A stretch of 64,000 nt of DNA from Leptotrichia sp. oral taxon 223 (lineage in GTDB: Bacteria > Fusobacteriota > Fusobacteriia > Fusobacteriales > Leptotrichiaceae), in contig NZ_JABXYU010000001.1 in NCBI RefSeq assembly GCF_013394795.1, forward strand, positions 558,001 through 622,000, given 5' to 3'. Each line of letters starts with the position of its first letter. Within the stretch, counting starts at the first letter, position 1. This document shows positions 1 through 64,000 of the stretch, in pieces. Made by a program: the position numbers and the translations under genes. A model generated the notes under the pieces. That model worked only from the letters and a program-made list of their open reading frames with translations, was not told where the DNA came from and did no database searches.

Positions 1-90
1 TAACCATTCAATCAGCTCTTCTCCGTAAATTGATACAAAACGTGCATTTTTCTCATATTTTTCCTTTTCCCAATGCTGACTTACTCTCAT
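1..90 (-). CDS. Probable class I SAM-dependent methyltransferase, N-terminal 30 residues only
   Basis: Only the first 30 codons are in the window; the gene runs off the left edge. The start is the ATG at 90, with an AGAAGGG-type ribosome binding site just upstream. The visible residues (RVSQHWEKEKYEKNARFVS, then IYGEELIEWL) resemble the stretch before the SAM-binding glycine motif in trans-aconitate-type methyltransferases, where F-V-x-x-YG-E-LIE is followed by LDLGCGTG. The glycine motif itself is outside the window, so the call is tentative. It lies downstream of ilvN on the same strand but is separated by a 259-base AT-rich spacer, so it may have its own promoter. Confidence 0.45.
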   Translation of the reverse strand, partial: MRVSQHWEKEKYEKNARFVSIYGEELIEWL

Positions 91-127
91 TTTAATATTT
101 CCCTTCTGTTTTTTTAAAATTACACTT

Positions 128-338
128 TTAATACTATTCCCCATTTAAATAGTGAATATTTAATAAATTTTGAATTACACATTATTTAACAAGGTTCTCA
201 TTCTTACTATAATTTCTGTTTTCTAACGAGATTTGGTATCGAATTATTTTGTTTAATAATAGTTTTTCTATTTTTATTATGTTTTCTTGTTTGAAAAGTT
301 TGTAATAATTTCGTTATTTAAAAAGAGTTTAGTATAAA
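128..338. repeat. MITE-like AT-rich segment with 24-bp inverted ends
   Basis: This non-coding spacer is bounded by a 24-bp motif at 128-151 (reads TTAATACTA-TT-CCCC-ATTTAAATA) and a degenerate inverted copy at 315-338 (about 18 of 24 positions). The left motif matches 21 of 24 positions of a second copy at 4816-4839. No gene is visible inside. It could be a decayed miniature transposable element, or two copies of a regulatory motif; no target-site duplication was recognised. Confidence 0.4.
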
Positions 339-349
339 TTCTGAAAATA

Positions 350-838
350 TTACATTTTTTCTCCACGGCTCATCGCTACAACCCCAGTTTTTGCAATTTC
401 CAGTATTCCGTAACTTTTCATCATTTCTACAAATCCACGTAATTTTTTCACATTTCCTGTAAGTTCGATTACAAGCGAGTTCGGTGCCACATCCAGCACT
501 TTTCCACGGTAAATGTCTGCAATCTGTACAACTTGAGCCCTAGTCTGAGCGTCAGATTTTACTTTTATAAGCATAAGCTCACGTCTTATAACACCTTCTG
601 CCGGGAAAATCTTTACTTTTACAACGTCAACTATTTTGTATACTTGCTTTTGAATCTGGTTTAATGCCTTGTCATCTCCATCCACCGTGAGTGTCAATCT
701 CGCATAACCTGGCTTATTTGTGACTCCAGCCGTCATTTTATTTACTGAATAACCTCTTCTATTGAACATAGACATTATTCTTGCCACTATACCGTTCGTA
801 TTTTTCGTAATTATTAATATTTCATGTTCCTTAGTCAT
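350..838 (-). CDS. ilvN: Acetolactate synthase small (regulatory) subunit
   Basis: This is the 162-residue regulatory subunit of acetohydroxyacid synthase, which binds the catalytic subunit and confers valine feedback inhibition in branched-chain amino acid synthesis. An N-terminal ACT domain (about residues 4-78) carries the typical NTNGIVARIMSMFNRRGYSV stretch, followed by the C-terminal ALS_ss domain with RELMLIKV. The length is normal for the family. Its ATG overlaps the ilvB stop by 8 bases, indicating translational coupling and equimolar synthesis. It is the last recognisable gene of the ilv block; no clear terminator was found after it. Confidence 0.96.
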   Translation of the reverse strand: MTKEHEILIITKNTNGIVARIMSMFNRRGYSVNKMTAGVTNKPGYARLTLTVDGDDKALNQIQKQVYKIVDVVKVKIFPAEGVIRRELMLIKVKSDAQTRAQVVQIADIYRGKVLDVAPNSLVIELTGNVKKLRGFVEMMKSYGILEIAKTGVVAMSRGEKM

Positions 839-2549
839 TTTCTAGCACCCCTTTCTTACCTATCATCTGACTTACAGTTTTTCCTGCAGGTATCATCGGG
901 AATACATTTTCTTCCCTTTCAACGATACAGTCCAGTATCACGCCTTCATCTGATAAAATCAAATCTTTTAATTTATTTTCCAAATCTGCTTTTGTCTGCA
1001 ATCTTTCAGCTTTTATTCCATATGCATCAGCAATTTTCACAAAATCAGGATTACATTCCAAATCAACAAAAGAATATCTTCTGTCTTTAAATAATTCCTG
1101 CCACTGTCTAACCATTCCTAAGAACGAATTGTTTATAATTACTACTTTTACTGGCAAATTATACTGTTTAATCATCATAATTTCTTCAATCGTCATTTGG
1201 AAACCGCCATCTCCGACAATTAACACAACTTTTTTATCTCTTGCTCCAAGCTGAGCCCCAATTGCCGCCGGCATTCCAAATCCCATTGTTCCAGCTCCTC
1301 CTGATGTTACAATGCTGTTTGCATTTTTGTAAGTCATATATTGCGCAGCCCACATCTGATGTTGTCCAACATCTGTTACTACTATTGCATCGCCATCCAG
1401 AATATCGTTAATTGCCTTTAACACTTCCTGCGGAAGCAATTTATCCTTGCCAACGTCCCTATGTGCCAATGGATATTCCTTTTTCCATTCTTTTACTTTA
1501 TCTGTCCATTCTTTGTGATCCTGCGGCTCTAATTCCTTATTGATTTCAGAAAGTACATTTTTCAGATCTCCAACTATCGGCACATCAGCCTTTTTATTTT
1601 TATCAATTTCAGCAGGATCAATGTCTATATGTATTATTTTTGCGTGTTCACAAAATTTGCTCGGATTTCCCGCAATTCTATCGTCAAATCTTATCCCAGC
1701 CGCAATTACCAAATCTGCCTCATCTGTGGCATAATTTGCTGGAACAGTTCCATGCATTCCAAGCATTCCAAGCGACAATTCATGATTTTCAGGAAATGAC
1801 CCAAGTCCCAGAAGAGTCGTAGTTACTGGCATATCCATTTTATTTGCCAGTTCAAAAAGTTCCTTTGAAGCCCCTGACTTTATAACTCCTGCTCCTGCGA
1901 TAATTAATGGCTTTTTAGCCTTTTTTATCAACGACAAAGCTCTTTTTATCTGTACAGGATGCCCAACATAAGTCGGATCGTATCCTTCCAGCTGCACTTT
2001 TTTGTCAAACAGCTTATTAAATTCCTCATAAGATATTTCCTGCTGCTGAATGTCATTCGGAATGTCCACCAATACAGGCCCAGGCCTTCCTGTCGAAGCT
2101 ATAAAATAAGCCTCTTTTATAATTCTTGGAATATCTTTAATATTCTGCACCAGATAATTTCCTTTTGTTATTGGAACTGTAATCCCTACAATGTCAGTTT
2201 CCTGAAAAGCATCCCTACCAAGCAAGCTGCTTCTTACCTGCCCTGTTATTGCCAGCAATGGTATAGAGTCCATGTGTGCAGTCATAATCCCTGTAACCAG
2301 ATTTGTCGCTCCAGGTCCGGAAGTTGCAAGGCACACTCCCACTTTTCCAGAAACTCTCGCATATCCATCCGCCGCATGCACCGCCCCTTGCTCATGTCTT
2401 GCAAAATAATGTTTAATTTTGTCAAAACTGTAAATTTCATCATAAATTGGTATTACCGCTCCACCAGGGTACCCGAACATATCAGTCACACCTGCTCTAT
2501 GAAGGCACTCCAACAGCATTCTTGCACCATTTATCATTTCGCTACTCAT
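831..2549 (-). CDS. ilvB: Acetolactate synthase large (catalytic) subunit
   Basis: This is the thiamine-diphosphate enzyme that condenses two pyruvates, or pyruvate and 2-oxobutyrate, to acetohydroxy acids. It has 572 residues in the order PYR domain, central FAD/DHS-like domain and ThDP-binding domain. Visible signatures are the catalytic Glu53 in RHEQGAVHAADGYAR and the ThDP/Mg motif GDGGFQ at 446 with NNSFLGM about 28 residues later. An AAAGGTGG ribosome binding site precedes the ATG. It lies between ilvA and ilvN on the same strand, so one transcript can supply the enzyme that makes 2-oxobutyrate and the one that uses it. Confidence 0.97.
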   Translation of the reverse strand: MSSEMINGARMLLECLHRAGVTDMFGYPGGAVIPIYDEIYSFDKIKHYFARHEQGAVHAADGYARVSGKVGVCLATSGPGATNLVTGIMTAHMDSIPLLAITGQVRSSLLGRDAFQETDIVGITVPITKGNYLVQNIKDIPRIIKEAYFIASTGRPGPVLVDIPNDIQQQEISYEEFNKLFDKKVQLEGYDPTYVGHPVQIKRALSLIKKAKKPLIIAGAGVIKSGASKELFELANKMDMPVTTTLLGLGSFPENHELSLGMLGMHGTVPANYATDEADLVIAAGIRFDDRIAGNPSKFCEHAKIIHIDIDPAEIDKNKKADVPIVGDLKNVLSEINKELEPQDHKEWTDKVKEWKKEYPLAHRDVGKDKLLPQEVLKAINDILDGDAIVVTDVGQHQMWAAQYMTYKNANSIVTSGGAGTMGFGMPAAIGAQLGARDKKVVLIVGDGGFQMTIEEIMMIKQYNLPVKVVIINNSFLGMVRQWQELFKDRRYSFVDLECNPDFVKIADAYGIKAERLQTKADLENKLKDLILSDEGVILDCIVEREENVFPMIPAGKTVSQMIGKKGVLEND

Positions 2550-2590
2550 TTTTCAACCACCTTTTCTTTTTAAATTTTATTTTATTTTTT

Positions 2591-3808
2591 TTATTCTATT
2601 TCCTGAGAATTTAATCTTTTAATTACATACCCTTTTTCATTCAATTTTTCAATAATTTTCTTAATATGTTCTTCTCCATTCGTTTCAACAGTAACTTGAA
2701 GTTCCACATCGTGAAATCTGTTAAGATTCTTAAACTGATTATGCTCAAGCCTTATAACATTTGCATTCTGTTCAGACAGAATTTGTGAAACTGCAACCAG
2801 TTGTCCTGGCTTATCAGGTAAATTCACTGAAAATCTAAATATTCTTCCTCTTACAACAAGCCCTTTATTTATCATCGAAGAAATAGTCAACACATCAATA
2901 TTTCCTCCACTTAAAATCGACACAATCTTCTTCCCTTTTTCCTTAATCTTTCTAAGTGCCGCAACTGATAAAACTCCTGCATTTTCTGCAACAATTTTAT
3001 GTTTTTCAACTAACAGAAGAAAAGACTCCATAAGTTCATAATCTGAAATCGTAATTATATCATCCACATAATTTTTTATATAATCAAAATTCAGTTCCCC
3101 AATTTTCCTAACTGCCGTTCCATCAGCAATCGTATTTGTTTCAGGCAGTTCCACAACTTCCCCATTTTTTAGAGCCGCAATTGCCGAAGCCGCCCCTTCT
3201 GGCTCCACACCAATTATTTTTATCACAGGGTTTTTTAGTTTTGCCGCAAGTGCAATTCCCGAAATAAGTCCTCCGCCTCCAAGTGGTACAAGAATTATAT
3301 CAGCATCAGGTAATTCTTCTAACACTTCAAGTGCAATTGTTCCCTGCCCTTCCACGACATCGTCATCATTAAACGGATGAATAAACACATACCCTTCCTT
3401 CTCCTGCAATTCTCTCGCATAATTATAAGCATCATCATATTCTTCCCCCGCCAAAATAACCTCAGCTCCATATTGACGAGTTGCTTCCACCTTTATAAGT
3501 GGTGTGTATTTAGGCATTACAATAACCGCCTTAATTCCTAGTTTCTGAGCCGCAAGAGCCACACCTTGAGCATGATTCCCTGCTGATGAAGCAATAACTC
3601 CTTTTCTCTTCTCCTCTTCCGTCAATTTTGCAATCTTGTTATACGCTCCCCTAAGTTTAAACGAACCTGTTCTTTGTAAATTTTCAGGCTTAATATAGAC
3701 ATCATTTCCAGTTTCCTTTGAAAATACCGAACTGTGAATCAATTTAGTCTTAGTAATCACAGTATTTAATCTTTCTCTTGCTTCCATAAAATCATAAAGT
3801 TTATGCAA
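2591..3808 (-). CDS. ilvA: Threonine ammonia-lyase (threonine deaminase), short form with ACT-like tail
   Basis: This PLP enzyme deaminates threonine to 2-oxobutyrate, the first step to isoleucine. The PLP lysine is in NLQRTGSFKLRGAYNKI (about residue 51) and the phosphate loop is PLGGGGLISG. The last 85 residues form one ACT-like domain (IFRFSVNLPDKPGQL), as in about 400-residue short-form enzymes. I place the start at the TTG at 3808, behind AAGGTG with 6-base spacing. This overlaps the stop of the upstream hydrolase by 8 bases, like the ilvB/ilvN overlap. An upstream in-frame TTG at 3826 is the alternative. A purely catabolic role is less likely given the ilv context. Confidence 0.9.
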   Translation of the reverse strand: MHKLYDFMEARERLNTVITKTKLIHSSVFSKETGNDVYIKPENLQRTGSFKLRGAYNKIAKLTEEEKRKGVIASSAGNHAQGVALAAQKLGIKAVIVMPKYTPLIKVEATRQYGAEVILAGEEYDDAYNYARELQEKEGYVFIHPFNDDDVVEGQGTIALEVLEELPDADIILVPLGGGGLISGIALAAKLKNPVIKIIGVEPEGAASAIAALKNGEVVELPETNTIADGTAVRKIGELNFDYIKNYVDDIITISDYELMESFLLLVEKHKIVAENAGVLSVAALRKIKEKGKKIVSILSGGNIDVLTISSMINKGLVVRGRIFRFSVNLPDKPGQLVAVSQILSEQNANVIRLEHNQFKNLNRFHDVELQVTVETNGEEHIKKIIEKLNEKGYVIKRLNSQEIE

Positions 3809-4700
3809 TTTCTTCACCTTCTTCAAAATTTTTATTTTTTAATTTTTCATTTAAAAACTCTATTATTATTTTTATAATTTCTGGCTGAAACCAATATTCA
3901 TCAGAATGCCCCGCTCCTTTTACGACATATCTTGTTGACTCTATCCCTTTCTCAATTAATGCCTTGTGAAGTTTTTCTGTTTGAACTGGAGGGACTAAAG
4001 TATCTGCATCTCCGTGCATTAACAGGAATGGCGGAGTTTTGGATGAAATATGTGGTATAGGATTTGTTAATTCTATACTGTTTCTTACGTCATCTAACCA
4101 AAATTTTACTGATAAAAATGTTGCTCTATAACCTTCCTCAACATCATCAGGAATTTCAAAATCCGCTTCTTCTCCAAATTCTGTTACGCCATAAATATCA
4201 ATAACCGCCTTTATATCGCTATTTTCAGATAAATTTTCCCCTTTGTCAAAATCCCTAGTTCCATTTGTCGCACCAGCCATTGCCACCAGATAACCTCCAG
4301 CTGATTCGCCCATTATAGCTATTCTTTCCTTATCTATGCCATACTCATCAGCATTTGCCTTCAAAAATCTTACTGCCGCCTTCACATCTTCCACACTTTG
4401 TGGAAACACTCCATCAGGAATAGTTCGATATTCTATACTTGTAACCACATAACCCGCCTTTGCAATTTCCAATCTTTGCTGCAAATAGTTTTCCTTGTAG
4501 CTATGTGCAAATGAACCACCTGGAACAAATAGCACTGCTGGATATTTCTCAGCCTTATATGGTTTCAAAATATCCATTTCTAATTTAATTTTTTTTCTAA
4601 AATAGCTGACTGGCTGTGAATAAGTGATATTCACTATCGACTTTATTTTTTCCTGTGTCAGCTCAATATTTAAAACTTTACTTTCTCCACCATTTCTCAT
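3801..4700 (-). CDS. Alpha/beta hydrolase, BD-FAE/esterase-lipase type
   Basis: This is a predicted cytoplasmic serine hydrolase of 299 residues. It shows the oxyanion-hole segment FVPGGSFAHSY (a PGG variant of HGG), the nucleophile elbow GESAGG (Ser about 133), the acid in HGDADTLVPP and the base in GAGHSDEYW, in the order of carboxylesterase/acetyl-xylan-esterase-like enzymes. The ATG at 4700 is chosen because AAGGAG lies 9 bases upstream; the longer reading from 4730 lacks a good site. It overlaps ilvA by 8 bases, so it is cotranscribed with isoleucine synthesis, but the substrate cannot be told from sequence. Confidence 0.82.
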   Translation of the reverse strand: MRNGGESKVLNIELTQEKIKSIVNITYSQPVSYFRKKIKLEMDILKPYKAEKYPAVLFVPGGSFAHSYKENYLQQRLEIAKAGYVVTSIEYRTIPDGVFPQSVEDVKAAVRFLKANADEYGIDKERIAIMGESAGGYLVAMAGATNGTRDFDKGENLSENSDIKAVIDIYGVTEFGEEADFEIPDDVEEGYRATFLSVKFWLDDVRNSIELTNPIPHISSKTPPFLLMHGDADTLVPPVQTEKLHKALIEKGIESTRYVVKGAGHSDEYWFQPEIIKIIIEFLNEKLKNKNFEEGEEIA

Positions 4701-4815
4701 TTCAATCTTCTCCTTTGTTATACACCTCATTTTTCCTAAAATTAAACTGCTTTACTAAAATCCATTCAAGTATATTAACTTTTATATTAGATTTTTGTCT
4801 CCTTTTGATATTATA

Positions 4816-4936
4816 TTAATACTAAACCCCAGTTAAATAACGAATTTATTACAATTTTTTTTAATAAAGGATAAAACCTAATATTTTCAAATAATTAAAA
4901 CATAATTTTTACTTTTTAAATAGAGTCTACTATAAA
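4816..4936. repeat. Second MITE-like segment with the same 24-bp ends
   Basis: The left motif at 4816-4839 (reads TTAATACTA-AA-CCCC-AGTTAAATA) is 21/24 identical to the motif at 128-151. An inverted, more degenerate copy at 4913-4936 is 20/24 identical to the one at 315-338. The enclosed bases are AT-rich and non-coding. The right end overlaps the first bases of the structured repeat that follows. The pair therefore flanks the ilvA-ilvB-ilvN block on both sides. Confidence 0.4.
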
Positions 4937-5053
4937 CTAATCCGTCGGAGCATTTTTCTGTGCTGGCAAAACTGTTTGAGCATAGCGAGTTTTTTGTCAG
5001 TGCAGAAAAATGTCGTAGACTAGCCATAGGTTATTGCGTAGCAATCTTGCCAT
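4925..5053. repeat. Structured intergenic repeat, copy A
   Basis: The element contains an outer GTCTAC/GTAGAC pair (4925-4930 with 5015-5020) and a long stem starting CATTTTTCTG (4951) and closing CAGAAAAATG (5002-5011). Its loop contains GTTTGAGC and TAGCGAG. A 3' tail carries a small perfect hairpin, ATTGC-GTA-GCAAT (5033-5045), followed by TTGCCAT. A second copy lies at 56255-56384 with the same loop and tail motifs but different stem sequence that still pairs. No open reading frame and no T-tract are present, so it is not an ordinary terminator. Confidence 0.7.
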
Positions 5054-5057
5054 AATT

Positions 5058-5258
5058 TTAATTATCAGGATAAACCTTTACTGCAAGATAAGGTTTTGCG
5101 ACAATGAGCAATCCTACAGAAATAAATAAAGAAAAACATAGTAATATGAAAAAATATTTATTAATCAAAATGTCCAAATTTTTCTCTTTTTTTTTCAAAA
5201 AGTTTATATTTATTCCTATTTCTTCAAATACACAATCCTTGATTTTTTTTATGTTCAT
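5058..5258 (-). CDS. Small single-pass membrane protein, unknown function
   Basis: This is a 66-residue ORF whose ATG lies 2 bases after the ilvD stop, suggesting translational coupling. The N-terminal half is charged (NIKKIKDCVFEEIG, then KKKEKN) and is followed by one hydrophobic helix (YFFILLCFSLFISVGLLIVA, about residues 35-54) and a short KPYLAVKVYPDN tail. I do not recognise a family. The tight position behind ilvD is the main argument that it is translated; otherwise it could be a fortuitous reading frame. Confidence 0.5.
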   Translation of the reverse strand: MNIKKIKDCVFEEIGININFLKKKEKNLDILINKYFFILLCFSLFISVGLLIVAKPYLAVKVYPDN

Positions 5259-5260
5259 AA

Positions 5261-6940
5261 TTAATCCAATATCTCGATAGCCCCTCTATCTGCAGAAGAT
5301 ACGTGCATCGCATATTTTCTCAAGTATCCTTTTACTTCCAGCTTAAATGGCTCTAATTTAGCTTTTCTAGCTTCAATTTCTTCATCCGAAATTTTAATAT
5401 TTATTGTTCTGTTTGGAATATCAATTTCTACAATATCTCCATCTTGAACTATCGCAATATTTCCACCCGAAGCTGCTTCTGGCGAAACGTGTCCAATCGA
5501 AGCACCTCTTGTCGCTCCAGAAAATCTTCCGTCAGTAATTAAAGCAACATCCTTATCAAGTCCCATTCCAGCAATCATCGCTGTAGGCGATAGCATTTCT
5601 CTCATTCCAGGTCCACCTTTTGGTCCTTCATATCTGATAACCACAACATCTCCTGCTACAATCTTTCCACCTGTAATCGCTTCGACAGCTTCTTCTTCAC
5701 TGTTAAATACTTTCGCTGGTCCTGTATGCTGTAGCATTTCTGGATCTACCGCTCCTTCTTTAACAACACAGCCATCTGGTGCCAAGTTTCCTTTCAACAC
5801 TGCTATTCCACCAGTTTTATATGCTGGCTTGTCCCAAGGCTTGATTACTGTATCATCGTTAATATATGCTTCTTTTGCCAATTCTCCTTGTGTTTGAAGT
5901 GCTACTGTCTTCACATCCCCATGCAATCTTCCGTTTTCAAACATTCTTTTCATAACTCCAGTAACTCCGCCAGCTCTGTATAAATCTTCGATAAAATGCT
6001 CTCCAGACGGCGACAATTTACAAATTTGACGAGTTTTTTGCGCAATTTCATTAAAGTCATCCAAAGTCAGGTCAATTCCAGCTTCATGAGCAATCGCAGG
6101 TAAATGTAGAGCTGTATTAGAAGATCCTCCAAGTGCCATATCCACTGCAACCGCATTTTCAAACGCTTCTCTTGTCAAAATATCGCTTGGTCTTAAATCT
6201 TTTTTTAAAACTTCCATAATTTGCATTCCTGCTTTTTTAGCAAGTCTTGCTCTTTCTGAAAATACCGCTGGAACAGTTCCGTTTCCAGGAAGTCCCATTC
6301 CAAGTGCTTCTGTCAAGCAATTCATCGTATTTGCCGTATACATTCCAGAACATGATCCACAAGTAGGACAAGCCATTTCTTCAACTGAATTTAATTCTCT
6401 TTTAGTAATTTGCCCAGTATTGTAAGCTCCAACCGCTTCAAACACATTACTAAGTCCAATTTTCTTACCTTTATAAACTCCCGCAAGCATTGCTCCTCCA
6501 CTTACAAATATTGAAGGAATATTTAATCTTGCCGCTACGATCAACATTCCAGGCACCACTTTATCACAGCTTGGCATAAATACAATCGCATCAAACGGTG
6601 TCGCCATGGCAACCGCTTCAACCGAATCTGCAATTATATTTCTTGTAACCAGCGAATATTTCATCCCGATATGATTCATCGCAAGTCCATCACAAATCCC
6701 AATAGTATTAAATTCCATCGGAACTCCTCCGGCCATTCTAATTCCATCTTTCACCGATTGCACCAAGTTTTTCAAATGAACGTGTCCTGGTATAATTTCA
6801 TTAAATGAGTTTGCAATCCCAATTATTGGTTTTTCCATTTCATCACTCGTAAACCCCAGTCCTTTTAATAATGATCTATGCGGTGCTCTTGCCGCCCCTT
6901 CTGTTAAATTGTTACTTCTTTCTTTTCCTTTCATTGCCAT
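5261..6940 (-). CDS. ilvD: Dihydroxy-acid dehydratase
   Basis: This Fe-S enzyme dehydrates 2,3-dihydroxy acids to the 2-oxo acids preceding valine and isoleucine. It has 559 residues, the usual IlvD length, from the ATG at 6940, which has AGGAGAG 8 bases upstream; the in-frame extension to 6991 has no good site. Cluster ligands are visible in PSCDKVVPG and [18 protein letters not shown], and the C-terminal [15 protein letters not shown] segment is typical. ilvC and the leu genes are not in the window. It lies upstream of the rest of the ilv genes but is separated by the repeat region, so it may form a separate transcript. Confidence 0.97.
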
Positions 6941-6975
6941 TGATTTCACTCTCCTAATTTTTTTGTTTCTTAACA

Positions 6976-7018
6976 ATACAGTGAATCTCAAATTTTCAAG
7001 ATTTCCTGCATACTGTAT
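6976..7018 (-). promoter_or_regulatory. Hairpin in the ilvD leader
   Basis: ATACAGT (6976-6982) and ACTGTAT (7012-7018) pair, and inside them AATCT pairs with AGATT, giving a 7-bp plus 5-bp stem 35 bases before the ilvD start codon. No T-box sequence (GGTGGNACC) and no leader peptide rich in Ile, Val or Leu was seen. It may be an operator or an RNA hairpin affecting ilvD expression. Confidence 0.3.
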
Positions 7019-7228
7019 AAATAAATATTCAAACTGGCCTTAAAATCACTTTATCCAATTGTTTTAAAGCAATTTGATTAAATACTGAAATTTAAATTTA
7101 CATGCTCAATTTTAAACGACTTTGTCTATATTTTATCATATTTCTCATAAAATTTTTATCTTTTTATATATGTGCGTCAAAATTTTAAAAAACAGCATTA
7201 ATTCAATTTGGATAAAAATTATTCTTTA

Positions 7229-7262
7229 AAAAAATAAAAGACGATTTCAAATGTAAATCGCC
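7229..7262 (-). terminator. Rho-independent terminator after the 53-residue gene
   Basis: On the minus strand GGCGATTT (7262-7255) pairs with AAATCGTC (7247-7240, one G-U) across a 7-base loop and is followed by TTTTATTTTTTT. It closes the small gene at 7307-7468. Confidence 0.8.
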
Positions 7263-7306
7263 TCAAAGTTATTTTTTATTATTCACGCTGTATATGATTT
7301 TACTAG

Positions 7307-7468
7307 CTATTTCCCAACGAAACTAGCCATTATATCTTTATCATTTACCGATACAATAAAATCATTTTCAGAAACTTTTAAGGCAATATATTTTTTATCT
7401 TGCACGACTATAATTTCTAAAATTTGAATAATCAGTAATAATGATAAGACTAAAATTAATAATGACAT
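7307..7468 (-). CDS. 53-residue membrane-anchored peptide gene
   Basis: This is a short gene below usual length cut-offs. ATG at 7468 has a near-perfect CTGGAGGAAA site (7471-7480), a consensus promoter upstream and a terminator downstream, so it has all the parts of a monocistronic gene. The peptide starts MSLLILVLSLLLIIQILEII, one N-terminal hydrophobic helix, then a polar 30-residue domain (VVQDKKYIALKVSENDFIVS onward) likely exposed on one side of the membrane. There is no signal-peptidase motif and no lipobox. The family is unknown; it could be a small regulatory or envelope-stress peptide. Its own signals make it a real gene with fair certainty. Confidence 0.75.
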   Translation of the reverse strand: MSLLILVLSLLLIIQILEIIVVQDKKYIALKVSENDFIVSVNDKDIMASFVGK

Positions 7469-7518
7469 AATTTCCTCCAGTTTTTCAATTTTTTACTTTA
7501 TTTATTTATTATGTAAAC

Positions 7519-7547
7519 ATTATAGCAAAAATCAATCATTTTGTAAA
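7519..7547 (-). promoter_or_regulatory. Promoter of the 53-residue gene
   Basis: Minus-strand TTTACA (7547-7542), a 17-base spacer and TATAAT (7524-7519), with TGC just before the -10 (extended -10). It lies about 50 bases before the start codon. Confidence 0.8.
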
Positions 7548-7624
7548 ATATATTATATATATATGACTTATATATCTTATTAATCTTTAAAAAACTGCCA
7601 CTTAAAAAAAATAAATAATTCAAT

Positions 7625-7664
7625 AAAAAAACATTCAAGGCGTTTATTACCTCAAATGTTTTTT
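7625..7664. terminator. Terminator of the outer membrane protein gene
   Basis: AAAAAACATTCAAGG and CCTCAAATGTTTTTT form an A/T-flanked stem (7626-7640 with 7650-7664) that can stop transcription from either side. It lies about 50 bases after the outer membrane protein stop at 7713. Confidence 0.7.
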
Positions 7665-7712
7665 GTTATTATATAAATGTTAGGAAAAAAAACAATCTTT
7701 TATTTTAAGTTA

Positions 7713-9020
7713 TTAGAACTCTAATCCTAATCCTACTTTGAATATACTATTTTTTGTATCGTATAATTCATATCCTGCTGACAAGTTAAAGTTGTCTGAA
7801 ACATTATATTTTGCTCCAAGTCCTAAGTTAAATATACCTTGATCATAGTCTAATGCCGCTAATTTAGCAACTTCTACACCATTTGTAGAAATACTTCTTT
7901 CAGCATTATATGATTTTCTGTTGAATCTTTGTTCATACTCAACGTTTCCGTATAAGTCTACAGCTCCAACTCTTGTTTGTCCGTAAACTCCTGCTGTGGC
8001 ATTTCCACCACTTCTTTTAGCTTTTCCAAAACTTGTATTTCCAACAGTGAATGAATCTTCCTTAACACTTGTTATTCCCAATCCTACATAAGGTTTTACA
8101 TAAGTATTTTCATCTGAATCATCTCTAAATTTATATCCTAATCTAGTTTGGAAATCAATTACATCTGAATCAAAATTTATATCGCCGTAATTTTTATATT
8201 TATGTTTATTGTTTCCATAAGTCAATACTGAAGCCACATCTAAATTATCTGTGAAATCATATTTTCCACTTAATGATACTTGGTATGAATCTATTTTTTC
8301 CTTCACACCGTCAAATGCATTTTTATATTTTACATTAGATTTTTCATATCCAAATCCTGCTCCTAATGTAAAGTTACCAAAGTTCTTAGTTCCTGACAAA
8401 ACTACTCCATTAGCTCTAGTGCTGTATCTTGAATCCTGATCATAAGAACCTACTCCTCCAAGATATTGAACGTTAAGGTTGGCTCCATTTTCTTTTTTGG
8501 CTTGTTCCAAATCTTTAAATCCATTTGCTGTTACAGTTTTTGCCAAGTCGTAGTTTACTCTTGATCTGGCACCTTGAACTGTAGGTACAGATCCTGCAGG
8601 TGCAGCTGGTGCTGGTGTTGGTGTTGCTGGCGTAGCTGGTGTTGCAGGAGCGGCTGGCGCCGGTGTTGCTGGCGTTGGTGTTGATGAAGTAACTACTGAA
8701 TTTACTGTTGCCGCTGTCACACCTCCGCTTAATGCTGAACTTAATGTTACAATCGTTGGCCCTGTATAAGTTTGCACTGTTCCTGAATCTGTTACTATAT
8801 TTAAAGTTCCTCCCGCTGGCACAGTAAATGTATTTCCAGCAGATATTGTACTTGAACCAGTGGCTGTAACAGTATTTGTCCCAGTACCTAAGTTATAATT
8901 TGTGGCACCTGATATATTACCTCCTGCATGTATATTAAGCCCTCCACCTACAATTGAAGCGGCAGAAAATGCATTTGCACTAATAACTAATACTCCCAAT
9001 AGTAATAATATTTTTTTCAT
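7713..9020 (-). CDS. Outer membrane protein with short passenger, Pro-Ala linker and autotransporter-type barrel
   Basis: A 435-residue secreted protein. Residues 1-20 are a signal peptide (MKKILLLLGVLVISANAFSA). Residues 22-108 are a Gly/Thr/Ser-rich segment with beta-helix character. Residues 111-147 are a Pro/Ala/Thr repeat linker. From about residue 180 to the end alternating strands form a beta-barrel ending FKVGLGLEF, with the C-terminal Phe expected for BAM substrates. The barrel resembles autotransporter or OmpA-like barrels of fusobacterial adhesins, but the passenger is far shorter than a classical autotransporter. It is monocistronic with its own promoter and terminator. An adhesin or surface-display role is inference. 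Confidence 0.8.
   Translation of the reverse strand: MKKILLLLGVLVISANAFSAASIVGGGLNIHAGGNISGATNYNLGTGTNTVTATGSSTISAGNTFTVPAGGTLNIVTDSGTVQTYTGPTIVTLSSALSGGVTAATVNSVVTSSTPTPATPAPAAPATPATPATPTPAPAAPAGSVPTVQGARSRVNYDLAKTVTANGFKDLEQAKKENGANLNVQYLGGVGSYDQDSRYSTRANGVVLSGTKNFGNFTLGAGFGYEKSNVKYKNAFDGVKEKIDSYQVSLSGKYDFTDNLDVASVLTYGNNKHKYKNYGDINFDSDVIDFQTRLGYKFRDDSDENTYVKPYVGLGITSVKEDSFTVGNTSFGKAKRSGGNATAGVYGQTRVGAVDLYGNVEYEQRFNRKSYNAERSISTNGVEVAKLAALDYDQGIFNLGLGAKYNVSDNFNLSAGYELYDTKNSIFKVGLGLEF
8580..8690 (-). repeat. Pro-Ala-Thr coding repeat
   Basis: This encodes residues 111-147 of the outer membrane protein, a run of TPATPAP/ATPATPTPAP units made of short GCx-CCx-ACx repeats. It separates the passenger from the barrel like the Pro-rich hinges of surface proteins, and short repeats of this kind can change length by slippage. 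Confidence 0.7.
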
Positions 9021-9087
9021 TTAAAATTACCTCCATAATTTTGTATTTTTTTAAGTAACAATTTTTGACAAGTATTATTGTTTTTTA

Positions 9088-9116
9088 ATAATACCATGTA
9101 TAAGTTTTTTTGTCAA
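9088..9116 (-). promoter_or_regulatory. Strong promoter of the outer membrane protein gene
   Basis: Minus-strand TTGACA (9116-9111), a 17-base spacer and TATTAT (9093-9088). The transcript would carry a leader of about 60 bases ending in GGAGGTAATTTTAAATG. Confidence 0.85.
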
Positions 9117-9124
9117 GTTGACAA
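9110..9124. promoter_or_regulatory. 15-bp palindrome over the -35 box
   Basis: TTGTCAA-G-TTGACAA is a perfect 7-1-7 palindrome that includes the -35 hexamer. A repressor bound here would block RNA polymerase. A related half-site (TTGACAAG, 9065-9072) lies downstream of the -10. The binding protein is unknown. Confidence 0.45.
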
Positions 9125-9630
9125 AATTTATCTCTATTGACAGCTTTTCTTTGAATCTTACCATTTAAATTTGTTAAATATAAAATTTAAATTAATCTAT
9201 TTTCCCAAATATAAACTCACTTATATATGATATTTCCAATGAATACTTACTTTTCATTTTATTTAAATACCAATTAAAAATATGTGTTACGCTCAATCTC
9301 TTTTCATTTCTATTTAATATAAAAAAGATTTTTAAAATGTTTATAAAAAATCTAAGTTTTTTTCTTTATTTAATCGTTAAATAAAATTATACAATGGATT
9401 TTCACTTTGTTAAAATTTAATTTTCAAAATTTACCTAATATTAACTTTACTTTCAAGCATTTTTTGATTAAATTTTATTCTTCTTTCGTTTTTTTTTTTG
9501 AATAAAAATTTTTTCAAAACATTTGCATTAATTTTTATTTAATCATTATAATAAAACTATTGTTTTTTGCCATAAAATATAATAACGAAATCCCAAAACT
9601 AAATAATTTTTGACTTTAAATTTCTTTATT
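9125..9630. other. Non-coding AT-rich spacer
   Basis: About 500 bases between the outer membrane protein promoter and the TPR gene terminator contain no ORF with a start and ribosome binding site and no clear hairpin. I see only A/T runs. Confidence 0.5.
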
Positions 9631-9664
9631 GAAAAAATAAAAGACGATTATATTATAGACCGCC
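9631..9664 (-). terminator. Terminator of the TPR operon
   Basis: On the minus strand GGCGGT pairs with ATCGTC (two G-U pairs) around an AT loop and runs into TTTTATTTTTTC. Its layout matches the terminator at 7229-7262. Confidence 0.55.
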
Positions 9665-9698
9665 TTAAAATCTATTTTTCATTATTTTTAAACAAAAT

Positions 9699-10439
9699 TT
9701 ATTTTATTTTTTGAATAGTTTCAAGAACTTCTCTCAGATTTTTTTTCAATTCCTCGTTATCTGACTTTCTAGCTAGTTCCAATCCAGCTTTTGCCCATTT
9801 TTCTCCAGCATTATAATCTCCCAAATCTACATATAAATCCGCTAAATTATAATATGCCCATAAATAACCCTTTTGTATAGATGCCTGATACCATTTTAAT
9901 GCTTCTCTTTGATTTCCTTCTACTTCAAAAATTATCCCCAATTTATTTTCTGAAAATCCCTCTTTTCTAAATTTCGTCATTTTTAAATACCATTCTTTTG
10001 CATTTTTATAATCTTTCAGCTCCTCATATGCCGACGCAATCCAAAGATAGTTATCCGTGTTATCTGCCAACTTTTGATATTCTTTATAATACTTTATTGA
10101 TTTTTCATAATCTTCCTTTTCAAAATATAAATATGCTATATTTGAAATTGCAGTAAAGTTCCCGTTTTCTATGGCTTTTAAATACCACTTTTCAGCCTCT
10201 GAATAATTTTTTTGATTAGTATACAAAACTGCTAATCTATTTAAATAATCCGCATTGTTTGGAAATTCATTCACATATTTTGTAATTAAAGATATTAATT
10301 TTTTTTCATCATCTTTTTCATAAGCAGCATCTATCTGCTTTTCCAACTTTGTTTTTTCCTCTCTTGTCATCGTCGAAAAACTTTGAACTCCTAACCCTAA
10401 ATTTGCAATTACTAATAATAAAATCAAATATTTTTTCAT
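9699..10439 (-). CDS. Secreted TPR/Sel1-like repeat protein
   Basis: A 246-residue protein with an N-terminal signal peptide (MKKYLILLLVIANLGLGVQS) and then about five tetratricopeptide units (A-x-x-Y-x-x-x-x-D-Y-x-x-A-x-x-W-Y), such as the NKKNYSEAEKWYLKAI-like and KDYKNAKEWYLKM helices. Such repeats mediate protein-protein contacts in the periplasm. It lies 35 bases after a similar TPR gene, and the two share N-terminal and repeat features, so they are probably duplicated and cotranscribed. There is no enzymatic domain and no lipobox cysteine. The specific partner is unknown. Confidence 0.82.
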   Translation of the reverse strand: MKKYLILLLVIANLGLGVQSFSTMTREEKTKLEKQIDAAYEKDDEKKLISLITKYVNEFPNNADYLNRLAVLYTNQKNYSEAEKWYLKAIENGNFTAISNIAYLYFEKEDYEKSIKYYKEYQKLADNTDNYLWIASAYEELKDYKNAKEWYLKMTKFRKEGFSENKLGIIFEVEGNQREALKWYQASIQKGYLWAYYNLADLYVDLGDYNAGEKWAKAGLELARKSDNEELKKNLREVLETIQKIK

Positions 10440-10474
10440 AATATTCCTTCTTTCTATTTTTTATATTACTAAGG

Positions 10475-11254
10475 CTAATTATTACTCTCAACTTCTTTAA
10501 TAATCTCCTGTATATCTTTCATTTGTTTTTGATCTTTTTGCTTTTTCGCTGTTTCAAAAGATTTTTTTAGCCATTTTAATGCTTCATTCCTATCTCTCTG
10601 CTGATAATAAAGAATTCCTAGATTCGCTTGACCTGTTGAATTTCCTTTACTTGAGGATTCTAAAAACCATTTTCTAGCCTCTTTATGATTCCCTTCAGCA
10701 AGATAAATTTGTCCTAAAATATTTTGTGACACCCCTTCTTCATCCTTGATATACGATTTTAATAAATATTTTTTTGCTTCTTCTGTATTCTCCAATCTAT
10801 AATTTAAAGTACCCATTACAAAATTCATTTCATCTATTTTTTCAAACGTCGTACTATCAATTTCATTAAACCATTGCAATGCTTTCTCATACTCCCCTTG
10901 ATACATATATACTATCCCAATCATTAACCTTACATCATATTTTTCCCCATCATCTGCTATAAAAGGATATTTCTTCTGCAGCTCTACTGCCTCATTTAAT
11001 TCCTTTTCACTTTCGTTCTTTCTACCCATATCATTATAAAACATTCCCAACATAACTTTTAATATAATATTAGAAGGATTTTTTTGTATGTTTTCTTTTA
11101 ACATTGACAATGCTTTCTGTTTGTCCCCTTTATCGTATTCTTTTGCTACTTTCTCCATTATTTTTTCAAATTCCTTGGAATTCATTCGTGAAAACCCTTG
11201 CGTTCCAAAAACCAAATTAACTAGAATTACTGTAAAAACTAACAATTTTTTCAT
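10475..11254 (-). CDS. Secreted TPR repeat protein (paralogue of the next gene)
   Basis: A 259-residue protein with a signal peptide (MKKLLVFTVILVNLVFGTQG) and about five TPR units, including EYEKALQWFNEI, EGNHKEARKWFLE and RDRNEALKWLKKSF. It ends in a charged helix. It lies upstream of, and on the same strand as, the 246-residue TPR gene, with matching SFSTM/GFSRM sequence just after the signal peptide. I infer a periplasmic scaffold pair produced by duplication; no partner can be named from the window. Confidence 0.82.
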   Translation of the reverse strand: MKKLLVFTVILVNLVFGTQGFSRMNSKEFEKIMEKVAKEYDKGDKQKALSMLKENIQKNPSNIILKVMLGMFYNDMGRKNESEKELNEAVELQKKYPFIADDGEKYDVRLMIGIVYMYQGEYEKALQWFNEIDSTTFEKIDEMNFVMGTLNYRLENTEEAKKYLLKSYIKDEEGVSQNILGQIYLAEGNHKEARKWFLESSSKGNSTGQANLGILYYQQRDRNEALKWLKKSFETAKKQKDQKQMKDIQEIIKEVESNN

Positions 11255-11308
11255 TCCTACATCTGCCTTTCTTCATATTTTTTATTTTTTTAGTAAAAAC
11301 TAAGATAA

Positions 11309-12514
11309 TTAAACATGTGGATATTTCCTTACAACTCCAGTAATATTGCAAGCTCCCTCAATCACAGGAAACATCATAACAGCTCCTGTCCCTTCACCAA
11401 GTTTCATGTCCATAAAAAGCATCGACTCTAAAGCCAGTTCCTTCAAAATATACTTCATTCCCGGCTCTTCGCTCAAGTGGGAAGCAATCATAAAATCCCT
11501 GCAGTTTGGACAAATTTTATATGCAACAAGGGCAGAAATTGCTGAAATAAAACCATCTATCACAATAGGCACACGGTTTTTTGCACATCCTAGATAAGTT
11601 CCTGTCATCCCGGCAATGTCCAGCCCTCCAACTTTTGCCAAAACATCTACTATTTTATTTTTTTTTAATATATAATTATCTTCACTTTTCACATTTACAG
11701 CGTTTTCTTTTTCATCAAAGCTAATACTTTCTTGATTTTTTTCAAGATTTTCTTTTTTTTCTGTTCCATTTATATTTTCTTCAAAAAATTTTGACAATCC
11801 ATTCACTTCAACTGCCTTTTTGACAACATTCTTCTTATGCTCCAAAGTTTTATCATCAATCCCGCTTCCATAGCCGACAATCTCATCTAACGACAAATCT
11901 GTCAGAACCTTCAAAATAGCACTACTAGTCGTAGTATTTCCAATCCCCATTTCTCCAGTTGCAAATAAATTGTATCCATCTCTCACAAAATCATCAACCA
12001 TTTCAATTCCAGTTTCTATCGCCTTCACAGCCTTTTCATAATCCATTGCGGCTCCTTTGACAATATTATTAGTACCAGATTCCATAATTTTTCTGTTGAT
12101 AATTCCTGATAAATCTATTTCATTTTTAATGTCTGAACTCTCATCAATTCCCAGGTCTACCACTTTCACCTCAGCATTGTATACCATCGAGAGAGCATTA
12201 ATTGATGATTTGCCATTTAACATTGCTTCCACGACATATTGGGTTATTACTCTTTTAGATTTGCTCACTTTTTCCCGTTCCACGCCATTATCAGCCGCCA
12301 TTACAAGCACCATTTTTTTGCGGGGCTTATAATTTTCGCTCATTCCCTCAAGCCTTATTGCCAGTTCTTCCAATTTTCCCAGTCCTTTTGGAGTTTTTAG
12401 CAATGAATTCAGTTCATCTTCTTTTTTTTTCATTCTGTTTTTGTCTAAAGCTGTTATTTTTTTTATTGTATCAAATAAAATTTTCCCTGTTTTTCCACTC
12501 TTTCTCTTTTCCAT
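11309..12514 (-). CDS. cobT: Nicotinate-nucleotide-dimethylbenzimidazole phosphoribosyltransferase with internal insertion
   Basis: CobT makes alpha-ribazole phosphate, the lower-ligand precursor of cobalamin. Family motifs are present: TPKGLGKLEELA near the N-terminus, MAADNGVE, ATGEMGIGNTTTSSA, DVLAKVGGLDIAGMTG and the catalytic glutamate region GEGTGAVMM. The protein is 401 residues against about 350 usually. The excess is a low-complexity Glu/Lys/Asn-rich insertion at about residues 240-287, just before the DVLAKVGG motif. It begins 24 bases after hemL stops, so both are cotranscribed. No other cobalamin genes are in the window, which suggests salvage and remodelling or genes located elsewhere. 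Confidence 0.93.
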   Translation of the reverse strand: MEKRKSGKTGKILFDTIKKITALDKNRMKKKEDELNSLLKTPKGLGKLEELAIRLEGMSENYKPRKKMVLVMAADNGVEREKVSKSKRVITQYVVEAMLNGKSSINALSMVYNAEVKVVDLGIDESSDIKNEIDLSGIINRKIMESGTNNIVKGAAMDYEKAVKAIETGIEMVDDFVRDGYNLFATGEMGIGNTTTSSAILKVLTDLSLDEIVGYGSGIDDKTLEHKKNVVKKAVEVNGLSKFFEENINGTEKKENLEKNQESISFDEKENAVNVKSEDNYILKKNKIVDVLAKVGGLDIAGMTGTYLGCAKNRVPIVIDGFISAISALVAYKICPNCRDFMIASHLSEEPGMKYILKELALESMLFMDMKLGEGTGAVMMFPVIEGACNITGVVRKYPHV

Positions 12515-12538
12515 TTATATATTCCTCTATTTATGATT

Positions 12539-13840
12539 TCATCTTAATTTTTTAGCAATCTTTTGAAAAGTTTTTTCCACGCCTTTCAATAACTTTTCCA
12601 CATCCTCATCATTATGAACGTAAGAAACGAAATGTGCCTCATATTTTGAAGGTGGCACAATCACACCATTTTCAAGCATTGTATCAAAATATATGCTGTA
12701 AAATTCATCATTTGTATTCATTGCATCTTCCAAAGTTTTCACTTTTTCCTTTGAAAAAAATATTGTAAAAAGACTTCCAAAATGATTTACACTTGCTGGA
12801 ATATCGTATTTTTTTATTAATTCATTAATTTTATTTACCAAATTCTCCGTTTTTTTATTTATATTTTCATAAATTTCAGGGTTTTCCTTCAAAATCGAAA
12901 TTGTTTCTATCCCTGCAGCAACTGAAATTGGATTCCCAGAAAGCGTTCCAGCGTGATAAACATTACCAACTGGCGAAATTAAGTTCATAATTTCCTTTTT
13001 TCCACCAAATCCACCAACTGGATAACCACCACCAATAATTTTCCCAAGAACAGTTAAATCAGGTGTAATTCCAAATACTTTTTGAGCACCACCTAATGAA
13101 ACCCTAAATCCAGAAATTACCTCGTCAAAAATTAACACCACATTTTTTTCTTTCGTGATTTCACGCACTTTTTCCAAATATTCCTTTTCTGTTTCGATAA
13201 TCCCCATATTTGCTGGAATTGGCTCGATAATCACACATGCAATATCCTTATCATTTTCCAAAGTTTCCTTCAATTTTTCAAAATCTCCAAAAGGCAATGT
13301 TATCGTATCTTTCACAACCCCTTCGGTAATTCCGTTACTATCCTGATGTGCAAACGTCAAAAGCCCCGAACCAGCCTTAACCAGCAATGAATCTGAATGC
13401 CCATGATAACATCCTTCAAATTTTATAATCTTATTTTTCCCAGTAAACGCACGGGCAACTCTCACACTGGCCATAGCCGCCTCTGTCCCCGAAGTAGTAA
13501 GTCTCAATTTCTCAATCGATGGAAAACAGCTCTTCACAAGTTCCGCCAGCTCCACTTCCTTTTTCGTCGGCAATCCAAACGAAGTTCCGTTTTCAAGCTC
13601 TTTCTTCACAACCTCCAAAACCTTCGGATAATTATGCCCCAAAATCATCGGCCCCCAGGAACCAATCATATCCACATATTCATTTCCATCCTCATCATAA
13701 AGTCTGCTCCCATTCCCTCTTTTAATAAAAATTGGATACTCCTTGTCCACAGACTGAAACGCCCTCACTGGACTATTCACTCCACCTGGTATTGATTCTT
13801 TTGCTTTTTCATAAATTTTTTTTGAATTATTTGTATTCAT
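12539..13840 (-). CDS. hemL: Glutamate-1-semialdehyde 2,1-aminomutase
   Basis: This PLP enzyme converts glutamate-1-semialdehyde to 5-aminolevulinate, the C5 route to tetrapyrroles. It has 433 residues, the normal length. Motifs: GGVNSPVRAF, the SGTEAAMAS phosphate-binding region, EGCYHGHSD, FDEVISGFR and the PLP lysine in VLGKIIGGGYPVGGFGG (about K267). It lies directly upstream of cobT, which suggests that its product feeds corrinoid rather than heme. hemA and hemB were not seen. A likely promoter (TTGCAA and TAAAAT on the minus strand) sits near 13885-13910 in the divergent spacer with kdsA. Confidence 0.95.
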   Translation of the reverse strand: MNTNNSKKIYEKAKESIPGGVNSPVRAFQSVDKEYPIFIKRGNGSRLYDEDGNEYVDMIGSWGPMILGHNYPKVLEVVKKELENGTSFGLPTKKEVELAELVKSCFPSIEKLRLTTSGTEAAMASVRVARAFTGKNKIIKFEGCYHGHSDSLLVKAGSGLLTFAHQDSNGITEGVVKDTITLPFGDFEKLKETLENDKDIACVIIEPIPANMGIIETEKEYLEKVREITKEKNVVLIFDEVISGFRVSLGGAQKVFGITPDLTVLGKIIGGGYPVGGFGGKKEIMNLISPVGNVYHAGTLSGNPISVAAGIETISILKENPEIYENINKKTENLVNKINELIKKYDIPASVNHFGSLFTIFFSKEKVKTLEDAMNTNDEFYSIYFDTMLENGVIVPPSKYEAHFVSYVHNDEDVEKLLKGVEKTFQKIAKKLR

Positions 13841-14029
13841 TAAAGTTTCCCTCTTTTCTAATTAATATTTTCTTCATTTTATCATATTTATTTTATTTTG
13901 CAAATATTGATTAAATTTAATAATTTAAAGTAAATTTTTTTATTCTATCTTTTTCAGAAAAAAATTAGCAAAAAAAACAATATTATGATAAAATAAAATA
14001 TAGGAAATTTTTAGGAAAGGATTGATATT

Positions 14030-14866
14030 ATGTTGATAGATAAGGTGAAAAAAGTCAAAATTACTGATAATATTACTATTGGTAATGATAAGATTTTTTT
14101 GATTGCTGGGCCTTGCGTGATTGAGTCGGAAGACTTGGTTATGGAAGTGGCCGGGAAAATGAAGGACATTACTGACAAACTGGGGATTCAATATGTTTTT
14201 AAGGCTTCGTTTGACAAGGCTAACCGTTCTTCCATTTCCTCATTCAGAGGGCCTGGACTTGAAAAAGGGCTTGAGATTTTGTCACGGGTTAGGCAAAAAT
14301 ATGGTGTGGCTCTTGCGACAGACATTCACGAACCTTGGCAATGCAAAGAAGCCGCAAAAGTAATTGATTTGCTCCAAATACCTGCATTTTTATCACGGCA
14401 GACTGATTTGCTTATCGCAGCGGCAGAAACTGGAAAAGCCGTCAATATCAAAAAAGGGCAGTTTTTGGCACCTTGGGATATGAAAAATGTTGTGAAGAAA
14501 TTTGAGGAAGCTGGAAATGAAAATATAATGCTTTGTGAGCGGGGAGCTTCGTTTGGATACAATAATTTGGTTGTAGATATGCGTGGGCTTCTGGAAATGA
14601 GAAAATTTGGCTACCCTGTTGTATTCGATGCGACGCATTCGGTACAAATTCCAGGAGGACAAGGGGAAACTTCAGGAGGAAACCGTGCCTATGTTTATCC
14701 GCTTGCTAGAGCAGCTGTGTCTGTTGGAGTTGACGGAGTTTTTGCAGAAGTACATCCTGAACCTGACAAAGGCTTATCCGATGGGCCAAATATGTTAAAA
14801 CTGGACGATGTTGAAAATATTTTAACAAAATTGGTGCAGTATGATAAATTAACAAAAGAATTATAA
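14030..14866 (+). CDS. kdsA: 3-deoxy-8-phosphooctulonate synthase
   Basis: KdsA condenses phosphoenolpyruvate and arabinose 5-phosphate to Kdo-8-phosphate for the LPS inner core. The 278 residues show the family motifs [50 protein letters not shown] and DATHSVQ. AGGAAAGG precedes the ATG. It is the first gene of a plus-strand run and supports a diderm, LPS-bearing organism together with lpxD. It could be confused with DAHP synthase, but the [11 protein letters not shown] and CERG motifs are KdsA-type. Confidence 0.96.
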
Positions 14867-14936
14867 TACTGATTTTTGATTTACATAAAAATAAATTAAT
14901 ATATTTTTTTAATAAATTTTTAGGAGGATTACGATT

Positions 14937-16022
14937 ATGAGTTCAAAATTATTATTAACACCGGGACCAACTAATGTGCCGGAAAAATATTTAGAAATTT
15001 TAGGAAACGATATTATTCATCACAGAACGCCTGAATTTAGAAGAATTATGAAAGAAAACAACGAAAACTTGAAAAAAGTCTTCAAAACAGCAAATGATGT
15101 GGCTGTCCTTACTTCATCTGGAACAGGCTCAATGGAAACAGCCGTTGTAAACTTTTTTTCAAAAGGAGATAAAGTTTTAGTGATAAATACTGGATATTTT
15201 GGAGATAGATTTAGAAAAATTTCTGAAATTTATGGTTTAAATGTAATTAATTTACAATATGAATTTGGGGATAGCTACAACTTGGACGATGTAAAGAAAG
15301 TTATTTCTGAAAACCCTGATTTAAAAGGAATTTTAGCAACTCATAGTGAAACTTCAGTTGGAATTTTAAATAATATAAAGGCACTTGGGGACTTAACAAA
15401 AAATACTGATATTCTATTAGTTGTCGATACAATTAGCGGACTTGTGGTAAATGAGTTTGATTTTGACGGATGGCATATTGACGTGGCAATCGCAGGAAGC
15501 CAAAAGGCATTTTTGATACCACCGGGACTTGCGTTTGTTGCTATAAGCGACAAGGCTAAAAAAGCCATGGAAACATCTGACTTGCCAAAATACTATTTTG
15601 ACTTGAAGCAATACAAAAAATACTTTGATGCTAACGGAGAAACACCATACACTCCAGCAATCTCTTTAATTCTGGCATTGAACCAGTCACTAAAAGATTT
15701 GGTAAAAAATGGAATCGAAAGCACAATTAAGCAAAAGCACGATTTAAGAAAATATGTTGAAGAAAAAGCGCAAAAATTAGGATTTGAACTTTTGGTAAAA
15801 AATGAAGAAAACAGAACAAATACTTTAATTTCAATATATAAAGAAGGAATTGTAATAAAATCCGTTATTGCTGCACTTGAGGAAAAGGGATACACTGTTA
15901 CAGGCGGAAAGGGAAAATATGCCGAAAGCCTTATGAGAATTGGGATTTTAGGACAAATTTCCAAAGAGCAGATTGATGACTTCTTTGTAATTTTTGAAGA
16001 GGAAGTAAAAAAACAAGTATAA
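14937..16022 (+). CDS. Class V aminotransferase (alanine-glyoxylate/serine-pyruvate type)
   Basis: A 361-residue fold-type I PLP enzyme. It begins LLLTPGPTNVPEKYLEILG with the HHRTPEFRRIM motif of the alanine-glyoxylate/serine-pyruvate aminotransferase family, has the phosphate site SSGTGSME, and the PLP lysine in AGSQKAFLIPPG. Homologues act as serine-glyoxylate, alanine-glyoxylate or phosphoserine-type transaminases, so it could supply serine or glycine; the exact donor cannot be read from sequence. It follows kdsA by 70 bases and has AGGAGG before the ATG. A long imperfect hairpin separates it from lgt. Confidence 0.88.
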   Translation: MSSKLLLTPGPTNVPEKYLEILGNDIIHHRTPEFRRIMKENNENLKKVFKTANDVAVLTSSGTGSMETAVVNFFSKGDKVLVINTGYFGDRFRKISEIYGLNVINLQYEFGDSYNLDDVKKVISENPDLKGILATHSETSVGILNNIKALGDLTKNTDILLVVDTISGLVVNEFDFDGWHIDVAIAGSQKAFLIPPGLAFVAISDKAKKAMETSDLPKYYFDLKQYKKYFDANGETPYTPAISLILALNQSLKDLVKNGIESTIKQKHDLRKYVEEKAQKLGFELLVKNEENRTNTLISIYKEGIVIKSVIAALEEKGYTVTGGKGKYAESLMRIGILGQISKEQIDDFFVIFEEEVKKQV

Positions 16023-16047
16023 ATTTTACAAAAAAATAAAAGAAAAA

Positions 16048-16118
16048 TAGGAACTGTTTCAAAGTTTTTATTATTTAAATTTCCAAAAATTAAATGAGCA
16101 TAACTTTAACAGTTCCTA
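16048..16118. repeat. Long imperfect inverted repeat between the aminotransferase gene and lgt
   Basis: TAGGAACTGTT (16048-16058) pairs perfectly with AACAGTTCCTA (16108-16118), and AAAGTT/AACTTT extends the stem after a one-base interruption. The arms enclose an AT-rich loop. No T-tract follows, and lgt starts 26 bases later. It may be a weak terminator, an mRNA processing site, or a decayed palindromic element. Confidence 0.5.
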
Positions 16119-16144
16119 CTGCAAAATATTGAAAAGGAGCGTAA

Positions 16145-17071
16145 ATGAAACCATATTTATTTAAAATTGGAGGTTTTGAACTTAGAATTTATAGTTTAAT
16201 GTATATTTTAGCCTTTCTTTTTGGAATGTTTATCGCACTTGCTGACGATGTTGCCGAAAAAAGAGGGATTGATGATAGAAAAATTATTGAAGATTTTGCA
16301 TTTACAACTATTCTGGCTGGATTAATCGGGGCAAGATTATATTATGTCATTTTTAAATTTTCAGATTACATAGGAAACCCCTTATCGATTTTCTATATCT
16401 GGGAAGGCGGGCTTGCAATTCATGGTGGGATTATCGGTGCATTTATAGGATCGTATCTGTATGCTAAAAAAAATAAACGAAGTTTATGGGTGCTCACAGA
16501 TATGGCTGTCGGGCCTTTACTATTTGGACAATTCCTAGGAAGATTTGGAAATCTGGCAAATGGAGAAGTACACGGCGTTCCGACATTTACTCCACTTAGC
16601 GTAATTTTTTCAGGAACATTCAGTAAATGGTGGGCAGAATATCAGACAATGAGCATTGCTGCAAAAGCCCAGTTTAAACAGCTTGTACCTTGGGGTATAA
16701 GTTTTCCGTTAGACACGCCTGCCGGTTCAGAATTTCCAAATTTACCATTGCATCCAGCTATGCTTTATGAGGCATTTTTAAATTTAATCGGCTTTATAAT
16801 TCTTTGGTTCTATTTTAGAAAAAAAGAATACAATCCTGGAGTTTTATCAATGATTTATTTAATTATATACGCAGTTATCAGAATATTTGTAAGTACATTC
16901 AGAGCGGAAGATTTGTTAATTTTTGGAATAAGACTTCCATATTTAATAAGTATAGCTATGATTATTATTGCAATTATTGGAATAAAATATTTTAGCAGCC
17001 CAAATAGAAAATTTGTGCCTGTTGAAATTAAAAAAGAAGAACAAAATGAAAACAGCATTTCGATGGATTAA
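16145..17071 (+). CDS. lgt: Prolipoprotein diacylglyceryl transferase
   Basis: Lgt attaches diacylglycerol to the lipobox cysteine of prolipoproteins in the cytoplasmic membrane. The 308 residues contain seven predicted membrane segments, the conserved HGG in GGLAIHGGIIG and the signature GRFGNLANGEVHG. Position 16145 is preceded by AAAGGAGCG. It would process lipoproteins such as the one at 41703-42347. The C-terminal tail (VEIKKEEQNENSISMD) is hydrophilic. It shares a bidirectional terminator with the convergent OrfA-like gene. Confidence 0.96.
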   Translation: MKPYLFKIGGFELRIYSLMYILAFLFGMFIALADDVAEKRGIDDRKIIEDFAFTTILAGLIGARLYYVIFKFSDYIGNPLSIFYIWEGGLAIHGGIIGAFIGSYLYAKKNKRSLWVLTDMAVGPLLFGQFLGRFGNLANGEVHGVPTFTPLSVIFSGTFSKWWAEYQTMSIAAKAQFKQLVPWGISFPLDTPAGSEFPNLPLHPAMLYEAFLNLIGFIILWFYFRKKEYNPGVLSMIYLIIYAVIRIFVSTFRAEDLLIFGIRLPYLISIAMIIIAIIGIKYFSSPNRKFVPVEIKKEEQNENSISMD

Positions 17072-17100
17072 CTACAATCTCGAAAAATCTAAATGCACAA

Positions 17101-17142
17101 AAAAACTGTCAAATTCATTATTCGAACGTGACAGTTTTTTTT
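17101..17142. terminator. Bidirectional terminator between lgt and the OrfA-like gene
   Basis: AAAAACTGTCA (17101-17111) pairs with TGACAGTTTTT (17129-17139). The flanking A- and T-tracts allow termination in both directions. Confidence 0.88.
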
Positions 17143-17720
17143 TACTTCCCTTTTTTAGTTTTCTCATCTTTATTCTCAACATGCCTTTTACCACGGTTAT
17201 CAATTAATGCGTCAACTCCACCTTTTTCATATTTTTTTACCCATGAATAAATTTGCTGATATGAAACGCCAAATTTTTTGATTGTTAAATTGTAGTCATA
17301 GTTGTTATTTTGACAGAAAACTACAGCTTCAACTTTTGCATCAATGGATTTTCTTATATGTTTTTTTACTACTGTATAATTTCCATTTGCATCCATGCTT
17401 CTTCTGTAATCTCTAATCCAGTAATTCAGTACACTTACAGAAGCAATGTCGTATTTTTTACAAATGTCAAACAACGAACCTTCATTATTTAAATAGCTTT
17501 TAATGGCTTTTTCCTTAACTTCACGGCTATAGCGTCTATTTTTATCACCAACCTTTATGCTTTCTTCACCAATTTCAACATATTTCTTTTTCCAAGTCAT
17601 TAATGAAGATTTTGCAATGTTGTATTCTTTTGACAAACTCTTAATGCTTGCTTCTCCTGACAATACCCGTTTTACGAGTTCAATTTTTAGTTCATTAGAT
17701 ATTTTCGATTTTCTTCCCAT
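17142..17720 (-). CDS. Orphan IS3/IS150-type OrfA, helix-turn-helix protein
   Basis: A 192-residue protein with three successive helix-turn-helix units: KISNELKIELVKRVLSGEAS, the RYSREVKEKAIKSYL region, and the C-terminal IRKSIDAKVEAV to SYQQIYSWVKKYEKGGVDAL segment. This is the architecture of IS3-family OrfA, which binds insertion-sequence ends. OrfB, the DDE integrase normally reached by frameshift, is absent: the stop codon abuts a terminator. No terminal inverted repeats were found. It may be a remnant or a domesticated regulator; the intact reading frame and ribosome binding site (AGAAAGGG) favour continued expression. Confidence 0.82.
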   Translation of the reverse strand: MGRKSKISNELKIELVKRVLSGEASIKSLSKEYNIAKSSLMTWKKKYVEIGEESIKVGDKNRRYSREVKEKAIKSYLNNEGSLFDICKKYDIASVSVLNYWIRDYRRSMDANGNYTVVKKHIRKSIDAKVEAVVFCQNNNYDYNLTIKKFGVSYQQIYSWVKKYEKGGVDALIDNRGKRHVENKDEKTKKGK

Positions 17721-17818
17721 TAAATTACCCTTTCTAAAATAAAATATATATTCTTTACTTTTAAACTATAATATAATAAACCTGCTCAATCCTTTTCAAA
17801 CATTTTAAATATACATAT

Positions 17819-18502
17819 TTAAATTAAATAATACACAGCTAAAAAGTGAAAAACACTTCCTAGAATAACAAAAATATGCCAAATCATATGATTAAACTTA
17901 CATATTTTCCACGAATAAAAAATTGTTCCAAGCGAGTACAAAACACCCCCTAAAATTAAATAAATTAATGAAACTTGATTTATATTGCTTATTAAATCAT
18001 TCCACGCAAATACAATCATCCAACCCATTATTAAATACAGCAACGTAGAAAACAGCTTAAATTTTCCAGTAAAAAATGCTTTAAATATAATTCCTAAGAA
18101 ACACACTATCCATTGGATTGCCAATATGATTTTATTTATCGGGGAATTAACTGCTAAGTATAGAAAAGGTGTATAAGATGCCGCAATCAAAATATATATT
18201 GCAGAATGATCAAAAATTTCAAAAACCCTTTTAGCTGTCCCCGGCTTTAATCCATGATATATTGCAGACATTGTATATAAAACTACTAATCCAAATCCAA
18301 ATGCCATAAATGATATGACTGTTCCGATATCCTGCCTCCAGCTCGCACGTATCGTTAACACAATGAAAGCGACTATAGCAAGTCCAGCACCGACAGTATG
18401 GCTTACAAAATTTGCAACTTCCTCACCATGAGAAAAATTTTCCGCCTTTTTATGTATTTCTGATATTGTATTAGTGCTTTTATTCTTAGTTTTTTTATTC
18501 AT
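17819..18502 (-). CDS. Hemolysin III / PAQR-family membrane protein
   Basis: A seven-transmembrane protein of 227 residues from the ATG at 18502, chosen because AAAGGAA precedes it; the frame stays open to 18583. PAQR motifs are present: EVANFVSHTVGAGLAIVAF, SAIYHG, DHSAIYILIAASYTPFLY and the C-terminal HMIWHIFVILGSVFHFLAVYY with its metal-binding histidines. Family members are called hemolysin III in bacteria, but most are membrane-homeostasis or hydrolase-like proteins of uncertain role. It is monocistronic, divergent from the peptidase gene with a 646-base gap. Confidence 0.9.
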   Translation of the reverse strand: MNKKTKNKSTNTISEIHKKAENFSHGEEVANFVSHTVGAGLAIVAFIVLTIRASWRQDIGTVISFMAFGFGLVVLYTMSAIYHGLKPGTAKRVFEIFDHSAIYILIAASYTPFLYLAVNSPINKIILAIQWIVCFLGIIFKAFFTGKFKLFSTLLYLIMGWMIVFAWNDLISNINQVSLIYLILGGVLYSLGTIFYSWKICKFNHMIWHIFVILGSVFHFLAVYYLI

Positions 18503-18738
18503 ATTTTTCCTTTCAGATACAAAGACATTTTTTGTGTTTAAATACACAATTTTAACAAAATCATCCTTTAAATAGCCCGTCATTTGGACTTATATGAATA
18601 TAAAATCAATTTAAAATACTAACTTTGCATTATAATAATACCATATAAATTTTAATAATGTATTTCTTTTTGCTTATAAAATGATTTTTTTTACCTATCA
18701 GGTTATAATTATTTAATTTTCAATAAGAAATATATCAC

Positions 18739-18765
18739 CTGTTATAATACAATTTATTATAACAG
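18739..18765. repeat. Perfect 11-bp inverted repeat in a gene-free gap
   Basis: CTGTTATAATA and TATTATAACAG are separated by CAATT. Outer AGGTTATAATTA-like and TAATTATAATCAACCT-like sequences (about 18710-18786) nest around it. It could be an operator or a small-RNA hairpin. The rest of 18584-19148 is AT-rich with no ORF; a TTGACA at 18938 lacks a well-spaced -10. Confidence 0.4.
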
Positions 18766-19148
18766 TTATTTTAATTATAATCAACCTAAAATAGCAATTA
18801 TAGTTAAAATTTTTAATTAAAATGACATAATTGCTCAATATATTCAAAATCCAACTAAAAAATTTAAATGTAATATGCTTAAATCCTTTTTATTGTCATG
18901 CGGCAGCAACTTTTTTAGTTCACAAATAAAATTTGACATAATAATATTTTTATTTATGTTAGAATAGCATTATCGAAAAATAATGAGACATAACATTTTA
19001 TACCTCTATGTAAAAAAAACTAATGTAAATTGAAATTTGAAAAAAATAGTCATTAATTAAAATTTCTTGGAAAAAATAAATAGAAAAAATTTTGAATTTA
19101 TGTTACACTTTAAAAGTAAAAAAATTTTAATAAAAAAGAGGAAAAAAT

Positions 19149-20225
19149 ATGGAAAAAAGAACTGAAAAATTATCAAGAATTTTAAATGAATTGAATGTTG
19201 ATGGATTATTTATTACAGATTTATATAATCTTCGATATTTTACTGGGTTTACTGGGACAACTGGAGTTGCTCTTGCGACAAAAAATGGGAATTTTTTCTT
19301 TTCGGATTTTAGATACAAGACACAAGCTACTAAACAAGTTAGTGAAATGGGATTTAAATTTGTAGAAGTCTCACGTGGTTCGCTTCGTACAGTTGGGGAA
19401 TATATAAAGAAATTCGGGCTCAAAAACGTAGGGTTTGAAGACGTGAATGTGTCGTTTTCCCTTTATCAGACAATTAAAGATATTTTCAAGGTGGAATTAG
19501 TGCCAGTCGGAAATAAACTTGTGATGGAAAGAATGGTAAAATCAGAAGAAGAAATTGCACTTATTAAAAAGGCGGTAGAAATTAGTGATGTGGCATTTTC
19601 AGAGGCTTTAAAAATTATAAAGGAAGGAGTTTCTGAAAAGGAAGTTTCTTCGTATATGGAATATATCCAACGAAAATTAGGAGCTGATGATCGTTCATTT
19701 ACGACAATTTTAGCCAGCGGGTACCGTTCAGCTATGCCACACGGGGTGGCTTCTGATAAAAAGATTCAAAAGGAAGAATTTATTACAATGGATTTTGGGG
19801 CATATTATGAAGGATATGTGTCAGATATGACAAGAACTGTTTATTATGGAGATAACATTACTGATAGACACGTAGAAATTTATAATACTGTTCTGGAATC
19901 TCAGATATTGGGTGTGAATACTATAAAAGAAGGAATAATGTCAGATGATGTTGACAAAGTTGTTAGAAACTTTTTAACTGAAAAAGGATATGGCGAATAT
20001 TTTGGACACGGACTGGGACACGGAATTGGTGCTGAAATTCACGAATTGCCTTACTTGTCGAGCGCTTCACATATTGAACTGAAAGAAAATATGGTTGTAA
20101 CTTCTGAACCAGGACTTTATTTTGACGGATGGGGCGGAGTTAGAATTGAAGATGATGTCGTAGTCAAGAAAGATGGCAGAGAAATATTGAATAAAAGTAA
20201 TAAGGAATTGATTATTTTACACTAA
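19149..20225 (+). CDS. pepP: Xaa-Pro aminopeptidase (M24 family)
   Basis: A cytoplasmic metallopeptidase of 358 residues that removes an N-terminal residue preceding proline. An N-terminal creatinase-like domain (about 1-125) is followed by the M24 pita-bread domain. Metal ligands are visible: two Asp in TMDFGAYYEGYVSDMTRTV, His in FGHGLGHGIGAEIHE, and Glu in TSEPGLYF and GVRIEDD. Length and order fit PepP/PepQ-type enzymes from low-GC bacteria. It is monocistronic with a hairpin terminator. Exact specificity (Xaa-Pro dipeptidase or aminopeptidase) cannot be settled; the symbol is provisional. Confidence 0.9.
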   Translation: MEKRTEKLSRILNELNVDGLFITDLYNLRYFTGFTGTTGVALATKNGNFFFSDFRYKTQATKQVSEMGFKFVEVSRGSLRTVGEYIKKFGLKNVGFEDVNVSFSLYQTIKDIFKVELVPVGNKLVMERMVKSEEEIALIKKAVEISDVAFSEALKIIKEGVSEKEVSSYMEYIQRKLGADDRSFTTILASGYRSAMPHGVASDKKIQKEEFITMDFGAYYEGYVSDMTRTVYYGDNITDRHVEIYNTVLESQILGVNTIKEGIMSDDVDKVVRNFLTEKGYGEYFGHGLGHGIGAEIHELPYLSSASHIELKENMVVTSEPGLYFDGWGGVRIEDDVVVKKDGREILNKSNKELIILH

Positions 20226-20250
20226 ATATTATAAAATTAATTATAAAAAT

Positions 20251-20288
20251 AGGGAATGTCCCACAAATTGAGGCACTCCCTTGTTTTT
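20251..20288 (+). terminator. Terminator of the M24 peptidase gene
   Basis: AGGGAATGTCCC and GAGGCACTCCCT form a stem with minor mismatches, followed by TTGTTTTTT. Confidence 0.7.
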
Positions 20289-20941
20289 TAAAAATACATT
20301 TTTTTAAATAATGTCGGGCACACTTCTTTCATGCTATTTGGAAATTGTGTACACCAGTGAAATATTATTTTTGGATATTTTTTGTTAATGTATCCTATTT
20401 TTCTTTTGTAGTTATTCAACTTTTTATTATAATCGTCAATGAAATCATCTTGAAAAATAGTTTTGCTATTAATTTTGTAGCTTTCCTTGCTTAAAATATT
20501 GTGTGAGCAGTTTTTTCTGGAAAAGGCATAGGCTGGTATAAAGGCAAAGGTTTCATTTTCAAAATAATTTGTCATAAATTTAGCTTCAAAAGATATGTTT
20601 ATATATTTTGATAAATTATCTTGATTCTTTATAATTGAATAATATATTTTTTTCCCCTGCGAAATCAACCATAGCCTAAAAAAATCAAAGCTCCAGCTCG
20701 CTGTGTCGCCGTTCACAAGATATGAGGCACACCACAACTTTTCATTATAGCTTTCACGCATTAATTCAAATGTAATTATTTCAAAATCAAAAATTTCCTC
20801 ATCTGTTTTTTTTGACAGAATATCTATTAAATAGTCTACAAACTCATTATTATTTTTAGCTTTTTTATGCGATATGGAAATGTATTTCCAAAACTCTTCC
20901 CGTTTCATTTTAAGTTTTGTAGCAAAATTTCTTATAGACAT
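20288..20941 (-). CDS. DUF4240 domain protein
   Basis: A 217-residue soluble protein. The segment MKREEFWKYISISHKKA, then WSFDFFRLWLISQGKKIYY with FAFIPAYAF further on, matches my knowledge of DUF4240 (FWxLI and DFFRAWLIxQG motifs), found in many bacteria with unknown function, often near contact-dependent or toxin immunity genes. The ATG at 20941 has AGAGGTG 8 bases upstream; an in-frame TTG at 20968 is the alternative. The C-terminus beyond residue 140 is a lysine-rich extension. No toxin gene lies beside it here. Confidence 0.75.
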   Translation of the reverse strand: MSIRNFATKLKMKREEFWKYISISHKKAKNNNEFVDYLIDILSKKTDEEIFDFEIITFELMRESYNEKLWCASYLVNGDTASWSFDFFRLWLISQGKKIYYSIIKNQDNLSKYINISFEAKFMTNYFENETFAFIPAYAFSRKNCSHNILSKESYKINSKTIFQDDFIDDYNKKLNNYKRKIGYINKKYPKIIFHWCTQFPNSMKEVCPTLFKKMYF

Positions 20942-21055
20942 CTTTGTCACACCTCTTTTCTTTTCCAACTTTTATATTTCCCCATATTTTATTTTTATAA
21001 AAAATCATTTCAAAATCAACCTCATAAATTCCGTCTAATTTTTATTAATCTGACT

Positions 21056-21664
21056 CTAAACACTTTCAGGCATATTCAAACTTTGAGTAATAAATGCAAT
21101 AAATACAGCTGTAATCTTATTATCTCGTCTATTTCTAAAAAATAACCCTCCATCAGAATACGAAGCATCATTTTTTCTAAATTTATCTGTACTTCCCTGA
21201 TTCATATGAATATCGTGCAAACCTTTCCCATTCGCATAAAGCCTTCCAAACGCAATCACTTCATAATCATCATTATTCATAGCCTGCACAACATTCTTCT
21301 CGATAATCCCAGTCAAATAAACGCTTTTTATATCAAACCCCTTCATCTGTATCATCTTTTCGTGTGGAAAAAGTTTCATTCTAATATAATCCAGATATAA
21401 ATCCTTGTGACATTCTGTAATACCATTTTTTTGCAACAGCATTTTACGGACAATTCTCTTTCGGCAATTATAATTCTCATCATAATAAACCTTCAAATTG
21501 GAAGAAACAATTTCATTCATCTTCTCATAAATACTCCCAATATTAACCGCCAAATCATATCTTTTCCCCTCATCATCCATTGCCACAATATGATAATGTG
21601 CCCTTTTATCAAAGTCATACCATTTATCTATAACTTTTCCTCGAAACATCACATATTTTTCCAT
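21056..21664 (-). CDS. DUF2278 (YukJ-like) protein
   Basis: A 202-residue protein. The N-terminal part is MFRGKVIDKWYDFDKRAHYH with IVAMDDEGKRYDLAVNI, a beta-rich module. The C-terminal part has GKGLHDIHMNQGSTDKF followed by a DGGLFF stretch. The G-hDIHMNQG motif is the hallmark of DUF2278/YukJ. The function of the family is not established. It lies 115 bases upstream of the DUF4240 gene on the same strand, so the two may be cotranscribed. No secretion signal is visible. Confidence 0.85.
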   Translation of the reverse strand: MEKYVMFRGKVIDKWYDFDKRAHYHIVAMDDEGKRYDLAVNIGSIYEKMNEIVSSNLKVYYDENYNCRKRIVRKMLLQKNGITECHKDLYLDYIRMKLFPHEKMIQMKGFDIKSVYLTGIIEKNVVQAMNNDDYEVIAFGRLYANGKGLHDIHMNQGSTDKFRKNDASYSDGGLFFRNRRDNKITAVFIAFITQSLNMPESV

Positions 21665-21784
21665 ATTTTCCTCTATTTTAAAGTGATATTATTATATATT
21701 TAATCTCTCATTATAAGTATAACATATTTTTTACGAAAGAAAAGAGATTGGAAATTTTATTAAAAAAATTTTTTAAGATTACAA

Positions 21785-21822
21785 ATAAAAAAATAACCGC
21801 TGTCTTTTACAACAACGATTAT
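21785..21822 (-). terminator. Terminator of the 155-residue gene
   Basis: On the minus strand ATAATCGTTGT pairs with ACAGCGGTTAT (G-U pairs included) and runs into TTTTTTTATT. Confidence 0.8.
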
Positions 21823-21840
21823 CTAAAAAATTAAATTTCT

Positions 21841-22308
21841 TTATTCTTTTGCGGGAACATGATATCCCAGTAAATTATCAACTAAATAACATGTTCCTAT
21901 ATTTTTTAAAATTTGATTCTTTCTTTTTAAAATAACTGCTCTTTTATTTTCAGGAATATAAATATATGTTGGTTCTCTAGAGATACCTAATGCCCAGGAT
22001 ACTTTATCCTTTTTATTCATTCTTTTTTGTTTTTTTGCTATCATTATATCTCCAGACACATGTACTAATGAATAAAAAATTTCATAAGGACGTTTAGCTT
22101 CATAATATTTCATCGTATTACTATCATAAAGAAATAATTTTATACCTTCTTTTTTTAGTAATTTATTTGCTTTTAAATAATAACTTTTTTCCACATTTTC
22201 TGAAGAAAATAGACATTCATCTTTTGCTTCATGAAAATAATAATTATATATAGTTACCAAAAAAAATATAATTATTATAATAAAAAATATTTTCACTTTT
22301 AATTTCAA
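21841..22308 (-). CDS. Membrane-anchored protein, unknown function
   Basis: A 155-residue protein. The TTG at 22308 is the preferred start (AAGGTG with 6-base spacing); a GTG at 22317 overlaps the ribosome site. An N-terminal hydrophobic helix (VKIFFIIIIIFFLVTIYNYY) is followed by a polar domain that contains two cysteines (DECLF and GTCYL) which could form a disulfide if extracytoplasmic. I recognise no family. It has its own terminator and a likely extended -10 promoter (TGATATAAT, near 22490) with a long leader of about 170 bases. Confidence 0.6.
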   Translation of the reverse strand: MKLKVKIFFIIIIIFFLVTIYNYYFHEAKDECLFSSENVEKSYYLKANKLLKKEGIKLFLYDSNTMKYYEAKRPYEIFYSLVHVSGDIMIAKKQKRMNKKDKVSWALGISREPTYIYIPENKRAVILKRKNQILKNIGTCYLVDNLLGYHVPAKE

Positions 22309-22599
22309 AAATATCACCTTCTTTTTTATTTTCTTTTGTAGTATTAAAAAATTAATATCACAATTAATTTCTACTCATAATTTTAGAAATTAAAAGACTT
22401 TCTTGTAATTACTTTAAAATCTATATATCTATTCAACAACTTCATTTAGGATTACAAGTCCCTATTTTATTATGTTTCTTGCTATTATTATATCACATTT
22501 CTACTTATTAGTACATTCTCTTTTCAAACCTTTCATTGTGTGTTTATTTTTCAATGTCGTGTAAAACACTTCTATACAGGCATTAAATAATTCCCTTTT

Positions 22600-23967
22600 C
22601 TACTGTAAAAAATACTCATCTCTTTTTCCACACAGCTTCTTAAATTTCGCAATTTCATAAAAAGAGCCACAAACCACTATCGACTTATACTGACTATTCT
22701 TTTTCAAAACCATCTGTTTTGCTTGATTATAGGCATCTAAAATATTGTCTTCAAAAATAATATTATTTGTCAAAATATTTGCATTTTCCAGATTTTTCTT
22801 TATTTCATTGGCAGAAAGTCCGTAAGTAACGTCTTTTAAAGACGTTATAAAAATTTTGTAATTTTTTTCCAAAATTTTCTCAAAAATATTTGCAATGTCC
22901 TTTGTTCCAAGTATCGAAAGAATAAAAATTACTTCATTATTTTTAAAAAGTTCATTCAAATTTTCTACAAGAACTCGTACAGAATCATCATTATGAGCCA
23001 CATCCAGTATTGTAGCTGGATTTTGTGAAAAAATCTCAAACCGTCCATCCAGCGAAATTTCATCAAGCCCTTTCTGAATAACTTCATCGCTGATACCATA
23101 AATTTTAGCAATTTCGTAAGCAATCAAAAAATTATTTGCCTGAAATTTTCCAAAAAGTGGCAATATAAATGTTTTTCCCAAATTATGTTTATTTTTTTCA
23201 TCTTCAATATTTTCAAATTCTTCCAAATTTCCACTTTCCCAAATCTTCACAATTGTCTTATAATTTTTGGTATCCAGTTCGACTTGCAAATTTTCATACT
23301 TTTTCAAGACATTTACCGAATTATCAGTTTCCTTTTTTACAGCATTCTCCAATTCAATCAAATTCTGGGCATAAATGCACAACTGCCCATCCTTTATAAT
23401 GCCAGCTTTCCTATCTGCAATTTTCTCAAGCGAATTTCCCAAAAGACTAACGTGATCAAAACTCACATTTGTTATAACCGCAATTGTCGAATTTACAACA
23501 TTTGTAGCGTCATATCTTCCACCAAGACCAGTTTCCAGAAATATAAAATCAGGATTTTTTGCCTCAAAATAAAGTAAAGCCATAAAAGTCGTTATCTCAA
23601 AAAAATTTATCTGCAACGAATTTTTTTCCAAAATCTCCATAACAACTTCATAATACTTCACAACATCCTCATCAGAAATCATCTCTTTATTCAACAAAAT
23701 TCTCTCATTAAACCATAAAATATGTGGCGAAGTAAACTTTGCAACAGAATACCCCGCTGCAAAAAAAATACCCTCTAAAAACGTAGCTGTCGAACCTTTC
23801 CCATTCGTCCCTGCAATATGAACAATTTTCTTATTTTTACAAGGCTCTCCCAGCAACTCATAAATTTTTTTCATTTTTTCATTATTTTGATTTAAAGATT
23901 CATTAGTTATCCTTTTATCAATCGTTCTCATATTAAAAATTTTTTCCAGAACTTCATCTATTTTCAT
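22600..23967 (-). CDS. folC: Bifunctional folylpolyglutamate synthase / dihydrofolate synthase
   Basis: FolC adds glutamate to folates and, in many bacteria, also joins dihydropteroate to glutamate. The 455 residues belong to the Mur ligase superfamily: ATP loop IAGTNGKGSTATFLEGIF, FTSPHILWFNERILLN, LETGLGGRYDATNVV, and the TILDVAHNDDSV segment where DVAHN is typical. The C-terminal Rossmann-like domain ends VCGSFYEIAKFKKL. Other folate genes are not present. It is slightly longer than the usual 420-430 residues owing to a charged insert around residues 240-265. Confidence 0.93.
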   Translation of the reverse strand: MKIDEVLEKIFNMRTIDKRITNESLNQNNEKMKKIYELLGEPCKNKKIVHIAGTNGKGSTATFLEGIFFAAGYSVAKFTSPHILWFNERILLNKEMISDEDVVKYYEVVMEILEKNSLQINFFEITTFMALLYFEAKNPDFIFLETGLGGRYDATNVVNSTIAVITNVSFDHVSLLGNSLEKIADRKAGIIKDGQLCIYAQNLIELENAVKKETDNSVNVLKKYENLQVELDTKNYKTIVKIWESGNLEEFENIEDEKNKHNLGKTFILPLFGKFQANNFLIAYEIAKIYGISDEVIQKGLDEISLDGRFEIFSQNPATILDVAHNDDSVRVLVENLNELFKNNEVIFILSILGTKDIANIFEKILEKNYKIFITSLKDVTYGLSANEIKKNLENANILTNNIIFEDNILDAYNQAKQMVLKKNSQYKSIVVCGSFYEIAKFKKLCGKRDEYFLQ

Positions 23968-24100
23968 TATTTAATTTTCCCTTTCACTCTAGCATTATAC
24001 CTTATAAAAAAATAAAATCTTTTTAACAACGAGAAGGATTCTCTCTTACGAAATAGTGTATAATTCAAAATTTATAATAAATTTTCTTAAATTTAGGTAA

Positions 24101-24130
24101 ATAAAAAGACACCGATACAAGTGCCTTTTT
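24101..24130 (-). terminator. Terminator after rpsP
   Basis: On the minus strand AAAAAGGCAC pairs with GTGTCTTTTT across an 8-base loop, 9 bases after the rpsP stop. Confidence 0.85.
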
Positions 24131-24138
24131 ATAAATAG

Positions 24139-24408
24139 CTATTTTTTCTTAGTTTCTTGAAATTTTGCCCATACTCCTGCTTTTGTCAAAATACTTCTAA
24201 CAGTTTCTGTTGGTTGAGCTCCATGTGATAAATATTTCAAGATTTCTTCCTCTTTTAATACTACTTGTTTTCCTTCTTCAGCAAGTGGATTGAATGTTCC
24301 CAAGTAAGCAACTGCTTTTCCATCTCTTCTTGATAAAGCCTCCATGGCTACGATTCTATAAAAAGGAACTTTTTTTCTTCCTAATCTAGTTAATCTTAAT
24401 TTTAACAT
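24139..24408 (-). CDS. rpsP: 30S ribosomal protein S16
   Basis: An 89-residue small-subunit protein that binds 16S rRNA. It begins MLKLRLTRLGRKKVPFYRIV and contains DGKAVAYLGTFNPL, both diagnostic for bS16. It is monocistronic here with a consensus promoter and terminator, unlike the usual ffh-rpsP-rimM-trmD operon, so the ribosome-maturation genes have been separated from it. Confidence 0.98.
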   Translation of the reverse strand: MLKLRLTRLGRKKVPFYRIVAMEALSRRDGKAVAYLGTFNPLAEEGKQVVLKEEEILKYLSHGAQPTETVRSILTKAGVWAKFQETKKK

Positions 24409-24466
24409 TAAATTTTACCTCCATTTATTTAATAACTTGAAAATCTATTATTCTAAGTATGATATG

Positions 24467-24495
24467 ATTATACTAAAATTTTCAAAAATTGTCAA
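24467..24495 (-). promoter_or_regulatory. Consensus promoter of rpsP
   Basis: Minus-strand TTGACA (24495-24490), 17-base spacer, TATAAT (24472-24467). Both hexamers are perfect consensus, as expected for a ribosomal protein gene. Confidence 0.92.
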
Positions 24496-24609
24496 GTATT
24501 TTTTCTTTACATTAGAATTTTTAAACATTAGGTGTATTGTCAAGTTAAGTGCAACAAAAAATAAAAATAATATAAAAATAAAATATTTTTTATATTTCAA
24601 AACTATTTG

Positions 24610-25605
24610 CTACTCAACAATAACTTCCACAACCTCATTCACTGTAAATCTAGAAAAATACTCTCCAACATTAACCGTTTCCAATTTCTCCTTCACAGCT
24701 TCCCTTGTATATTTCGTATCTTTCAATAAATTTTCAATTTCACTCAAATCTTCATTTTTTCCAAAGAAATCTCCATAAAATTTGATATTCTTAATTCTAG
24801 AGTTTTCTACTGTGGCAAAAATTTGAATTTTTCCGTTTGCGAAACGTTTTTCACGAGTTATGTTAAATTCTGGGGAAGTTCCGTAAACCCATTCCCAGTT
24901 TCTATGTTTCTTTTCTGCATTTTCTTCAATTATTTTTAACTCTTCTGGAGTAAATTTGTATTCTTCCATTTCTGGATAATGTTTTTTCATGTACTCCATT
25001 ATTTTTTCACCAAATTCGTTTACTGTGATTGGCTGTTTCAAATGTGGAAGTATATTTGTAACACGGCTTCTTACTGATTTTACACCTTTTGATTCAATTT
25101 TATCCTTTGAAACTTTCAGTGCATTTCCCAATTCTCCAAAATTTACATCAAATAATAGGCAACCATGGTGCATTACACGTCCTTTTATGTATGCTTGAGC
25201 GTTTCCACAAAATTTCTGTCCATCTATTTCCAAATCATTTCTACCCGTAAATTCTGCTTTTACTCCCAATTCTGCCAGAGTTTCTATAATTGGCTTTGAA
25301 AATTCCTTAAAGTTAAAGCCTTCCTTATCTTCCTGCTTGTTGGAAATAATTGTGTAGTTTAAGTTGTTTAAATCATGGTAAACTGCACCTCCTCCAGAAA
25401 TTCTACGAACAACATGGATTCCTTTTTCACGTGTATATTCTGTGTTTATCTCTTCAATTGTATTCTGATATTTTCCCACAACAATTGTTGGCTCATTTAT
25501 CCAAAGTAAAAATATTTCGTCAATATCACGCAACTGCTTAAAGCAGTACTCTTCCAAAGCAATGTTAAATGCTGGATCATTTGATTTATTAACATAATAT
25601 TTCAT
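24610..25605 (-). CDS. lplA: Lipoate-protein ligase A
   Basis: LplA activates free lipoate with ATP and attaches it to the lipoyl lysine of a 2-oxoacid dehydrogenase. The 331 residues show WINEPTIVVGKYQNT, the lipoate-binding RRISGGGAVYHDLNNLNYT, and the KFCGNAQAY motif, followed by the C-terminal accessory domain. As last gene of the dehydrogenase operon it supplies the modification needed by the complex encoded just upstream; the target would be the lysine in the lipoyl domain fused to E3. lipA and lipB are not in the window, suggesting salvage. Confidence 0.95.
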   Translation of the reverse strand: MKYYVNKSNDPAFNIALEEYCFKQLRDIDEIFLLWINEPTIVVGKYQNTIEEINTEYTREKGIHVVRRISGGGAVYHDLNNLNYTIISNKQEDKEGFNFKEFSKPIIETLAELGVKAEFTGRNDLEIDGQKFCGNAQAYIKGRVMHHGCLLFDVNFGELGNALKVSKDKIESKGVKSVRSRVTNILPHLKQPITVNEFGEKIMEYMKKHYPEMEEYKFTPEELKIIEENAEKKHRNWEWVYGTSPEFNITREKRFANGKIQIFATVENSRIKNIKFYGDFFGKNEDLSEIENLLKDTKYTREAVKEKLETVNVGEYFSRFTVNEVVEVIVE

Positions 25606-25650
25606 ATGTTTAAAATTCCTTTCAAAATTTCAATTTATTTCACTTTTTTA

Positions 25651-27384
25651 TTATTTTCTTTTTCTAGGTAAATGAATCGCTTCATCTAATGCATCTGCAC
25701 ATGCTTCAAACAGAGCTTCTGAGTAAGTTGGATGAGCATAGATTGTTTTAATCACTTCATCTACTGTAATTTCCATTGCCATAAGCCCTGACGCTTCGTT
25801 AATCATTTCTGCTGCTGATGGTCCTACAATGTGTACTCCAAGAATTTCGTCATATTTTTTATCAACTATAACTTTTACAAATCCTGCTGTTTCTCCAGAT
25901 GCCAATGCTCTTCCATTTGCTGCGAACTGGAATTTACCAACTTTAATGTCATACTTTTCTCTTGCCTCATCTTCTGTTAATCCAACCATTGCCACTTCCG
26001 GCACTGTATAGATTGCCGATGGAGTTGTTTCGAGCCTGATTTCTCTGTGATTTCCTTGAACCGCATTTTCAGCTGCAACTTCTCCCATTCTGAATGCCGC
26101 ATGAGCAAGCATCTTAATTCCGTTTATATCTCCAGGCGCATAAATTCCTGATATACTTGTTTCCATATATTTATCAACTTTGATTTTCCCTTTTTCCATT
26201 TCCAGTTCAAGCTCTCCAACAGCTTCCAAGTCAGGTACTCTTCCTATTGATAATAACGCTTTTTCAGAAACAATGTCATCATGTCCATCAACTTTGATTG
26301 TTAAATTATGTCCATCATCAACAATTTCCTTAATTTGTGTAGAAGTTAATATTTTCATTCCTTTTTTCTCAAGCTCTTTTCTAAGCACAGCTGAAGATTC
26401 CCTGTCTACTCCTGGTACGATTCTATCCATCATTTCCACAACTGTAACTTCACTTCCAAATGATAAGAACACTTGTCCAAGCTCAATTCCGACAACTCCT
26501 CCACCAATTACAGTAAGTGATTTTGGAATTTGCTGTATGTCTAAAATGTCATCACTTGTAAGAACTTTGTTGCTTTCAATTCCAGGAATATTGATTTTTC
26601 CAACTTTCGATCCACCAGCTAAGATTATTTTATCAGCTCTTAAAACAGTTTCTCCGTTTACAACAACATCTTTATCCTTATTAATTTTTCCAATTCCATT
26701 AAACATTTTAATTTCATTGCTCTTTAGAAGCCCTCTTACACCATTTGTCAATGTTTTAACAATTTCATTTTTCAACTGCACAACTTTTGGCATGTCAATT
26801 GTGTATTTTTCACTTTCCAAAATAATTCCTCTTTTACTTGCCATTTCGATACCTTCGAGAATTTCAGCATTTTTAAGGAATGTTTTTGTAGGAATACATC
26901 CTTTGTTCAGGCAAGTTCCTCCAAATTCATTTTTTTCTACAACTGCCACTTTTGCACCAAGCTGAGCTGCACGAATTGCCGCTACATATCCAGCAGGCCC
27001 TCCACCAATTACAACAACATCAAATTCATCTTCTGCCTTTTCTTTTTTAGGGGCAGGTTGAGCCACATTTTCTGATTTCGGCTGTGAAGCTTGTGCTGGA
27101 GCTGCACTTGCTGTATTTGCTGAACCTGCTTCTGGAGCTACTTCTCCTTCTGCACCAATATATCCGATAATTTCTGTAACAGGTACAGTTTCTCCATCTC
27201 CTTTTACTATTTTTATCAAATATCCTGATTCTTCAGCTTCCAGTTCCATACTTGTCTTATCTGTCATTATTTCAAGTAAGATTTCCCCTTCTTCTACCTT
27301 TTCCCCTTCTTTTTTATTCCATTTTATAATCTGCCCTTCCGTCATATCTATTCCAGCTTTAGGCATAATTATCTCTGTAGCCAT
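25651..27384 (-). CDS. lpdA: Dihydrolipoamide dehydrogenase (E3) with N-terminal lipoyl domain
   Basis: A 577-residue protein from the ATG at 27384, with AAAGGAG 8 bases upstream; a GTG at 27393 overlaps that site. Residues 1-80 are a lipoyl domain with the modified lysine at about K43 (EIMTDKTSMELEA). An Ala/Pro/Ser/Gln-rich linker follows (about 85-115). The rest is E3: FAD motif VVIGGGPAGYVAAIRAA, redox-active disulfide GGTCLNKGCIPTK, NAD motif VIGGGVVGIELGQ, second FAD motif IYAPGDING, and the C-terminal HAHPTYSE-like base (YAHPTYSEALFEA). Lipoyl-E3 fusions are known in Streptococcus, Mycoplasma and Clostridium; here it is the only lipoyl domain of the operon. Confidence 0.96.
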   Translation of the reverse strand: MATEIIMPKAGIDMTEGQIIKWNKKEGEKVEEGEILLEIMTDKTSMELEAEESGYLIKIVKGDGETVPVTEIIGYIGAEGEVAPEAGSANTASAAPAQASQPKSENVAQPAPKKEKAEDEFDVVVIGGGPAGYVAAIRAAQLGAKVAVVEKNEFGGTCLNKGCIPTKTFLKNAEILEGIEMASKRGIILESEKYTIDMPKVVQLKNEIVKTLTNGVRGLLKSNEIKMFNGIGKINKDKDVVVNGETVLRADKIILAGGSKVGKINIPGIESNKVLTSDDILDIQQIPKSLTVIGGGVVGIELGQVFLSFGSEVTVVEMMDRIVPGVDRESSAVLRKELEKKGMKILTSTQIKEIVDDGHNLTIKVDGHDDIVSEKALLSIGRVPDLEAVGELELEMEKGKIKVDKYMETSISGIYAPGDINGIKMLAHAAFRMGEVAAENAVQGNHREIRLETTPSAIYTVPEVAMVGLTEDEAREKYDIKVGKFQFAANGRALASGETAGFVKVIVDKKYDEILGVHIVGPSAAEMINEASGLMAMEITVDEVIKTIYAHPTYSEALFEACADALDEAIHLPRKRK

Positions 27385-27439
27385 AAAATTCACTCCTTTA
27401 TACTCAAATAATTTTACATTTCATATTTTCTATCTAATT

Positions 27440-28474
27440 TTAAATTAACAAAGAAATTGGATTTTCCAAAGCATTTTTCAAATCTTGCATAAATTTAGCT
27501 CCAGCAAGTCCATCTACCACTCTGTGATCAATTGTAAGAGTCAAAGTCATCATTGGACGAACTGTAATTTCACCATTTACAACAACAGGCTTTTCAACTG
27601 TGGAAGAAACTCCCAAGATTGCTGAATTTGGCTGATTTATTATCGGGTTAAAGCTTTGTACTCCAAACATTCCAAGATTACTTATTGTAAATGTGCTTCC
27701 ACTTTGCTCATCAGGTGTCAACTTCATATCTAATGCTTTTTTCACTATCTTCTTAGATTCAACAACTAATTCACTAAGTGTCATTTTATCTGCACCTTTT
27801 ACAACTGGCACAAGAAGTCCACCATCAAATCCTACTGCAATCGCCAAGTTTACATAATTATGCAGAATAATCTGTGTTCCATCTTCTGACAAACTTGAAT
27901 TTACAAACTTGTGCTTTAACAAAGTTTTTATAACTGCAAATGAAATAATATCTGTTATTGTAATTTTCTTTCCTGTACTTTCCAAAATTGTATCAAGTAT
28001 TTTCTTTCTTAGTGCAATGGCTTCAGTCATGTCAATTTCGTAATTAAGTGCAAATGTTGGTGCTGTTAGATAACTTTCTGTCATACGTTTTGAAATAACT
28101 TTTCTCATTGCTGACATTGGCACAATTTCTATATCCTGCTGTGCAACTGCTTTTTCTTCTGCAACAACAGCTTTTTCGTGTCTTGCCAAGTCCTCTGTTT
28201 CCTGTGGCTTAGCAATCAATTTCAAAATATCATCTCGCATTATTTTTCCATTGTATCCTGTCCCAACAACACTTTCCAGCTCAATGTTATGATCCAACGC
28301 AATCTTTCTTGCAAGTGGCGATATTCTAATATGATTTTCAAATTTAAATGTTTCTACATCTTCCTTATGAACACGTCCATTTGCTCCGCTGCCTTTCACA
28401 AGAAAAAGATCAAGTCCCATCTGCTGTGCTAATTTACGTGCTGCAGGAGTAGCTCTTAACTCATTATTTTCCAT
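27440..28474 (-). CDS. pdhC: Dihydrolipoamide acyltransferase (E2) without lipoyl domain, two subunit-binding domains
   Basis: A 344-residue E2 core protein that transfers the acyl group to CoA. It lacks the N-terminal lipoyl domain normal for E2. Instead two peripheral subunit-binding domains stand in tandem: RATPAARKLAQQMGLDL to GRVHKEDV (about 7-40) and RISPLARKIALDHNIEL to GKIMRDDI (about 50-84). After a charged linker the catalytic domain starts at VPMSAMRKVISKRMTES and ends with the active-site TIDHRVVDG. The substrate arm must come from E3. Whether the complex is pyruvate or acetoin dehydrogenase is undecided. Confidence 0.92.
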   Translation of the reverse strand: MENNELRATPAARKLAQQMGLDLFLVKGSGANGRVHKEDVETFKFENHIRISPLARKIALDHNIELESVVGTGYNGKIMRDDILKLIAKPQETEDLARHEKAVVAEEKAVAQQDIEIVPMSAMRKVISKRMTESYLTAPTFALNYEIDMTEAIALRKKILDTILESTGKKITITDIISFAVIKTLLKHKFVNSSLSEDGTQIILHNYVNLAIAVGFDGGLLVPVVKGADKMTLSELVVESKKIVKKALDMKLTPDEQSGSTFTISNLGMFGVQSFNPIINQPNSAILGVSSTVEKPVVVNGEITVRPMMTLTLTIDHRVVDGLAGAKFMQDLKNALENPISLLI

Positions 28475-28513
28475 AGCTTCTTCCTTTCTATTTTATTTCT
28501 TCCTATATATTTT

Positions 28514-29506
28514 TTATTGTTTATTTTTTACTTTTCTAATTGCTTCTACAATTTTTTCCACACTTGGAACCATCGCTGTTTCAAGAGTGTGATTATAAGG
28601 TATTGGTACATCTTCCCCTGCTAATCTTACTATTGGATGATCCAAATAGTCAAATGTGTCACTTTCTGAAATAATTGCAGAAATTTCTCCAATAAACCCG
28701 CTTGTTTTGTGAGCATCATTTACTAAAATTACTCTTCCAGTCTTTTTCACAGAATTTAATATAATTTCCTTATCTAATGGAACTAATGTTCTTGGATCTA
28801 CAACTTCTACGCTAATTCCTTCACCTTCTACAATTTCTGCTGCCTTCATTACTCTTTCCAGCATTCTTCCATAAGTTACAATTGTAATATCTTTTCCTTC
28901 TTTTTTAATTTCACCTTTTCCTAAAGGAATAACAAATTCAGGATCTATGGGAACTTTACCTTTCATATTGTATTGTGCTTTATATTCAAGGAAAATTACT
29001 GGGTTATTATCACGAATTGCTGATTTTAAAAGCCCTTTTACATCCGCAGGTGTTCCTGGCGCAACAACCTTTACTCCTGGAATATGAGTAAACCAAGACT
29101 CAAGTGACTGTGAATGCTGTGCAGCTGAACCCACTCCAGAACCTGCTGCACATCTGAATGTTACAGGCACTTGCCCTTTTCCGCCAAACATATATCTAGT
29201 TTTTGCTGCCTGATTTACAATGTTATCCATCATATAAACGATAAAATCCATGAATGTTACATCAACTATTGGACGAAGTCCTGTCATCGCTGCACCTATT
29301 GCAGCTCCAGAAATTGCAGATTCTGAAATTGGCATATCTTTTATTCTTTCTGATCCAAATTCTTTCAGCATTCCAACCGATGTTCCGAAATCTCCTCCAA
29401 AAATTCCTACATCTTCTCCCATTAAAAATACATTTTCATCTTGTCTCATTTCCTCTGACATTGCTGTAATAATCGCCTCTTTTACAGACATCAACTTTTT
29501 TTCCAT
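28514..29506 (-). CDS. pdhB: 2-oxoacid (pyruvate or acetoin) dehydrogenase E1 beta subunit
   Basis: A 330-residue transketolase-like beta subunit that completes the ThDP site of E1. Typical segments: MGEDVGIFGG, FMDFIVYMMDNIVNQAAKTRYMFGG split over two stretches, CAAGSGVGSAAQHSQSLESW, and VEVVDPRTLVPLD. It lies 15 bases after the alpha subunit, so translation is likely coupled. The length and sequence fit both PdhB and AcoB; the product cannot be distinguished from sequence alone. Confidence 0.92.
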   Translation of the reverse strand: MEKKLMSVKEAIITAMSEEMRQDENVFLMGEDVGIFGGDFGTSVGMLKEFGSERIKDMPISESAISGAAIGAAMTGLRPIVDVTFMDFIVYMMDNIVNQAAKTRYMFGGKGQVPVTFRCAAGSGVGSAAQHSQSLESWFTHIPGVKVVAPGTPADVKGLLKSAIRDNNPVIFLEYKAQYNMKGKVPIDPEFVIPLGKGEIKKEGKDITIVTYGRMLERVMKAAEIVEGEGISVEVVDPRTLVPLDKEIILNSVKKTGRVILVNDAHKTSGFIGEISAIISESDTFDYLDHPIVRLAGEDVPIPYNHTLETAMVPSVEKIVEAIRKVKNKQ

Positions 29507-29521
29507 TTTTTATCTCCTTTT

Positions 29522-30487
29522 CTAATTTGCAAATATATCTTCGAATGCAGATTCCAACGTAGGTTCTGGACTATTTTTCGCAAATTCCACTGCATCTTCA
29601 ATCTGTTTTTTTGATTTTTCTTCAAGTTCTACTAATTCTTCCTCTGTTGCAATATTATTTTCAAGCAAGTAATTTCTGAATTTTAAGTTAGGATCTTTTA
29701 ACTTCCATCCGTCAACTTCGTCTTTTGTTCTATATTTTCCTGGATCTGAACTAGAATGTCCAAACCATCTGTAAGTTATACTTTCAATGAAAACTGGTCC
29801 TTTTCCTTCTCTTACATGCTCCACAGCCTTTTCAAACGTTTCATATACTGACAGAACATCATTTCCATCTTCAATAAAATATCCTGGCATTCCATAAGCC
29901 GCAGCCCTTTTATACAAATGTTCTACATTTGTAACTTTATTAATTGACGTACTGATTCCATAACCGTTATTAATTGAATAAAATATAACAGGAACATTCC
30001 ATACTGATGCCAAATTCATAGCCTCATGAAAGCTTCCTTCATTAGTAGCTCCATCTCCAAAGAAACAAACTACAATTTTTCCAGTATTTTTTACTTTTTG
30101 AGTATAAGCCGCACCAACTGCCATTCCGTGTCCACCACCAACAATTCCGTTTGCTCCCAAGTTTCCACTTTCTAAATCGGCAATGTGCATTGAACCACCT
30201 TTACCTTTACAAGTTCCAGTAGCTTTTCCCATAATTTCAGCCATCATTCCATTCAAGTCAATCCCTTTAGCGATAACTTGCCCATGCCCTCTATGATTAG
30301 ATGTAATAAGGTCATCAGCATTCAATGCCGCAATAGCACCAACATTCGCCGCTTCTTCTCCTACTGACAAATGTGTCATTCCAGGCACCATTCCTCTTTT
30401 CACAAGCTGATTTACTTTTAAATCAAAATTTCTAATGCTAAGCATTCGTTCATAAATGTTCAGCAATTTACCTTTTGACAATTCCAT
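29522..30487 (-). CDS. pdhA: 2-oxoacid (pyruvate or acetoin) dehydrogenase E1 alpha subunit
   Basis: The ThDP-binding alpha subunit, 321 residues from the ATG at 30487, with GGAGG 5 bases upstream; an ATG at 30499 is too close to that site. Motifs: GMTHLSVGEEAANVG, SNHRGHGQ, GKGGSMHIAD and the ThDP motif GDGATNEGSFHEAMN, then INNGYGIST. The compact size resembles AcoA of acetoin dehydrogenase as much as PdhA. First gene of a five-gene operon (E1alpha, E1beta, E2, E3, lplA) behind a promoter with a Fur-family-like palindrome. Confidence 0.92.
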   Translation of the reverse strand: MELSKGKLLNIYERMLSIRNFDLKVNQLVKRGMVPGMTHLSVGEEAANVGAIAALNADDLITSNHRGHGQVIAKGIDLNGMMAEIMGKATGTCKGKGGSMHIADLESGNLGANGIVGGGHGMAVGAAYTQKVKNTGKIVVCFFGDGATNEGSFHEAMNLASVWNVPVIFYSINNGYGISTSINKVTNVEHLYKRAAAYGMPGYFIEDGNDVLSVYETFEKAVEHVREGKGPVFIESITYRWFGHSSSDPGKYRTKDEVDGWKLKDPNLKFRNYLLENNIATEEELVELEEKSKKQIEDAVEFAKNSPEPTLESAFEDIFAN

Positions 30488-30568
30488 AATTCCCTCCATT
30501 TAAATACATTTTTATGTTTTCAAAATTTTTTAGTAATTAATATTTTGTTTCTCAAAATTTTATGTTTA

Positions 30569-30597
30569 ATTTTATCATAAATTTGTAATGATTACAA
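30569..30597 (-). promoter_or_regulatory. Promoter of the dehydrogenase operon
   Basis: Minus-strand TTGTAA (30597-30592), 17-base spacer, TAAAAT (30574-30569). Leader of about 75 bases to the pdhA start. Confidence 0.6.
30583..30597. promoter_or_regulatory. 7-1-7 palindrome resembling a Fur-family operator
   Basis: TTGTAAT-G-ATTACAA is a perfect palindrome covering the -35 box. It differs from the PerR box (TTATAAT-n-ATTATAA) at one symmetric position and from the Zur box (TCGTAAT-n-ATTACGA) at one symmetric position. Peroxide or metal control of the dehydrogenase operon is an inference. Confidence 0.45.
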
Positions 30598-30664
30598 CAA
30601 ATATTTGCAAGTTAAAAAAATATCTTGCATATAATTTCTAACAGTAAAAAACATAAAAATATCC

Positions 30665-30693
30665 TTTACATTTTCTAATTTTTCTATTATACT
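30665..30693 (+). promoter_or_regulatory. Promoter of the DIP1984-type gene
   Basis: TTTACA (30665-30670), 17-base spacer, TATACT (30688-30693), followed by GGGAGG before the ATG at 30732. Confidence 0.75.
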
Positions 30694-30731
30694 TTAACTA
30701 TGTAAAAATAAAAAATGGGAGGATAAATAAA

Positions 30732-31190
30732 ATGAAACTTGCCGAAGCTCTTATTTTACGTGCCGATATTCAAAAAAGAATCGCACAGCTAAAAACAAGA
30801 CTTAATAATAACGCCAAAGTTCAGGAAAATGAAAAACCTACCGAAAATCCTGAATTTTTATTAACTGAGTTAAATGATTTGATTTCTCAATTAAATGAAT
30901 TAATAATAAAAATAAACAGAACAAATACTCTTTCAAAAATTGATGGAATTTCATTAGTTGAACTAATTGCAAAAAAGGATACGCTTTCACAAAAAGCAGG
31001 AATACTGCGTGAATTTATAGAAATTGCAAGCCAGAAGGTAAATCTTTATTCCACAACGGAAATAAAAGTTTTTAGCACGATTAATGTGCCAGAACAGCAG
31101 AAACAGCTAGATAAATTGTCTAAGGAAATCAGGGAAACTGATACAAAATTACAGCAGGCAAACTGGACTATTGATTTAATTGAAGAATAA
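30732..31190 (+). CDS. DIP1984-family (septicolysin-like) protein
   Basis: A 152-residue, mostly alpha-helical coiled-coil protein. The start MKLAEALILRADIQKRIAQL and the later INRTNTLSKIDGISL and TIDLIEE match the DIP1984/DUF6847 family, which has sometimes been labelled septicolysin without firm evidence for toxicity. Heptad patterns cover much of its length (about 1-60 and 115-150), consistent with a helical bundle dimer. No signal peptide. It has its own promoter. The biological role is unknown. Confidence 0.82.
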   Translation: MKLAEALILRADIQKRIAQLKTRLNNNAKVQENEKPTENPEFLLTELNDLISQLNELIIKINRTNTLSKIDGISLVELIAKKDTLSQKAGILREFIEIASQKVNLYSTTEIKVFSTINVPEQQKQLDKLSKEIRETDTKLQQANWTIDLIEE

Positions 31191-31214
31191 AAATATGAAA
31201 AAAAAATAAATTTT

Positions 31215-31420
31215 AGGTGTAGATATTATTAAGGTGAACATAAACCTTTGGATATTAGGGAAAAAATATCCTACAAGATGAAGTAATGCGGGGAAGTTGC
31301 AAAAGTTATGATTAATCCCAGTATTGTTACATCTGTACAATTAACTGTAAATGTTACCACCGTATGTTAATTAATAATATTGAGGCTGGGCTGCGGGATT
31401 GACTATATAAAAATATAAGG
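31215..31420 (+). promoter_or_regulatory. Structured leader of the symporter gene, class unknown
   Basis: This non-coding leader is richer in G and C than nearby spacers. Hairpins: AAGGT/ACCTT (from 31231), GGATAT/ATATCC (from 31250), and ACAT-TACA/TGTA-ATGT (about 31330-31353). AATTAAC can alternatively pair with GTTAATT downstream, excluding that last hairpin. AATCCCAG (31314-31321) can pair with CTGGG or with GGGATT around 31386-31400. Mutually exclusive pairings next to the ribosome site suggest a riboswitch-like element. I found no T-box, lysine, cobalamin, glycine or M-box signature. Confidence 0.4.
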
Positions 31421-31433
31421 AGAGAAAAATTTT

Positions 31434-32615
31434 ATGAAAAAAATCGGACTTGTGCCACGTTTAATTATCGCTATAACACTTGGTATTCTGTTAGGATTAG
31501 TTTTACCAAGTCCAGTTATTCGAATTTTTGTGACTTTTTCATCGTTATTTAGTAAATATTTGTCGTTTGTTATTCCATTTATGATAATCGGATTTGTTGT
31601 GACAGGAATTTCGGATTTACGTCAAGGAGCGGGAAAATTACTTGGAATTACCACTTTGATAGCCTACGCTTCCACAATTGTTGCAGGAAGTCTGTCTTAT
31701 CTTATGGCGACTAATATTTTTCCAAAAATTCTTAATTTCACCTCATTTGCGGCAGTAGAACATCCGGAAAAAAATCTTTTAACATCCTATTTTGATATTC
31801 CACTTGCCCCAATGTTTGATGTAACTTCGGCAATTGTTTTTGCCTTTATAATGGGACTTTCAATTAGCTGGCTCAGAAACAATGGAGAGGGGCAGACTAC
31901 CTACAGCCTTTTCCGTGAATTTTCAAAAATAATTACAAAACTGCTTAGCACATCAGTTATTCCTCTGCTTCCAGTTTACATTTTTGGAACATTTATGAAT
32001 ATGACTTACAGCGGACAAATGTTTGCAACACTTTCCATTTTCTTAAAAGTGTTTGTCTGCGTAATAATTTTACATATTTTATATATTTCAGCCTTGTTTA
32101 CATTCGCTGGAGGGCTTTCAGGAAAAAATCCATTTACTTGTATGAAAAATCAGATTCCTGGCTATTTTACAGCACTTGGAACACAATCTTCAGCCGCCAC
32201 AATTCCAATAAATCTGGAATGTGCAAGACGAAATGGAACATCACCCGAAATACGTGAATTTGTAGTTCCTTTATGTGCCACAATTCATCTGGCAGGAAGT
32301 ATCATTACGATAACAAGCTGTGTCGTTACTGTACTTATGATGAACAATATGGCCTACGGAATTTCCACAATCTTCCCATTTGTCCTAGTTTTAGGAGTCG
32401 CAATGGTAGCAGCGCCAGGGGCACCGGGAGGAGCAATAATGTCCGCACTTCCTTTTCTGGGAATGGTTGGAATTGCCACAAACAGTCCATTAGCATCATT
32501 ACTAATCGCACTTTACATAACGCAGGACAGCTTTGGGACAGCGGCAAATGTATCTGGAGATAATGCAATTGCTATTATAGTTGACTGGATTTATCATAAA
32601 TTTATAAAAAAATAA
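31434..32615 (+). CDS. Dicarboxylate/amino acid:cation symporter (DAACS family)
   Basis: A 393-residue membrane carrier with eight hydrophobic helices and two re-entrant loops. The first loop has LGTQSSAATIPINLE, equivalent to the SSSAATLP serine-rich hairpin, the second loop follows PGAPGG, and TM8 has SGDNAIAIIVDW (cf. the cation/substrate-binding DRxxN/GD region). This family couples uptake of glutamate, aspartate, serine or threonine to Na+ or H+. Substrate not assignable; the length and short loops resemble SstT-like serine/threonine carriers. AAGGAGAG precedes the ATG. Confidence 0.88.
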   Translation: MKKIGLVPRLIIAITLGILLGLVLPSPVIRIFVTFSSLFSKYLSFVIPFMIIGFVVTGISDLRQGAGKLLGITTLIAYASTIVAGSLSYLMATNIFPKILNFTSFAAVEHPEKNLLTSYFDIPLAPMFDVTSAIVFAFIMGLSISWLRNNGEGQTTYSLFREFSKIITKLLSTSVIPLLPVYIFGTFMNMTYSGQMFATLSIFLKVFVCVIILHILYISALFTFAGGLSGKNPFTCMKNQIPGYFTALGTQSSAATIPINLECARRNGTSPEIREFVVPLCATIHLAGSIITITSCVVTVLMMNNMAYGISTIFPFVLVLGVAMVAAPGAPGGAIMSALPFLGMVGIATNSPLASLLIALYITQDSFGTAANVSGDNAIAIIVDWIYHKFIKK

Positions 32616-32706
32616 AAATTATATGATTGAAAAAATGAAAAATTTGTGTTATAAATAAATAATAAAAGAAATGGAATTCATCCATATTAAACTAAACAGG
32701 TGAAAA

Positions 32707-32744
32707 AAATACCTTTATCTATTATTGATTGGGGTATTTTTTTA
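32707..32744 (+). terminator. Terminator after the symporter gene
   Basis: AAATACC (from 32706) pairs with GGTATTTTTTT (32733-32743). It overlaps the promoter of the next gene. Confidence 0.6.
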
Positions 32745-32753
32745 TGTTATAAT
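32725..32753 (+). promoter_or_regulatory. Promoter of the 163-residue membrane protein gene
   Basis: TTGATT (32725-32730), 17-base spacer, TATAAT (32748-32753). The first transcribed bases form a TTGAGG/CCTCAA hairpin (32759-32777) that would sit at the mRNA 5' end. The promoter overlaps the T-tract of the preceding terminator. Confidence 0.75.
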
Positions 32754-32798
32754 ATTTTTTGAGGTTCACCGCCTCAAGTTTGATATGGAGAAAGGTGA

Positions 32799-33290
32799 AT
32801 GGTAATGAACAAACTTATACAGAATTTTAATTATAAATTTAAACAAATCCTATTTGGATTGTTAGGCGCAATTCTATTTTCGTTGATAGGAATTGTCATA
32901 TATTACATCGCATTTTATTTTAATAAAAATTTTATTTCCTTGATTTTCAGTATTTCCATTCCAATCGCATCTTATATTGGATATATGTTTTTTTCAAACA
33001 AAATAAATGGATTCAATAGATTTGAGGCTGATGATTTCTCTTTTTTCGATGCCTTTTCATTATTTATCGTTACATTTTTAATTGTTTATTTAATAAATGC
33101 TTTTGATGTCACAAATATGCTTTATAAGGAATATCATAATGAATTTAACTATTTTCAGCTTTTTGCAAAATGTTTTCCACGGCTGGTTGATTTGGAATGG
33201 ATAAGTTTTAGAGTTGTTGTGAGCGAAATATTTGTTATGCTTTTTACACTTTCAAATTATTTTCGTGGCGGTTTCTTTTTTATTCCATAA
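32799..33290 (+). CDS. Four-helix integral membrane protein, unknown function
   Basis: A 163-residue protein with four hydrophobic segments: ILFGLLGAILFSLIGIVIYY (about 17-36), ISLIFSISIPIASYIGYMFF (46-65), FFDAFSLFIVTFLIVYLINA (83-102), and a last one around VVVSEIFVMLFTLSNYF. Charged residues between helices 2 and 3 (KINGFNRFEADD) probably lie in the cytoplasm. GGAG serves the ATG at 32799; an ATG at 32805 with AAGGTG is equally possible. I do not recognise the family. Confidence 0.72.
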   Translation: MVMNKLIQNFNYKFKQILFGLLGAILFSLIGIVIYYIAFYFNKNFISLIFSISIPIASYIGYMFFSNKINGFNRFEADDFSFFDAFSLFIVTFLIVYLINAFDVTNMLYKEYHNEFNYFQLFAKCFPRLVDLEWISFRVVVSEIFVMLFTLSNYFRGGFFFIP

Positions 33291-33499
33291 TTATACTAAT
33301 TCCAACAGACTATAGCAGGATGATAAAAATGACAAAAACACATGAAATAACTGAAGAAATTTCAAACTGAACAAGAATACTTTAGAAAAAAATAAAAACT
33401 AAACAATTTTAAAAATTCTCATAATTCTTTAATAAACATATGATACTATTTAATTAATAAAGGAAAAAAGAGAAAAAATAATGAAAAGAGGTTTTTAAA

Positions 33500-34699
33500 A
33501 TGAAAAAAAGATTTTTTTTAGTTGGAATTTTTACAATGCTTCTTTTGTGTTGCGTTTTTTTGAATGCGGCTGTGAAAAAAAGAGTCGCTGTAAGCACTAA
33601 TTTGAATGGAACTTCGTGGAAATTGACAGAAATCAGGAAAAATGGACGAAATTCCCGTATTTCAGAAAACACAAATATTACGATTAATTTTTCAAAAAAT
33701 AAGATTAATGGATCTGGTGGAATTAACGGATATTCAGGAAGTTATAAAATTAACAGAAATTCCACTCTTTCTGCCACAGTAACTTCAACTTTGATGGGAG
33801 GTTCTTTAGATTTAATGAACCTCGAACAGGATTTCTTTGATATTCTGCAATCCAACCCTATAATTAAGTACAGCAAGGATACTTTAACTCTAACTAACAA
33901 GGATGGAGATATTTGGACTTTTAAAAATCCAAACACAGTTAATCAGAAAGACAAGGATTCACTTCCTCTTTCAAATTTAAATGGAACTTCATGGAAATTA
34001 ACTCAAATTAAGAAAAATAGATGGAATTCTTATATTTCAGAAAACACAAATGTTACGATTAATTTTTCAAAAAATAAGATTAATGGATCTGGTGGAATTA
34101 ACGGATATTCAGGAAGTTATAAAATTAACAGAAATTCCACTCTTTCTGCCACAGTAACTTCAACTTTGATGGGAGGTTCTTTAGATTTAATGAACCTCGA
34201 ACAGGATTTCTTTGATATTCTGCAATCCAACCCTATGATTAAGTACAGCAAGGATACTTTAACTTTAACTAACAAGGATGGAGATATTTGGACTTTTAAA
34301 AATCCAAATACAGTTAATCAGAAAGACAAGGACTCACTTTCTCTTTTAAATTTGAAAAAAAAATTATTGAATACTAGCTGGAAACTTGTTGATATTTCTG
34401 ACACAAAAATGAGAAAAATATTGACAACAAATGAAATAAGAATTACTCTTAATTTTTCAGAAGACAGAATACACGGCGATTCAGGAGTAAACAACTATTT
34501 TTCAAATTATATAATGACATCAGATAATATTATGGTTGGACCTATCGGCTCTACAAAAATGGCAGGACCAGATAACTTTATGAAACTTGAAAGCCAGTAT
34601 TTGAATATTTTGCAAAATTCAAAAAAGATTAAATTAGATAATAATCGTTTGATTTTTATGACAGATGATGGAAAAACATTGACATTTAAAGAAATGTAG
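33500..34699 (+). CDS. Secreted protein with three META (HslJ-like) domains
   Basis: A 399-residue protein with an N-terminal signal segment (MKKRFFLVGIFTMLLLCCVF). Three META domains follow at about residues 34-150, 159-275 and 290-398. Each has the family pattern (L-N-G-T-S-W-K-L, then INFS-K-NKINGSGGINGYSGSY and a C-terminal LTLTNKDG). The first two are nearly identical, including DNA, while the third is diverged (LLNTSWKLVDISDTKMRKIL). META proteins include HslJ, linked to heat stress and novobiocin resistance. Cysteines CC at 17-18 lie inside the hydrophobic core, so a lipobox is doubtful. The periplasmic role is unknown. Confidence 0.85.
   Translation: MKKRFFLVGIFTMLLLCCVFLNAAVKKRVAVSTNLNGTSWKLTEIRKNGRNSRISENTNITINFSKNKINGSGGINGYSGSYKINRNSTLSATVTSTLMGGSLDLMNLEQDFFDILQSNPIIKYSKDTLTLTNKDGDIWTFKNPNTVNQKDKDSLPLSNLNGTSWKLTQIKKNRWNSYISENTNVTINFSKNKINGSGGINGYSGSYKINRNSTLSATVTSTLMGGSLDLMNLEQDFFDILQSNPMIKYSKDTLTLTNKDGDIWTFKNPNTVNQKDKDSLSLLNLKKKLLNTSWKLVDISDTKMRKILTTNEIRITLNFSEDRIHGDSGVNNYFSNYIMTSDNIMVGPIGSTKMAGPDNFMKLESQYLNILQNSKKIKLDNNRLIFMTDDGKTLTFKEM
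33599..34348 (+). repeat. 375-bp tandem direct repeat inside the META gene
   Basis: Two units (33599-33973 and 33974-34348) of exactly 125 codons each. From about 33681 and 34056 onward they are almost base-identical for more than 250 bases. The differences cluster in the first 80 bases of each unit, which points to a recent duplication or gene conversion. Confidence 0.93.
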
Positions 34700-34712
34700 T
34701 AATTTCATGTTT

Positions 34713-34787
34713 GTGCTATTTACTTGTAACTTATATTTTTTATCTGGAATGAAAAAATATCCGTTATGAGATAAATAGCACTTTTTT
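34713..34787 (+). terminator. Long hairpin terminator after the META gene
   Basis: GTGCTATTTA (34713-34722) pairs with TAAATAGCAC (34772-34781), and inner ATATTTTTT pairs with AAAAAATAT. CTTTTTTATTT follows the stem. Confidence 0.75.
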
Positions 34788-34809
34788 ATTTCATTTTATT
34801 TTCTAATTT

Positions 34810-36012
<1,203 letters not shown>

Positions 36013-36022
36013 TTAAATTCCA

Positions 36023-36784
36023 TTACATTCCATAAATTTTCTTAGCATTTTCAGTAGTTACTTTAATAACTTGCTCTACTGAAATTTCCTTAATTCTAGC
36101 CACTTCTTCTGCTACATATTTTGTATAAACTGGCTCATTCCGTTTCCCTCGAAAAGGTACAGGTGTCAAATACGGACAATCTGTTTCCAGAACAATTTTT
36201 TCCAAAGGCAATTCTTTCACAAGCTCCTTTGTCTTTTTATTATTTTTAAACGTCAAAGTACCACCGATTCCCAAGTAATACCTATCTAAAAATGGCTTTG
36301 CCGCTTCTAAAGAACCTGGATAGCAGTGCAAAATCCCGCCAACATTTTTATAATCCTTCAAAACATCAAGTGTATCCTGCAAAGCCTCTCTTGTATGGAT
36401 AACAACTGGTTTTTTTACCCTTTCTGCAAGTTCCATCTGCTTTCTAAATCCAGCAATCTGAACATCCTTCGGATCCTCCATCCAGTGATAATCCAACCCA
36501 ATTTCTCCAATTGCAACAACCTTTTTCTCAGTCAATGCCAATCTTTCCAGTTCTTTTTCCACTTCATCATTATATTTTTTTATATCCACAGGATGAACTC
36601 CAATTACCGCATTCACAAACGAATATCTATTCGCAAGCTCAATGCTTTTAAGCGAACTTTCCAAATCAAACCCAATGCTTACAATCCCCTCCAGCTCATC
36701 TTCAATCCTTTTCATCACATCATCAAAGTCATCTTCAAACTGCTCATCATAAATGTGTGTATGCGTATCAATTATTTTACTCAT
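36023..36784 (-). CDS. tatD: TatD-family metal-dependent DNase/hydrolase
   Basis: A 253-residue TIM-barrel hydrolase. Metal-binding motifs: IDTHTHIYDEQFEDDFD at the start, IGEIGLDYHW, PVVIHTREA, HCYPGS and the C-terminal ETDCPYLTPVPFRGKRNEP. Members act as 3'-5' exonucleases or quality-control deacylases; this one is the YcfH/YabD type common in low-GC bacteria. It lies 31 bases upstream of tgt on the same strand, so both are probably cotranscribed, consistent with nucleic-acid-related roles. Confidence 0.93.
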   Translation of the reverse strand: MSKIIDTHTHIYDEQFEDDFDDVMKRIEDELEGIVSIGFDLESSLKSIELANRYSFVNAVIGVHPVDIKKYNDEVEKELERLALTEKKVVAIGEIGLDYHWMEDPKDVQIAGFRKQMELAERVKKPVVIHTREALQDTLDVLKDYKNVGGILHCYPGSLEAAKPFLDRYYLGIGGTLTFKNNKKTKELVKELPLEKIVLETDCPYLTPVPFRGKRNEPVYTKYVAEEVARIKEISVEQVIKVTTENAKKIYGM

Positions 36785-36840
36785 TTTAATAAGATAAAGT
36801 TATTCCAAAATTTCAGAATAACTTCATTTCCTTTCTAAAT

Positions 36841-37275
36841 TTATTTCAATTTTTCATATCTTTTAGATAATTCAATCGCTCTGCCTTTAGTCGAGTTAAT
36901 CAATGATTGTGTATATTCCAAGCCATAACCTGTTCCACAAAGTTTTTTTCCATTTACAGTTCCACAAAATTTATCTGCCGCATCTTTTGCCACTCTTTCT
37001 TTTCTTTTTATCCATGCTCTTTCTTCATTTCTAAGTTTTAATTGTTCTTTTTTTGACAATTTTGACATTAATAACTTATAAACTTCATTTAACTCATTAT
37101 CCCAGCTCTCCAAAATAACCGAAGATGCTTCTTTCATTTCAGCGTTACTTCCTCCAAAAGAATCCTCTACACTTTTCTCTTTAGTTTCCATTCTATTAAT
37201 CATATCACTCGTATAACCAGCAAAACTGATAACTGAAACCATCAAACTTGCAACCAAAAGCATTACTTTTTTCAT
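36841..37275 (-). CDS. LprI-like lysozyme-inhibitor domain protein (DUF1311)
   Basis: A secreted protein of 144 residues. The ATG at 37275 has AAAAGGAGAG upstream and opens a clear signal peptide (MKKVMLLVASLMVSVISFAG); the longer frame to 37398 overlaps the next gene and is spurious. The mature part has the LprI pattern: SWDNELNEVYKLLMSKLSKK, EERAWIKRKERVAKDAA, CGTVNGKKLCGTGYGLEYTQ and a final ELSKRYEKL. Two cysteines could form a disulfide. LprI homologues inhibit lysozyme or are uncharacterised. Periplasmic location is predicted. Confidence 0.82.
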   Translation of the reverse strand: MKKVMLLVASLMVSVISFAGYTSDMINRMETKEKSVEDSFGGSNAEMKEASSVILESWDNELNEVYKLLMSKLSKKEQLKLRNEERAWIKRKERVAKDAADKFCGTVNGKKLCGTGYGLEYTQSLINSTKGRAIELSKRYEKLK

Positions 37276-37336
37276 AAAAAATCTCTCCTTTTTATTTTCA
37301 GAATCAAAGTTAAAATTATAATCTTTCACTTTTATT

Positions 37337-37879
37337 TTACTCCACTGCGATTCCATTTTCCCTAAATTTATCCAGTAATTCCTCATCACAGCAAGCAATA
37401 AAAATCACTTTTTTCAAATTTTTTAATTTTTCAAACCCTTTTACACTATGTGTTTGAAATAAATAATCTTCTCCATCCCAATTTGGACAAAGAATACCAT
37501 AAATTTCAAGCCCACCATCAAAACAAATTTCATCTACTTTTTCCAAGTCCTCTGCCGTCAATTTCACATTTTCCAAAAATTTTAAAATCGGCTCAACTAT
37601 AACAGGATTAATAAAATTTCCTATTTCAAAAACATAATCATCATATTTTTCTTCTAATTTTTCAGTCAATTTTTCAAATTCTTCAACAAAACTTGCATTT
37701 TTCCCAAGCAAAGTTTCCAAAACAACCAGCTTAAATCTAAAATCTTCAAACATTCCACTTTTATCAACCATTTCGTAATCGTTAGGATAAAATTTTCCAA
37801 AATCCTCTTCTTCAAATTCATCTATTTCCGATTTTTTCACAAACTCTTCAATATTTTCCTCTTTTAAAATGTAAGGCAT
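37337..37879 (-). CDS. DUF6892-like acidic protein
   Basis: A 180-residue acidic cytoplasmic protein. The ATG at 37879 has GAGGAG 6 bases upstream; the frame extends to an ATG at 37897 without a good site. Residues such as FRFKLVVLETLL, the mid region VEPILKFLENVKLTAEDLEK, and FDGGLEIYGILCPNWDGEDY followed by LKNLKKV recall DUF6892 proteins, often found as immunity-like or polymorphic toxin-associated accessory genes. That match is from memory and is moderate. It lies just upstream of the LprI-like gene. Confidence 0.6.
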   Translation of the reverse strand: MPYILKEENIEEFVKKSEIDEFEEEDFGKFYPNDYEMVDKSGMFEDFRFKLVVLETLLGKNASFVEEFEKLTEKLEEKYDDYVFEIGNFINPVIVEPILKFLENVKLTAEDLEKVDEICFDGGLEIYGILCPNWDGEDYLFQTHSVKGFEKLKNLKKVIFIACCDEELLDKFRENGIAVE

Positions 37880-37990
37880 TTCTTTCTCCTCGTTCATTAA
37901 TTATTAAATCGTAAATCCATTAAAATTCTTTATTTTGAGTTATTTATTTCCATAATACTTACAATTAAATGAAATTCAATTCGAATTTAA

Positions 37991-38044
37991 GATGTGCCTG
38001 AAAACAATCAAAATAAAATTATTAAGAATATTTTAAGACACATC
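37991..38044. repeat. Inverted repeat after luxS
   Basis: GATGTGCCTGAAAA (37991-38004) pairs with TTTTAAGACACATC (38031-38044) with two mismatches. It lies 16 bases after the luxS stop but lacks a T-tract, so it may protect the transcript end rather than terminate. Confidence 0.45.
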
Positions 38045-38059
38045 CAAATATTTATATTC

Positions 38060-38539
38060 TTACTCAGGATAATTTAAATTTTCCTCTCCTAAATTCTCTA
38101 GCGTTTCCTCCAAATATTTCTTAGCCTCAAAATTAGCCATTGGCAAGTTTTGATCCAAGTAATTTCCACATTCAATTGCAGTCGCTCCAGGAACTGCTCC
38201 TTTAAATTCTGCCATAAACTTGTAAAGTTCCTTCATTAAATCAACAATGTCCTTTGATTCCAATTTTCCTTTCAAAATTACATAAAATCCAGTTCTACAA
38301 CCCATTGGTCCGAAATATACAATTTCATCTTTCCAAGTTGGATGATTTCTCAAAAATGTTGCTCCTAAATGTTCCATTGTGTGAAGTTCTGCGATATTTA
38401 TTACTGGTTCCCTGTTTGGCAATTTCATTCTAACATCAAAAGTTGTGATGTAATTTCCGTTAATTTCGTCAATTCTTGACACATAGATTCCTCTGTTTAA
38501 TTTTTTATGATCTACTGTAAAACTTGCTATTTTTTCCAT
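38060..38539 (-). CDS. luxS: S-ribosylhomocysteine lyase
   Basis: LuxS cleaves S-ribosylhomocysteine to homocysteine and DPD, the precursor of autoinducer-2. The 159 residues start at the ATG at 38539 (AAGGAAG 8 bases upstream; a GTG at 38548 overlaps it). The zinc ligands are in ELHTMEHLGATFLRNH, the catalytic cysteine in GPMGCRTGFY, and the third ligand in AIECGNY. mtnN (Pfs) is not adjacent. It lies 58 bases after ddl stops on the same strand. Confidence 0.97.
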   Translation of the reverse strand: MEKIASFTVDHKKLNRGIYVSRIDEINGNYITTFDVRMKLPNREPVINIAELHTMEHLGATFLRNHPTWKDEIVYFGPMGCRTGFYVILKGKLESKDIVDLMKELYKFMAEFKGAVPGATAIECGNYLDQNLPMANFEAKKYLEETLENLGEENLNYPE

Positions 38540-38597
38540 ATTTTTCACTTCCTTTTCGCATTTTTATTTTCTGTATTTTTTAAAATTCTTAATTTAT

Positions 38598-39524
38598 TTA
38601 TCTTTCCACTTTTATTGAAGATTCTATTAATAAGTCCAATGTTTGTGCGTAATTATAACCTTTTGAAGCTGTACTTTTTGGCAATAAGCTGGCAGATGTC
38701 ATTCCTGGTGATGTGTTTACTTCCATAAAATACGGTGTTTCTTCATTTACCACCATAAAATCTATTCTTGCAAATCCTTCACATTTTAGTCCGTAATAAC
38801 TGTCTTTTGCAAATTTATTGATTTCAGCCTGTACTTTTTCAGGAAATTCAAATACATATTCATTTGCTCCGCCTTTTGCATATTTTGATTCATAATCAAA
38901 ATAATCTCCTGCAAGGGCCTCAATTCTTATTGTTGGAAAAACTTCCCCATCAATCACAGGCACACTGATTTCCACACCATGCAGGACTTCCTCAATCAAA
39001 GCCTCTTTATCCATTCCAAAAACAAGTTCCAGTCCTTTTTCAAGTTCTTCCTGATTTTCCACAAAACTTACTCCAATGCTCGAACCACCACTATTAGGCT
39101 TTACTACAACACGATTTCCTAATTCTTTTTTTATTGTTTCAAAGTCAACTGTTTCACCTACACGTACACTTTTCCATTTTGCAATTCTAACTCCGTATCC
39201 AGCCACAATTCTTTTTGAAAATTCCTTATCCATACAAACTGCACTTGACATCACTCCAGGTCCGCTGTAAGCCACTCCCAGACTTTGCAAAATCGCCTGT
39301 ATTCTCCCATCTTCCCCAAATACACCGTGTAAAGCAATATAAACAAAATCCAGATTCAAGTCTTTTACTTTTTCAAAAACTTCCTTTTCTGAATCAATCA
39401 CAATATCAAAAACCTCATATTTATCTCTATTCAAGTTTGCTACAATTTCACTTCCTGTCTTTAAAGAAACTTCCCTTTCAGTTGAAACTCCCCCACGTAT
39501 TACTCCTACTCTTAATTTTGACAT
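38598..39524 (-). CDS. ddl: D-alanine-D-alanine ligase
   Basis: Ddl forms D-Ala-D-Ala for peptidoglycan precursors. It is an ATP-grasp enzyme of 308 residues with GGVSTEREVSLKTG, YIALHGVFGEDGRIQ, VVKPNSGGSSIGVS, FARIDFMV and the C-terminal EVNTSPGMTSASLLPKSTAS. The tyrosine-serine contact region at the SLLPKSTA loop fits a D-Ala rather than D-lactate ligase. It lies between hslO and luxS. Confidence 0.97.
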   Translation of the reverse strand: MSKLRVGVIRGGVSTEREVSLKTGSEIVANLNRDKYEVFDIVIDSEKEVFEKVKDLNLDFVYIALHGVFGEDGRIQAILQSLGVAYSGPGVMSSAVCMDKEFSKRIVAGYGVRIAKWKSVRVGETVDFETIKKELGNRVVVKPNSGGSSIGVSFVENQEELEKGLELVFGMDKEALIEEVLHGVEISVPVIDGEVFPTIRIEALAGDYFDYESKYAKGGANEYVFEFPEKVQAEINKFAKDSYYGLKCEGFARIDFMVVNEETPYFMEVNTSPGMTSASLLPKSTASKGYNYAQTLDLLIESSIKVER

Positions 39525-39609
39525 TTTCTCTTCCTTTCCAGTTTTTTTATTATTACTTTTACAATTATCTAAAATCGTTTAAACCTATATAATTCCAAGC
39601 AAATCTATT

Positions 39610-40548
39610 TTATAAATTTTTAAAATCTTCTTTTTCAAAATCATATTTTTTACCGCAAAAATGGCATTCCACCTGAATTTTGCCTTCCTCTTCCAGAATT
39701 TTATCAATTTCTTCTTTTCCAAGCGTGATTAATCCCTTGTAAAATTTCTCTTTAGTGCAATTACATTTATACTCCAGCTCTGATTTTTCCAAAATTTCAA
39801 AATCTTCCACATAAACTTTTTTATGAGCACCATCAACATCTGTCTCTTCCTCAAATACCGAAATATCCTCATAAAGCAGTTCCACAATCTGCTCAAGGCT
39901 CATTCCACCTTCCAGAAGTTCTGTAATCGTCCTAATCTGCTGTAATTTATTTTCCAGTTTGTCAATAAATCCGTCTTCCACACCTGGCAACAACTGTATC
40001 AAATATCCTCCAGCCCTTTTTATTTCTCCATTTTCATCTAGTTTTACACCAAGTGCGACAACTGATTTTATCTGCTCTGATAAAAGAAAATAATGAGCAA
40101 TTATATTTGCAATATCCTCTTCATTTATTTTTGTAACGCCAGAAAATGGATCACGTAGTCCCAAGTCCTTTATAACCTGCATTGTCCCATTTCCAATAAA
40201 TCTCACTTGCCCAGTTTCATCTTTTATAAAATTTCCATTCTCGTCAATTATCTGATGAAATTTCTCTTCAGGATTCCCAATATAACCTTTCACTTCCCCT
40301 TTCATATTTCCAGTTGCAAGCATATTTCCATAAGGTCCATCCCCATCTACTTTAACTGTCACCAAATCCTTCTCATTTTTCAAATCTTTCCCCATCATAG
40401 CCGTCGCTGTCAATAGTTTCCCAAAAACAGTAACTGCTATTGGATCAAGTCCGTGTACTTTCTTTGCCTCTTTTACAAGTTCTGTAGTATCACAAACAAA
40501 AAACCTGGCACATTTACTTGTTCCTCTAATTATTTCTGATTTTCTCAT
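39610..40548 (-). CDS. hslO: Hsp33 redox-regulated chaperone
   Basis: Hsp33 is a holdase activated by oxidation. The 312 residues carry RGTSKCARFFVCDTTELVKEA at the N-terminus, the DGDGPYGNMLATGN core, and the redox zinc switch as CNC (in YKCNCTKEKF) and CHFC (in VECHFCGKKY), i.e. CxC with CxxC. All four cysteines are present, so the switch is intact. In an anaerobe it indicates a need to survive oxidant exposure. Confidence 0.95.
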   Translation of the reverse strand: MRKSEIIRGTSKCARFFVCDTTELVKEAKKVHGLDPIAVTVFGKLLTATAMMGKDLKNEKDLVTVKVDGDGPYGNMLATGNMKGEVKGYIGNPEEKFHQIIDENGNFIKDETGQVRFIGNGTMQVIKDLGLRDPFSGVTKINEEDIANIIAHYFLLSEQIKSVVALGVKLDENGEIKRAGGYLIQLLPGVEDGFIDKLENKLQQIRTITELLEGGMSLEQIVELLYEDISVFEEETDVDGAHKKVYVEDFEILEKSELEYKCNCTKEKFYKGLITLGKEEIDKILEEEGKIQVECHFCGKKYDFEKEDFKNL

Positions 40549-40730
40549 ATTTTTCTAACATCCTTCTTTATTTTAAAATTATAATTATTCTACTCAAAAC
40601 CAAATTAACTTAATTTTATAAGTCCAATTTCAATTTGATTCAAGCATATTTTTAAAAATCACATTACTAGAATATCACATTCTATACAAAAAAACAAGAT
40701 AATTCATTTCTTAAATCAAATAGAAAACCA

Positions 40731-40768
40731 AAAAAATACCACCGTCCAAATCAACAGCAGTATTTTTT
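40731..40768 (-). terminator. Terminator of the GNAT/antitoxin-like operon
   Basis: On the minus strand AATACTGCTGT pairs with ACGGTGGTATT (G-U pairs included) and ends in TTTTTTT, 8 bases after the GNAT stop. Confidence 0.88.
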
Positions 40769-40775
40769 ATTCCAA

Positions 40776-41363
40776 TCAATTTTTTCTATCCAATTTCATC
40801 ATCATAACAACCAATCCGTCTTTAGAAATAAAATTATCTATCTTCTCAAAACCAAATTTTTTATAAAAATCTATAAGTTTCTCCGAATTTCTACATTCCA
40901 ACCAGACATATTTTGCATTTATCAATTCTTTTGCCTCCAGCAATAACTCAAAAGCAAGTGATAATAAAAAATTCCCTTTTATTTGTTCACTTTCTGATAA
41001 ATTAAAATTTTTCCCTAATTGTCCTAATAAATAACTGTTTACTAAGTAAAATCCATTACCAACCTTTTGTCCACTTTGTATTAATTTCTTTTGTTTACTA
41101 TTACTTAAATTTTCAAATCTTTCATTTGGTAATATTAAACTTTTATTTGCTACTGAAAAATAACCTAATAAAGTATCATTATTATCAAAAATTAAATGCG
41201 TTGTTGAAATAGAACTTTTCTCAAAAAATATTGCTTTATTATGTAAAAAATCTTCTACATTATTATTTTCTCTACTACTAAATGTATTTAAAATTTTTTC
41301 TCTTATATATTCTTCTGTATCGTATTTCAACAAATCATTTATTGACAGTCTTGATATTTTCAT
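40776..41363 (-). CDS. GNAT-family acetyltransferase, possible toxin
   Basis: A 195-residue Gcn5-related acetyltransferase. The C-terminal half shows YLVNSYLLGQLGKNF, a degenerate acetyl-CoA loop (QIKGNFLLSLAFELLLEA), and YVWLECRNSEKLIDFYKKFGFEKI, the usual beta4-alpha3 to FYxxxGF pattern. The position of LLGQLGKN before the loop parallels TacT/AtaT-type toxins that acetylate aminoacyl-tRNA. Its ATG overlaps the stop of a 55-residue gene (ATGA), the typical antitoxin-toxin coupling. The canonical R/Q-x-x-G-x-G/A loop is weak here, so activity is uncertain. Confidence 0.75.
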   Translation of the reverse strand: MKISRLSINDLLKYDTEEYIREKILNTFSSRENNNVEDFLHNKAIFFEKSSISTTHLIFDNNDTLLGYFSVANKSLILPNERFENLSNSKQKKLIQSGQKVGNGFYLVNSYLLGQLGKNFNLSESEQIKGNFLLSLAFELLLEAKELINAKYVWLECRNSEKLIDFYKKFGFEKIDNFISKDGLVVMMMKLDRKN

Positions 41364-41527
41364 CTTTTTTTATCCAATATCCTTCTAATTCTTTTTTCAT
41401 CTGTTATTTTTTCAGCTTTCACACCAGTCAATTTTGGTTTTCTATCATTCTCCAATGCTTTTATTAAACCATCTATTTCCTTCTCAGTTTTAAACTCTGG
41501 CAATCTTAAAAAACTTGATGTAGCCAT
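41360..41527 (-). CDS. 55-residue antitoxin-like protein upstream of the GNAT gene
   Basis: A short gene with its own consensus promoter and a strong GGGAGGAAC site, ending in the ATGA overlap with the GNAT start. The peptide begins MATSSFLRLPEFKTEKEIDG, continues as an amphipathic helix (LIKALENDRKPKLTG) and ends in a basic tail (KRIRRILDKKR). It is not the ribbon-helix-helix DUF1778 antitoxin usually paired with GNAT toxins. I recall similar small proteins starting MATSxF beside acetyltransferases in Clostridia. The antitoxin role is inferred from gene order and coupling. Confidence 0.72.
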   Translation of the reverse strand: MATSSFLRLPEFKTEKEIDGLIKALENDRKPKLTGVKAEKITDEKRIRRILDKKR

Positions 41528-41562
41528 TACAGTTCCTCCCTTTTTTATTTTTTTACACTACA

Positions 41563-41591
41563 ATTATACAATAAAAATATTTAAAAATCAA
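41563..41591 (-). promoter_or_regulatory. Promoter of the GNAT/antitoxin-like operon
   Basis: Minus-strand TTGATT (41591-41586), 17-base spacer, TATAAT (41568-41563). The transcript start lies about 30 bases from the small gene. Confidence 0.85.
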
Positions 41592-41637
41592 CTTTTTTTA
41601 ATTTTTTTTTAATTAATTTGAAAAATTCCTGTAAATA

Positions 41638-41683
41638 AAAAACAACCAAACTTCACTTTACAAGTAAAAGAATGATTGTTTTA
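41638..41683 (-). terminator. Terminator of the lipoprotein gene
   Basis: On the minus strand AACAATCA pairs with TGGTTGTT around an inner TTTAC/GTAAA pair and runs into TTTTTTATTT. Confidence 0.75.
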
Positions 41684-41702
41684 TTTATTACTTTAAACTA
41701 TT

Positions 41703-42347
41703 TTATTTATTTTGGTTTCTAAGTTCTTCGGGTTTTTGTGATAGTCCAGTTGATGGCCCTGTTTCCGGTAATTCTACAGCTGTTTCTTCTTCTGTTCCAC
41801 CAAGTGTGTTCAAGTTTGATAATGTTGTGTTTAATTTACCAAGTAATACGTCGATATTTTCTGCTGTTAAAACTATTTTTTCTCCATTGGCTGTTTTCTT
41901 GACTACAAATTTTGTGACATTTTTTGATTTTGGCTTGTCTTTTGCCTCAAGTTCCTCTTTAAATCTGTCATCAACTGACATTGAATGAGAACCATTTCCT
42001 GAAAAAGTTTCCTGCGTCATTTTTTTGAAGACTTGTAAAAATATTTTTTCAACATCCACATTTGTTACTTCCACAGTTACAATCGTTGTTTCATCATCCT
42101 GTTTTTCTGTTTTAACAATCTTATATTCAAGATTTTTTAATAATGTCTTGAAAAGCAGTTCTTGAATCTTGTTGTTATATTTAACATCCAAGTTCCCCTC
42201 AAAACTGTCATCCATTGCATATTTTGCCGCCTCTTTCATTTTTTCAGCTTTTACATTGTCAATAAACTTTGATACTGTCTTATCAGGCCCTGATCCGCAG
42301 CTGACTATGCACAAAAGCATAAGGATACCTAAAAGTATTTTTTTCAT
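41703..42347 (-). CDS. Lipoprotein with DUF4878/NTF2-like domain
   Basis: A 214-residue lipoprotein. The signal MKKILLGILMLLCIVSCGSG has a lipobox with Cys17. The following domain starts PDKTVSKFIDNVKAEKMKEAAKY and contains alternating beta segments (YKIVKTEKQ and TIVTVEVTNVDV), the layout of DUF4878-type cystatin/NTF2-like lipoproteins. The C-terminus is Pro/Ser/Glu-rich and polar. It probably sits in the inner leaflet of the outer membrane or the outer leaflet of the inner membrane after Lgt processing. Function unknown. It has its own promoter. Confidence 0.82.
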   Translation of the reverse strand: MKKILLGILMLLCIVSCGSGPDKTVSKFIDNVKAEKMKEAAKYAMDDSFEGNLDVKYNNKIQELLFKTLLKNLEYKIVKTEKQDDETTIVTVEVTNVDVEKIFLQVFKKMTQETFSGNGSHSMSVDDRFKEELEAKDKPKSKNVTKFVVKKTANGEKIVLTAENIDVLLGKLNTTLSNLNTLGGTEEETAVELPETGPSTGLSQKPEELRNQNK

Positions 42348-42398
42348 CTATAACTCCCTTCTCTCTCTATTTATAATATTTTTTATTATCTGTTATTT

Positions 42399-42427
42399 AT
42401 TCTACATCATTTGAATTAATAAGTCAA
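42399..42427 (-). promoter_or_regulatory. Promoter of the lipoprotein gene
   Basis: Minus-strand TTGACT (42427-42422), 17-base spacer, TAGAAT (42404-42399). Confidence 0.8.
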
Positions 42428-42473
42428 GGAAGTTTTAAAATTTCACAACTTTGATGTGCAAAATTTTATATTT

Positions 42474-43490
42474 TTATTTTTTCGCTTCCGTTTTTTCCAA
42501 TTCTTTTTCCAATTTTTTCATTCGTTTTACAAGTTCAGGGACTTTTCCCATCGCCATTTTTACTCTCAAGTCTTCCATATGTTCACGAAGTGGATAACCT
42601 GACATTTGCTTACCATCTGGCACATCATTAGTTACTCCAGATTTTGCGGCAATCACTACATTATTTCCAATTCTAAGATGCCCTGCCACTCCAACTTGTC
42701 CTGCAAGAGTCGAATTATCTCCCACTTCCACACTTCCAGAAATACCAGTCTGAGCTACAATCAGACAATTTTCACCAATAATATCATTATGCGCAATATG
42801 AACAAGATTATCGATTTTTGTACCTTTTTTAATAATCGTATCTCCAATTGCTCCTCTGTCAACACAGGAATTTGCTCCAATTTCAACTTCTTCTCCCAAG
42901 ATTACATGTCCAATCTGTTCGATTTTTACATTATTTCCATTAATTTTTACAAATCCAAATCCGTCAGCTCCTATCACAGCCCCAGGCTGTAAAATAGTCC
43001 CTCTTCCAACTTTTGTAAATTCCCGTATTGTAACATTTGAATAAATTATACAGTCATCACCTATTTCAGTCCCTTCAAAAATTGACACATTCGGATAGAT
43101 AACAGTATTTTTTCCAATTTTTACATTATGTCCAATATAAGTATTTATTTTTGATACATTTGCAGTTTCATCGATTTGTGCAGAATTTTCTATCTGATTT
43201 TCAAACGGCTGTAATTTAGGCTTAAAATAATTTAGTAGTATCGGCATTAACTCTCTAGGATTTCCTTTTACAACAATAAAAGTCTTATTTTCAGGTAAAT
43301 TTGGCAAATCAGGAACAATCACGGCACCTGCATTACATTTATCCATATTTTTCAACATTTTCTCATCTGCAGCAAAAGTTAATTCCTTCTCAGTTGAATG
43401 AAAAAACGGAGCAAGTCTTGTAAAACTCAATTCATCGTTTCCTCTGATTTCTCCATTTATTAATTTTGCAATTTCTTTAATATCATACAT
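42474..43490 (-). CDS. lpxD: UDP-3-O-acylglucosamine N-acyltransferase
   Basis: LpxD adds the second acyl chain in lipid A synthesis. The 338 residues consist of an N-terminal uridine-binding domain, a left-handed beta-helix of hexapeptide repeats (for example TYIGHNVKIGKNTVIYPNVS), and a C-terminal helix. Catalytic His is in DNLVHIAHNDIIGENCLI, and GADGFGF is present. It follows bamA by 97 bases on the same strand, an arrangement (bamA-lpxD) widely conserved in diderm bacteria. Confidence 0.96.
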   Translation of the reverse strand: MYDIKEIAKLINGEIRGNDELSFTRLAPFFHSTEKELTFAADEKMLKNMDKCNAGAVIVPDLPNLPENKTFIVVKGNPRELMPILLNYFKPKLQPFENQIENSAQIDETANVSKINTYIGHNVKIGKNTVIYPNVSIFEGTEIGDDCIIYSNVTIREFTKVGRGTILQPGAVIGADGFGFVKINGNNVKIEQIGHVILGEEVEIGANSCVDRGAIGDTIIKKGTKIDNLVHIAHNDIIGENCLIVAQTGISGSVEVGDNSTLAGQVGVAGHLRIGNNVVIAAKSGVTNDVPDGKQMSGYPLREHMEDLRVKMAMGKVPELVKRMKKLEKELEKTEAKK

Positions 43491-43587
43491 TTTGGATCTC
43501 TCCTTCTTTATTTTTTATAAAATTATAGGGATGAAATTAATCACCCCCTATAATTATTTAGTTTATATTTTAATCAGTATGAAAAAA

Positions 43588-45918
43588 CTAGAATGATTGT
43601 CCAAAGCTAAAGTAGAACTTACCTTTATCTTTTTTCTCACCTTTTTTCTCAGGATCCATTGGCCAACCATAATCAAATCTTAACGGTCCAATTGGTGTAT
43701 TCAATCTTACCCCAATTCCATAACCTTTTTTAAGATCTTTGAAGTCATGAGCATCTTTTCTGTTTGGTTTGTAGATTTTTTTACCTGTAATAGGATCTCT
43801 TGACTCATTTTGCCAAGCGTTCCCTATATCAAAGAATGCTACTAACTGTAATGTATCATTAATTTTTGTTCTGTTTTCAATTGTCGCATGGAATTTATCA
43901 AATCCGTCAAATGCGCTGTATTCATATCCACGAACTGATTCCGCTCCACCGATACTAAATCTTAAGGCTTCCGGTGTTCCGCTTCCTGTTGTTCCCCAAG
44001 CCGCTCTGTATGCCATTATGTTCTTATCACCAAAGAATGTCGGATGGTAAGCTCTTAAATCTGTTTCAAACTGATCATATTTTCTAGGATCGTTTATAAG
44101 TTCCCCTCTTTCATATGACATTGTTGCATAAAGCCCTTTCGTAGGGTTAAACTTGTTGTCTCTTGTATCAAAAGTAAGTGTTGGCCCCAATGCAAATAAT
44201 TTATATTTGTCGTTTACCTTTTTATTTGCAAACAATTCTTTATAGTTATCAAATCTTGCAGAGAAGCTTACTCCAATGTCTTTATTAAGCCCTTTACCAA
44301 TTGTCCAACGAGTTCCTATTTTCTTAACTTTTTCCACTTCATCAGCATCAGCATTGTCATCTACAGATTGAGTCCAGTAAATCGATCCTCCAAGTTGAAC
44401 TTGCTCTGTTCCCCTCAGCCAAGGATCAAACCATCTAAGCTCAAATGTTTTATCACCTTTATTTGAAGCTGAGAGTGTAGCCGACGCATCCTGTCCTCTT
44501 CCTAAGAAGTTTGAGTCCGCCAATTTAAGTTCTCCTACTAATCCAACTGAAGTTCCATAAGAAATACTTCCATTAATTGTAGTAGTTGGACGTTCTTCCA
44601 CAAGCAGCTTTATAACTCTTGCATTCGGATCGTCTTCTTTTCCTTCAATAGACGGTACTATCTTAGTGAACATACCTGTTCTATAAAGTTCTCTTACTGT
44701 ACTTTCTATATTTTTCTCTTGGAAAATTTGTCCTGGCTTTAATTCTGAATATCTTTCAAACACATAAGGTTTTGTTCTTAAAACAGAACGTCTTGACGAT
44801 TGTCTTTCATTATCATTTTTCTCTGGCGCTTTTTCAAATTCAACAGAATCAATAACTCCTTCTGTTAATCCAATATTTACAACCCCTTCATTTGAAACAT
44901 TTATTGAGTCAATTCTTACAAGGGAATACCCATCTTTGGCGTATAATTTAAGAATTCCATTGTCATCTGGATTTAATAAGTTACCATTTAAGATTTCTCC
45001 TCTTTTTACACCTAGCGCTTTTTCCAATTCCTCAGATTTATAAAGAGTATTACCTTCAAAGTTTACACTTTGTATGTCTGGATTTTCTTTAACTTGGTAA
45101 ACTACTGAAACAGTATTGTCAACTTTTCTGTCAATTTTTGGTTCAACTGTAGAGAAATATCCCGATTTAAATATTTTTTGGGCTCCGTCAACCGCTTTTT
45201 GAGGAACGAAAACATCTCCCGCTTTGATTGGCAAATCTTTTAAGTAATCTTCCTTATTAAGCTTGCTTGTACCTTCAATGTCTACATTTGCTACTGTGTA
45301 TTCTGTTTCCTTTTGCATTTCTTCCTGCATTTGCTGTCTTTGCAGAACCGTTCCCGCATTTTCCACTTCTGCGACTTGAACTTCTATATTTACATTATTT
45401 CCTCTTATTTTAGGAATAACATTGACTTCTGATACATATCCCAGTCTCTTAAGTGCCAAATAAATGTCACTCAAAGTTTTATTTGAATAGTTATCTCCTG
45501 TCTTTACAGGCATCTTAGACATCAGAAGCTCTGGTGAAACTTCCTTTAGCTGAGAAAATTCAATTGTTCCAACTTTCAGATCCTCTCTTGCCAGTTCCTG
45601 AGCTTCAAAAATATCGTTATTTTTTCCTCTTCTTCTATTTCTTGCTGTTTCTTTTTTCTTTTCTTTTTTTCTTTTTTTCTTCACTTTGTCTGATAATTGA
45701 TTAGCCATGTCAATTTCTTCTTGACTATATCTGATTTTGACATCTGATATTTCATCATTTTGCACTTCATTTTCTGTAGCGCTGCTTGTATTATCAGCCA
45801 ATTCTTTTCCAATTATCCCTCTTTTTTCTTCAGCATGCGACAAATTATTTACAGATACGAATAATGTTACTGCAATAATCAAAGCATAAACCTTGTTTTT
45901 TACTTTTAGTTTTGACAT
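43588..45918 (-). CDS. bamA: BamA outer membrane protein assembly factor
   Basis: BamA inserts beta-barrel proteins into the outer membrane. The 776 residues comprise a signal peptide (ending LSHA, about residue 29), POTRA domains (about 110-440; e.g. VANVDIEGTSKLNKEDYL and VNFEGNTLYKSEELEKALG), and the Omp85 barrel with the conserved loop-6 motif GGAESVRGYEYS and a C-terminal Phe (FYFSFGQSF). A Lys/Arg-rich insert (about residues 77-97, KVKKKRKKEKKKETARNRRR) precedes the POTRA region and is unusual. It is 8 bases after tamB. Confidence 0.96.
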   Translation of the reverse strand: MSKLKVKNKVYALIIAVTLFVSVNNLSHAEEKRGIIGKELADNTSSATENEVQNDEISDVKIRYSQEEIDMANQLSDKVKKKRKKEKKKETARNRRRGKNNDIFEAQELAREDLKVGTIEFSQLKEVSPELLMSKMPVKTGDNYSNKTLSDIYLALKRLGYVSEVNVIPKIRGNNVNIEVQVAEVENAGTVLQRQQMQEEMQKETEYTVANVDIEGTSKLNKEDYLKDLPIKAGDVFVPQKAVDGAQKIFKSGYFSTVEPKIDRKVDNTVSVVYQVKENPDIQSVNFEGNTLYKSEELEKALGVKRGEILNGNLLNPDDNGILKLYAKDGYSLVRIDSINVSNEGVVNIGLTEGVIDSVEFEKAPEKNDNERQSSRRSVLRTKPYVFERYSELKPGQIFQEKNIESTVRELYRTGMFTKIVPSIEGKEDDPNARVIKLLVEERPTTTINGSISYGTSVGLVGELKLADSNFLGRGQDASATLSASNKGDKTFELRWFDPWLRGTEQVQLGGSIYWTQSVDDNADADEVEKVKKIGTRWTIGKGLNKDIGVSFSARFDNYKELFANKKVNDKYKLFALGPTLTFDTRDNKFNPTKGLYATMSYERGELINDPRKYDQFETDLRAYHPTFFGDKNIMAYRAAWGTTGSGTPEALRFSIGGAESVRGYEYSAFDGFDKFHATIENRTKINDTLQLVAFFDIGNAWQNESRDPITGKKIYKPNRKDAHDFKDLKKGYGIGVRLNTPIGPLRFDYGWPMDPEKKGEKKDKGKFYFSFGQSF

Positions 45919-45926
45919 CTTTCCTC

Positions 45927-48900
45927 CTATTTTTTTAATGTATCAAGTTTTTTCTTTCTAAACATTTTTCTGAAAATATCTCCAAGTGTATCGCCTCTCG
46001 TTGAAAAATCTATTCCAAAGTAATAATTTACTCTTGCTCCATTGCTCATATTTGCGCTTGTTCTGCTTTTGTTTATACTCTCTCCCCCAAGTCGCAAATC
46101 TAACCCATTTGTAACATTATAGCTAAGCCATGCGTTATATCCCATTGGAATTTTTTCTTCAGATTTTGAAGTCTGATATGGGAATTTAAATGAAGCGTTC
46201 CAGAATAATTTATCCTTGTAGATATTATCTTGAACTGTTACTGTTGTTGCTGCACTGTATTCTCCAGTCTTATCCGAATGATTTACATTCGTTGAAACAG
46301 CAAATTTTGATATTCCCAGTACATCTTTAATTTTACCAGTTACTGACGAAAAAAGCAACTCATTTAATGCACTATTAACTAAAGAGCCTGCCACTACCAG
46401 TCCGTCAGCCGAATTTTCCTCGGTACTTCCCGGTTTTCTTTCGCTGTTTCCAACTACAGTATTAAATGCGAGCAATGATACAATCTCTTCTTTTGTCTTC
46501 CCTGATAAAGATGAAAATTTAATGTCTGGCTTACTTACATTTCCAGTCACATTTATTTCTATTCTATCTCCATTTATCACTGTGCTTGCATCAAATATAA
46601 CAAACGGATCTGATATTAATGTGGCTGAACCATTGGAAGACGGCAAAAATCTTATTTCAGCACCATCTATTTTAAAGTCATTCCCATTTATAGAAAATGA
46701 ACCTCTTGTAATCGAATATTGTCCATCCATTCCAAGTTCTCCACCAGAATATGAAATTTCAGAAGCACCTTTCACTTTTCCTTTTATATTTCGCACGATG
46801 CTTACATTTGGAATATTCACTTTAACATTGCTTCCAGTCCGTACATTCAGGTTAACTGTGTATTGTTTTACTATCTTATCAATTACTTCTTCTACAATTC
46901 CTTCAACGACAGTCTTATCTTGAGCTTTTTTAGCTTTTGCCTCCTCTGATAAATTTTCTGTTTCGGATTTGGAATTAAAGTTTGGTATTTCACGCACTTC
47001 TGCATCGCTTACAACCAAATCTCCAAACAGCCTGTTTTCTGTAAATATAAGATTTCCCGTAAGCGCAAAGTCAATTCCTTTTCCATAATGCAGTCCAACT
47101 TTGTTAAGTGCCGCATTCAATTCAAATTTCCCCAGTTCCAGCCGCTTTGTCTGCATAAAATCAGCAGGAATCGTTGGAACATCCAAATCTCCTGTAACTT
47201 TAAAAGTTCCTCCATTATATCCGCCATCCAGCCTATTTACCACAAGTTTATTATTATTTAAATCAATATTGGCATTTACGTTGTCTACAAGTGTTGACTT
47301 GTCTTTTGTCTTATAGTTAAAATTATCCAGCAAAATATGTCCTGACGTAGAATCATTTGAAAAAATAGTATCTATATTTGCAATACCGCTTGCCTGCTGA
47401 ACATCCTTATTAACTCCTAAAAAGTCTAAGTTAAAGTCTTTTGCAAGCATCGAAACATTGTATTGTATAGGTACAAACTGAACGTATCCATTTAATAAAA
47501 GCGGATTATTTTCATATTCCAAATAAAACTGCCCTATATTCAAGGTTTTCTCATTGGCCTGTAAATCAATATCAACTTTGTTCACAGGAAAGCCGCTAAG
47601 TTTTATTTCATCCGCCTGAATTTGAAGTCCAGTTGTAAAATTCTCAAAACTTCCACGATACATGAATCCAATATTTATATCTCCGCTGTATCCCTTGTTT
47701 TTCAAATCCTGAACTGAATCAAGTGAAAACTTTTGTTTTTCCAGCTGGTAATCAATGTTTACATTTGCCAAATCAAATTTAGTCTGTGTTTCAAACAATG
47801 TTTCTTCGTTATCTCCAACAAATCTAAGTTTTTGCAAATCGAATGTTCCATATTTGAATAATTTATCTATATTTCCATTGGAATATTCAAGCTCTGCAAC
47901 AACATGTGGAATTTTATAAGTTTTAAAGCTCATATTCCCAAGAGTTACCTGCCCTGCCAGATTAAAATTATTCAAATCTCCTTTTAAGCTAAGATCCGAT
48001 CTTGTTCCAAAAGTCAAGTCCTTCATTTTCAAAAGTTTCGGAATGTCAGGCTCATTTAAACTAATTCCAATATCTGAAATCCCCGTCTTCAAGTCATAAG
48101 TCCCATAAAGGCTGTTTTCACGCAAAGTCACATCTTCAAAGTTTACAACTCCATCCTTTATGCTAAGACGTGCATTTGTATCACCTACATAATTTGAATT
48201 TATCGACGTTACCGCAGATGGCATCGTTATTGCCCCCGAAAGTTTGTCTATTGTTCCCGATAGACTCGCATCCAATGTCCCAACTCTCAAATTAATTTTT
48301 GGGCTAGAGGTATTATAGAGCATATAATCTCTTAATCCTGCATTTACGTCCATTTTTCCGGTTTTCATATCAAATTTTCCGCTGGCATTCAAATTTTCAT
48401 TCTGAATACTTGTAATGTTTACAACATTATCTTTTATTCTCAGATTTCCGCTAACATTTTTAAACCTCTGATAACCAAACCACAATTCATCCATATTTGT
48501 ATTAACTGTTATGTCCATATTTGCCAAATCATTAATTTTACCGCTGGCATGCAGTTTTTCATACTCTCCGATATATTCTCCATAAGGGCTGTAAAGTTTG
48601 TACGTTCCAGAAATTTTATTCCCATTTCCGCTAATTTTCGCTGTAAGCGTTGCAGGCAGCTTTGCCTTGTTCAAACCTTTGAAATTGTAGCCATTTGCTC
48701 TTAGCAGTTTTGCAATATCTATGCTTTTAGGTAAGTTTAACGAATATGAATGCTTCATATCTGAAGTTGTAGTTCCTGAGATATTTATCACTCCACCGCC
48801 TTTTATTCCAGCTGTTCCATTTATGCTGTAATTTCCGTTATGTATTTTTATTTTAGCATTTACAGCATTCACAAACGGCATTGACAAATCTTTTATTTTT

Positions 48901-50525
48901 GCATTAATTTGCCCAGAACGAAGTATATTTTTTTCATTAAATTTTATAACCAGGTTATCGACATCAGGATTTATTGTGTAATTTTTTCCACCGTAATTTA
49001 CAGTAAAGTAACCGTTACTTCTAACATTTACTACTACTGTCTGCGCTTTTGGATTTACTGTATATCTTCCATTTAAAACTTTAGATCTTGCTGTTCCCGT
49101 TATAATATTTTTAGGTGAAATTTCAGCGCTTCCTATAATTGTCTTGATATTAAAATCCGAGCCTAGATTATTTAAGACATAATTTCCTGTCCCAGTTTTC
49201 TTTTTCAAGTCATACACAAATTTTGAAACTTTAACATCTTCGTTCACTTTAAATCCTGAAAATTCTTCATTAAATACAAAGGACGTATCAGTCAAAGTCA
49301 GTTTTTCATCTGCAATTTTCATAGAAGTTTTTATATTCTGAAAATTGTAATTTGAAATTTTTATATTGTCTGACGAAAATTTCCCATCAAGTACAGTTTT
49401 TTTCTTTTTTGTATCGACATTCACTTCAAGATTTCCTGTAACATTTCCTTGTGCCTTAATTTTAGCATCTTTAATTATTTTATATCTTGCAACCTCTTCA
49501 AAAGGCAATTTGTCCGCAACGAGCTTTAAATTCAGCTTCTGCTCCTTAACAAGATAATTCAGTATCAGAGATACTGGACTTCCTCTCAGCTTTGTATTAG
49601 CATTTACTGTAATTTTGTCCTTTTTCAAGTCAATTAAAGCATTTGCCCCTTCAATATCGCCATCCAGGTCAACATATTTAAGTTTTCCATTCCGAATTTT
49701 CAGATTTCCCAAAGCGTGCATTGTCTTCTTGACTTTGTCATTTTCCAATTTGAGCACACCGTTTAATATGCCGCCTTTTGCAGTAATCATTTCAAGCGGC
49801 ACATACTGTCCCAGTTCCTCTGTTATCCCGACATTTTCAAAACTGAAGTTCAGACGAAATTCCTTTCTCCTGTCATCGCTGTTCTTTATTTTATCAAACA
49901 TCGAATAAATTGACTGCTTCGACTTTACAATCTGTTTCAATTCAATCTTTAACGTTTCCACTGTTCCATCTTGATTTTTATTTCCTACACCTTTAGCAAA
50001 AAGTGAAAATCCACGGGATTTTGCAATTTCCAGCCGTCCATTCACTTTTATCAACCTTTTCGATATTTTTTTATCAAAACTTATATCTGTATAATTCAAG
50101 GTTGCATTATGAATATAAAGTTTTCCAATTCTGCTCGTAGGATCAAACGTTTTCGGCTTGTTAGGCTGCGGCTTTATCACATGAAAAATATTAAAATCAT
50201 TATTTTTTCTACGCTCCAGATTTACAGTCCCGTTGTAAATGTCAATTCTGTTAAGCCGTGTCGGCATAAGAAGACTTATTCCAGCTGTAGTCCTTTTTCC
50301 GTAGATAACTATATTTCCAGCCATATCCTTAACTTTCAAATTATCAATTTGAAGTTTATTGAATCCTATCAGTTTAACAGATTTAAATTCAACATTCAGT
50401 CCGCTGCTTTTCAAAATCGAAGTCAGCATACCCTTAAAGTTTTTTGTAGAAATATAAAACTTTATCGCAAATAAAGACATTAGAAGAAAAATAAATACAA
50501 TTAAAGATTTCTTTATGTATTTCAT
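45927..50525 (-). CDS. tamB: TamB-like translocation and assembly module protein (DUF490)
   Basis: A 1532-residue periplasm-spanning protein anchored by one N-terminal helix (about 7-26). It is made of many beta-strand repeats of the AsmA/TamB bridge type and ends in the TamB domain: GGELGMDGQYSITRGSFSI, ISDPFVIFDASTVINGDRIE, FSSLSGKTKEEIVSLLAFN, then a barrel-like C-terminus (VNYYFGIDFSTRGDTLGDIF). Such proteins move phospholipid or assist barrel assembly with TamA/BamA. No separate tamA is present, so in this operon TamB likely pairs with BamA itself. Length is typical (1200-1600). Confidence 0.92.
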   Translation of the reverse strand: MKYIKKSLIVFIFLLMSLFAIKFYISTKNFKGMLTSILKSSGLNVEFKSVKLIGFNKLQIDNLKVKDMAGNIVIYGKRTTAGISLLMPTRLNRIDIYNGTVNLERRKNNDFNIFHVIKPQPNKPKTFDPTSRIGKLYIHNATLNYTDISFDKKISKRLIKVNGRLEIAKSRGFSLFAKGVGNKNQDGTVETLKIELKQIVKSKQSIYSMFDKIKNSDDRRKEFRLNFSFENVGITEELGQYVPLEMITAKGGILNGVLKLENDKVKKTMHALGNLKIRNGKLKYVDLDGDIEGANALIDLKKDKITVNANTKLRGSPVSLILNYLVKEQKLNLKLVADKLPFEEVARYKIIKDAKIKAQGNVTGNLEVNVDTKKKKTVLDGKFSSDNIKISNYNFQNIKTSMKIADEKLTLTDTSFVFNEEFSGFKVNEDVKVSKFVYDLKKKTGTGNYVLNNLGSDFNIKTIIGSAEISPKNIITGTARSKVLNGRYTVNPKAQTVVVNVRSNGYFTVNYGGKNYTINPDVDNLVIKFNEKNILRSGQINAKIKDLSMPFVNAVNAKIKIHNGNYSINGTAGIKGGGVINISGTTTSDMKHSYSLNLPKSIDIAKLLRANGYNFKGLNKAKLPATLTAKISGNGNKISGTYKLYSPYGEYIGEYEKLHASGKINDLANMDITVNTNMDELWFGYQRFKNVSGNLRIKDNVVNITSIQNENLNASGKFDMKTGKMDVNAGLRDYMLYNTSSPKINLRVGTLDASLSGTIDKLSGAITMPSAVTSINSNYVGDTNARLSIKDGVVNFEDVTLRENSLYGTYDLKTGISDIGISLNEPDIPKLLKMKDLTFGTRSDLSLKGDLNNFNLAGQVTLGNMSFKTYKIPHVVAELEYSNGNIDKLFKYGTFDLQKLRFVGDNEETLFETQTKFDLANVNIDYQLEKQKFSLDSVQDLKNKGYSGDINIGFMYRGSFENFTTGLQIQADEIKLSGFPVNKVDIDLQANEKTLNIGQFYLEYENNPLLLNGYVQFVPIQYNVSMLAKDFNLDFLGVNKDVQQASGIANIDTIFSNDSTSGHILLDNFNYKTKDKSTLVDNVNANIDLNNNKLVVNRLDGGYNGGTFKVTGDLDVPTIPADFMQTKRLELGKFELNAALNKVGLHYGKGIDFALTGNLIFTENRLFGDLVVSDAEVREIPNFNSKSETENLSEEAKAKKAQDKTVVEGIVEEVIDKIVKQYTVNLNVRTGSNVKVNIPNVSIVRNIKGKVKGASEISYSGGELGMDGQYSITRGSFSINGNDFKIDGAEIRFLPSSNGSATLISDPFVIFDASTVINGDRIEINVTGNVSKPDIKFSSLSGKTKEEIVSLLAFNTVVGNSERKPGSTEENSADGLVVAGSLVNSALNELLFSSVTGKIKDVLGISKFAVSTNVNHSDKTGEYSAATTVTVQDNIYKDKLFWNASFKFPYQTSKSEEKIPMGYNAWLSYNVTNGLDLRLGGESINKSRTSANMSNGARVNYYFGIDFSTRGDTLGDIFRKMFRKKKLDTLKK

Positions 50526-50723
50526 CTCACGCTTTTTACCTCCTCTTCTCTTATTTTGAAAAGGATAATTATTTTCATTGTCCTAATTTTCCATTTTTTG
50601 TATTTCCTTTAAATTTTTATATCCAAAAGAAATTATCCTTTTTATTTTATCACAATTTTGCATAAAAATCTATTATTATATGTGTTTTTTTGACTTAGAA
50701 TTATTTTTTTAATTTTATTTTAT

Positions 50724-50758
50724 TAAAAAAGAGCTATCTTAACCTTCAAGATAACTCT
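50724..50758 (-). terminator. Terminator after accB
   Basis: On the minus strand AGAGTTATCTT (50758-50748) pairs with AAGATAGCTCT (50740-50730) and is followed by TTTTTTAATA. Confidence 0.9.
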
Positions 50759-50784
50759 AAAATTCTTAATTTCCTACGATATTT

Positions 50785-51201
50785 CTATATTTTTTTCACT
50801 CTAAACAATGGCTGTCCATATTCTACTTTTTGCTCATTGCTTACTAACACTGCTTCTATTTCGCAGTCAAAGTCGCAGTTTATTTCATTCATCAGTTTCA
50901 TTGCTTCTACGATGCAGACTGGCTGCCCTTTTTTCACTGTGTCGCCTACACGCACGAATGCAGGAGTTTCTGGAGAAGCCGCTGAATAGAAAGTTCCTAC
51001 GATTGGTGAAGTGATAAAGCTTTCTTCATCTGGCTCTTCCACAATTTCTGGCTTTCTTTCTATATTTTTTGGAACATTCTGAATTTCTGCATTATTTTCA
51101 CGCTTTAAATTGATTTTTAGATTGCCTTCTTCCACTGTAATTTCCTTAAGCGTTGATTTTTCTATAATTTCTACTAATTTTTCAATTTGTTCTAAATCCA
51201 T
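50785..51201 (-). CDS. accB: Biotin carboxyl carrier protein
   Basis: A 138-residue carrier. The N-terminal helix (DLEQIEKLVEIIEKSTLKEI) is followed by a linker and the biotinyl domain with the target lysine in IVEAMKLMNEINCDFDCEI. The form is that of acetyl-CoA carboxylase BCCP. Unlike most genomes, accC is not adjacent; it sits 106 bases downstream of pxpC in the pxp operon and before a terminator. It may serve the acetyl-CoA carboxylase or a pathway linked to its operon. Confidence 0.93.
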   Translation of the reverse strand: MDLEQIEKLVEIIEKSTLKEITVEEGNLKINLKRENNAEIQNVPKNIERKPEIVEEPDEESFITSPIVGTFYSAASPETPAFVRVGDTVKKGQPVCIVEAMKLMNEINCDFDCEIEAVLVSNEQKVEYGQPLFRVKKI

Positions 51202-51306
51202 TTTAATTTTCCTTTCTGAAAAATATACTCAAATTTTCTTAAAAATCAAACTGTAAAAATGATAATTCAAGAGATTGAGCTTAAATAGTCTTAACCTTTG
51301 CAATAA

Positions 51307-52311
51307 TTACTCAAATAACGTCTCAAGCCTTTTGGACACAGCTCTTACATCCAGTACTTCCTTGCAAGGCGCATGAATTTTTTTTCTAAACTGAGTAAAT
51401 TCATTCATTTCTTCAATTAAAAGATTTTGTGCTTCTTCCACGCTGATTGCCTTGAAACGGATTTTGTGATCTGCTTTTCTTTGTACTAACTTTGGCAAAT
51501 CCACCGTTGCGACTGTCGCTATTTTTGGATACCCGCCTGTTGTCTGCCTATCTGCCAGCAAAATAATCGGCTTTCCGTGTGCAGGAACCTGTATCGCTCC
51601 CAATGCTATTCCGTCCGATATTATGTCAGCCGACTCTTTATGGGCAATATAAGGCCCTTCTATTCGGCATCCCATTCTGTCAAAGTCATTTGTGATCGTA
51701 AATTCGCTGTTTAAAAAAGTTTCCTTTCCTTCTTTTGTAAACAGATTATCTTGTGGCCCCATTATTACACGGATTACTTCATCTTCCTGATTAAATTCAT
51801 CCAAGTCGAGGGTTCTTGATAAAAAATAAGGCAAGTATCGGCGTCTTATCCTAAAGGAAATATAATCCCCCTCTTTCAAATTACGTCCCTTAAATCCGCC
51901 AATTCCACATTTCATATTTGTAGAACGGCTTCCCATTATTACAGGAATATTTAAATAGCACGAAAAAGCTATATAACCCCGCACTCCTGTCCTTGATCCC
52001 TGAAATTCCAGCACATCCCCTTTATTAATATAAATCGCTGTATACATTGGAGCAGGCTTCTTGTTAATTAGCGGCTGAAAATCACCACCTGTTATTGCAA
52101 TTATTGTTTCGCTCGTAAATTCAAGCGTCGGTCCAATCATTGTAAATTCAAGCACAGCCTCGTTTTCAGGATTGTCAATAAGCATATTTGCGATTTTAAA
52201 GGAACGCACATCCATAACTCCAGACGTCCCAAAACCTTGACTTTGGTACCCTGTTCTCCCAATATCCTGAACAGTTGTCAAAAGTCCGCCTTTCAAAACT
52301 CTAAAACCCAT
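51307..52311 (-). CDS. pxpC: 5-oxoprolinase subunit C (KipA-like)
   Basis: PxpC works with PxpA and PxpB in ATP-dependent opening of 5-oxoproline to glutamate. The 334 residues start GFRVLKGGLLTTVQDIGRTGYQ and have GTSGVMDVRSFKIANMLIDN, GGFKGRNLKEGD and the C-terminal ADRQTTGGYPKIATV, all typical of the KipA/biotin-dependent carboxyltransferase-like family. It overlaps the pxpB stop by one base, so the two are coupled. Confidence 0.94.
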   Translation of the reverse strand: MGFRVLKGGLLTTVQDIGRTGYQSQGFGTSGVMDVRSFKIANMLIDNPENEAVLEFTMIGPTLEFTSETIIAITGGDFQPLINKKPAPMYTAIYINKGDVLEFQGSRTGVRGYIAFSCYLNIPVIMGSRSTNMKCGIGGFKGRNLKEGDYISFRIRRRYLPYFLSRTLDLDEFNQEDEVIRVIMGPQDNLFTKEGKETFLNSEFTITNDFDRMGCRIEGPYIAHKESADIISDGIALGAIQVPAHGKPIILLADRQTTGGYPKIATVATVDLPKLVQRKADHKIRFKAISVEEAQNLLIEEMNEFTQFRKKIHAPCKEVLDVRAVSKRLETLFE

Positions 52312-53057
52312 TATTTCACCTCCTCAATATGCACGACACACTCGTATTTATCCTCATTTACTTCTTTTTCAATTTTTTCAAATTCTTCTTCTGAAACTGG
52401 CACAAAACGTATATAATCCCCCGCTTCAAACAAAATTGGGTTTTTTCTGTCAGAATCATACGTTTTCACTGGCGTTTTCCCTATTAATTGCCATCCTCCC
52501 GGTGATTCCAGCGGATAAATTCCAGTTTGAGCGCCGCCAATTCCCACACTTCCAGCAGGAATTTTTATTCTCGGATTAGCCAGCCTTGGCGTATGAATCC
52601 TTTCATCAAGTCCGCCCAGATACGAAAATCCCGGCAAGAATCCAAGCATATAAATCAAATAATCTTTTGAACTATGAATTTTTATAACTTCTTCGGTTGA
52701 AATACCTGCATTTTTAGCGACAAATTCCAAGTCCGGCCCGTATTCTCCACCATAACAGACTGGTATTTCATACACCTTTTTAATTTTTGACTTCATGTCC
52801 AAGTTTAATTTCATTATTTTATTCACTCTGTTTAATAATTTCCCATATGTAATAACACGTGGATCATAATGAATAAGAAGTGAACAAAACGCTGGCGTCA
52901 TATCCATCACTCCTTCTATATGCTGTTCCTTCAGCAAATGTGCAAGTGAAGTGATTTTTCCATTAATTTCAGGCGATATAGCTTTTGGGAATTCAATTAA
53001 AATGGCTGAATCCCCTTCAGGAAGTATTTTTACATCTTCCAACTGTTTCCCCGTCAT
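52311..53057 (-). CDS. pxpB: 5-oxoprolinase subunit B (KipI-like)
   Basis: The 248-residue partner of PxpC. Signatures: LPEGDSAILIEFPKAISPEI, GVMDMTPAFCSLLIHYDP, MLGFLPGFSYLGGLDERIHTPR, GGAQTGIYPLESPGGWQLIG and PILFEAGDYIRFVPVSE. In Bacillus the homologue KipI inhibits the sporulation kinase, but the general function is 5-oxoproline catabolism. pxpA (LamB/YcsF) is not in this operon or window. Confidence 0.94.
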   Translation of the reverse strand: MTGKQLEDVKILPEGDSAILIEFPKAISPEINGKITSLAHLLKEQHIEGVMDMTPAFCSLLIHYDPRVITYGKLLNRVNKIMKLNLDMKSKIKKVYEIPVCYGGEYGPDLEFVAKNAGISTEEVIKIHSSKDYLIYMLGFLPGFSYLGGLDERIHTPRLANPRIKIPAGSVGIGGAQTGIYPLESPGGWQLIGKTPVKTYDSDRKNPILFEAGDYIRFVPVSEEEFEKIEKEVNEDKYECVVHIEEVK

Positions 53058-53077
53058 TCTTATACCTTCTTTCTGTC

Positions 53078-54295
53078 TTAACTAAATAATTTTGCTAAAC
53101 TTCCTAATGATACAACTCCCAAGTATGCCGTAATTAACACGACGATTATTCCCAATATCAGCAATACTTTCGGATGTTTGTAATTTTCTCCCATAATTGA
53201 CTTTTTTTGTGAAGCGACTAGACAAATTCCCAAAGTAACCGGTAAAATCAATCCATTTAATGAGCCTGCCAAAATTAACAATGTAGCTGGATTTCCCGCA
53301 ATTGCCATAACAACTGTAGAAACTACGATAAAAGCTATTATTACCCATTTTTCATATTTTTCAATATTTTTATTAAATGTTTTCAAGAAAGATACAGAAG
53401 TATATGCCGCCCCAACGATAGAAGTAATTGCCGCACTTAGCAGAACTAAACCGAAAAATCTATATCCAATTTCTCCAGCTCCTTGACGAAATGCATCTGC
53501 TGCTGGATTTTCAGCCGCCAAAGTTACACCCTTAATTACTACTCCCAACACTGCTAAAAATAATAGAACCCTTACAAGCGTTGCAATTCCTATTCCCATA
53601 ACTGAACTTCTATTTATCTCAGCCAGATTCTCTTCTTTTGTGATTTTTGCATCAATCAATCTATGTGCTCCTGAAAAAGTAATGTATCCTCCAACAGTCC
53701 CACCAAGCAGCGTTAAAATTGCAGGAATTAAGTTTGAAATACTTTCACTTGGCATAAATGTATCTTTAACAGCAAGACCAATTGGCGGCTTTACAATTAA
53801 AATAACGATAAATATTACAATTATCATACATCCACCAAGCACTTTTGTAAGTGTATCCATAGCCTTCGTTGCATTTTTCAACAAAAATATCGCTATTGCA
53901 ATACCGCCGGAAATAAAGTATCCAGCCATTTTAGGAATACCGAGCAAAGCATTAAAACCTAATGCGCCGCCACCAACATTTCCAATATTGAACACAAGTC
54001 CGCCTAATGCCACAAGAAATGCCACAAAATACCCAAGTCCCGGCAATAATTTATTTGCCACATCTTGCCCACGCAGCTCGCTCACACATAAGACGCGCCA
54101 CACATTCAGCTGCACAATCATCGCAAGCAAGACGGACACTAATATTACAAACCCAAAATTTGCCTTCACATCATTCGTAAATTTAGCCGTCTGCACTAAA
54201 AATCCTGGCCCAATAGCGGATGTAGCCATAATAAATGCCGCTCCTATCAGCACACTGCTATTCTTAGCCTTTTTCTCTACACTGTTTTTACCCAT
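53078..54295 (-). CDS. Nramp-superfamily transporter lacking metal-binding signatures
   Basis: A 405-residue protein with 11 predicted helices and the Nramp fold order. The TM1 segment reads ATSAIGPGFLVQTAKFTNDV, where a true Nramp has DPGN. The TM6 segment reads LGGTVGGYITFSGAH, where MPH is expected. Both metal ligands are therefore missing. It resembles YcsG, found with the kip/pxp genes of Bacillus, and leads the operon with pxpB and pxpC. Transport of 5-oxoproline or another organic substrate is a plausible inference. AAAGGTGG precedes the ATG. Confidence 0.88.
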   Translation of the reverse strand: MGKNSVEKKAKNSSVLIGAAFIMATSAIGPGFLVQTAKFTNDVKANFGFVILVSVLLAMIVQLNVWRVLCVSELRGQDVANKLLPGLGYFVAFLVALGGLVFNIGNVGGGALGFNALLGIPKMAGYFISGGIAIAIFLLKNATKAMDTLTKVLGGCMIIVIFIVILIVKPPIGLAVKDTFMPSESISNLIPAILTLLGGTVGGYITFSGAHRLIDAKITKEENLAEINRSSVMGIGIATLVRVLLFLAVLGVVIKGVTLAAENPAADAFRQGAGEIGYRFFGLVLLSAAITSIVGAAYTSVSFLKTFNKNIEKYEKWVIIAFIVVSTVVMAIAGNPATLLILAGSLNGLILPVTLGICLVASQKKSIMGENYKHPKVLLILGIIVVLITAYLGVVSLGSLAKLFS

Positions 54296-54407
54296 AGTTT
54301 TACCACCTTTACTAAAATTTTCCCTTCAACCTGATTCTCACATTCATTCGTTCAAAAATTTAAGTTTTCATTGTGAAATTGGTTTTAGAATTCTTATTTA
54401 TGCTATA

Positions 54408-54436
54408 ATTATAGTATATAAATAATATATTGTCAA
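54408..54436 (-). promoter_or_regulatory. Consensus promoter of the Nramp-like/pxp/accB operon
   Basis: Minus-strand TTGACA (54436-54431), 17-base spacer, TATAAT (54413-54408). A leader of about 105 bases precedes the start codon. Confidence 0.9.
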
Positions 54437-54576
54437 AGGTTTAATCATATATTTTTTATATGTTTTATTAATTTTTTATAATGCTTAATTTTATTTTATA
54501 TAAAATTTTATCTATATTACCAAGTAAATTTATAAAAATTTATACAATAAATAATTTTATAATCAAAATAAATTTG

Positions 54577-54605
54577 TTGACTTTTTATATAACACATGTT
54601 ATATT
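54577..54605 (+). promoter_or_regulatory. Promoter of the FadL-like gene
   Basis: TTGACT (54577-54582), 17-base spacer, TATATT (54600-54605), about 75 bases before the start codon. Confidence 0.85.
54587..54604. promoter_or_regulatory. 18-bp palindromic operator between -35 and -10
   Basis: ATATAACA-CA-TGTTATAT fills the spacer of the FadL-like promoter. The position is ideal for a repressor, and the form is that of TetR- or MarR-family operators. The regulator is not in the window. Confidence 0.6.
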
Positions 54606-54679
54606 ATTGTGTACTTAGATTTTTATTATTAAATTTGAAAGTATAAAAATAAATTATTAGAGCAAAAAGGAGAGTTTTT

Positions 54680-55972
54680 ATGAAATTAAAAATAGCAATT
54701 ATGTCAATTTTAACTGCGATTTTCGCAAATGCAGCAAGTATCGACTATTTATCAAATAACTCAGCAGCATACTTCCAGAATCCTTCTCAAACTGGACAAA
54801 TTTCTGTGGAAGGCGTATTTTACAACCCGGCAGGAACTGTATTTTTAGACGACGGGACTTATATAAATGCAAACTTGCAAAATTCACTAATTGAAGAGTC
54901 AATGACATTGAACGGAAAAAAACTCAAATCAGACAGATATGCAGGAGCGCCATCTTTTAACCTTCTTCACAAAAAAGATAACTATTCACTTTTCGGAAAT
55001 TTAAGCGTTATCGCAGGTGGAGCGACTTTACGTTATAAAAATGGCGTAGCGGGAATCGAACTGGCTAGTGAAACTTTTGATAACTTAACAGGCGGCAGAC
55101 TTGGCTCAACTGTTGTAAAAAACCGTTTTACGGGGCAAAACCGTTACTATCAGCTAATGCTTGGCGGAGCATATAAAATTAACGACAACTTCTCAATGTC
55201 AGGAGGGCTAAAATATGTTTACGCCCATAGAAAACTTGACGGGGAAGCTCAGTATGGCTACAATTCACGTGTAGGTGCTGCAATCGGGCTTAGCAGAAAT
55301 TATTTAACAATGAATTCAAAACGTGACGCTAAAGGTATCGGAGCAGTTATCGGCTTTGACTACAAGCCAACTGACACTCTAAACTTTGCAGTAAAGTACG
55401 AAACTCCTGTAAAATTAAAATTTAAGTCAAAAGCCGAAGAAAACAACAAAATGTTATTTAGAGGACATTCTCTTGGAATTTCATTCTTCTATCCTGAATA
55501 TGCAGACGGTGTACATTCAAGACGTGACTTGCCAGGAGTTCTAGCATTAGGAGTATCAAAGGACATTGATAAATGGACTCTTTCAAGCGGATACACACAT
55601 TACTTCAACAAAGCCGCAAAAATGGACAGATTTAAATATAACGACGGGTATGAAATAAACTTTGGAGTAGATTACAGAATAAACGATAAATTTACTTGGC
55701 ACGCTGGATTCAATTATGCAGATACAGGTGCCAAAAGAGAATCATTCTCTGATGTAGAATTTGCAATAAATTCACAAATTTACGCAACAGGGCTAACATA
55801 TAAGCCAACAGAATCTTCAGAATGGAAATTCGGAATTGCCCACGTAAATTATAATTCTTCCAATGGAAAACGTGAACAAACTTCACTTCCAGGAATCCAC
55901 ATTGATAAATCAAAAGTAAAATACGACAAAAACATAAACGTATTCACACTTGGTTATACACATAAATTCTAA
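54680..55972 (+). CDS. FadL/OmpP1-like outer membrane transporter
   Basis: A 430-residue outer membrane barrel. Signal peptide MKLKIAIMSILTAIFANAA, then the FadL-like N-terminal region with NNSAAYFQNPSQTGQISVEG and VFYNPAGTVFLDDG (the YNPAG motif of the hatch domain), and about 14 amphipathic strands ending FTLGYTHKF with a C-terminal Phe. Such proteins take up long-chain fatty acids or hydrophobic compounds. It is monocistronic with an operator-bearing promoter and a terminator, so expression is likely conditional. Confidence 0.88.
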   Translation: MKLKIAIMSILTAIFANAASIDYLSNNSAAYFQNPSQTGQISVEGVFYNPAGTVFLDDGTYINANLQNSLIEESMTLNGKKLKSDRYAGAPSFNLLHKKDNYSLFGNLSVIAGGATLRYKNGVAGIELASETFDNLTGGRLGSTVVKNRFTGQNRYYQLMLGGAYKINDNFSMSGGLKYVYAHRKLDGEAQYGYNSRVGAAIGLSRNYLTMNSKRDAKGIGAVIGFDYKPTDTLNFAVKYETPVKLKFKSKAEENNKMLFRGHSLGISFFYPEYADGVHSRRDLPGVLALGVSKDIDKWTLSSGYTHYFNKAAKMDRFKYNDGYEINFGVDYRINDKFTWHAGFNYADTGAKRESFSDVEFAINSQIYATGLTYKPTESSEWKFGIAHVNYNSSNGKREQTSLPGIHIDKSKVKYDKNINVFTLGYTHKF

Positions 55973-55995
55973 TTTGAAAAATTTATCAATTTTAT

Positions 55996-56041
55996 AAAAA
56001 CTTTAAAGGCAACTTAAAAAATTTGTTTTTAAAGTTTTTTT
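55996..56041 (+). terminator. Terminator after the FadL-like gene
   Basis: AAAAACTTTAAA (55996-56007) pairs with TTTAAAGTTTTT (56028-56039), followed by T residues. Confidence 0.85.
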
Positions 56042-56254
56042 ATTGTATAATCTATTTAAAGTCTATTCTTTAAAATCAACAATTAAGTTATTTTCTAAAT
56101 TTTTTTTAGATTTTTTTGATTAATAAATGTTTTTTCGTATTTTATTTAATATTAGTTTTTTACTGAAAAATTAAAATCTCGAAAAATCATAACAAATATT
56201 TTTTTAACAAAATTTTTACTAATTTTTGTTTTAGTTAAATTAACCATTATAATT

Positions 56255-56384
56255 AAACTGAAAAGTGTCGTGATTTTTTGGAAATAAAATCGATTGTTTG
56301 AGCGAAGTTTTACGTAGCGAGTTTCGATTTTGTTTTCAAAAAATGCTTAGACGAGCCAGGGATAGTGCGTAGCACTTTCGCCAT
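56255..56384. repeat. Structured intergenic repeat, copy B
   Basis: A 21-bp continuous stem pairs 56273-56293 with 56324-56344 (starts ATTTTTTG, closes CAAAAAAT, includes AAAATCGA/TCGATTTT). The loop has GTTTGAGC and TAGCGAG as in copy A. The tail TAGAC-G-AGCCA is followed by the hairpin AGTGC-GTA-GCACT (56364-56376) and TCGCCAT. Tail identity to copy A is about 29 of 38 positions; the second position of the small hairpin changed from T-A to G-C with pairing kept. The gap 56043-56602 also holds a hairpin AAGGGAAAT/ATTTCCCTT (about 56440-56465) and no gene. Confidence 0.72.
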
Positions 56385-56602
56385 TCTCTTTAATATGCCA
56401 TTATTTAAATATGTTAAAATAACTATTATTGCGAAATGAAGGGAAATGGCGATTGATTTCCCTTGCTTTAAAGAGATAAAAAAACATAAAAATAAAAGAA
56501 AAAACTATTATTAACAAAAAACTCTAAAAAAAATTTAGAAAATAATTTAATTGAATGTTTAGGAATAAATTTATATAATTCATTAAAAAGAGAGGAAAAA
56601 AG

Positions 56603-56986
56603 ATGATTTTTTTAGATAAGGCTATTTTGTATTTAACGCAAAATATTGAAAAACCACGTGAAATAATTGAAGAAGAACTTGAATTTGTAATAAAGCAAAG
56701 TATTTTAAACTATTTAGTAAATGAAAAAGGGATTGATATTAATGAACTTTCTGATTTGAATGTGACACTTGTTATAGATTTTGAGGATGATTTGACTAAT
56801 AATCGTAAAAAGATGGTTGTGGAGGAATATATGTTTGAAGTAAATCATAAAAATAGTCCATTAATACGAACTTTTAGACTTGGAAGCGATAATGAGCATT
56901 ATGTCCGAAGTGACTTAAAGAAATTGGAAAATGAAATTGATATGTTTGAAAATGGGATTGGAGTTCCAAAAAATAAAAGGGAGTAA
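56603..56986 (+). CDS. Small acidic protein, unknown function
   Basis: A 127-residue soluble protein with AGAGGAAAAA before the ATG. It has an N-terminal helix (KAILYLTQNIEKPREIIEEE), a beta region (LNVTLVIDFEDDL), and a C-terminal polar helix. No family is recognised. It converges on the QueL-like gene with only 6 bases between stop codons and no visible terminator. Codon use is like its neighbours. Confidence 0.68.
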   Translation: MIFLDKAILYLTQNIEKPREIIEEELEFVIKQSILNYLVNEKGIDINELSDLNVTLVIDFEDDLTNNRKKMVVEEYMFEVNHKNSPLIRTFRLGSDNEHYVRSDLKKLENEIDMFENGIGVPKNKRE

Positions 56987-56992
56987 CCCCTT

Positions 56993-57697
56993 TTATTGTA
57001 CATATACTCCAAAATCTTTATTGTCAACAAGAATTTCAATATTCTGATTTTTATTCAATTCTGGATAAATCTCTGTCAAGAACCATTTTACAAGCTCCTC
57101 ATCCCGCTCTACTTTTGTATCATTATTCACAAACACACTTAGTGCAATTTCGTCAAAATACTCCTGAGCAAGCTCTATATCACGCAAAATCATTTCCTTT
57201 GTCTGCCCTTTTATACAAATCATAAAAAGCCCCATTTTATATTCCTTTTTTATTTTTTCCAAAACTTTATTATTTGTAACAAAATTCTTGGTAAGCACTT
57301 TTGTACGAAATTCATTATCAAAAGTTTCCATTCCAATAGCAAACCGCACTTCCTGCTCACTAAAATATTCCCTAATTTCATTAAGCCTGTTTATATACCC
57401 AAAATACGCTTCAAAATACAATATTTTTATATTTTTCTCACGACAAACTTCCTTAATTTTAGAAAGCGTAAAATCGTTCAACTCAAAGACGGAGCCAGAA
57501 TTTATAACTTGCAAAACTCCTGTTTCTCCAGTAATCTGATTAATCGCCTCTAAATTTGTCCTATTCATTTCCTCTTCATCATCCGTATTATCTAAAATAT
57601 AATTACAAAATGCACATTTTCCGTATGCACAGCTGAATCCTTTTAAAAGCACTATTTCTCTAGGATTTTTTTCTTTTATCACACTATATCTTATCAT
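56993..57697 (-). CDS. queL: Radical SAM protein, probable queuosine lyase QueL
   Basis: A 234-residue radical SAM enzyme. The cluster motif is CAYGKCAFCNY, i.e. C-x4-C-x2-C. The start MIRYSVIKEKNPREIVLLKG, the INSGSVFEL segment, GMETFD and the end VDNKDFGVY match my recollection of the Clostridioides difficile family (CD1682) shown to release queuine from a queuosine derivative. The neighbour is YhhQ, a queuosine-precursor transporter, 15 bases upstream. This context supports queuine salvage feeding Tgt at 34810-35991. The assignment rests on recalled similarity and context. Confidence 0.75.
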   Translation of the reverse strand: MIRYSVIKEKNPREIVLLKGFSCAYGKCAFCNYILDNTDDEEEMNRTNLEAINQITGETGVLQVINSGSVFELNDFTLSKIKEVCREKNIKILYFEAYFGYINRLNEIREYFSEQEVRFAIGMETFDNEFRTKVLTKNFVTNNKVLEKIKKEYKMGLFMICIKGQTKEMILRDIELAQEYFDEIALSVFVNNDTKVERDEELVKWFLTEIYPELNKNQNIEILVDNKDFGVYVQ

Positions 57698-57712
57698 CTT
57701 TATTCCTTTTCA

Positions 57713-58432
57713 TTAATCTTCATTTATTTTCCCATTATTTTTCCAAACTGTCGCAATATATACAAATGGAGTATCCAGCAATGCAATTACTATTTTTAGG
57801 AAATATGTTGAAAATATAATTACAATTATATCATTTAATGGATACTTCCCTAAAAATGCCATAAATGAAAAAACTATATTATCAAGTATCTGGCTCAACA
57901 TCGTACTTGCATTATTTCTGATCCATATATCCTTAAAACTTGGACGTAACTTTCTTATTACTTGATAAGACCAGATGTCAAATGCTTGTGATGTCGCAAA
58001 TCCTGTTACGCTTGCTATTGCCAGTCTTGGCATAAATCCAAATATCTGGCTTAGCGCACCTTGCATAGTGTCAGATGGCGCCACCTGTATTTTCAAGACA
58101 ATTTGCATAATAAACGTCGTAAACAGCATTGAGGCAAACCCAAGCGAAACCACTTTTCTAGCATACTTCTTGCCTTCATTTTCCGAAAGAATATCCGATG
58201 CCAGATAAATCCCTCCAAATGCAATATTTCCCATAGTCGTATCCACACCAAACAAGGTCATCATCTTCCCAACTTGAATATTCGCAATAACTATTGAAAG
58301 CGGCACAATTGAAAGTAGTCCTGCCTTTCCCCAGAATCTATAAGCCAAAATAACCGCTGTAAAATTAAGCAGCAAATATCCCAACCACATTAATTCATTT
58401 ACTCCAAACTGAAAGTTTCTAAAAAATTCCAA
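57713..58432 (-). CDS. yhhQ: Queuosine precursor transporter (VUT family)
   Basis: A 239-residue membrane protein with six helices. DUF165/VUT motifs: IYLASDILSENEGKKYARKV (helix 2 to 3 region), FATSQAFDIWSYQVIRKLRP and NNASTMLSQILDN. YhhQ in E. coli imports preQ0/preQ1; homologues can also import queuine or queuosine. Operonic with the QueL-like gene, it would import queuosine or its nucleotide-derived products. No preQ1 riboswitch was seen upstream. Confidence 0.92.
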   Translation of the reverse strand: MEFFRNFQFGVNELMWLGYLLLNFTAVILAYRFWGKAGLLSIVPLSIVIANIQVGKMMTLFGVDTTMGNIAFGGIYLASDILSENEGKKYARKVVSLGFASMLFTTFIMQIVLKIQVAPSDTMQGALSQIFGFMPRLAIASVTGFATSQAFDIWSYQVIRKLRPSFKDIWIRNNASTMLSQILDNIVFSFMAFLGKYPLNDIIVIIFSTYFLKIVIALLDTPFVYIATVWKNNGKINED

Positions 58433-58493
58433 AATTTTTCCTCCTCATAATTTTTTATTTTTATTTAATTAAACTTTTCCCTATTTTTTAGAC

Positions 58494-58534
58494 AAATAAA
58501 AAACACATACTATCCTTTTGAATAATACGTGTTT
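58494..58534 (-). terminator. Terminator of the L,D-transpeptidase operon
   Basis: On the minus strand AAACACGTATTAT (58534-58522) pairs with ATAGTATGTGTTT (58513-58501) with G-U pairs and continues as TTTATTT. Confidence 0.8.
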
Positions 58535-58606
58535 CCAAAAGGTTTTTTTTAGAGATGGATTTTCCCAAACATCTGAATTAATTTCAAAAATACTATATTA
58601 AAAAAT

Positions 58607-60385
58607 TTATTTAACTAACATAACTGTGGGAACGCTAGGCACTCTAAGGCCTTCTGAATCTCCTGGTGTTGAATTTCCTAACCAGTCATAAATAAACTTA
58701 ATCTGATCATCGTAATGTCTTATACATTTATGAGATTCTGGATAAGTTCCAATTTTTTTGGCTGTTGCAGCCTTTCTTTGCTCTCTTGTATTTTTTGGCT
58801 CAAAGAGTGACGGAATACCGTGCATATATCCACCACCACTAAATCTTACTGCATATCTTGCATCACCAACAACGGCATTACTTCCAGAACCTGTGTAGGA
58901 CATTACCGGTTTTGAGTAGGCGATTAAAAAAGTCCCGTATGGTGTAGCAAATGAATTTCCAGCATCTTTTCCTGTTGTTACAAATGAAGAAGTTACGACA
59001 TTCCAGCCGCTTCCAGATTTTTCAATAACTATTTCATCCTGGCTGGCTCTGTCAACATAAATAAATCTTGTTATTTCCCCAGTAATTCCTGCATCTTTTA
59101 AATATCTTTTTGTAGAAGGTTTTAAGTAATAAGTGCCATTATCGTAGGCATCTATTTTAACTTTCACATATTTGTCATTTTCATCTTCTACAACCATAAT
59201 AGTCCTATCTGGAATATTTATATAGTCTTTAAAACTTTTATCTGTATATCCAAATTCACTTTGATTTGCACGATTCCCAAACTTATCCCGCTTTCCAGAT
59301 TCACCGCCGCCAAGTGGAACATAATCATCTAATACATATATTTTTTTATTTGCACTAACTGCCTCTCTTATAAATTTATTTGTCTTGTCAACTTTTGCCA
59401 TCATATCATTCCAGTCAAATTCCCTTTTTTCAACAGCAGATTTTGGAATATATCCAACCTGGTTATCAAAAAACAGTTCATACCATTCATCAGATTTATT
59501 TCCACTGTTAGTTTTGACAATGCCTGTTGTTTTATATTTATGAGAATAGGCTGCTGACTTTATGGATTTGGCGTTAGAATTTGGTTCTTTTCTTATGCTT
59601 GCTGCCGTTTTTACAAAGACAAATTCATCCATTTCCTTTGGAGAATGCTTGTCATATTGAAAATCAAATGTCAAGTTTTTTGGCCTTTGAGTATTAAATT
59701 CCTTAACATACGAATACTGCCCTTTTATTGAATTTATATTTTTAGGTGCTTTGGCTGTTTCTTTCGGTTCTTTTTCCTTCGATTCATTTTGCTTTTTTTC
59801 AATTACAGAATCTTGAGCCTTTTCCATATTAGACTGTTTTGGAGTTTCCGCAGGTTTATTATTTCCTACGGCTTGGCTGTTTTTCTGATTTCCTTTAGAA
59901 TCGTCTTTATTTTTTTTTTGTGAAACAGGCTTTTTGTCTGTTTCATTAGTTTTAATTTCCTTTACTGGCTGTGTTTCCTGTTTCTTTTCCGGTTTTGAAG
60001 TTTGTGTTTTTGGTTTTTGTGCAGATGCTGCTCCACCTTTTTTTGGATATTCTGCTATAAAGCCTTTTATAAAAGTATCAAACTTTGCTTCAAATTCAGT
60101 TTTAGTTATCGTTTTTTCTACACTTTTTCCTCTTGTAAATTTAGCTTTTTCGTTAAATACGTAAGGAGTAAATTTTAAATGTACATTATTTCCTTCTACT
60201 GCATAATCCACATCTATTTTATCCTTAATTCCATCTCCATCTAAATCAGGTTCCAGTGAAATTTGCTTCCATTCTAATTTTTTTACTTCCTTTGGCGCTG
60301 AAAAAGTATTAATTGACATTGCAGAAAGTATTACCAATATTACTACTGAAAATTTTATTTTTTGTAAATTTATTTTTTTTATCAT
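58607..60385 (-). CDS. L,D-transpeptidase-like protein with SHKC active site, paralogue 1
   Basis: A 592-residue secreted protein. Signal peptide (about 1-30, ending NTFSA), an EF-hand/dockerin-like Ca loop DLDGDGIKDKI (about 47-57), a Lys/Gln/Glu-rich low-complexity linker (about 120-225), an SH3-like domain (about 255-325), and a C-terminal YkuD catalytic domain. The active site reads YMHGIP, 28 residues, then SHKCIRHYDDQ (Cys about 554), whereas YkuD enzymes have SHGC with 14-17 residues after the His. The His, Ser and Cys are kept and the Gly is Lys. It likely crosslinks peptidoglycan or attaches proteins. Confidence 0.82.
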   Translation of the reverse strand: MIKKINLQKIKFSVVILVILSAMSINTFSAPKEVKKLEWKQISLEPDLDGDGIKDKIDVDYAVEGNNVHLKFTPYVFNEKAKFTRGKSVEKTITKTEFEAKFDTFIKGFIAEYPKKGGAASAQKPKTQTSKPEKKQETQPVKEIKTNETDKKPVSQKKNKDDSKGNQKNSQAVGNNKPAETPKQSNMEKAQDSVIEKKQNESKEKEPKETAKAPKNINSIKGQYSYVKEFNTQRPKNLTFDFQYDKHSPKEMDEFVFVKTAASIRKEPNSNAKSIKSAAYSHKYKTTGIVKTNSGNKSDEWYELFFDNQVGYIPKSAVEKREFDWNDMMAKVDKTNKFIREAVSANKKIYVLDDYVPLGGGESGKRDKFGNRANQSEFGYTDKSFKDYINIPDRTIMVVEDENDKYVKVKIDAYDNGTYYLKPSTKRYLKDAGITGEITRFIYVDRASQDEIVIEKSGSGWNVVTSSFVTTGKDAGNSFATPYGTFLIAYSKPVMSYTGSGSNAVVGDARYAVRFSGGGYMHGIPSLFEPKNTREQRKAATAKKIGTYPESHKCIRHYDDQIKFIYDWLGNSTPGDSEGLRVPSVPTVMLVK

Positions 60386-60422
60386 AAATTTAATTCTCCT
60401 TATTGTTTGTTTTAAGGTTTAT

Positions 60423-62078
60423 TTATAAAACTACTGCTATTACAGGCTCTTCAGGAATTGTATTATCCCTATCCCTGATTTTACTGTCTGCATTTATCCA
60501 TTTGACAATAAATTCAATCTGATCATCAAAGTGTCTTACACATTTGTGAGAATCTTTGTATGTTCCTATTTTATGGGCTGTTCCTGTGTTTAATGTAGAG
60601 CCTCTAAAATTAAGTCCTACAGGAATTCCGTGCATATAACCTCCACCACTAAATCTTACAGCATATCTGGCACTTCCACCGATAGTCAAGTCAGATCTTC
60701 CAGGAAGAGTTTTATCCCCTTCTCTTGCGTGTCTTGTAAATGTCATATATGGCCTTGTGAAAGCTATCAGGAATGCTCCATGTGGCGTTTCATATGAACC
60801 CCATCCGTCTTTTCCTGTTGTTACATACGAATATGTTACAACTTCATATTTTTCAGTTTCAGGAATTCTTTGGAAAAGCACTTCTGCTTGACTGTTTGGA
60901 TCAATTGCAATAAATTTATTTACTTCACCTTTTATATTTTCCACTTTCTTATAGGCATCTTCATTTTTTTCGATAAAGTAAGGCCCTCCATAAAATGGTG
61001 TTTCAATTTTTAGCATATTATTTTCTTCACCAATTATTTTAAAAATTGACTGATCAGGAATATTGATTTTTTCTCCTTCTTTTTTAGAATTTGTATAACC
61101 TACAATACTTTGATTGTTTTTATTTCCAAATCTATCCTTTTCACTAGGTTTGTCACGTGATAAAGGCCTATATTCTGTAACAATATACAATTCCTCATTA
61201 GCTTTAACTGCCGTATCAATAAATTTATTTACAATTTCAATTTTTTTAATCATTTTGTCCCAATGGAATCCTCTTCGTGAAACATTATCTTCACTTCCCG
61301 CAATAAATCCTCTGACAGTCACTGGATTTTCTGCAACAACTTTACCATTTTTATCCTTGCTAGTTTTTCTGCTCACATTAGTGCTGGCTCTTTTTGTAAA
61401 TTCTGTATAATACCATCTTGTCTGGCTATTTGCGGCATCTGACACCATATCAAATAATATTTCAGGTTTTTCACTAAAGCTCAGATGTGCCACAGCATTT
61501 CCATTTGGAGCATTTAACATGCTAGATGCTCTTTTTATAAATAAAAAATTATTTGTATTTTCCGGTGCATGGTTATTGAATTTTATTTTATCAAAAATTA
61601 TGTCATTATTTCTATTATCCCCATAAATTGTAATATATCTAGTTTCATTAGGCTGAATATTTTTAGAATACTCAGGATAGTATTCCTTCACCTTGTCAAG
61701 CATTTTTTGCATTGCCTGAAGTTCCAGAATGTCAAACTTTTTATCAAAAGCTACCTGATATGTCAAAATTTCTTTTCCTCCCTGATTTGTATAAATTGAA
61801 AGAACTGCGCCAATCAAGTTATCCACCAGATTATAAGTTACGACAACTTTCTCATTGATTCCGTCACTGTTAAAGTCGTAATCAAATACGTCCTTTTCCT
61901 GCCCCTTTACCGTAATATTTTCAGAATATTCCTTTGGCATGTTTAATGGCTCCGCACTTGCATTAAATGCTATAACTGTATTAATTAATGCCAATACTCC
62001 GATTTCCATTTTCTTCCATTTTTTCATTTTCAATTTTTCTTTTCCTGCTTCAATAATACTATCCAATTTTTTTGTCAC
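60423..62078 (-). CDS. L,D-transpeptidase-like protein with SHKC active site, paralogue 2
   Basis: A 551-residue paralogue of the next gene downstream, in the same operon 37 bases upstream. The preferred start is the GTG at 62078 (GGAGGGGAG 3-8 bases upstream); the frame also has a TTG at 62126 without a good site. The long charged n-region precedes a hydrophobic signal (MEIGVLALINTVIAFNASA). A Ca-binding-like loop (FNSDGINEKV), an SH3-like domain and the YkuD domain follow. The catalytic segment is YMHGIP then, after 26 residues, SHKCVRHFDDQ (Cys about 513). Both copies end exactly 38 residues after the Cys. Confidence 0.8.
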   Translation of the reverse strand: MTKKLDSIIEAGKEKLKMKKWKKMEIGVLALINTVIAFNASAEPLNMPKEYSENITVKGQEKDVFDYDFNSDGINEKVVVTYNLVDNLIGAVLSIYTNQGGKEILTYQVAFDKKFDILELQAMQKMLDKVKEYYPEYSKNIQPNETRYITIYGDNRNNDIIFDKIKFNNHAPENTNNFLFIKRASSMLNAPNGNAVAHLSFSEKPEILFDMVSDAANSQTRWYYTEFTKRASTNVSRKTSKDKNGKVVAENPVTVRGFIAGSEDNVSRRGFHWDKMIKKIEIVNKFIDTAVKANEELYIVTEYRPLSRDKPSEKDRFGNKNNQSIVGYTNSKKEGEKINIPDQSIFKIIGEENNMLKIETPFYGGPYFIEKNEDAYKKVENIKGEVNKFIAIDPNSQAEVLFQRIPETEKYEVVTYSYVTTGKDGWGSYETPHGAFLIAFTRPYMTFTRHAREGDKTLPGRSDLTIGGSARYAVRFSGGGYMHGIPVGLNFRGSTLNTGTAHKIGTYKDSHKCVRHFDDQIEFIVKWINADSKIRDRDNTIPEEPVIAVVL

Positions 62079-62215
62079 GAACTCCCCTCCTACATCTATT
62101 CTTTCTACAGCATTTCCACTCATCAATCAAAAAGTTGCTCACTTTTTTCATTAATATCTCTCCATCCTTTTTTACAAAATTTTTATTCAAGTAGAAAATT
62201 TCATTTTTCTTGTAT

Positions 62216-62245
62216 ATTATACCACAATACCCCTAAAAAAGTAAA
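62216..62245 (-). promoter_or_regulatory. Promoter of the L,D-transpeptidase operon
   Basis: Minus-strand TTTACT (62245-62240), 18-base spacer, TATAAT (62221-62216). The leader is about 130 bases and contains a short reading frame (62151-62059) with GGAG upstream, overlapping the GTG start; whether it is translated is unclear. Confidence 0.65.
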
Positions 62246-62260
62246 ACATAAAATCAAATT

Positions 62261-63481
62261 CTATTTACAAAATTTCGGAAATTCAACTTTCAGCACTTCA
62301 TAAAGCCTTTCCAGCATTTTTTCCAAATATTTCGTTGGCACAGCCAGATTTACCCTCTCAAATCCATCTCCAGCCTTTCCAAACGTATATCCCTCACTAA
62401 AGAATATTTTTACTTTTTTATTCATAAACTCTGCAAGTTCTTTATTTTTAAGTCCCAATGCCCGAAAATCCAGCCATTGTAAATAAGTTCCCTCAATTAA
62501 CGGGGCTTTTAAATTGATGAACTTTTCTTCAAAAAATTTATTCACCAATTTCTGATTTTTATCAACTAATAACAAAAATTCATCCAGCCATTCTTCTGCT
62601 TCTGTATAAGCCAGTTCACATGCCTTATATGATAATGTTGCAAAAACATGCATCGACATTTTTTCCATTTCAGTCTTGAATTTTTTACGTAGTTTCTCAT
62701 TTTTGATAATTATATTTGAGATTCCTGCTCCAGCTAGATTAAAACTCTTTGTAGGGGCAGTACATGTTATTGTAATTTCAGCAAATTTTTCTGACAAAGT
62801 CTGAAAAACCGTATGTTTATGCCCAGCCATCACAATATCAAAATGAATCTCATCAGAAATCACAATCAAATTATTCTCAACCGCAATTTTCCCAATTTTT
62901 TCCAAATCTTCCCTGCTCCATACGATTCCAAGCGGATTATGAGGACTGCACAAAAGCAATACCTTATTATTTTCATCTCTCGCAAATTCCTCAAATTTTT
63001 CAAAATCAATAGAATACTTGGCTTTCCCATTCTCATTTTTACTTTCAACTAAGCCGCAATCCACTAATTTTCTTTTATTTGAAGTAATCGCGCTATAAAA
63101 CGGATAATAAACAGGCGTAAACGTAATCACACCTTCATTCTCCTTCGCAAAAGCCTTAATCGCAACATATATAGCTGAAACCACTCCAGGAGTACATAAA
63201 ATCCAGTCTTTTTCCACTTTAAAACCGTGCCTTCTCTCCATCCATCCTATAACAGCCTCATAATATTTCGGATAAGTCCCCGAATACCCTAAAACCGCCT
63301 CATCAATATACTTCTTCAGCCCTTCCGTTATCTCAGGAGCAATCTTTAATTCCATGTCCGCCACAGAAAATGGAACAATATCGTCTTCCAGCTCTGGAAG
63401 CACTTCATACATCTGCTCCCATTTGTACGATCCTTGCCCTTTTCTGCTTAGGATTGTTTCAAAATCATATTTTTTTGACAT
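62261..63481 (-). CDS. patB: MalY/PatB-type C-S lyase (cystathionine beta-lyase)
   Basis: A 406-residue PLP aminotransferase-fold enzyme. It begins KKYDFETILSRKGQGSYKWE, with FSVADMELKIAPEI, LCSPHNPLGIVWSREDLEKI, VISDEIHFDIVMAGHKH and the PLP lysine in APTKSFNLAGAGISN. This is the MalY/PatB family, which cleaves cystathionine or cysteine, giving ammonia, pyruvate and a thiol or H2S. It could serve methionine synthesis together with LuxS-derived homocysteine, or H2S production. Substrate not fixed by sequence. Confidence 0.92.
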   Translation of the reverse strand: MSKKYDFETILSRKGQGSYKWEQMYEVLPELEDDIVPFSVADMELKIAPEITEGLKKYIDEAVLGYSGTYPKYYEAVIGWMERRHGFKVEKDWILCTPGVVSAIYVAIKAFAKENEGVITFTPVYYPFYSAITSNKRKLVDCGLVESKNENGKAKYSIDFEKFEEFARDENNKVLLLCSPHNPLGIVWSREDLEKIGKIAVENNLIVISDEIHFDIVMAGHKHTVFQTLSEKFAEITITCTAPTKSFNLAGAGISNIIIKNEKLRKKFKTEMEKMSMHVFATLSYKACELAYTEAEEWLDEFLLLVDKNQKLVNKFFEEKFINLKAPLIEGTYLQWLDFRALGLKNKELAEFMNKKVKIFFSEGYTFGKAGDGFERVNLAVPTKYLEKMLERLYEVLKVEFPKFCK

Positions 63482-63514
63482 TTTTTCACTTCTTCCTTTT
63501 TCAACAAATTTATA

Positions 63515-64000
63515 CTAAATTTTCAGTTTTTCCTGTAACTTTTCAATTTTATAATATTCATTTAGAAATATTGGTATTGATGGATAAATTTTTACTTTAT
63601 TTTTACTTTTTAGTAATTCATTTTGAAATTTCAATATTTTATTTTTTTCTACATCTTTAAATTTCATTTCTAATATGTTTTCTGAATTATTAATATAAAA
63701 TTTTATAATTTCCTTATATTGTGATTTAAGAGCCGTCATTCCCATGTTTCCAGTTTCATTTTTTATTTTCTTTTTAAAAACCTTAAAATCCTCCAACTTT
63801 TCTTCAAAGTTATTTTTTTCATAAATATAATTGCAACCAATAGGCTTATGATACGCTTCTATCATTGGAAAACTTAAATATAATTTACCATTCTCGGTTT
63901 CATTTTCAAAAAAACTGTTTATTTCCGATATTTCATTTATTCTTTCATATATTTTTTCAATATTTTTATATTCTTCATTTAATTTTGAATGTAAATCATA
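63515..64000 (-). CDS. Partial protein of unknown function, N-terminus outside the window
   Basis: The reading frame is open from the stop at 63515 to the right edge, 161 residues, so the ATG at 63865 is internal and not the real start. The visible part has helical charged sequence (EYKNIEKIYERINEISEINS), then ENGKLYLSFPMIEAYHKP, then a Lys/Glu-rich C-terminus. The LYxSFPMIEAY stretch recalls TOPRIM-like proteins of the RloB or ATPase-associated type, where a P-x-h-E motif follows a beta strand, but this is a weak match. No function is assigned. Confidence 0.6.
   Translation of the reverse strand, partial: YDLHSKLNEEYKNIEKIYERINEISEINSFFENETENGKLYLSFPMIEAYHKPIGCNYIYEKNNFEEKLEDFKVFKKKIKNETGNMGMTALKSQYKEIIKFYINNSENILEMKFKDVEKNKILKFQNELLKSKNKVKIYPSIPIFLNEYYKIEKLQEKLKI

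Follow-up and report, generated by a model that had tools for sequence, protein, structure and literature searches.

A structured hairpin module carried by MITE-like elements of Leptotrichia, with a tip motif found in other bacterial phyla

Two intergenic spacers of Leptotrichia sp. oral taxon 223, whose AT-rich genome comprises 2.58 Mb, lie 51 kb apart and hold the same arrangement of hairpins, although the sequences of their long stems differ. Which kind of element keeps its loops and its pairing while its stems change, and does its structure act as DNA or as RNA? The window referred to here is the whole stretch of 64,000 nucleotides that was analysed. A preliminary description made from it proposed selection on RNA or single-stranded DNA structure, as in REP/RAYT elements or a dispersed small RNA.

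The two copies in the window

Both copies were found with the layout already described; each has a 21-bp stem and an outer GUC/GAC helix (Table 1). The small GTA hairpin, counted in the preliminary description as part of this layout, belongs to an insert, optional and about 55-75 nt long, within the region of a second hairpin; most copies are without it. In copy A the insert has pushed away the 5' arm of the second hairpin, and the right shell end has decayed. The second-hairpin loop of copy B is similar to GGCRATG loops of other phyla. The z-scores of the RNA folding energy were -2.65 for copy A and -4.34 for copy B. Directly downstream of copy B is an ORF of 127 aa (window 56603-56986), for which a Pfam search gave no match, and near the window start (287-336) there is a partial end of the TACTAAACCCC shell without the hairpin.

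Table 1. Elements of copies A and B, in window positions
Feature	Position	Strand	Remarks
Copy A long-hairpin module, outer GTC to AGCC	4944..5025	+	
Copy A outer helix	GTC 4944-4946 / GAC 5018-5020	+	
Copy A long stem, 21 pairs	4951..5012 (arms 4951-4971 and 4992-5012)	+	Alignment columns 8-28 with 59-79
Copy A tip CTGTTTGAGCATAGCGAGTT	4972..4991	+	Cross-phyla motif
Copy A small hairpin ATTGC-GTA-GCAAT	5033..5045	+	Start of optional insert
Copy A second hairpin, surviving 3' part: loop CAATGA, arm GCAATCCTAC	5091..5117	+	Aligned against insert-free copies
Copy A MITE-like shell, left terminal inverted repeat TACTAAACCCC..	4820..4839	+	Preceded by TAA; 20-copy alignment, survey of terminal inverted repeats and 3-bp duplications
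Copy B long-hairpin module, outer GTC to AGC	56267..56355	+	
Copy B outer helix	GTC 56267-56269 / GAC 56350-56352	+	
Copy B long stem, 21 pairs	56273..56344 (arms 56273-56293 and 56324-56344)	+	
Copy B tip	56294..56323	+	Inner loop longer (GAGCGAAGTTTTACGTAGCGAG)
Copy B small hairpin AGTGC-GTA-GCACT	56364..56376	+	Start of optional insert
Copy B second hairpin AGGGAAAT-GGCGATTG-ATTTCCCT	56438..56466	+	

Copies and covariation in Leptotrichia

DNA searches with each copy as query gave 28 and 44 matches in the source genome. Three subfamilies were recognised: A (window 4944), B (window 56267) and C, the latter with GAC/GTC as outer helix in place of GTC/GAC. The 25 distinct cores of the source genome were aligned with nearly gap-free arms, and a 26-pair structure over them forms in 97.1% of the pair cells, with changes on both sides at 18 of the 26 pairs (147 cells). 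The percentage paired, the number of double-change cells and the covariation score were each reached by none of 500 shuffles. Shuffle statistics ignore the kinship of the copies; the slid controls retain it, and in these a shift of the partner by 1-3 columns lowered pairing to 45-52%. The covariation is far above both kinds of control, and the claim of conserved loops and covarying stems in a dispersed repeat is borne out.

A covariance model had been suggested as the means to find further copies. The model, R1, identified 59 in the source genome, from 10 to 149 in 11 of 12 congeners (149 in genome G038, none in G033) and from 2 to 40 in four genomes from other families of the same order; a close copy is present in Leptotrichia sp. 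oral taxon 879 (L110). Further copies, paired stems and covariation above chance were thus all found where the preliminary description had named their lack as grounds for rejection. Longer inserts can occur within the inner loop of the long hairpin (L015, L019, L025, L033), some with a CTTTCGCCA..TTGCGAAAG hairpin, which suggests nested mobile pieces.

Covariation of this kind could also be mainly mutational, hairpin-templated copying between the palindrome arms keeping the stems paired without selection and only the tip being selected or simply inherited. Paired changes are seen even among near-identical recent copies of G038, and in Clostridia the stems are very long and nearly perfect, both in line with such copying. 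However, the asymmetric internal loops GGAG/TCGTA and GTTAAG/TA and the unpaired tip persist, all of which templated copying would remove, and there is covariation in the tip cap and, outside the palindrome, between loop and linker (see below). As a full account we consider it unlikely; templated copying between the arms may help to keep the stems paired.

Carrier elements

The carriers are MITE-like elements of at least two kinds, with different ends and duplication lengths. In the source genome the shells of subfamily A have the terminal inverted repeats TACTAAACCCC / GGGGTTTAGTA, and 3-bp target duplications, mostly TAA or TTA, were identified at 19 of 24 shells versus 10.2 with swapped flanks. 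Hairpin-free shells exist as well (e.g. L037-L042, L050, L051). The second kind is an element of about 465 bp in G038 carrying a head-to-head pair, one B-type and one A-type, each with its second hairpin. Its ends are GATGGTTTAAAAATTTTAGGGG and GACAGAGTAAAATAKTTAGGGG, with the terminal inverted repeats GATGG../..CTGTC (GATGG/GACAG ends). The target duplication is of exactly 10 bp in 14 of 17 copies, of 9 bp in one and of 11 bp in another; on average 9.0 of 10 bases match, versus 4.0 after flank swap. Since the same module is carried by two shells that differ in their ends and in duplication length (3 bp against 10 bp), it is not the end that a single transposase recognises.

The two window copies belong to a repeat family carried from place to place by non-autonomous transposons, and that a structural module is carried in MITEs can be stated with high confidence.

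The spacer of copy A measures about 30 bp in several close relatives versus about 540 bp here; a clean empty site was not found among relatives, the joint being not exactly at the shell ends. In G030, the orthologous spacer (L252) is occupied by a small insert of another kind, which has GTTCGATAAC/GTTATCGAAC ends and contains a GGGGTC..GACCCC hairpin. G038 shows a burst of some 45 almost uniform 465-bp elements (L283-L289, L292-L321), flanked by exact 10-bp duplications and lacking a visible autonomous partner, and a search there for a parental insertion sequence gave no end pair spaced 1-3 kb. The Tc1/IS630-type transposase DDE_3 (PF13358) was discarded as a candidate, being absent from the source genome.

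Relation to REP/RAYT and other known repeats

The relation to REP/RAYT elements, moved by a Y1 (HUH) transposase, was not supported. The module and the REP, BIME and REPIN elements with RAYT (PMC3116915, PMC6006769, PMC3733652) are alike as intergenic dispersed hairpins with loop and stem variants and inverted dimers, and share the avoidance of divergent spacers. The module stems are, however, far longer, and the core of 80-90 nt has a paired GUC/GAC foot and no tetranucleotide foot of the GTAG/GTGG type, whereas in published REPs the hairpin is short and its foot is of the GTAG type (PMC6006769, PMC3733652). The carriers show 3- and 10-bp target duplications, which are not expected from Y1 transposases. 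A RAYT/TnpA-like gene had been proposed as a check: the source genome contains only two Y1_Tnp genes, both short, TnpA-like and not RAYT-like, one of them beside a TnpB-like ORF, with no module copy within 1.5 kb. A copy was identified nearby at only one of 30 Y1 loci, and 4 of 15 tip-carrying genomes, one of them with 148 copies, gave no Y1_Tnp match, some of these being MAGs and maybe incomplete. With no linked Y1 gene, movement by such a transposase is largely refuted and highly improbable.

The NEMIS/Correia elements of Neisseria are MITEs whose hairpin transcripts are cut by RNase III. The elements described here are likewise MITEs with a hairpin, and differ from them in ends and host range. 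Prokaryotic MITEs in general (PMC10969869) share with the carriers a short, AT-rich and noncoding sequence, terminal inverted repeats, target duplications, a folded interior and many intergenic copies; unlike in these, the folded interior is here common to shells whose ends differ and, as far as its tip goes, to several phyla. BOX elements of Streptococcus pneumoniae (see PMC10969869) are similar in being built of modules, some of them optional insertions, and in having a conserved secondary structure, but are known from streptococci. No description of the loop sequence or of related repeat families was found in the open literature, subscription journals and preprints being outside this scope and a prior name possible. 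The carriers, as MITEs, are of a known kind, and the new part is the module common to several shells and phyla. Both the placement inside MITE-like elements and the cross-phyla tip go beyond what the window alone could show.

The tip motif in other phyla

The tip pattern CTGTYTGAGCN{0,14}AGCGAGTTT was scanned over the GTDB genomes, and the tip CTGTYTGA-(GC-GNA-GC)-GAGTTT was matched in at least 119 contigs from at least 8 phyla. The titles of the matches listed include Bacteroidota, Pseudomonadota, Desulfobacterota, Bacillota, Fusobacteriota, Nitrospirota, Gastranaerophilales and one Patescibacteria MAG, and many of these contigs belong to isolates. In most of the matches listed the motif forms the apical loop of a hairpin, and the stems are unrelated: six or more contiguous pairs are found right beside the motif in 89 of the 115 distinct matches listed versus 3% of control positions, and the stems around the tip have, among the matches listed, a median of 43.5 Watson-Crick pairs and up to 93. 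Among 26 genomes the copies range from 1 to 210 per genome, the reversed pattern being absent from all 26. Exact matches were identified in only 5 of 296 genomes, an even draw from the phylum of Arcicella; the distribution of the element is thus patchy.

Between GAGC and AGCGAG there is mostly GN, which yields the cap GC-GNA-GC, a stable DNA mini-hairpin; longer inserts often form extended hairpins. In G038 the caps AC-GAA-GT and GCAC-GATTA-GTGC occur, the cap thus covarying from GC/GC to AC/GT. As caps and stems both vary, what is conserved is the internal loop CTGTYTGA/GAGTTT, with a variable helix on either side.

In two Clostridium genomes (G004/G015, L207) the hairpins often form opposite-strand pairs about 500 bp apart, resembling inverted dimers. 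An all-against-all ORF comparison of 119 loci, made for a gene family linked to the hairpin in other phyla, returned only common families (e.g. ABC ATPases), taken as chance, and the plasmid search with one Ralstonia copy and copy A gave no match. A phage-borne origin was rejected, only 5 of 2.9 million viral contigs matching.

Second hairpin and linker

In many of the Bacteroidota, Pseudomonadota and Fusobacteriota matches a second hairpin starts about 60 nt past the tip, its loop being for example GGCAATG, GGCGATG, GTCAAG or ATCAAG (GGCGATTG in copy B). The linker is complementary to this loop (CTTGAT:ATCAAG, CTTGAC:GTCAAG), and complementarity is higher within a locus than with loops swapped (4.03 versus 3.49, 0 of 500). 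Judged from these sequences, the covariation of loop and linker probably reflects a pseudoknot-like pairing. In Leptotrichia the pairing would be of only about 3 bp (GCC:GGC), and a pseudoknot there is not established. The polypyrimidine of the linker resembles a mirror of the second-hairpin strand and scores higher with its own than with swapped partners (0 of 500), but mirror and direct matches score about the same; a triplex of linker and second hairpin is only suggestive. The pseudoknot-like pairing and the occurrence of the tip on one strand suggest a functional role for just one of the strands.

Action as DNA or as RNA

The module might act as RNA: transcribed from its own or neighbouring promoters, it would form a long double-stranded hairpin with a pseudoknot, which would insulate or stabilise neighbouring transcripts or be cut by RNase III, as other MITE transcripts are. 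The loop-linker covariation is in line with this, as are the G-U pairs fixed in Leptotrichia stems, the few copies in divergent spacers, a TATAAT-like box upstream of several B copies and, weakly, the triplex hint. Orientation to flanking genes, on the contrary, is unbiased (21 versus 25 and 20 versus 17), and function through read-through RNA is disfavoured by this equality. Promoter-like sites are no commoner than in shuffles, and no terminator-like site was found at the copies. Isolated mismatches are G.T in 54 cases and A.C in 34 (p=0.04), a slight excess; a constraint on RNA only is less expected, since a strong G.T excess should then appear. Rfam gave no family at gathering score over the whole window; among 18 loci of other organisms the score was reached by just one RNase P and one 6S RNA, both away from the hairpins, and all matches in a permissive scan of copy B stayed below threshold, most of them being to eukaryotic microRNA families and taken as chance. 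The even orientation, the slight G.T excess and the promoter and terminator results weakly favour a DNA-level structure over read-through RNA.

Action of the module at the DNA level is our tentative preference, held at somewhat less than an even chance. The pseudoknot-like pairing and the fixed G-U pairs suit RNA equally, and DDE-type transposition needs no single-stranded DNA. Action as RNA, itself rather doubtful, ranks close behind.

Proposed explanation and its meaning

The explanation that we prefer, with a probability of roughly 45% as a whole, is that of a strand-specific folded module bound at its tip by a putative trans-acting factor and captured by unrelated MITE shells. The module consists of a long hairpin whose tip is the internal loop CTGTYTGA / GAGTTT capped by a short hairpin, usually GC-GNA-GC, followed in many lineages by the second hairpin with its loop complementary to the linker. 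Stem sequence is free while pairing is kept, and the tip and the asymmetric internal loops are retained. The functional form would be a nucleic acid in its folded state, with DNA, single-stranded or extruded, as the most likely kind, and the factor, of host or element, may bind it through the tip. The module would then help its carrier to persist or spread, and unrelated shells may have captured and exchanged it.

It is a more doubtful proposition that all these hairpins form one undescribed class of structured module, spread through at least 8 phyla, in Leptotrichia by way of unrelated shells, and read by a putative conserved factor. Should a single folded module indeed persist in several phyla as stems and carriers change, its shape and tip would be expected to be read by some conserved partner or process. 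Identifying this partner would account for a large class of intergenic repeats that lack annotation and number up to about 210 per genome, and could bring to light a new type of interaction between host and element. With the tip motif and the covariance model, the family can be searched for right away.

Follow-up and report, generated by a model that had tools for sequence, protein, structure and literature searches.

What is an operon holding a transporter gene, pxpB, pxpC and the biotin carrier gene accB for, when neither pxpA nor accC lies within it? We analysed a stretch of 64,000 nucleotides from Leptotrichia sp. oral taxon 223 (the window), and we propose, with a probability of roughly 75%, that the four genes are the first four of a horizontally acquired six-gene module for 5-oxoproline use that has been split in two. 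All four lie on the minus strand at the positions given in an earlier note made from the sequence alone, and profile matches confirmed their families (Table 1). The 12/12 consensus promoter is also found in the corresponding loci of three congeners (L068, L070 and L072), and the operon closes after accB with a terminator-like hairpin, a similar one following accB in L070 and L072 but missing from L068. The closest solved structures to PxpB are PH0987 (2phc) and E. coli YbgJ (5dud_B), and PxpC matches E. coli YbgK (5dud_A) at 3.7e-48, its score of 233.6 being below the NF045499 equivalog cut-off of 500.

Table 1. Features of the operon, with positions in the window
Feature	Position	Strand	Evidence
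Nramp-fold transporter, YcsG/PxpT-type, predicted 5-oxoproline importer	53078..54295	-	PF01566 Nramp 3.1e-27; 405 aa
pxpB (CT_C_D)	52311..53057	-	PF02682 8.5e-78; TIGR00370 230.6 bits vs cut-off 145.6
pxpC (CT_A_B), C-terminal tail ~residues 312-334	51307..52311	-	PF02626 298.5 bits, 6.2e-89
accB, biotin carboxyl carrier, EAMKLMNE biotinylation motif	50785..51201	-	PF00364 4.3e-20; TIGR00531 BCCP 139.3 bits vs cut-off 115.2
Sigma-70-type promoter, TTGACA-17-TATAAT	54408..54436	-	12/12 consensus match
Intrinsic-terminator-like hairpin, directly 3' of accB	50730..50758	-	sequence

The earlier note had stated that pxpA is missing and that accB stands without accC; both absences turned out to be local effects of a split operon. 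Specifically, pxpA is present at C1:867079-867795 (PF03746, 354 bits; NF003814, 385 bits against a cut-off of 226) with accC directly upstream of it, the pair lying approximately 256 kb from the window operon. The genome thus encodes, over two loci, all of pxpA, pxpB and pxpC of a PxpABC 5-oxoprolinase as well as a biotin carboxylase, a biotinylatable carrier and the CT domains (PxpB/PxpC). In Lachnospiraceae the genes form one contiguous operon in the order transporter-pxpB-pxpC-accB-accC-pxpA, and relative to this the break in Leptotrichia falls exactly between accB and accC. The contiguous order was found in 27 loci, i.e. 25 plus L098 and L104, whose transporters were labelled NRAMP2 by the HMM profiles though they are 69-73% identical to that of the window, while 24 loci from class Bacilli have the order pxpB-pxpC-accB-accC-pxpA-transporter, which matches the S. 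aureus six-gene operon as described in the accessible text of PMC11315280. The two split pieces occur together in 4 of 13 congeners and are both absent in 9 of 13, and among 20 genomes from the family's other genera none had them. A tblastn comparison of the six proteins with the DNA that follows accB and the DNA that precedes accC revealed no remnants above chance, the best match (E 0.039) being AccC's own start. A rearrangement would have split the six-gene module between accB and accC, leaving accC-pxpA approximately 256 kb away.

In the PxpC tree the window PxpC groups with Lachnospiraceae (support 98) and the Fusobacterium PxpC are placed elsewhere; the module therefore appears to have been acquired horizontally. 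The module AccC, in turn, falls among other pxp-linked AccC proteins in its tree (support 100), apart from the AccC of the genome's own acetyl-CoA carboxylase (ACC). The trees were computed by a quick method on a chosen part of the loci (71 PxpC and 49 AccC rows). Since the pxp-linked AccC of class Bacilli do not join those of Lachnospiraceae, and the union of the corresponding PxpC is weakly supported (75), they do not establish a single origin of the association with AccBC. Locus L214 was considered as a case of accBC loss and rejected, as it groups with ordinary accBC-less Bacilli in the PxpC tree. At the level of sequence, the gene set, its order, the split, an ancestry common with the Lachnospiraceae operons and the intact AccB lysine and AccC catalytic residues are all apparent.

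The Nramp metal site is formed by the motifs DPGN in TM1 and MPH in TM6, and both are visible in the DraNramp rows of the transporter profile search. The earlier note had read GPGF and GGY in their place, and this holds: the window transporter has GPGF at residues 29-32 and GGY at 202-204, and the canonical motifs were present in 0 of 104 full-length transporters (>370 aa) from pxp-bearing loci. In its AlphaFold model (pLDDT 90.6), helices break at GPGF and GGY (H3-27/H30-72 and H186-201/H204-215), corresponding in this prediction to the unwound segments of TM1 and TM6. A search of solved structures with the sequence alone gave no match, whereas a profile search did. The model aligns with the B. 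subtilis YcsG model 9a52_A (Z 63.1, 54-55% identity) and with DraNramp 6c3i_B (Z 43.7, rmsd 2.6 over 376 residues), i.e. it has the Nramp (LeuT-type) fold. It hence shares its fold with the MntH-type metal transporters, but is only 14-16% identical to them and has their metal-binding motifs replaced. Homology to YcsG together with a position in the same operon as pxpB and pxpC places it in the YcsG/PxpT family, whose published roles disagree between C. glutamicum PxpT and B. subtilis YcsG (MntG).

Whether the family moves 5-oxoproline or Mn bears directly on the module. According to the accessible text of PMC13274462, deletion of C. glutamicum pxpT abolishes growth on 5-oxoproline and is complemented, which fits the organic substrate suggested in the earlier note; a YcsG/PxpT-type transporter would accordingly import 5-oxoproline and not metal. 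It could instead be a Mn2+ importer with a non-canonical site, supplying metal for PxpA or another enzyme. For B. subtilis, the accessible text of PMC10448178 reports that Pspac-ycsG raises cellular Mn (hence the name mntG), that MntR binds the promoter and that an mntH mntA ycsG triple mutant was not obtained; moreover, the window transporter matches the DraNramp fold and is the sole Nramp of its genome. We consider Mn import improbable given the absence of both metal motifs throughout the pxp-locus transporters and the C. glutamicum growth phenotype. A pxpA in a second operon and a transporter moving Mn or Mg had together been named in the earlier note as what would speak against its reading; pxpA does lie in a second operon, while transport of Mn or Mg is disputed, resting on the cellular Mn reported for YcsG.

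Alternatively, accB and accC could encode an ordinary acetyl-CoA carboxylase for fatty acid synthesis, merely co-transcribed with pxp genes. This is how the S. aureus operon genes are read in the accessible text of PMC11315280, and family models name the module AccB and AccC as ACC subunits. We find it very improbable: besides the module pair, the genome encodes a further, separate AccC (54% identical) and a further AccB that can be biotinylated, AccC copies number two in the module-bearing genomes G000, G071 and G078 against one in the module-less G069 and G074, where only the separate AccC is kept, and in the AccC tree the module copy sits among pxp-linked sequences. By these comparisons of AccB and AccC, the module pair would not be the genome's fatty-acid ACC subunits. 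That the AccC adjoining pxpA is dedicated and has intact catalytic residues gives weight to the carboxylation-linked variant that the earlier note had found conceivable, the carboxyl transfer itself staying a proposal.

Some relatives have parted with the carrier. In five species of Streptococcaceae and Oscillospiraceae accB is lost and AccC lacks the ATP-grasp B domain and the E/N/R catalytic residues, while PxpABC is intact. Since the reading frame is open in all five (389, 389, 386, 401 and 348 aa) with a dN/dS of 0.12-0.25, indicating purifying selection (the L114-L245 value rests on a saturated dS of 2.06), we rejected an assembly error. The PxpC tree separates two accC-only groups, with L212 (intact accBC) sister to the streptococcal ones (support 100), whereas in the AccC tree the five dead AccC form a single group (96) with long branches; accB may accordingly have been lost once or twice. 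L127 was rejected as an accC-only case, as it carries a different, second CT/AccC cluster; it is counted neither among the dead AccC nor in the PxpC residue and tail comparison. A dead AccC kept as an intact gene in accB-less species is a new observation here, and so is a C-terminal PxpC motif that is nearly confined to systems with an AccC, whether live or dead. Its P315 and R323 are present in 58/60 PxpC with accBC and in 5/5 accC-only PxpC, and columns 330-334 are empty in 73-74 of 74 accBC-less PxpC; one locus (L145) has accBC and a PxpC without the tail. Within the cores, a sharp switch with AccBC is seen only at single positions (PxpA 173, PxpB 155 and PxpC 118). The predicted PxpC model (pLDDT 64.7, tail <50) is too poor to inform on docking. 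Together, the retained dead AccC and the AccC-linked tail suggest that AccC physically belongs to the PxpABC assembly.

The three PxpABC subunits of B. subtilis and E. coli are also present in Leptotrichia, and in B. subtilis a YcsG-kind transporter lies within the operon too (PMC10448178, accessible text); Leptotrichia differs in having two loci, a dedicated accB and accC, and the PxpC tail. The S. aureus operon (PMC11315280, as accessible) has the same five enzymes, pxpB, pxpC, pxpA, accB and accC, but in the Bacilli loci matching it the transporter comes last and has GPAF, whereas in Leptotrichia it comes first, has GPGF and the operon is split. Urea carboxylase/urea amidolyase is built of the same parts, i.e. 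a biotin carboxylase, CT domains related to PxpC and PxpB, and a biotin carrier; in Leptotrichia these are on separate chains, PxpA takes the place of allophanate hydrolase, and carboxylation is a proposal.

In the proposed pathway, PxpB/PxpC would activate 5-oxoproline with ATP and PxpA would open the ring to give glutamate, with AccC docked through the PxpC tail and biotinylated AccB belonging to the same assembly. In the least certain step, AccBC would pass a carboxyl group from bicarbonate via biotin to the carboxyltransferase-like site of PxpBC, driving ring opening as in urea amidolyase. Among the conceivable functions of AccBC we regard such carboxyl delivery as the most probable, by a narrow margin over a structural one, a judgement outside the probability given above for the module. 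Its fullest version is tentative and rather doubtful: PxpABC-AccBC would be a biotin-dependent 5-oxoprolinase whose AccBC pair adds a carboxyl group to the lactam N of 5-oxoproline within the PxpBC site; hydrolysis of the ring so activated would fall to PxpA, and CO2 would be set free again. At least five species (Streptococcaceae, Oscillospiraceae) would have lost the biotin cycle, their dead AccC being retained as a structural subunit that the PxpC tail keeps in place. B. subtilis PxpABC functions in the absence of AccBC (Niehaus 2017, quoted in the accessible text of PMC13274462), so the chemistry does not require biotin, and a literature search covering mostly papers outside subscription found no biotin role in PxpABC. 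AccB and AccC might be structural or regulatory in the complex, with ring opening relying on phosphorylation by PxpBC, as it does in B. subtilis, and 5-oxoproline receiving no carboxyl group, a reading that we take seriously even if the odds are against it. The dead AccC maintained under selection and the PxpC tail kept in all five species that carry it favour this role, and with accB lost and PxpABC intact carboxylation must be dispensable at least there. Against it, the biotin-accepting lysine is kept in 62/62 AccB-like proteins adjoining pxpC and the AccC catalytic residues in 63/65 AccC rows (>330 aa, including a few without pxp linkage), which argues that catalysis is selected where accB exists.

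The split explains an apparently incomplete operon, and the window transporter bears on a live contradiction within one family, Mn in B. subtilis versus 5-oxoproline in C. glutamicum. Our data also put in question the reading of pxp-linked accB and accC as fatty-acid-synthesis genes (PMC11315280), and they open to experiment what AccBC does in 5-oxoproline metabolism, the accB-less systems with dead AccC and the candidate AccC-docking tail being targets to delete or swap. Finally, if biotin-dependent ring opening is true, the module would be the lactam counterpart of urea amidolyase, and the dead-AccC species would preserve in nature the conversion of a biotin enzyme to a phosphorylation-only one.

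The earlier note had a transporter, pxpB, pxpC and accB lying together in the window, with pxpA missing and accB unaccompanied by accC. The placement of the four genes stands and their identities are backed by family models, but both supposedly absent genes are in the same genome: pxpA at C1:867079-867795 and, directly upstream, accC (447 aa), each named by family models and accC about 256 kb from accB. The missing-gene puzzle is thus solved, accC-pxpA being located elsewhere in the genome, which encodes a single Nramp and a single CT_A_B protein. Given a promoter and a terminator-like hairpin that are kept in congeners (the promoter in all three loci compared, L068, L070 and L072, the hairpin in two of them), transporter-pxpB-pxpC-accB look like a complete transcription unit; overall, the promoter/terminator scan gave a site number not above that in shuffles. 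The G+C content is 37.5% in the four genes vs 32.2% in the window. An 18-bp imperfect palindrome, ATATAACACATGTTATAT (54587-54604), lies between the transporter gene and a divergent outer-membrane protein gene and is a possible operator; a like sequence is present upstream in L068 and L072, and none in L070.

Coordinates of operon, accC and accB features (plain numbers, window; C1, contig of the window, which spans C1:558001-622000; L002, accC-pxpA locus of the window's genome; other L, compared loci)
Feature	Location	Strand	Remark
Nramp-family transporter	53078-54295	-	1st in transcription order; family models
pxpB	52311-53057	-	2nd in transcription order; family models
pxpC	51307-52311	-	3rd in transcription order; family models
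accB	50785-51201	-	4th in transcription order; family models
Sigma-70-type promoter	54436-54408	-	consensus match 12/12
Terminator-like hairpin	50758-50730	-	directly after accB
accC and pxpA	L002:5612-6955 and 7068-7838		
Separate ACC-type accC	C1:1740242-1741570		window's genome
Separate biotinylatable AccB	C1:1008566-1008787		window's genome
Catalytically dead AccC	L114:9037-10242		pxp operon without accB
Catalytically dead AccC	L116:9048-10217		pxp operon without accB
Catalytically dead AccC	L241:5659-6828		pxp operon without accB
Catalytically dead AccC	L242:6183-7343		pxp operon without accB
Catalytically dead AccC	L245:6666-7712		pxp operon without accB

Genome contigs were scanned for PxpC relatives, and among the best 80 of 587 the closest were mostly from Lachnospiraceae (66-76% identity). 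The order transporter-pxpB-pxpC-accB-accC-pxpA is contiguous in at least 27 loci, mostly of Lachnospiraceae relatives, i.e. 25 (L212 among them) together with L098 and L104, the transporters of which were mislabelled by the profile. In the window's genome this order is cut exactly at the accB/accC junction. A PxpC tree (71 rows) places the window within a 22-row set of Lachnospiraceae-type operons (support 98), with Fusobacterium PxpC apart. For class Bacilli, 24 loci have pxpB-pxpC-accB-accC-pxpA and then the transporter, like the S. aureus six-gene operon (PMC11315280), and the accBC-pxp association is already known as gene order. In L127 (8979-12900) an ordinary pxp operon is directly followed by accC and genes for a second PxpC-like protein (455 aa), a ycsI relative and a biotin-carrier-like protein of 76 aa, possibly another biotin/CT system. 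In L162 (6086 onward) the PxpC match lies within a 727-aa open frame, probably a PxpB-PxpC fusion; a separate pxpB was not found there.

Across Fusobacteriota, PF02626 is present in 22 and PF03746 in 19 of 98 genomes. Within the window's genus the two occur together in four of 13 genomes and are both absent in nine, and neither is found in 20 genomes of other genera of the family. The transporter-pxpB-pxpC-accB and accC-pxpA pieces are joined in none of the four carriers (38 kb apart in G071, on separate contigs in G072 and G078). Since piece content is identical in all four and the flanks of the window's piece are alike (83-92% identity along 12-15 kb), gain and split of this six-gene module probably predate these species. 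Other Fusobacteriota loci usually have pxpA-transporter-pxpB-pxpC without accBC; in three genomes (L074, L075, L077) the order is pxpA-pxpB-pxpC with the transporter far off on the opposite strand, and the pxp loci of G034, G045 and G053 are interrupted by contig ends. A second divided pxp system, without module-type accBC, has pxpA-pxpB and pxpC on separate contigs in G051 (L058, L087) and G052 (L059, L060). Genome G016 has two pxpC copies with identical scores (G016:C1:16806-17591 and 1801869-1802654) near both ends of a 1,816,688-base contig, and pxpA is likewise doubled, reflecting either duplication or assembly overlap.

The transporter belongs to a known family. Profile alignment with solved Nramps bears out the earlier note in that GPGF replaces DPGN and GGY replaces MPH, and in the AlphaFold model (pLDDT 90.6) TM1 and TM6 are broken at these motifs. 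Among 104 full-length transporters of pxp-bearing loci, TM1 has GPGF (74), GPAF (24) or GPGT (6) and TM6 has GGY (98) or VPY (6), with DPGN or MPH in none; this argues against a canonical metal site. The model matches DraNramp with Z 43.7 at 14% identity over 376 residues; for YcsG of B. subtilis (model 9a52_A) the Z score is 63.1 (54-55% identity). YcsG is reported to raise cellular Mn and was renamed mntG (PMC10448178), and C. glutamicum PxpT, of the same family, is required for growth on 5-oxoproline, the deletion being complemented (PMC13274462).

The biotin-accepting lysine is kept in all 62 AccB-like proteins adjoining pxpC (61 by pattern, L131 by eye), and the AccC catalytic residues in 63 of 65 rows. 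Module-bearing G000 (the window's genome), G071 and G078 have two AccC each, module-less G069 and G074 one, and in the AccC tree the module AccC falls within a 20-row pxp-linked set (support 100), with the ACC (acetyl-CoA carboxylase) AccC of its own genome outside. Beside that ACC accC, an AccB-like protein (L065:5692-6093; G000:C1 about 1741691-1742092) has MGI where MKL is expected, at the biotin-accepting lysine position; a biotinylatable ACC-type AccB of G000 is elsewhere (L066:4561-5049).

Urea amidolyase, with carboxylation, hydrolysis and CO2 loss, is a model for what AccBC may do. The carboxyltransferase parts of urea carboxylase are homologous to PxpB and PxpC, to which the window's system adds a biotin carboxylase and a carrier. 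By analogy, the natural hypothesis, to which we give a probability of about 0.3 to 0.4, is that AccBC with PxpB/PxpC would carboxylate the lactam of 5-oxoproline, PxpA would hydrolyse the product and CO2 would be lost again. In favour of carboxylation, the chemistry of biotin and AccC is conserved in all loci that have accB, but elsewhere PxpABC functions without AccBC; the assumed scheme is phosphorylation of 5-oxoproline by PxpB/PxpC, followed by ring opening by PxpA (reviewed in PMC13274462). Moreover, five species have lost the chemistry yet kept the AccC protein, and a mainly structural role of AccBC is a tentative alternative at rather less than even odds.

Two of these five, Streptococcus sp. 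'caviae' (L116) and an Oscillospiraceae MAG (L114), lack accB and have AccC of 389 and 401 aa, respectively, in which the glycine-rich ATP-grasp B domain is gone and the E/N/R catalytic residues are replaced. Searches of 295 Streptococcaceae and 396 Oscillospiraceae genomes gave two and one further such species (3/295 and 2/396 with the query's own), and transporter, pxpB, pxpC and pxpA are in order in all five. For the dead accC, dN/dS between streptococcal species is 0.21-0.25, and in the Oscillospiraceae pair it is 0.12 with saturated dS; neighbouring genes have 0.02-0.14, indicating that the dead AccC is retained under weaker constraint. In the PxpC C-terminus, P315 and R323 are present in 58 of 60 accBC loci and all five accC-only loci, and columns 330-334 are empty in 73-74 of 74 PxpC from accBC-less loci; L145 is an exception, with accBC present and the tail absent. 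We found no description of the dead AccC or the tail in the literature on the role of biotin in PxpABC, neither having been sought by name. Since the PxpC tail persists in loci with no accB and a dead AccC, it is most simply explained as binding AccC.
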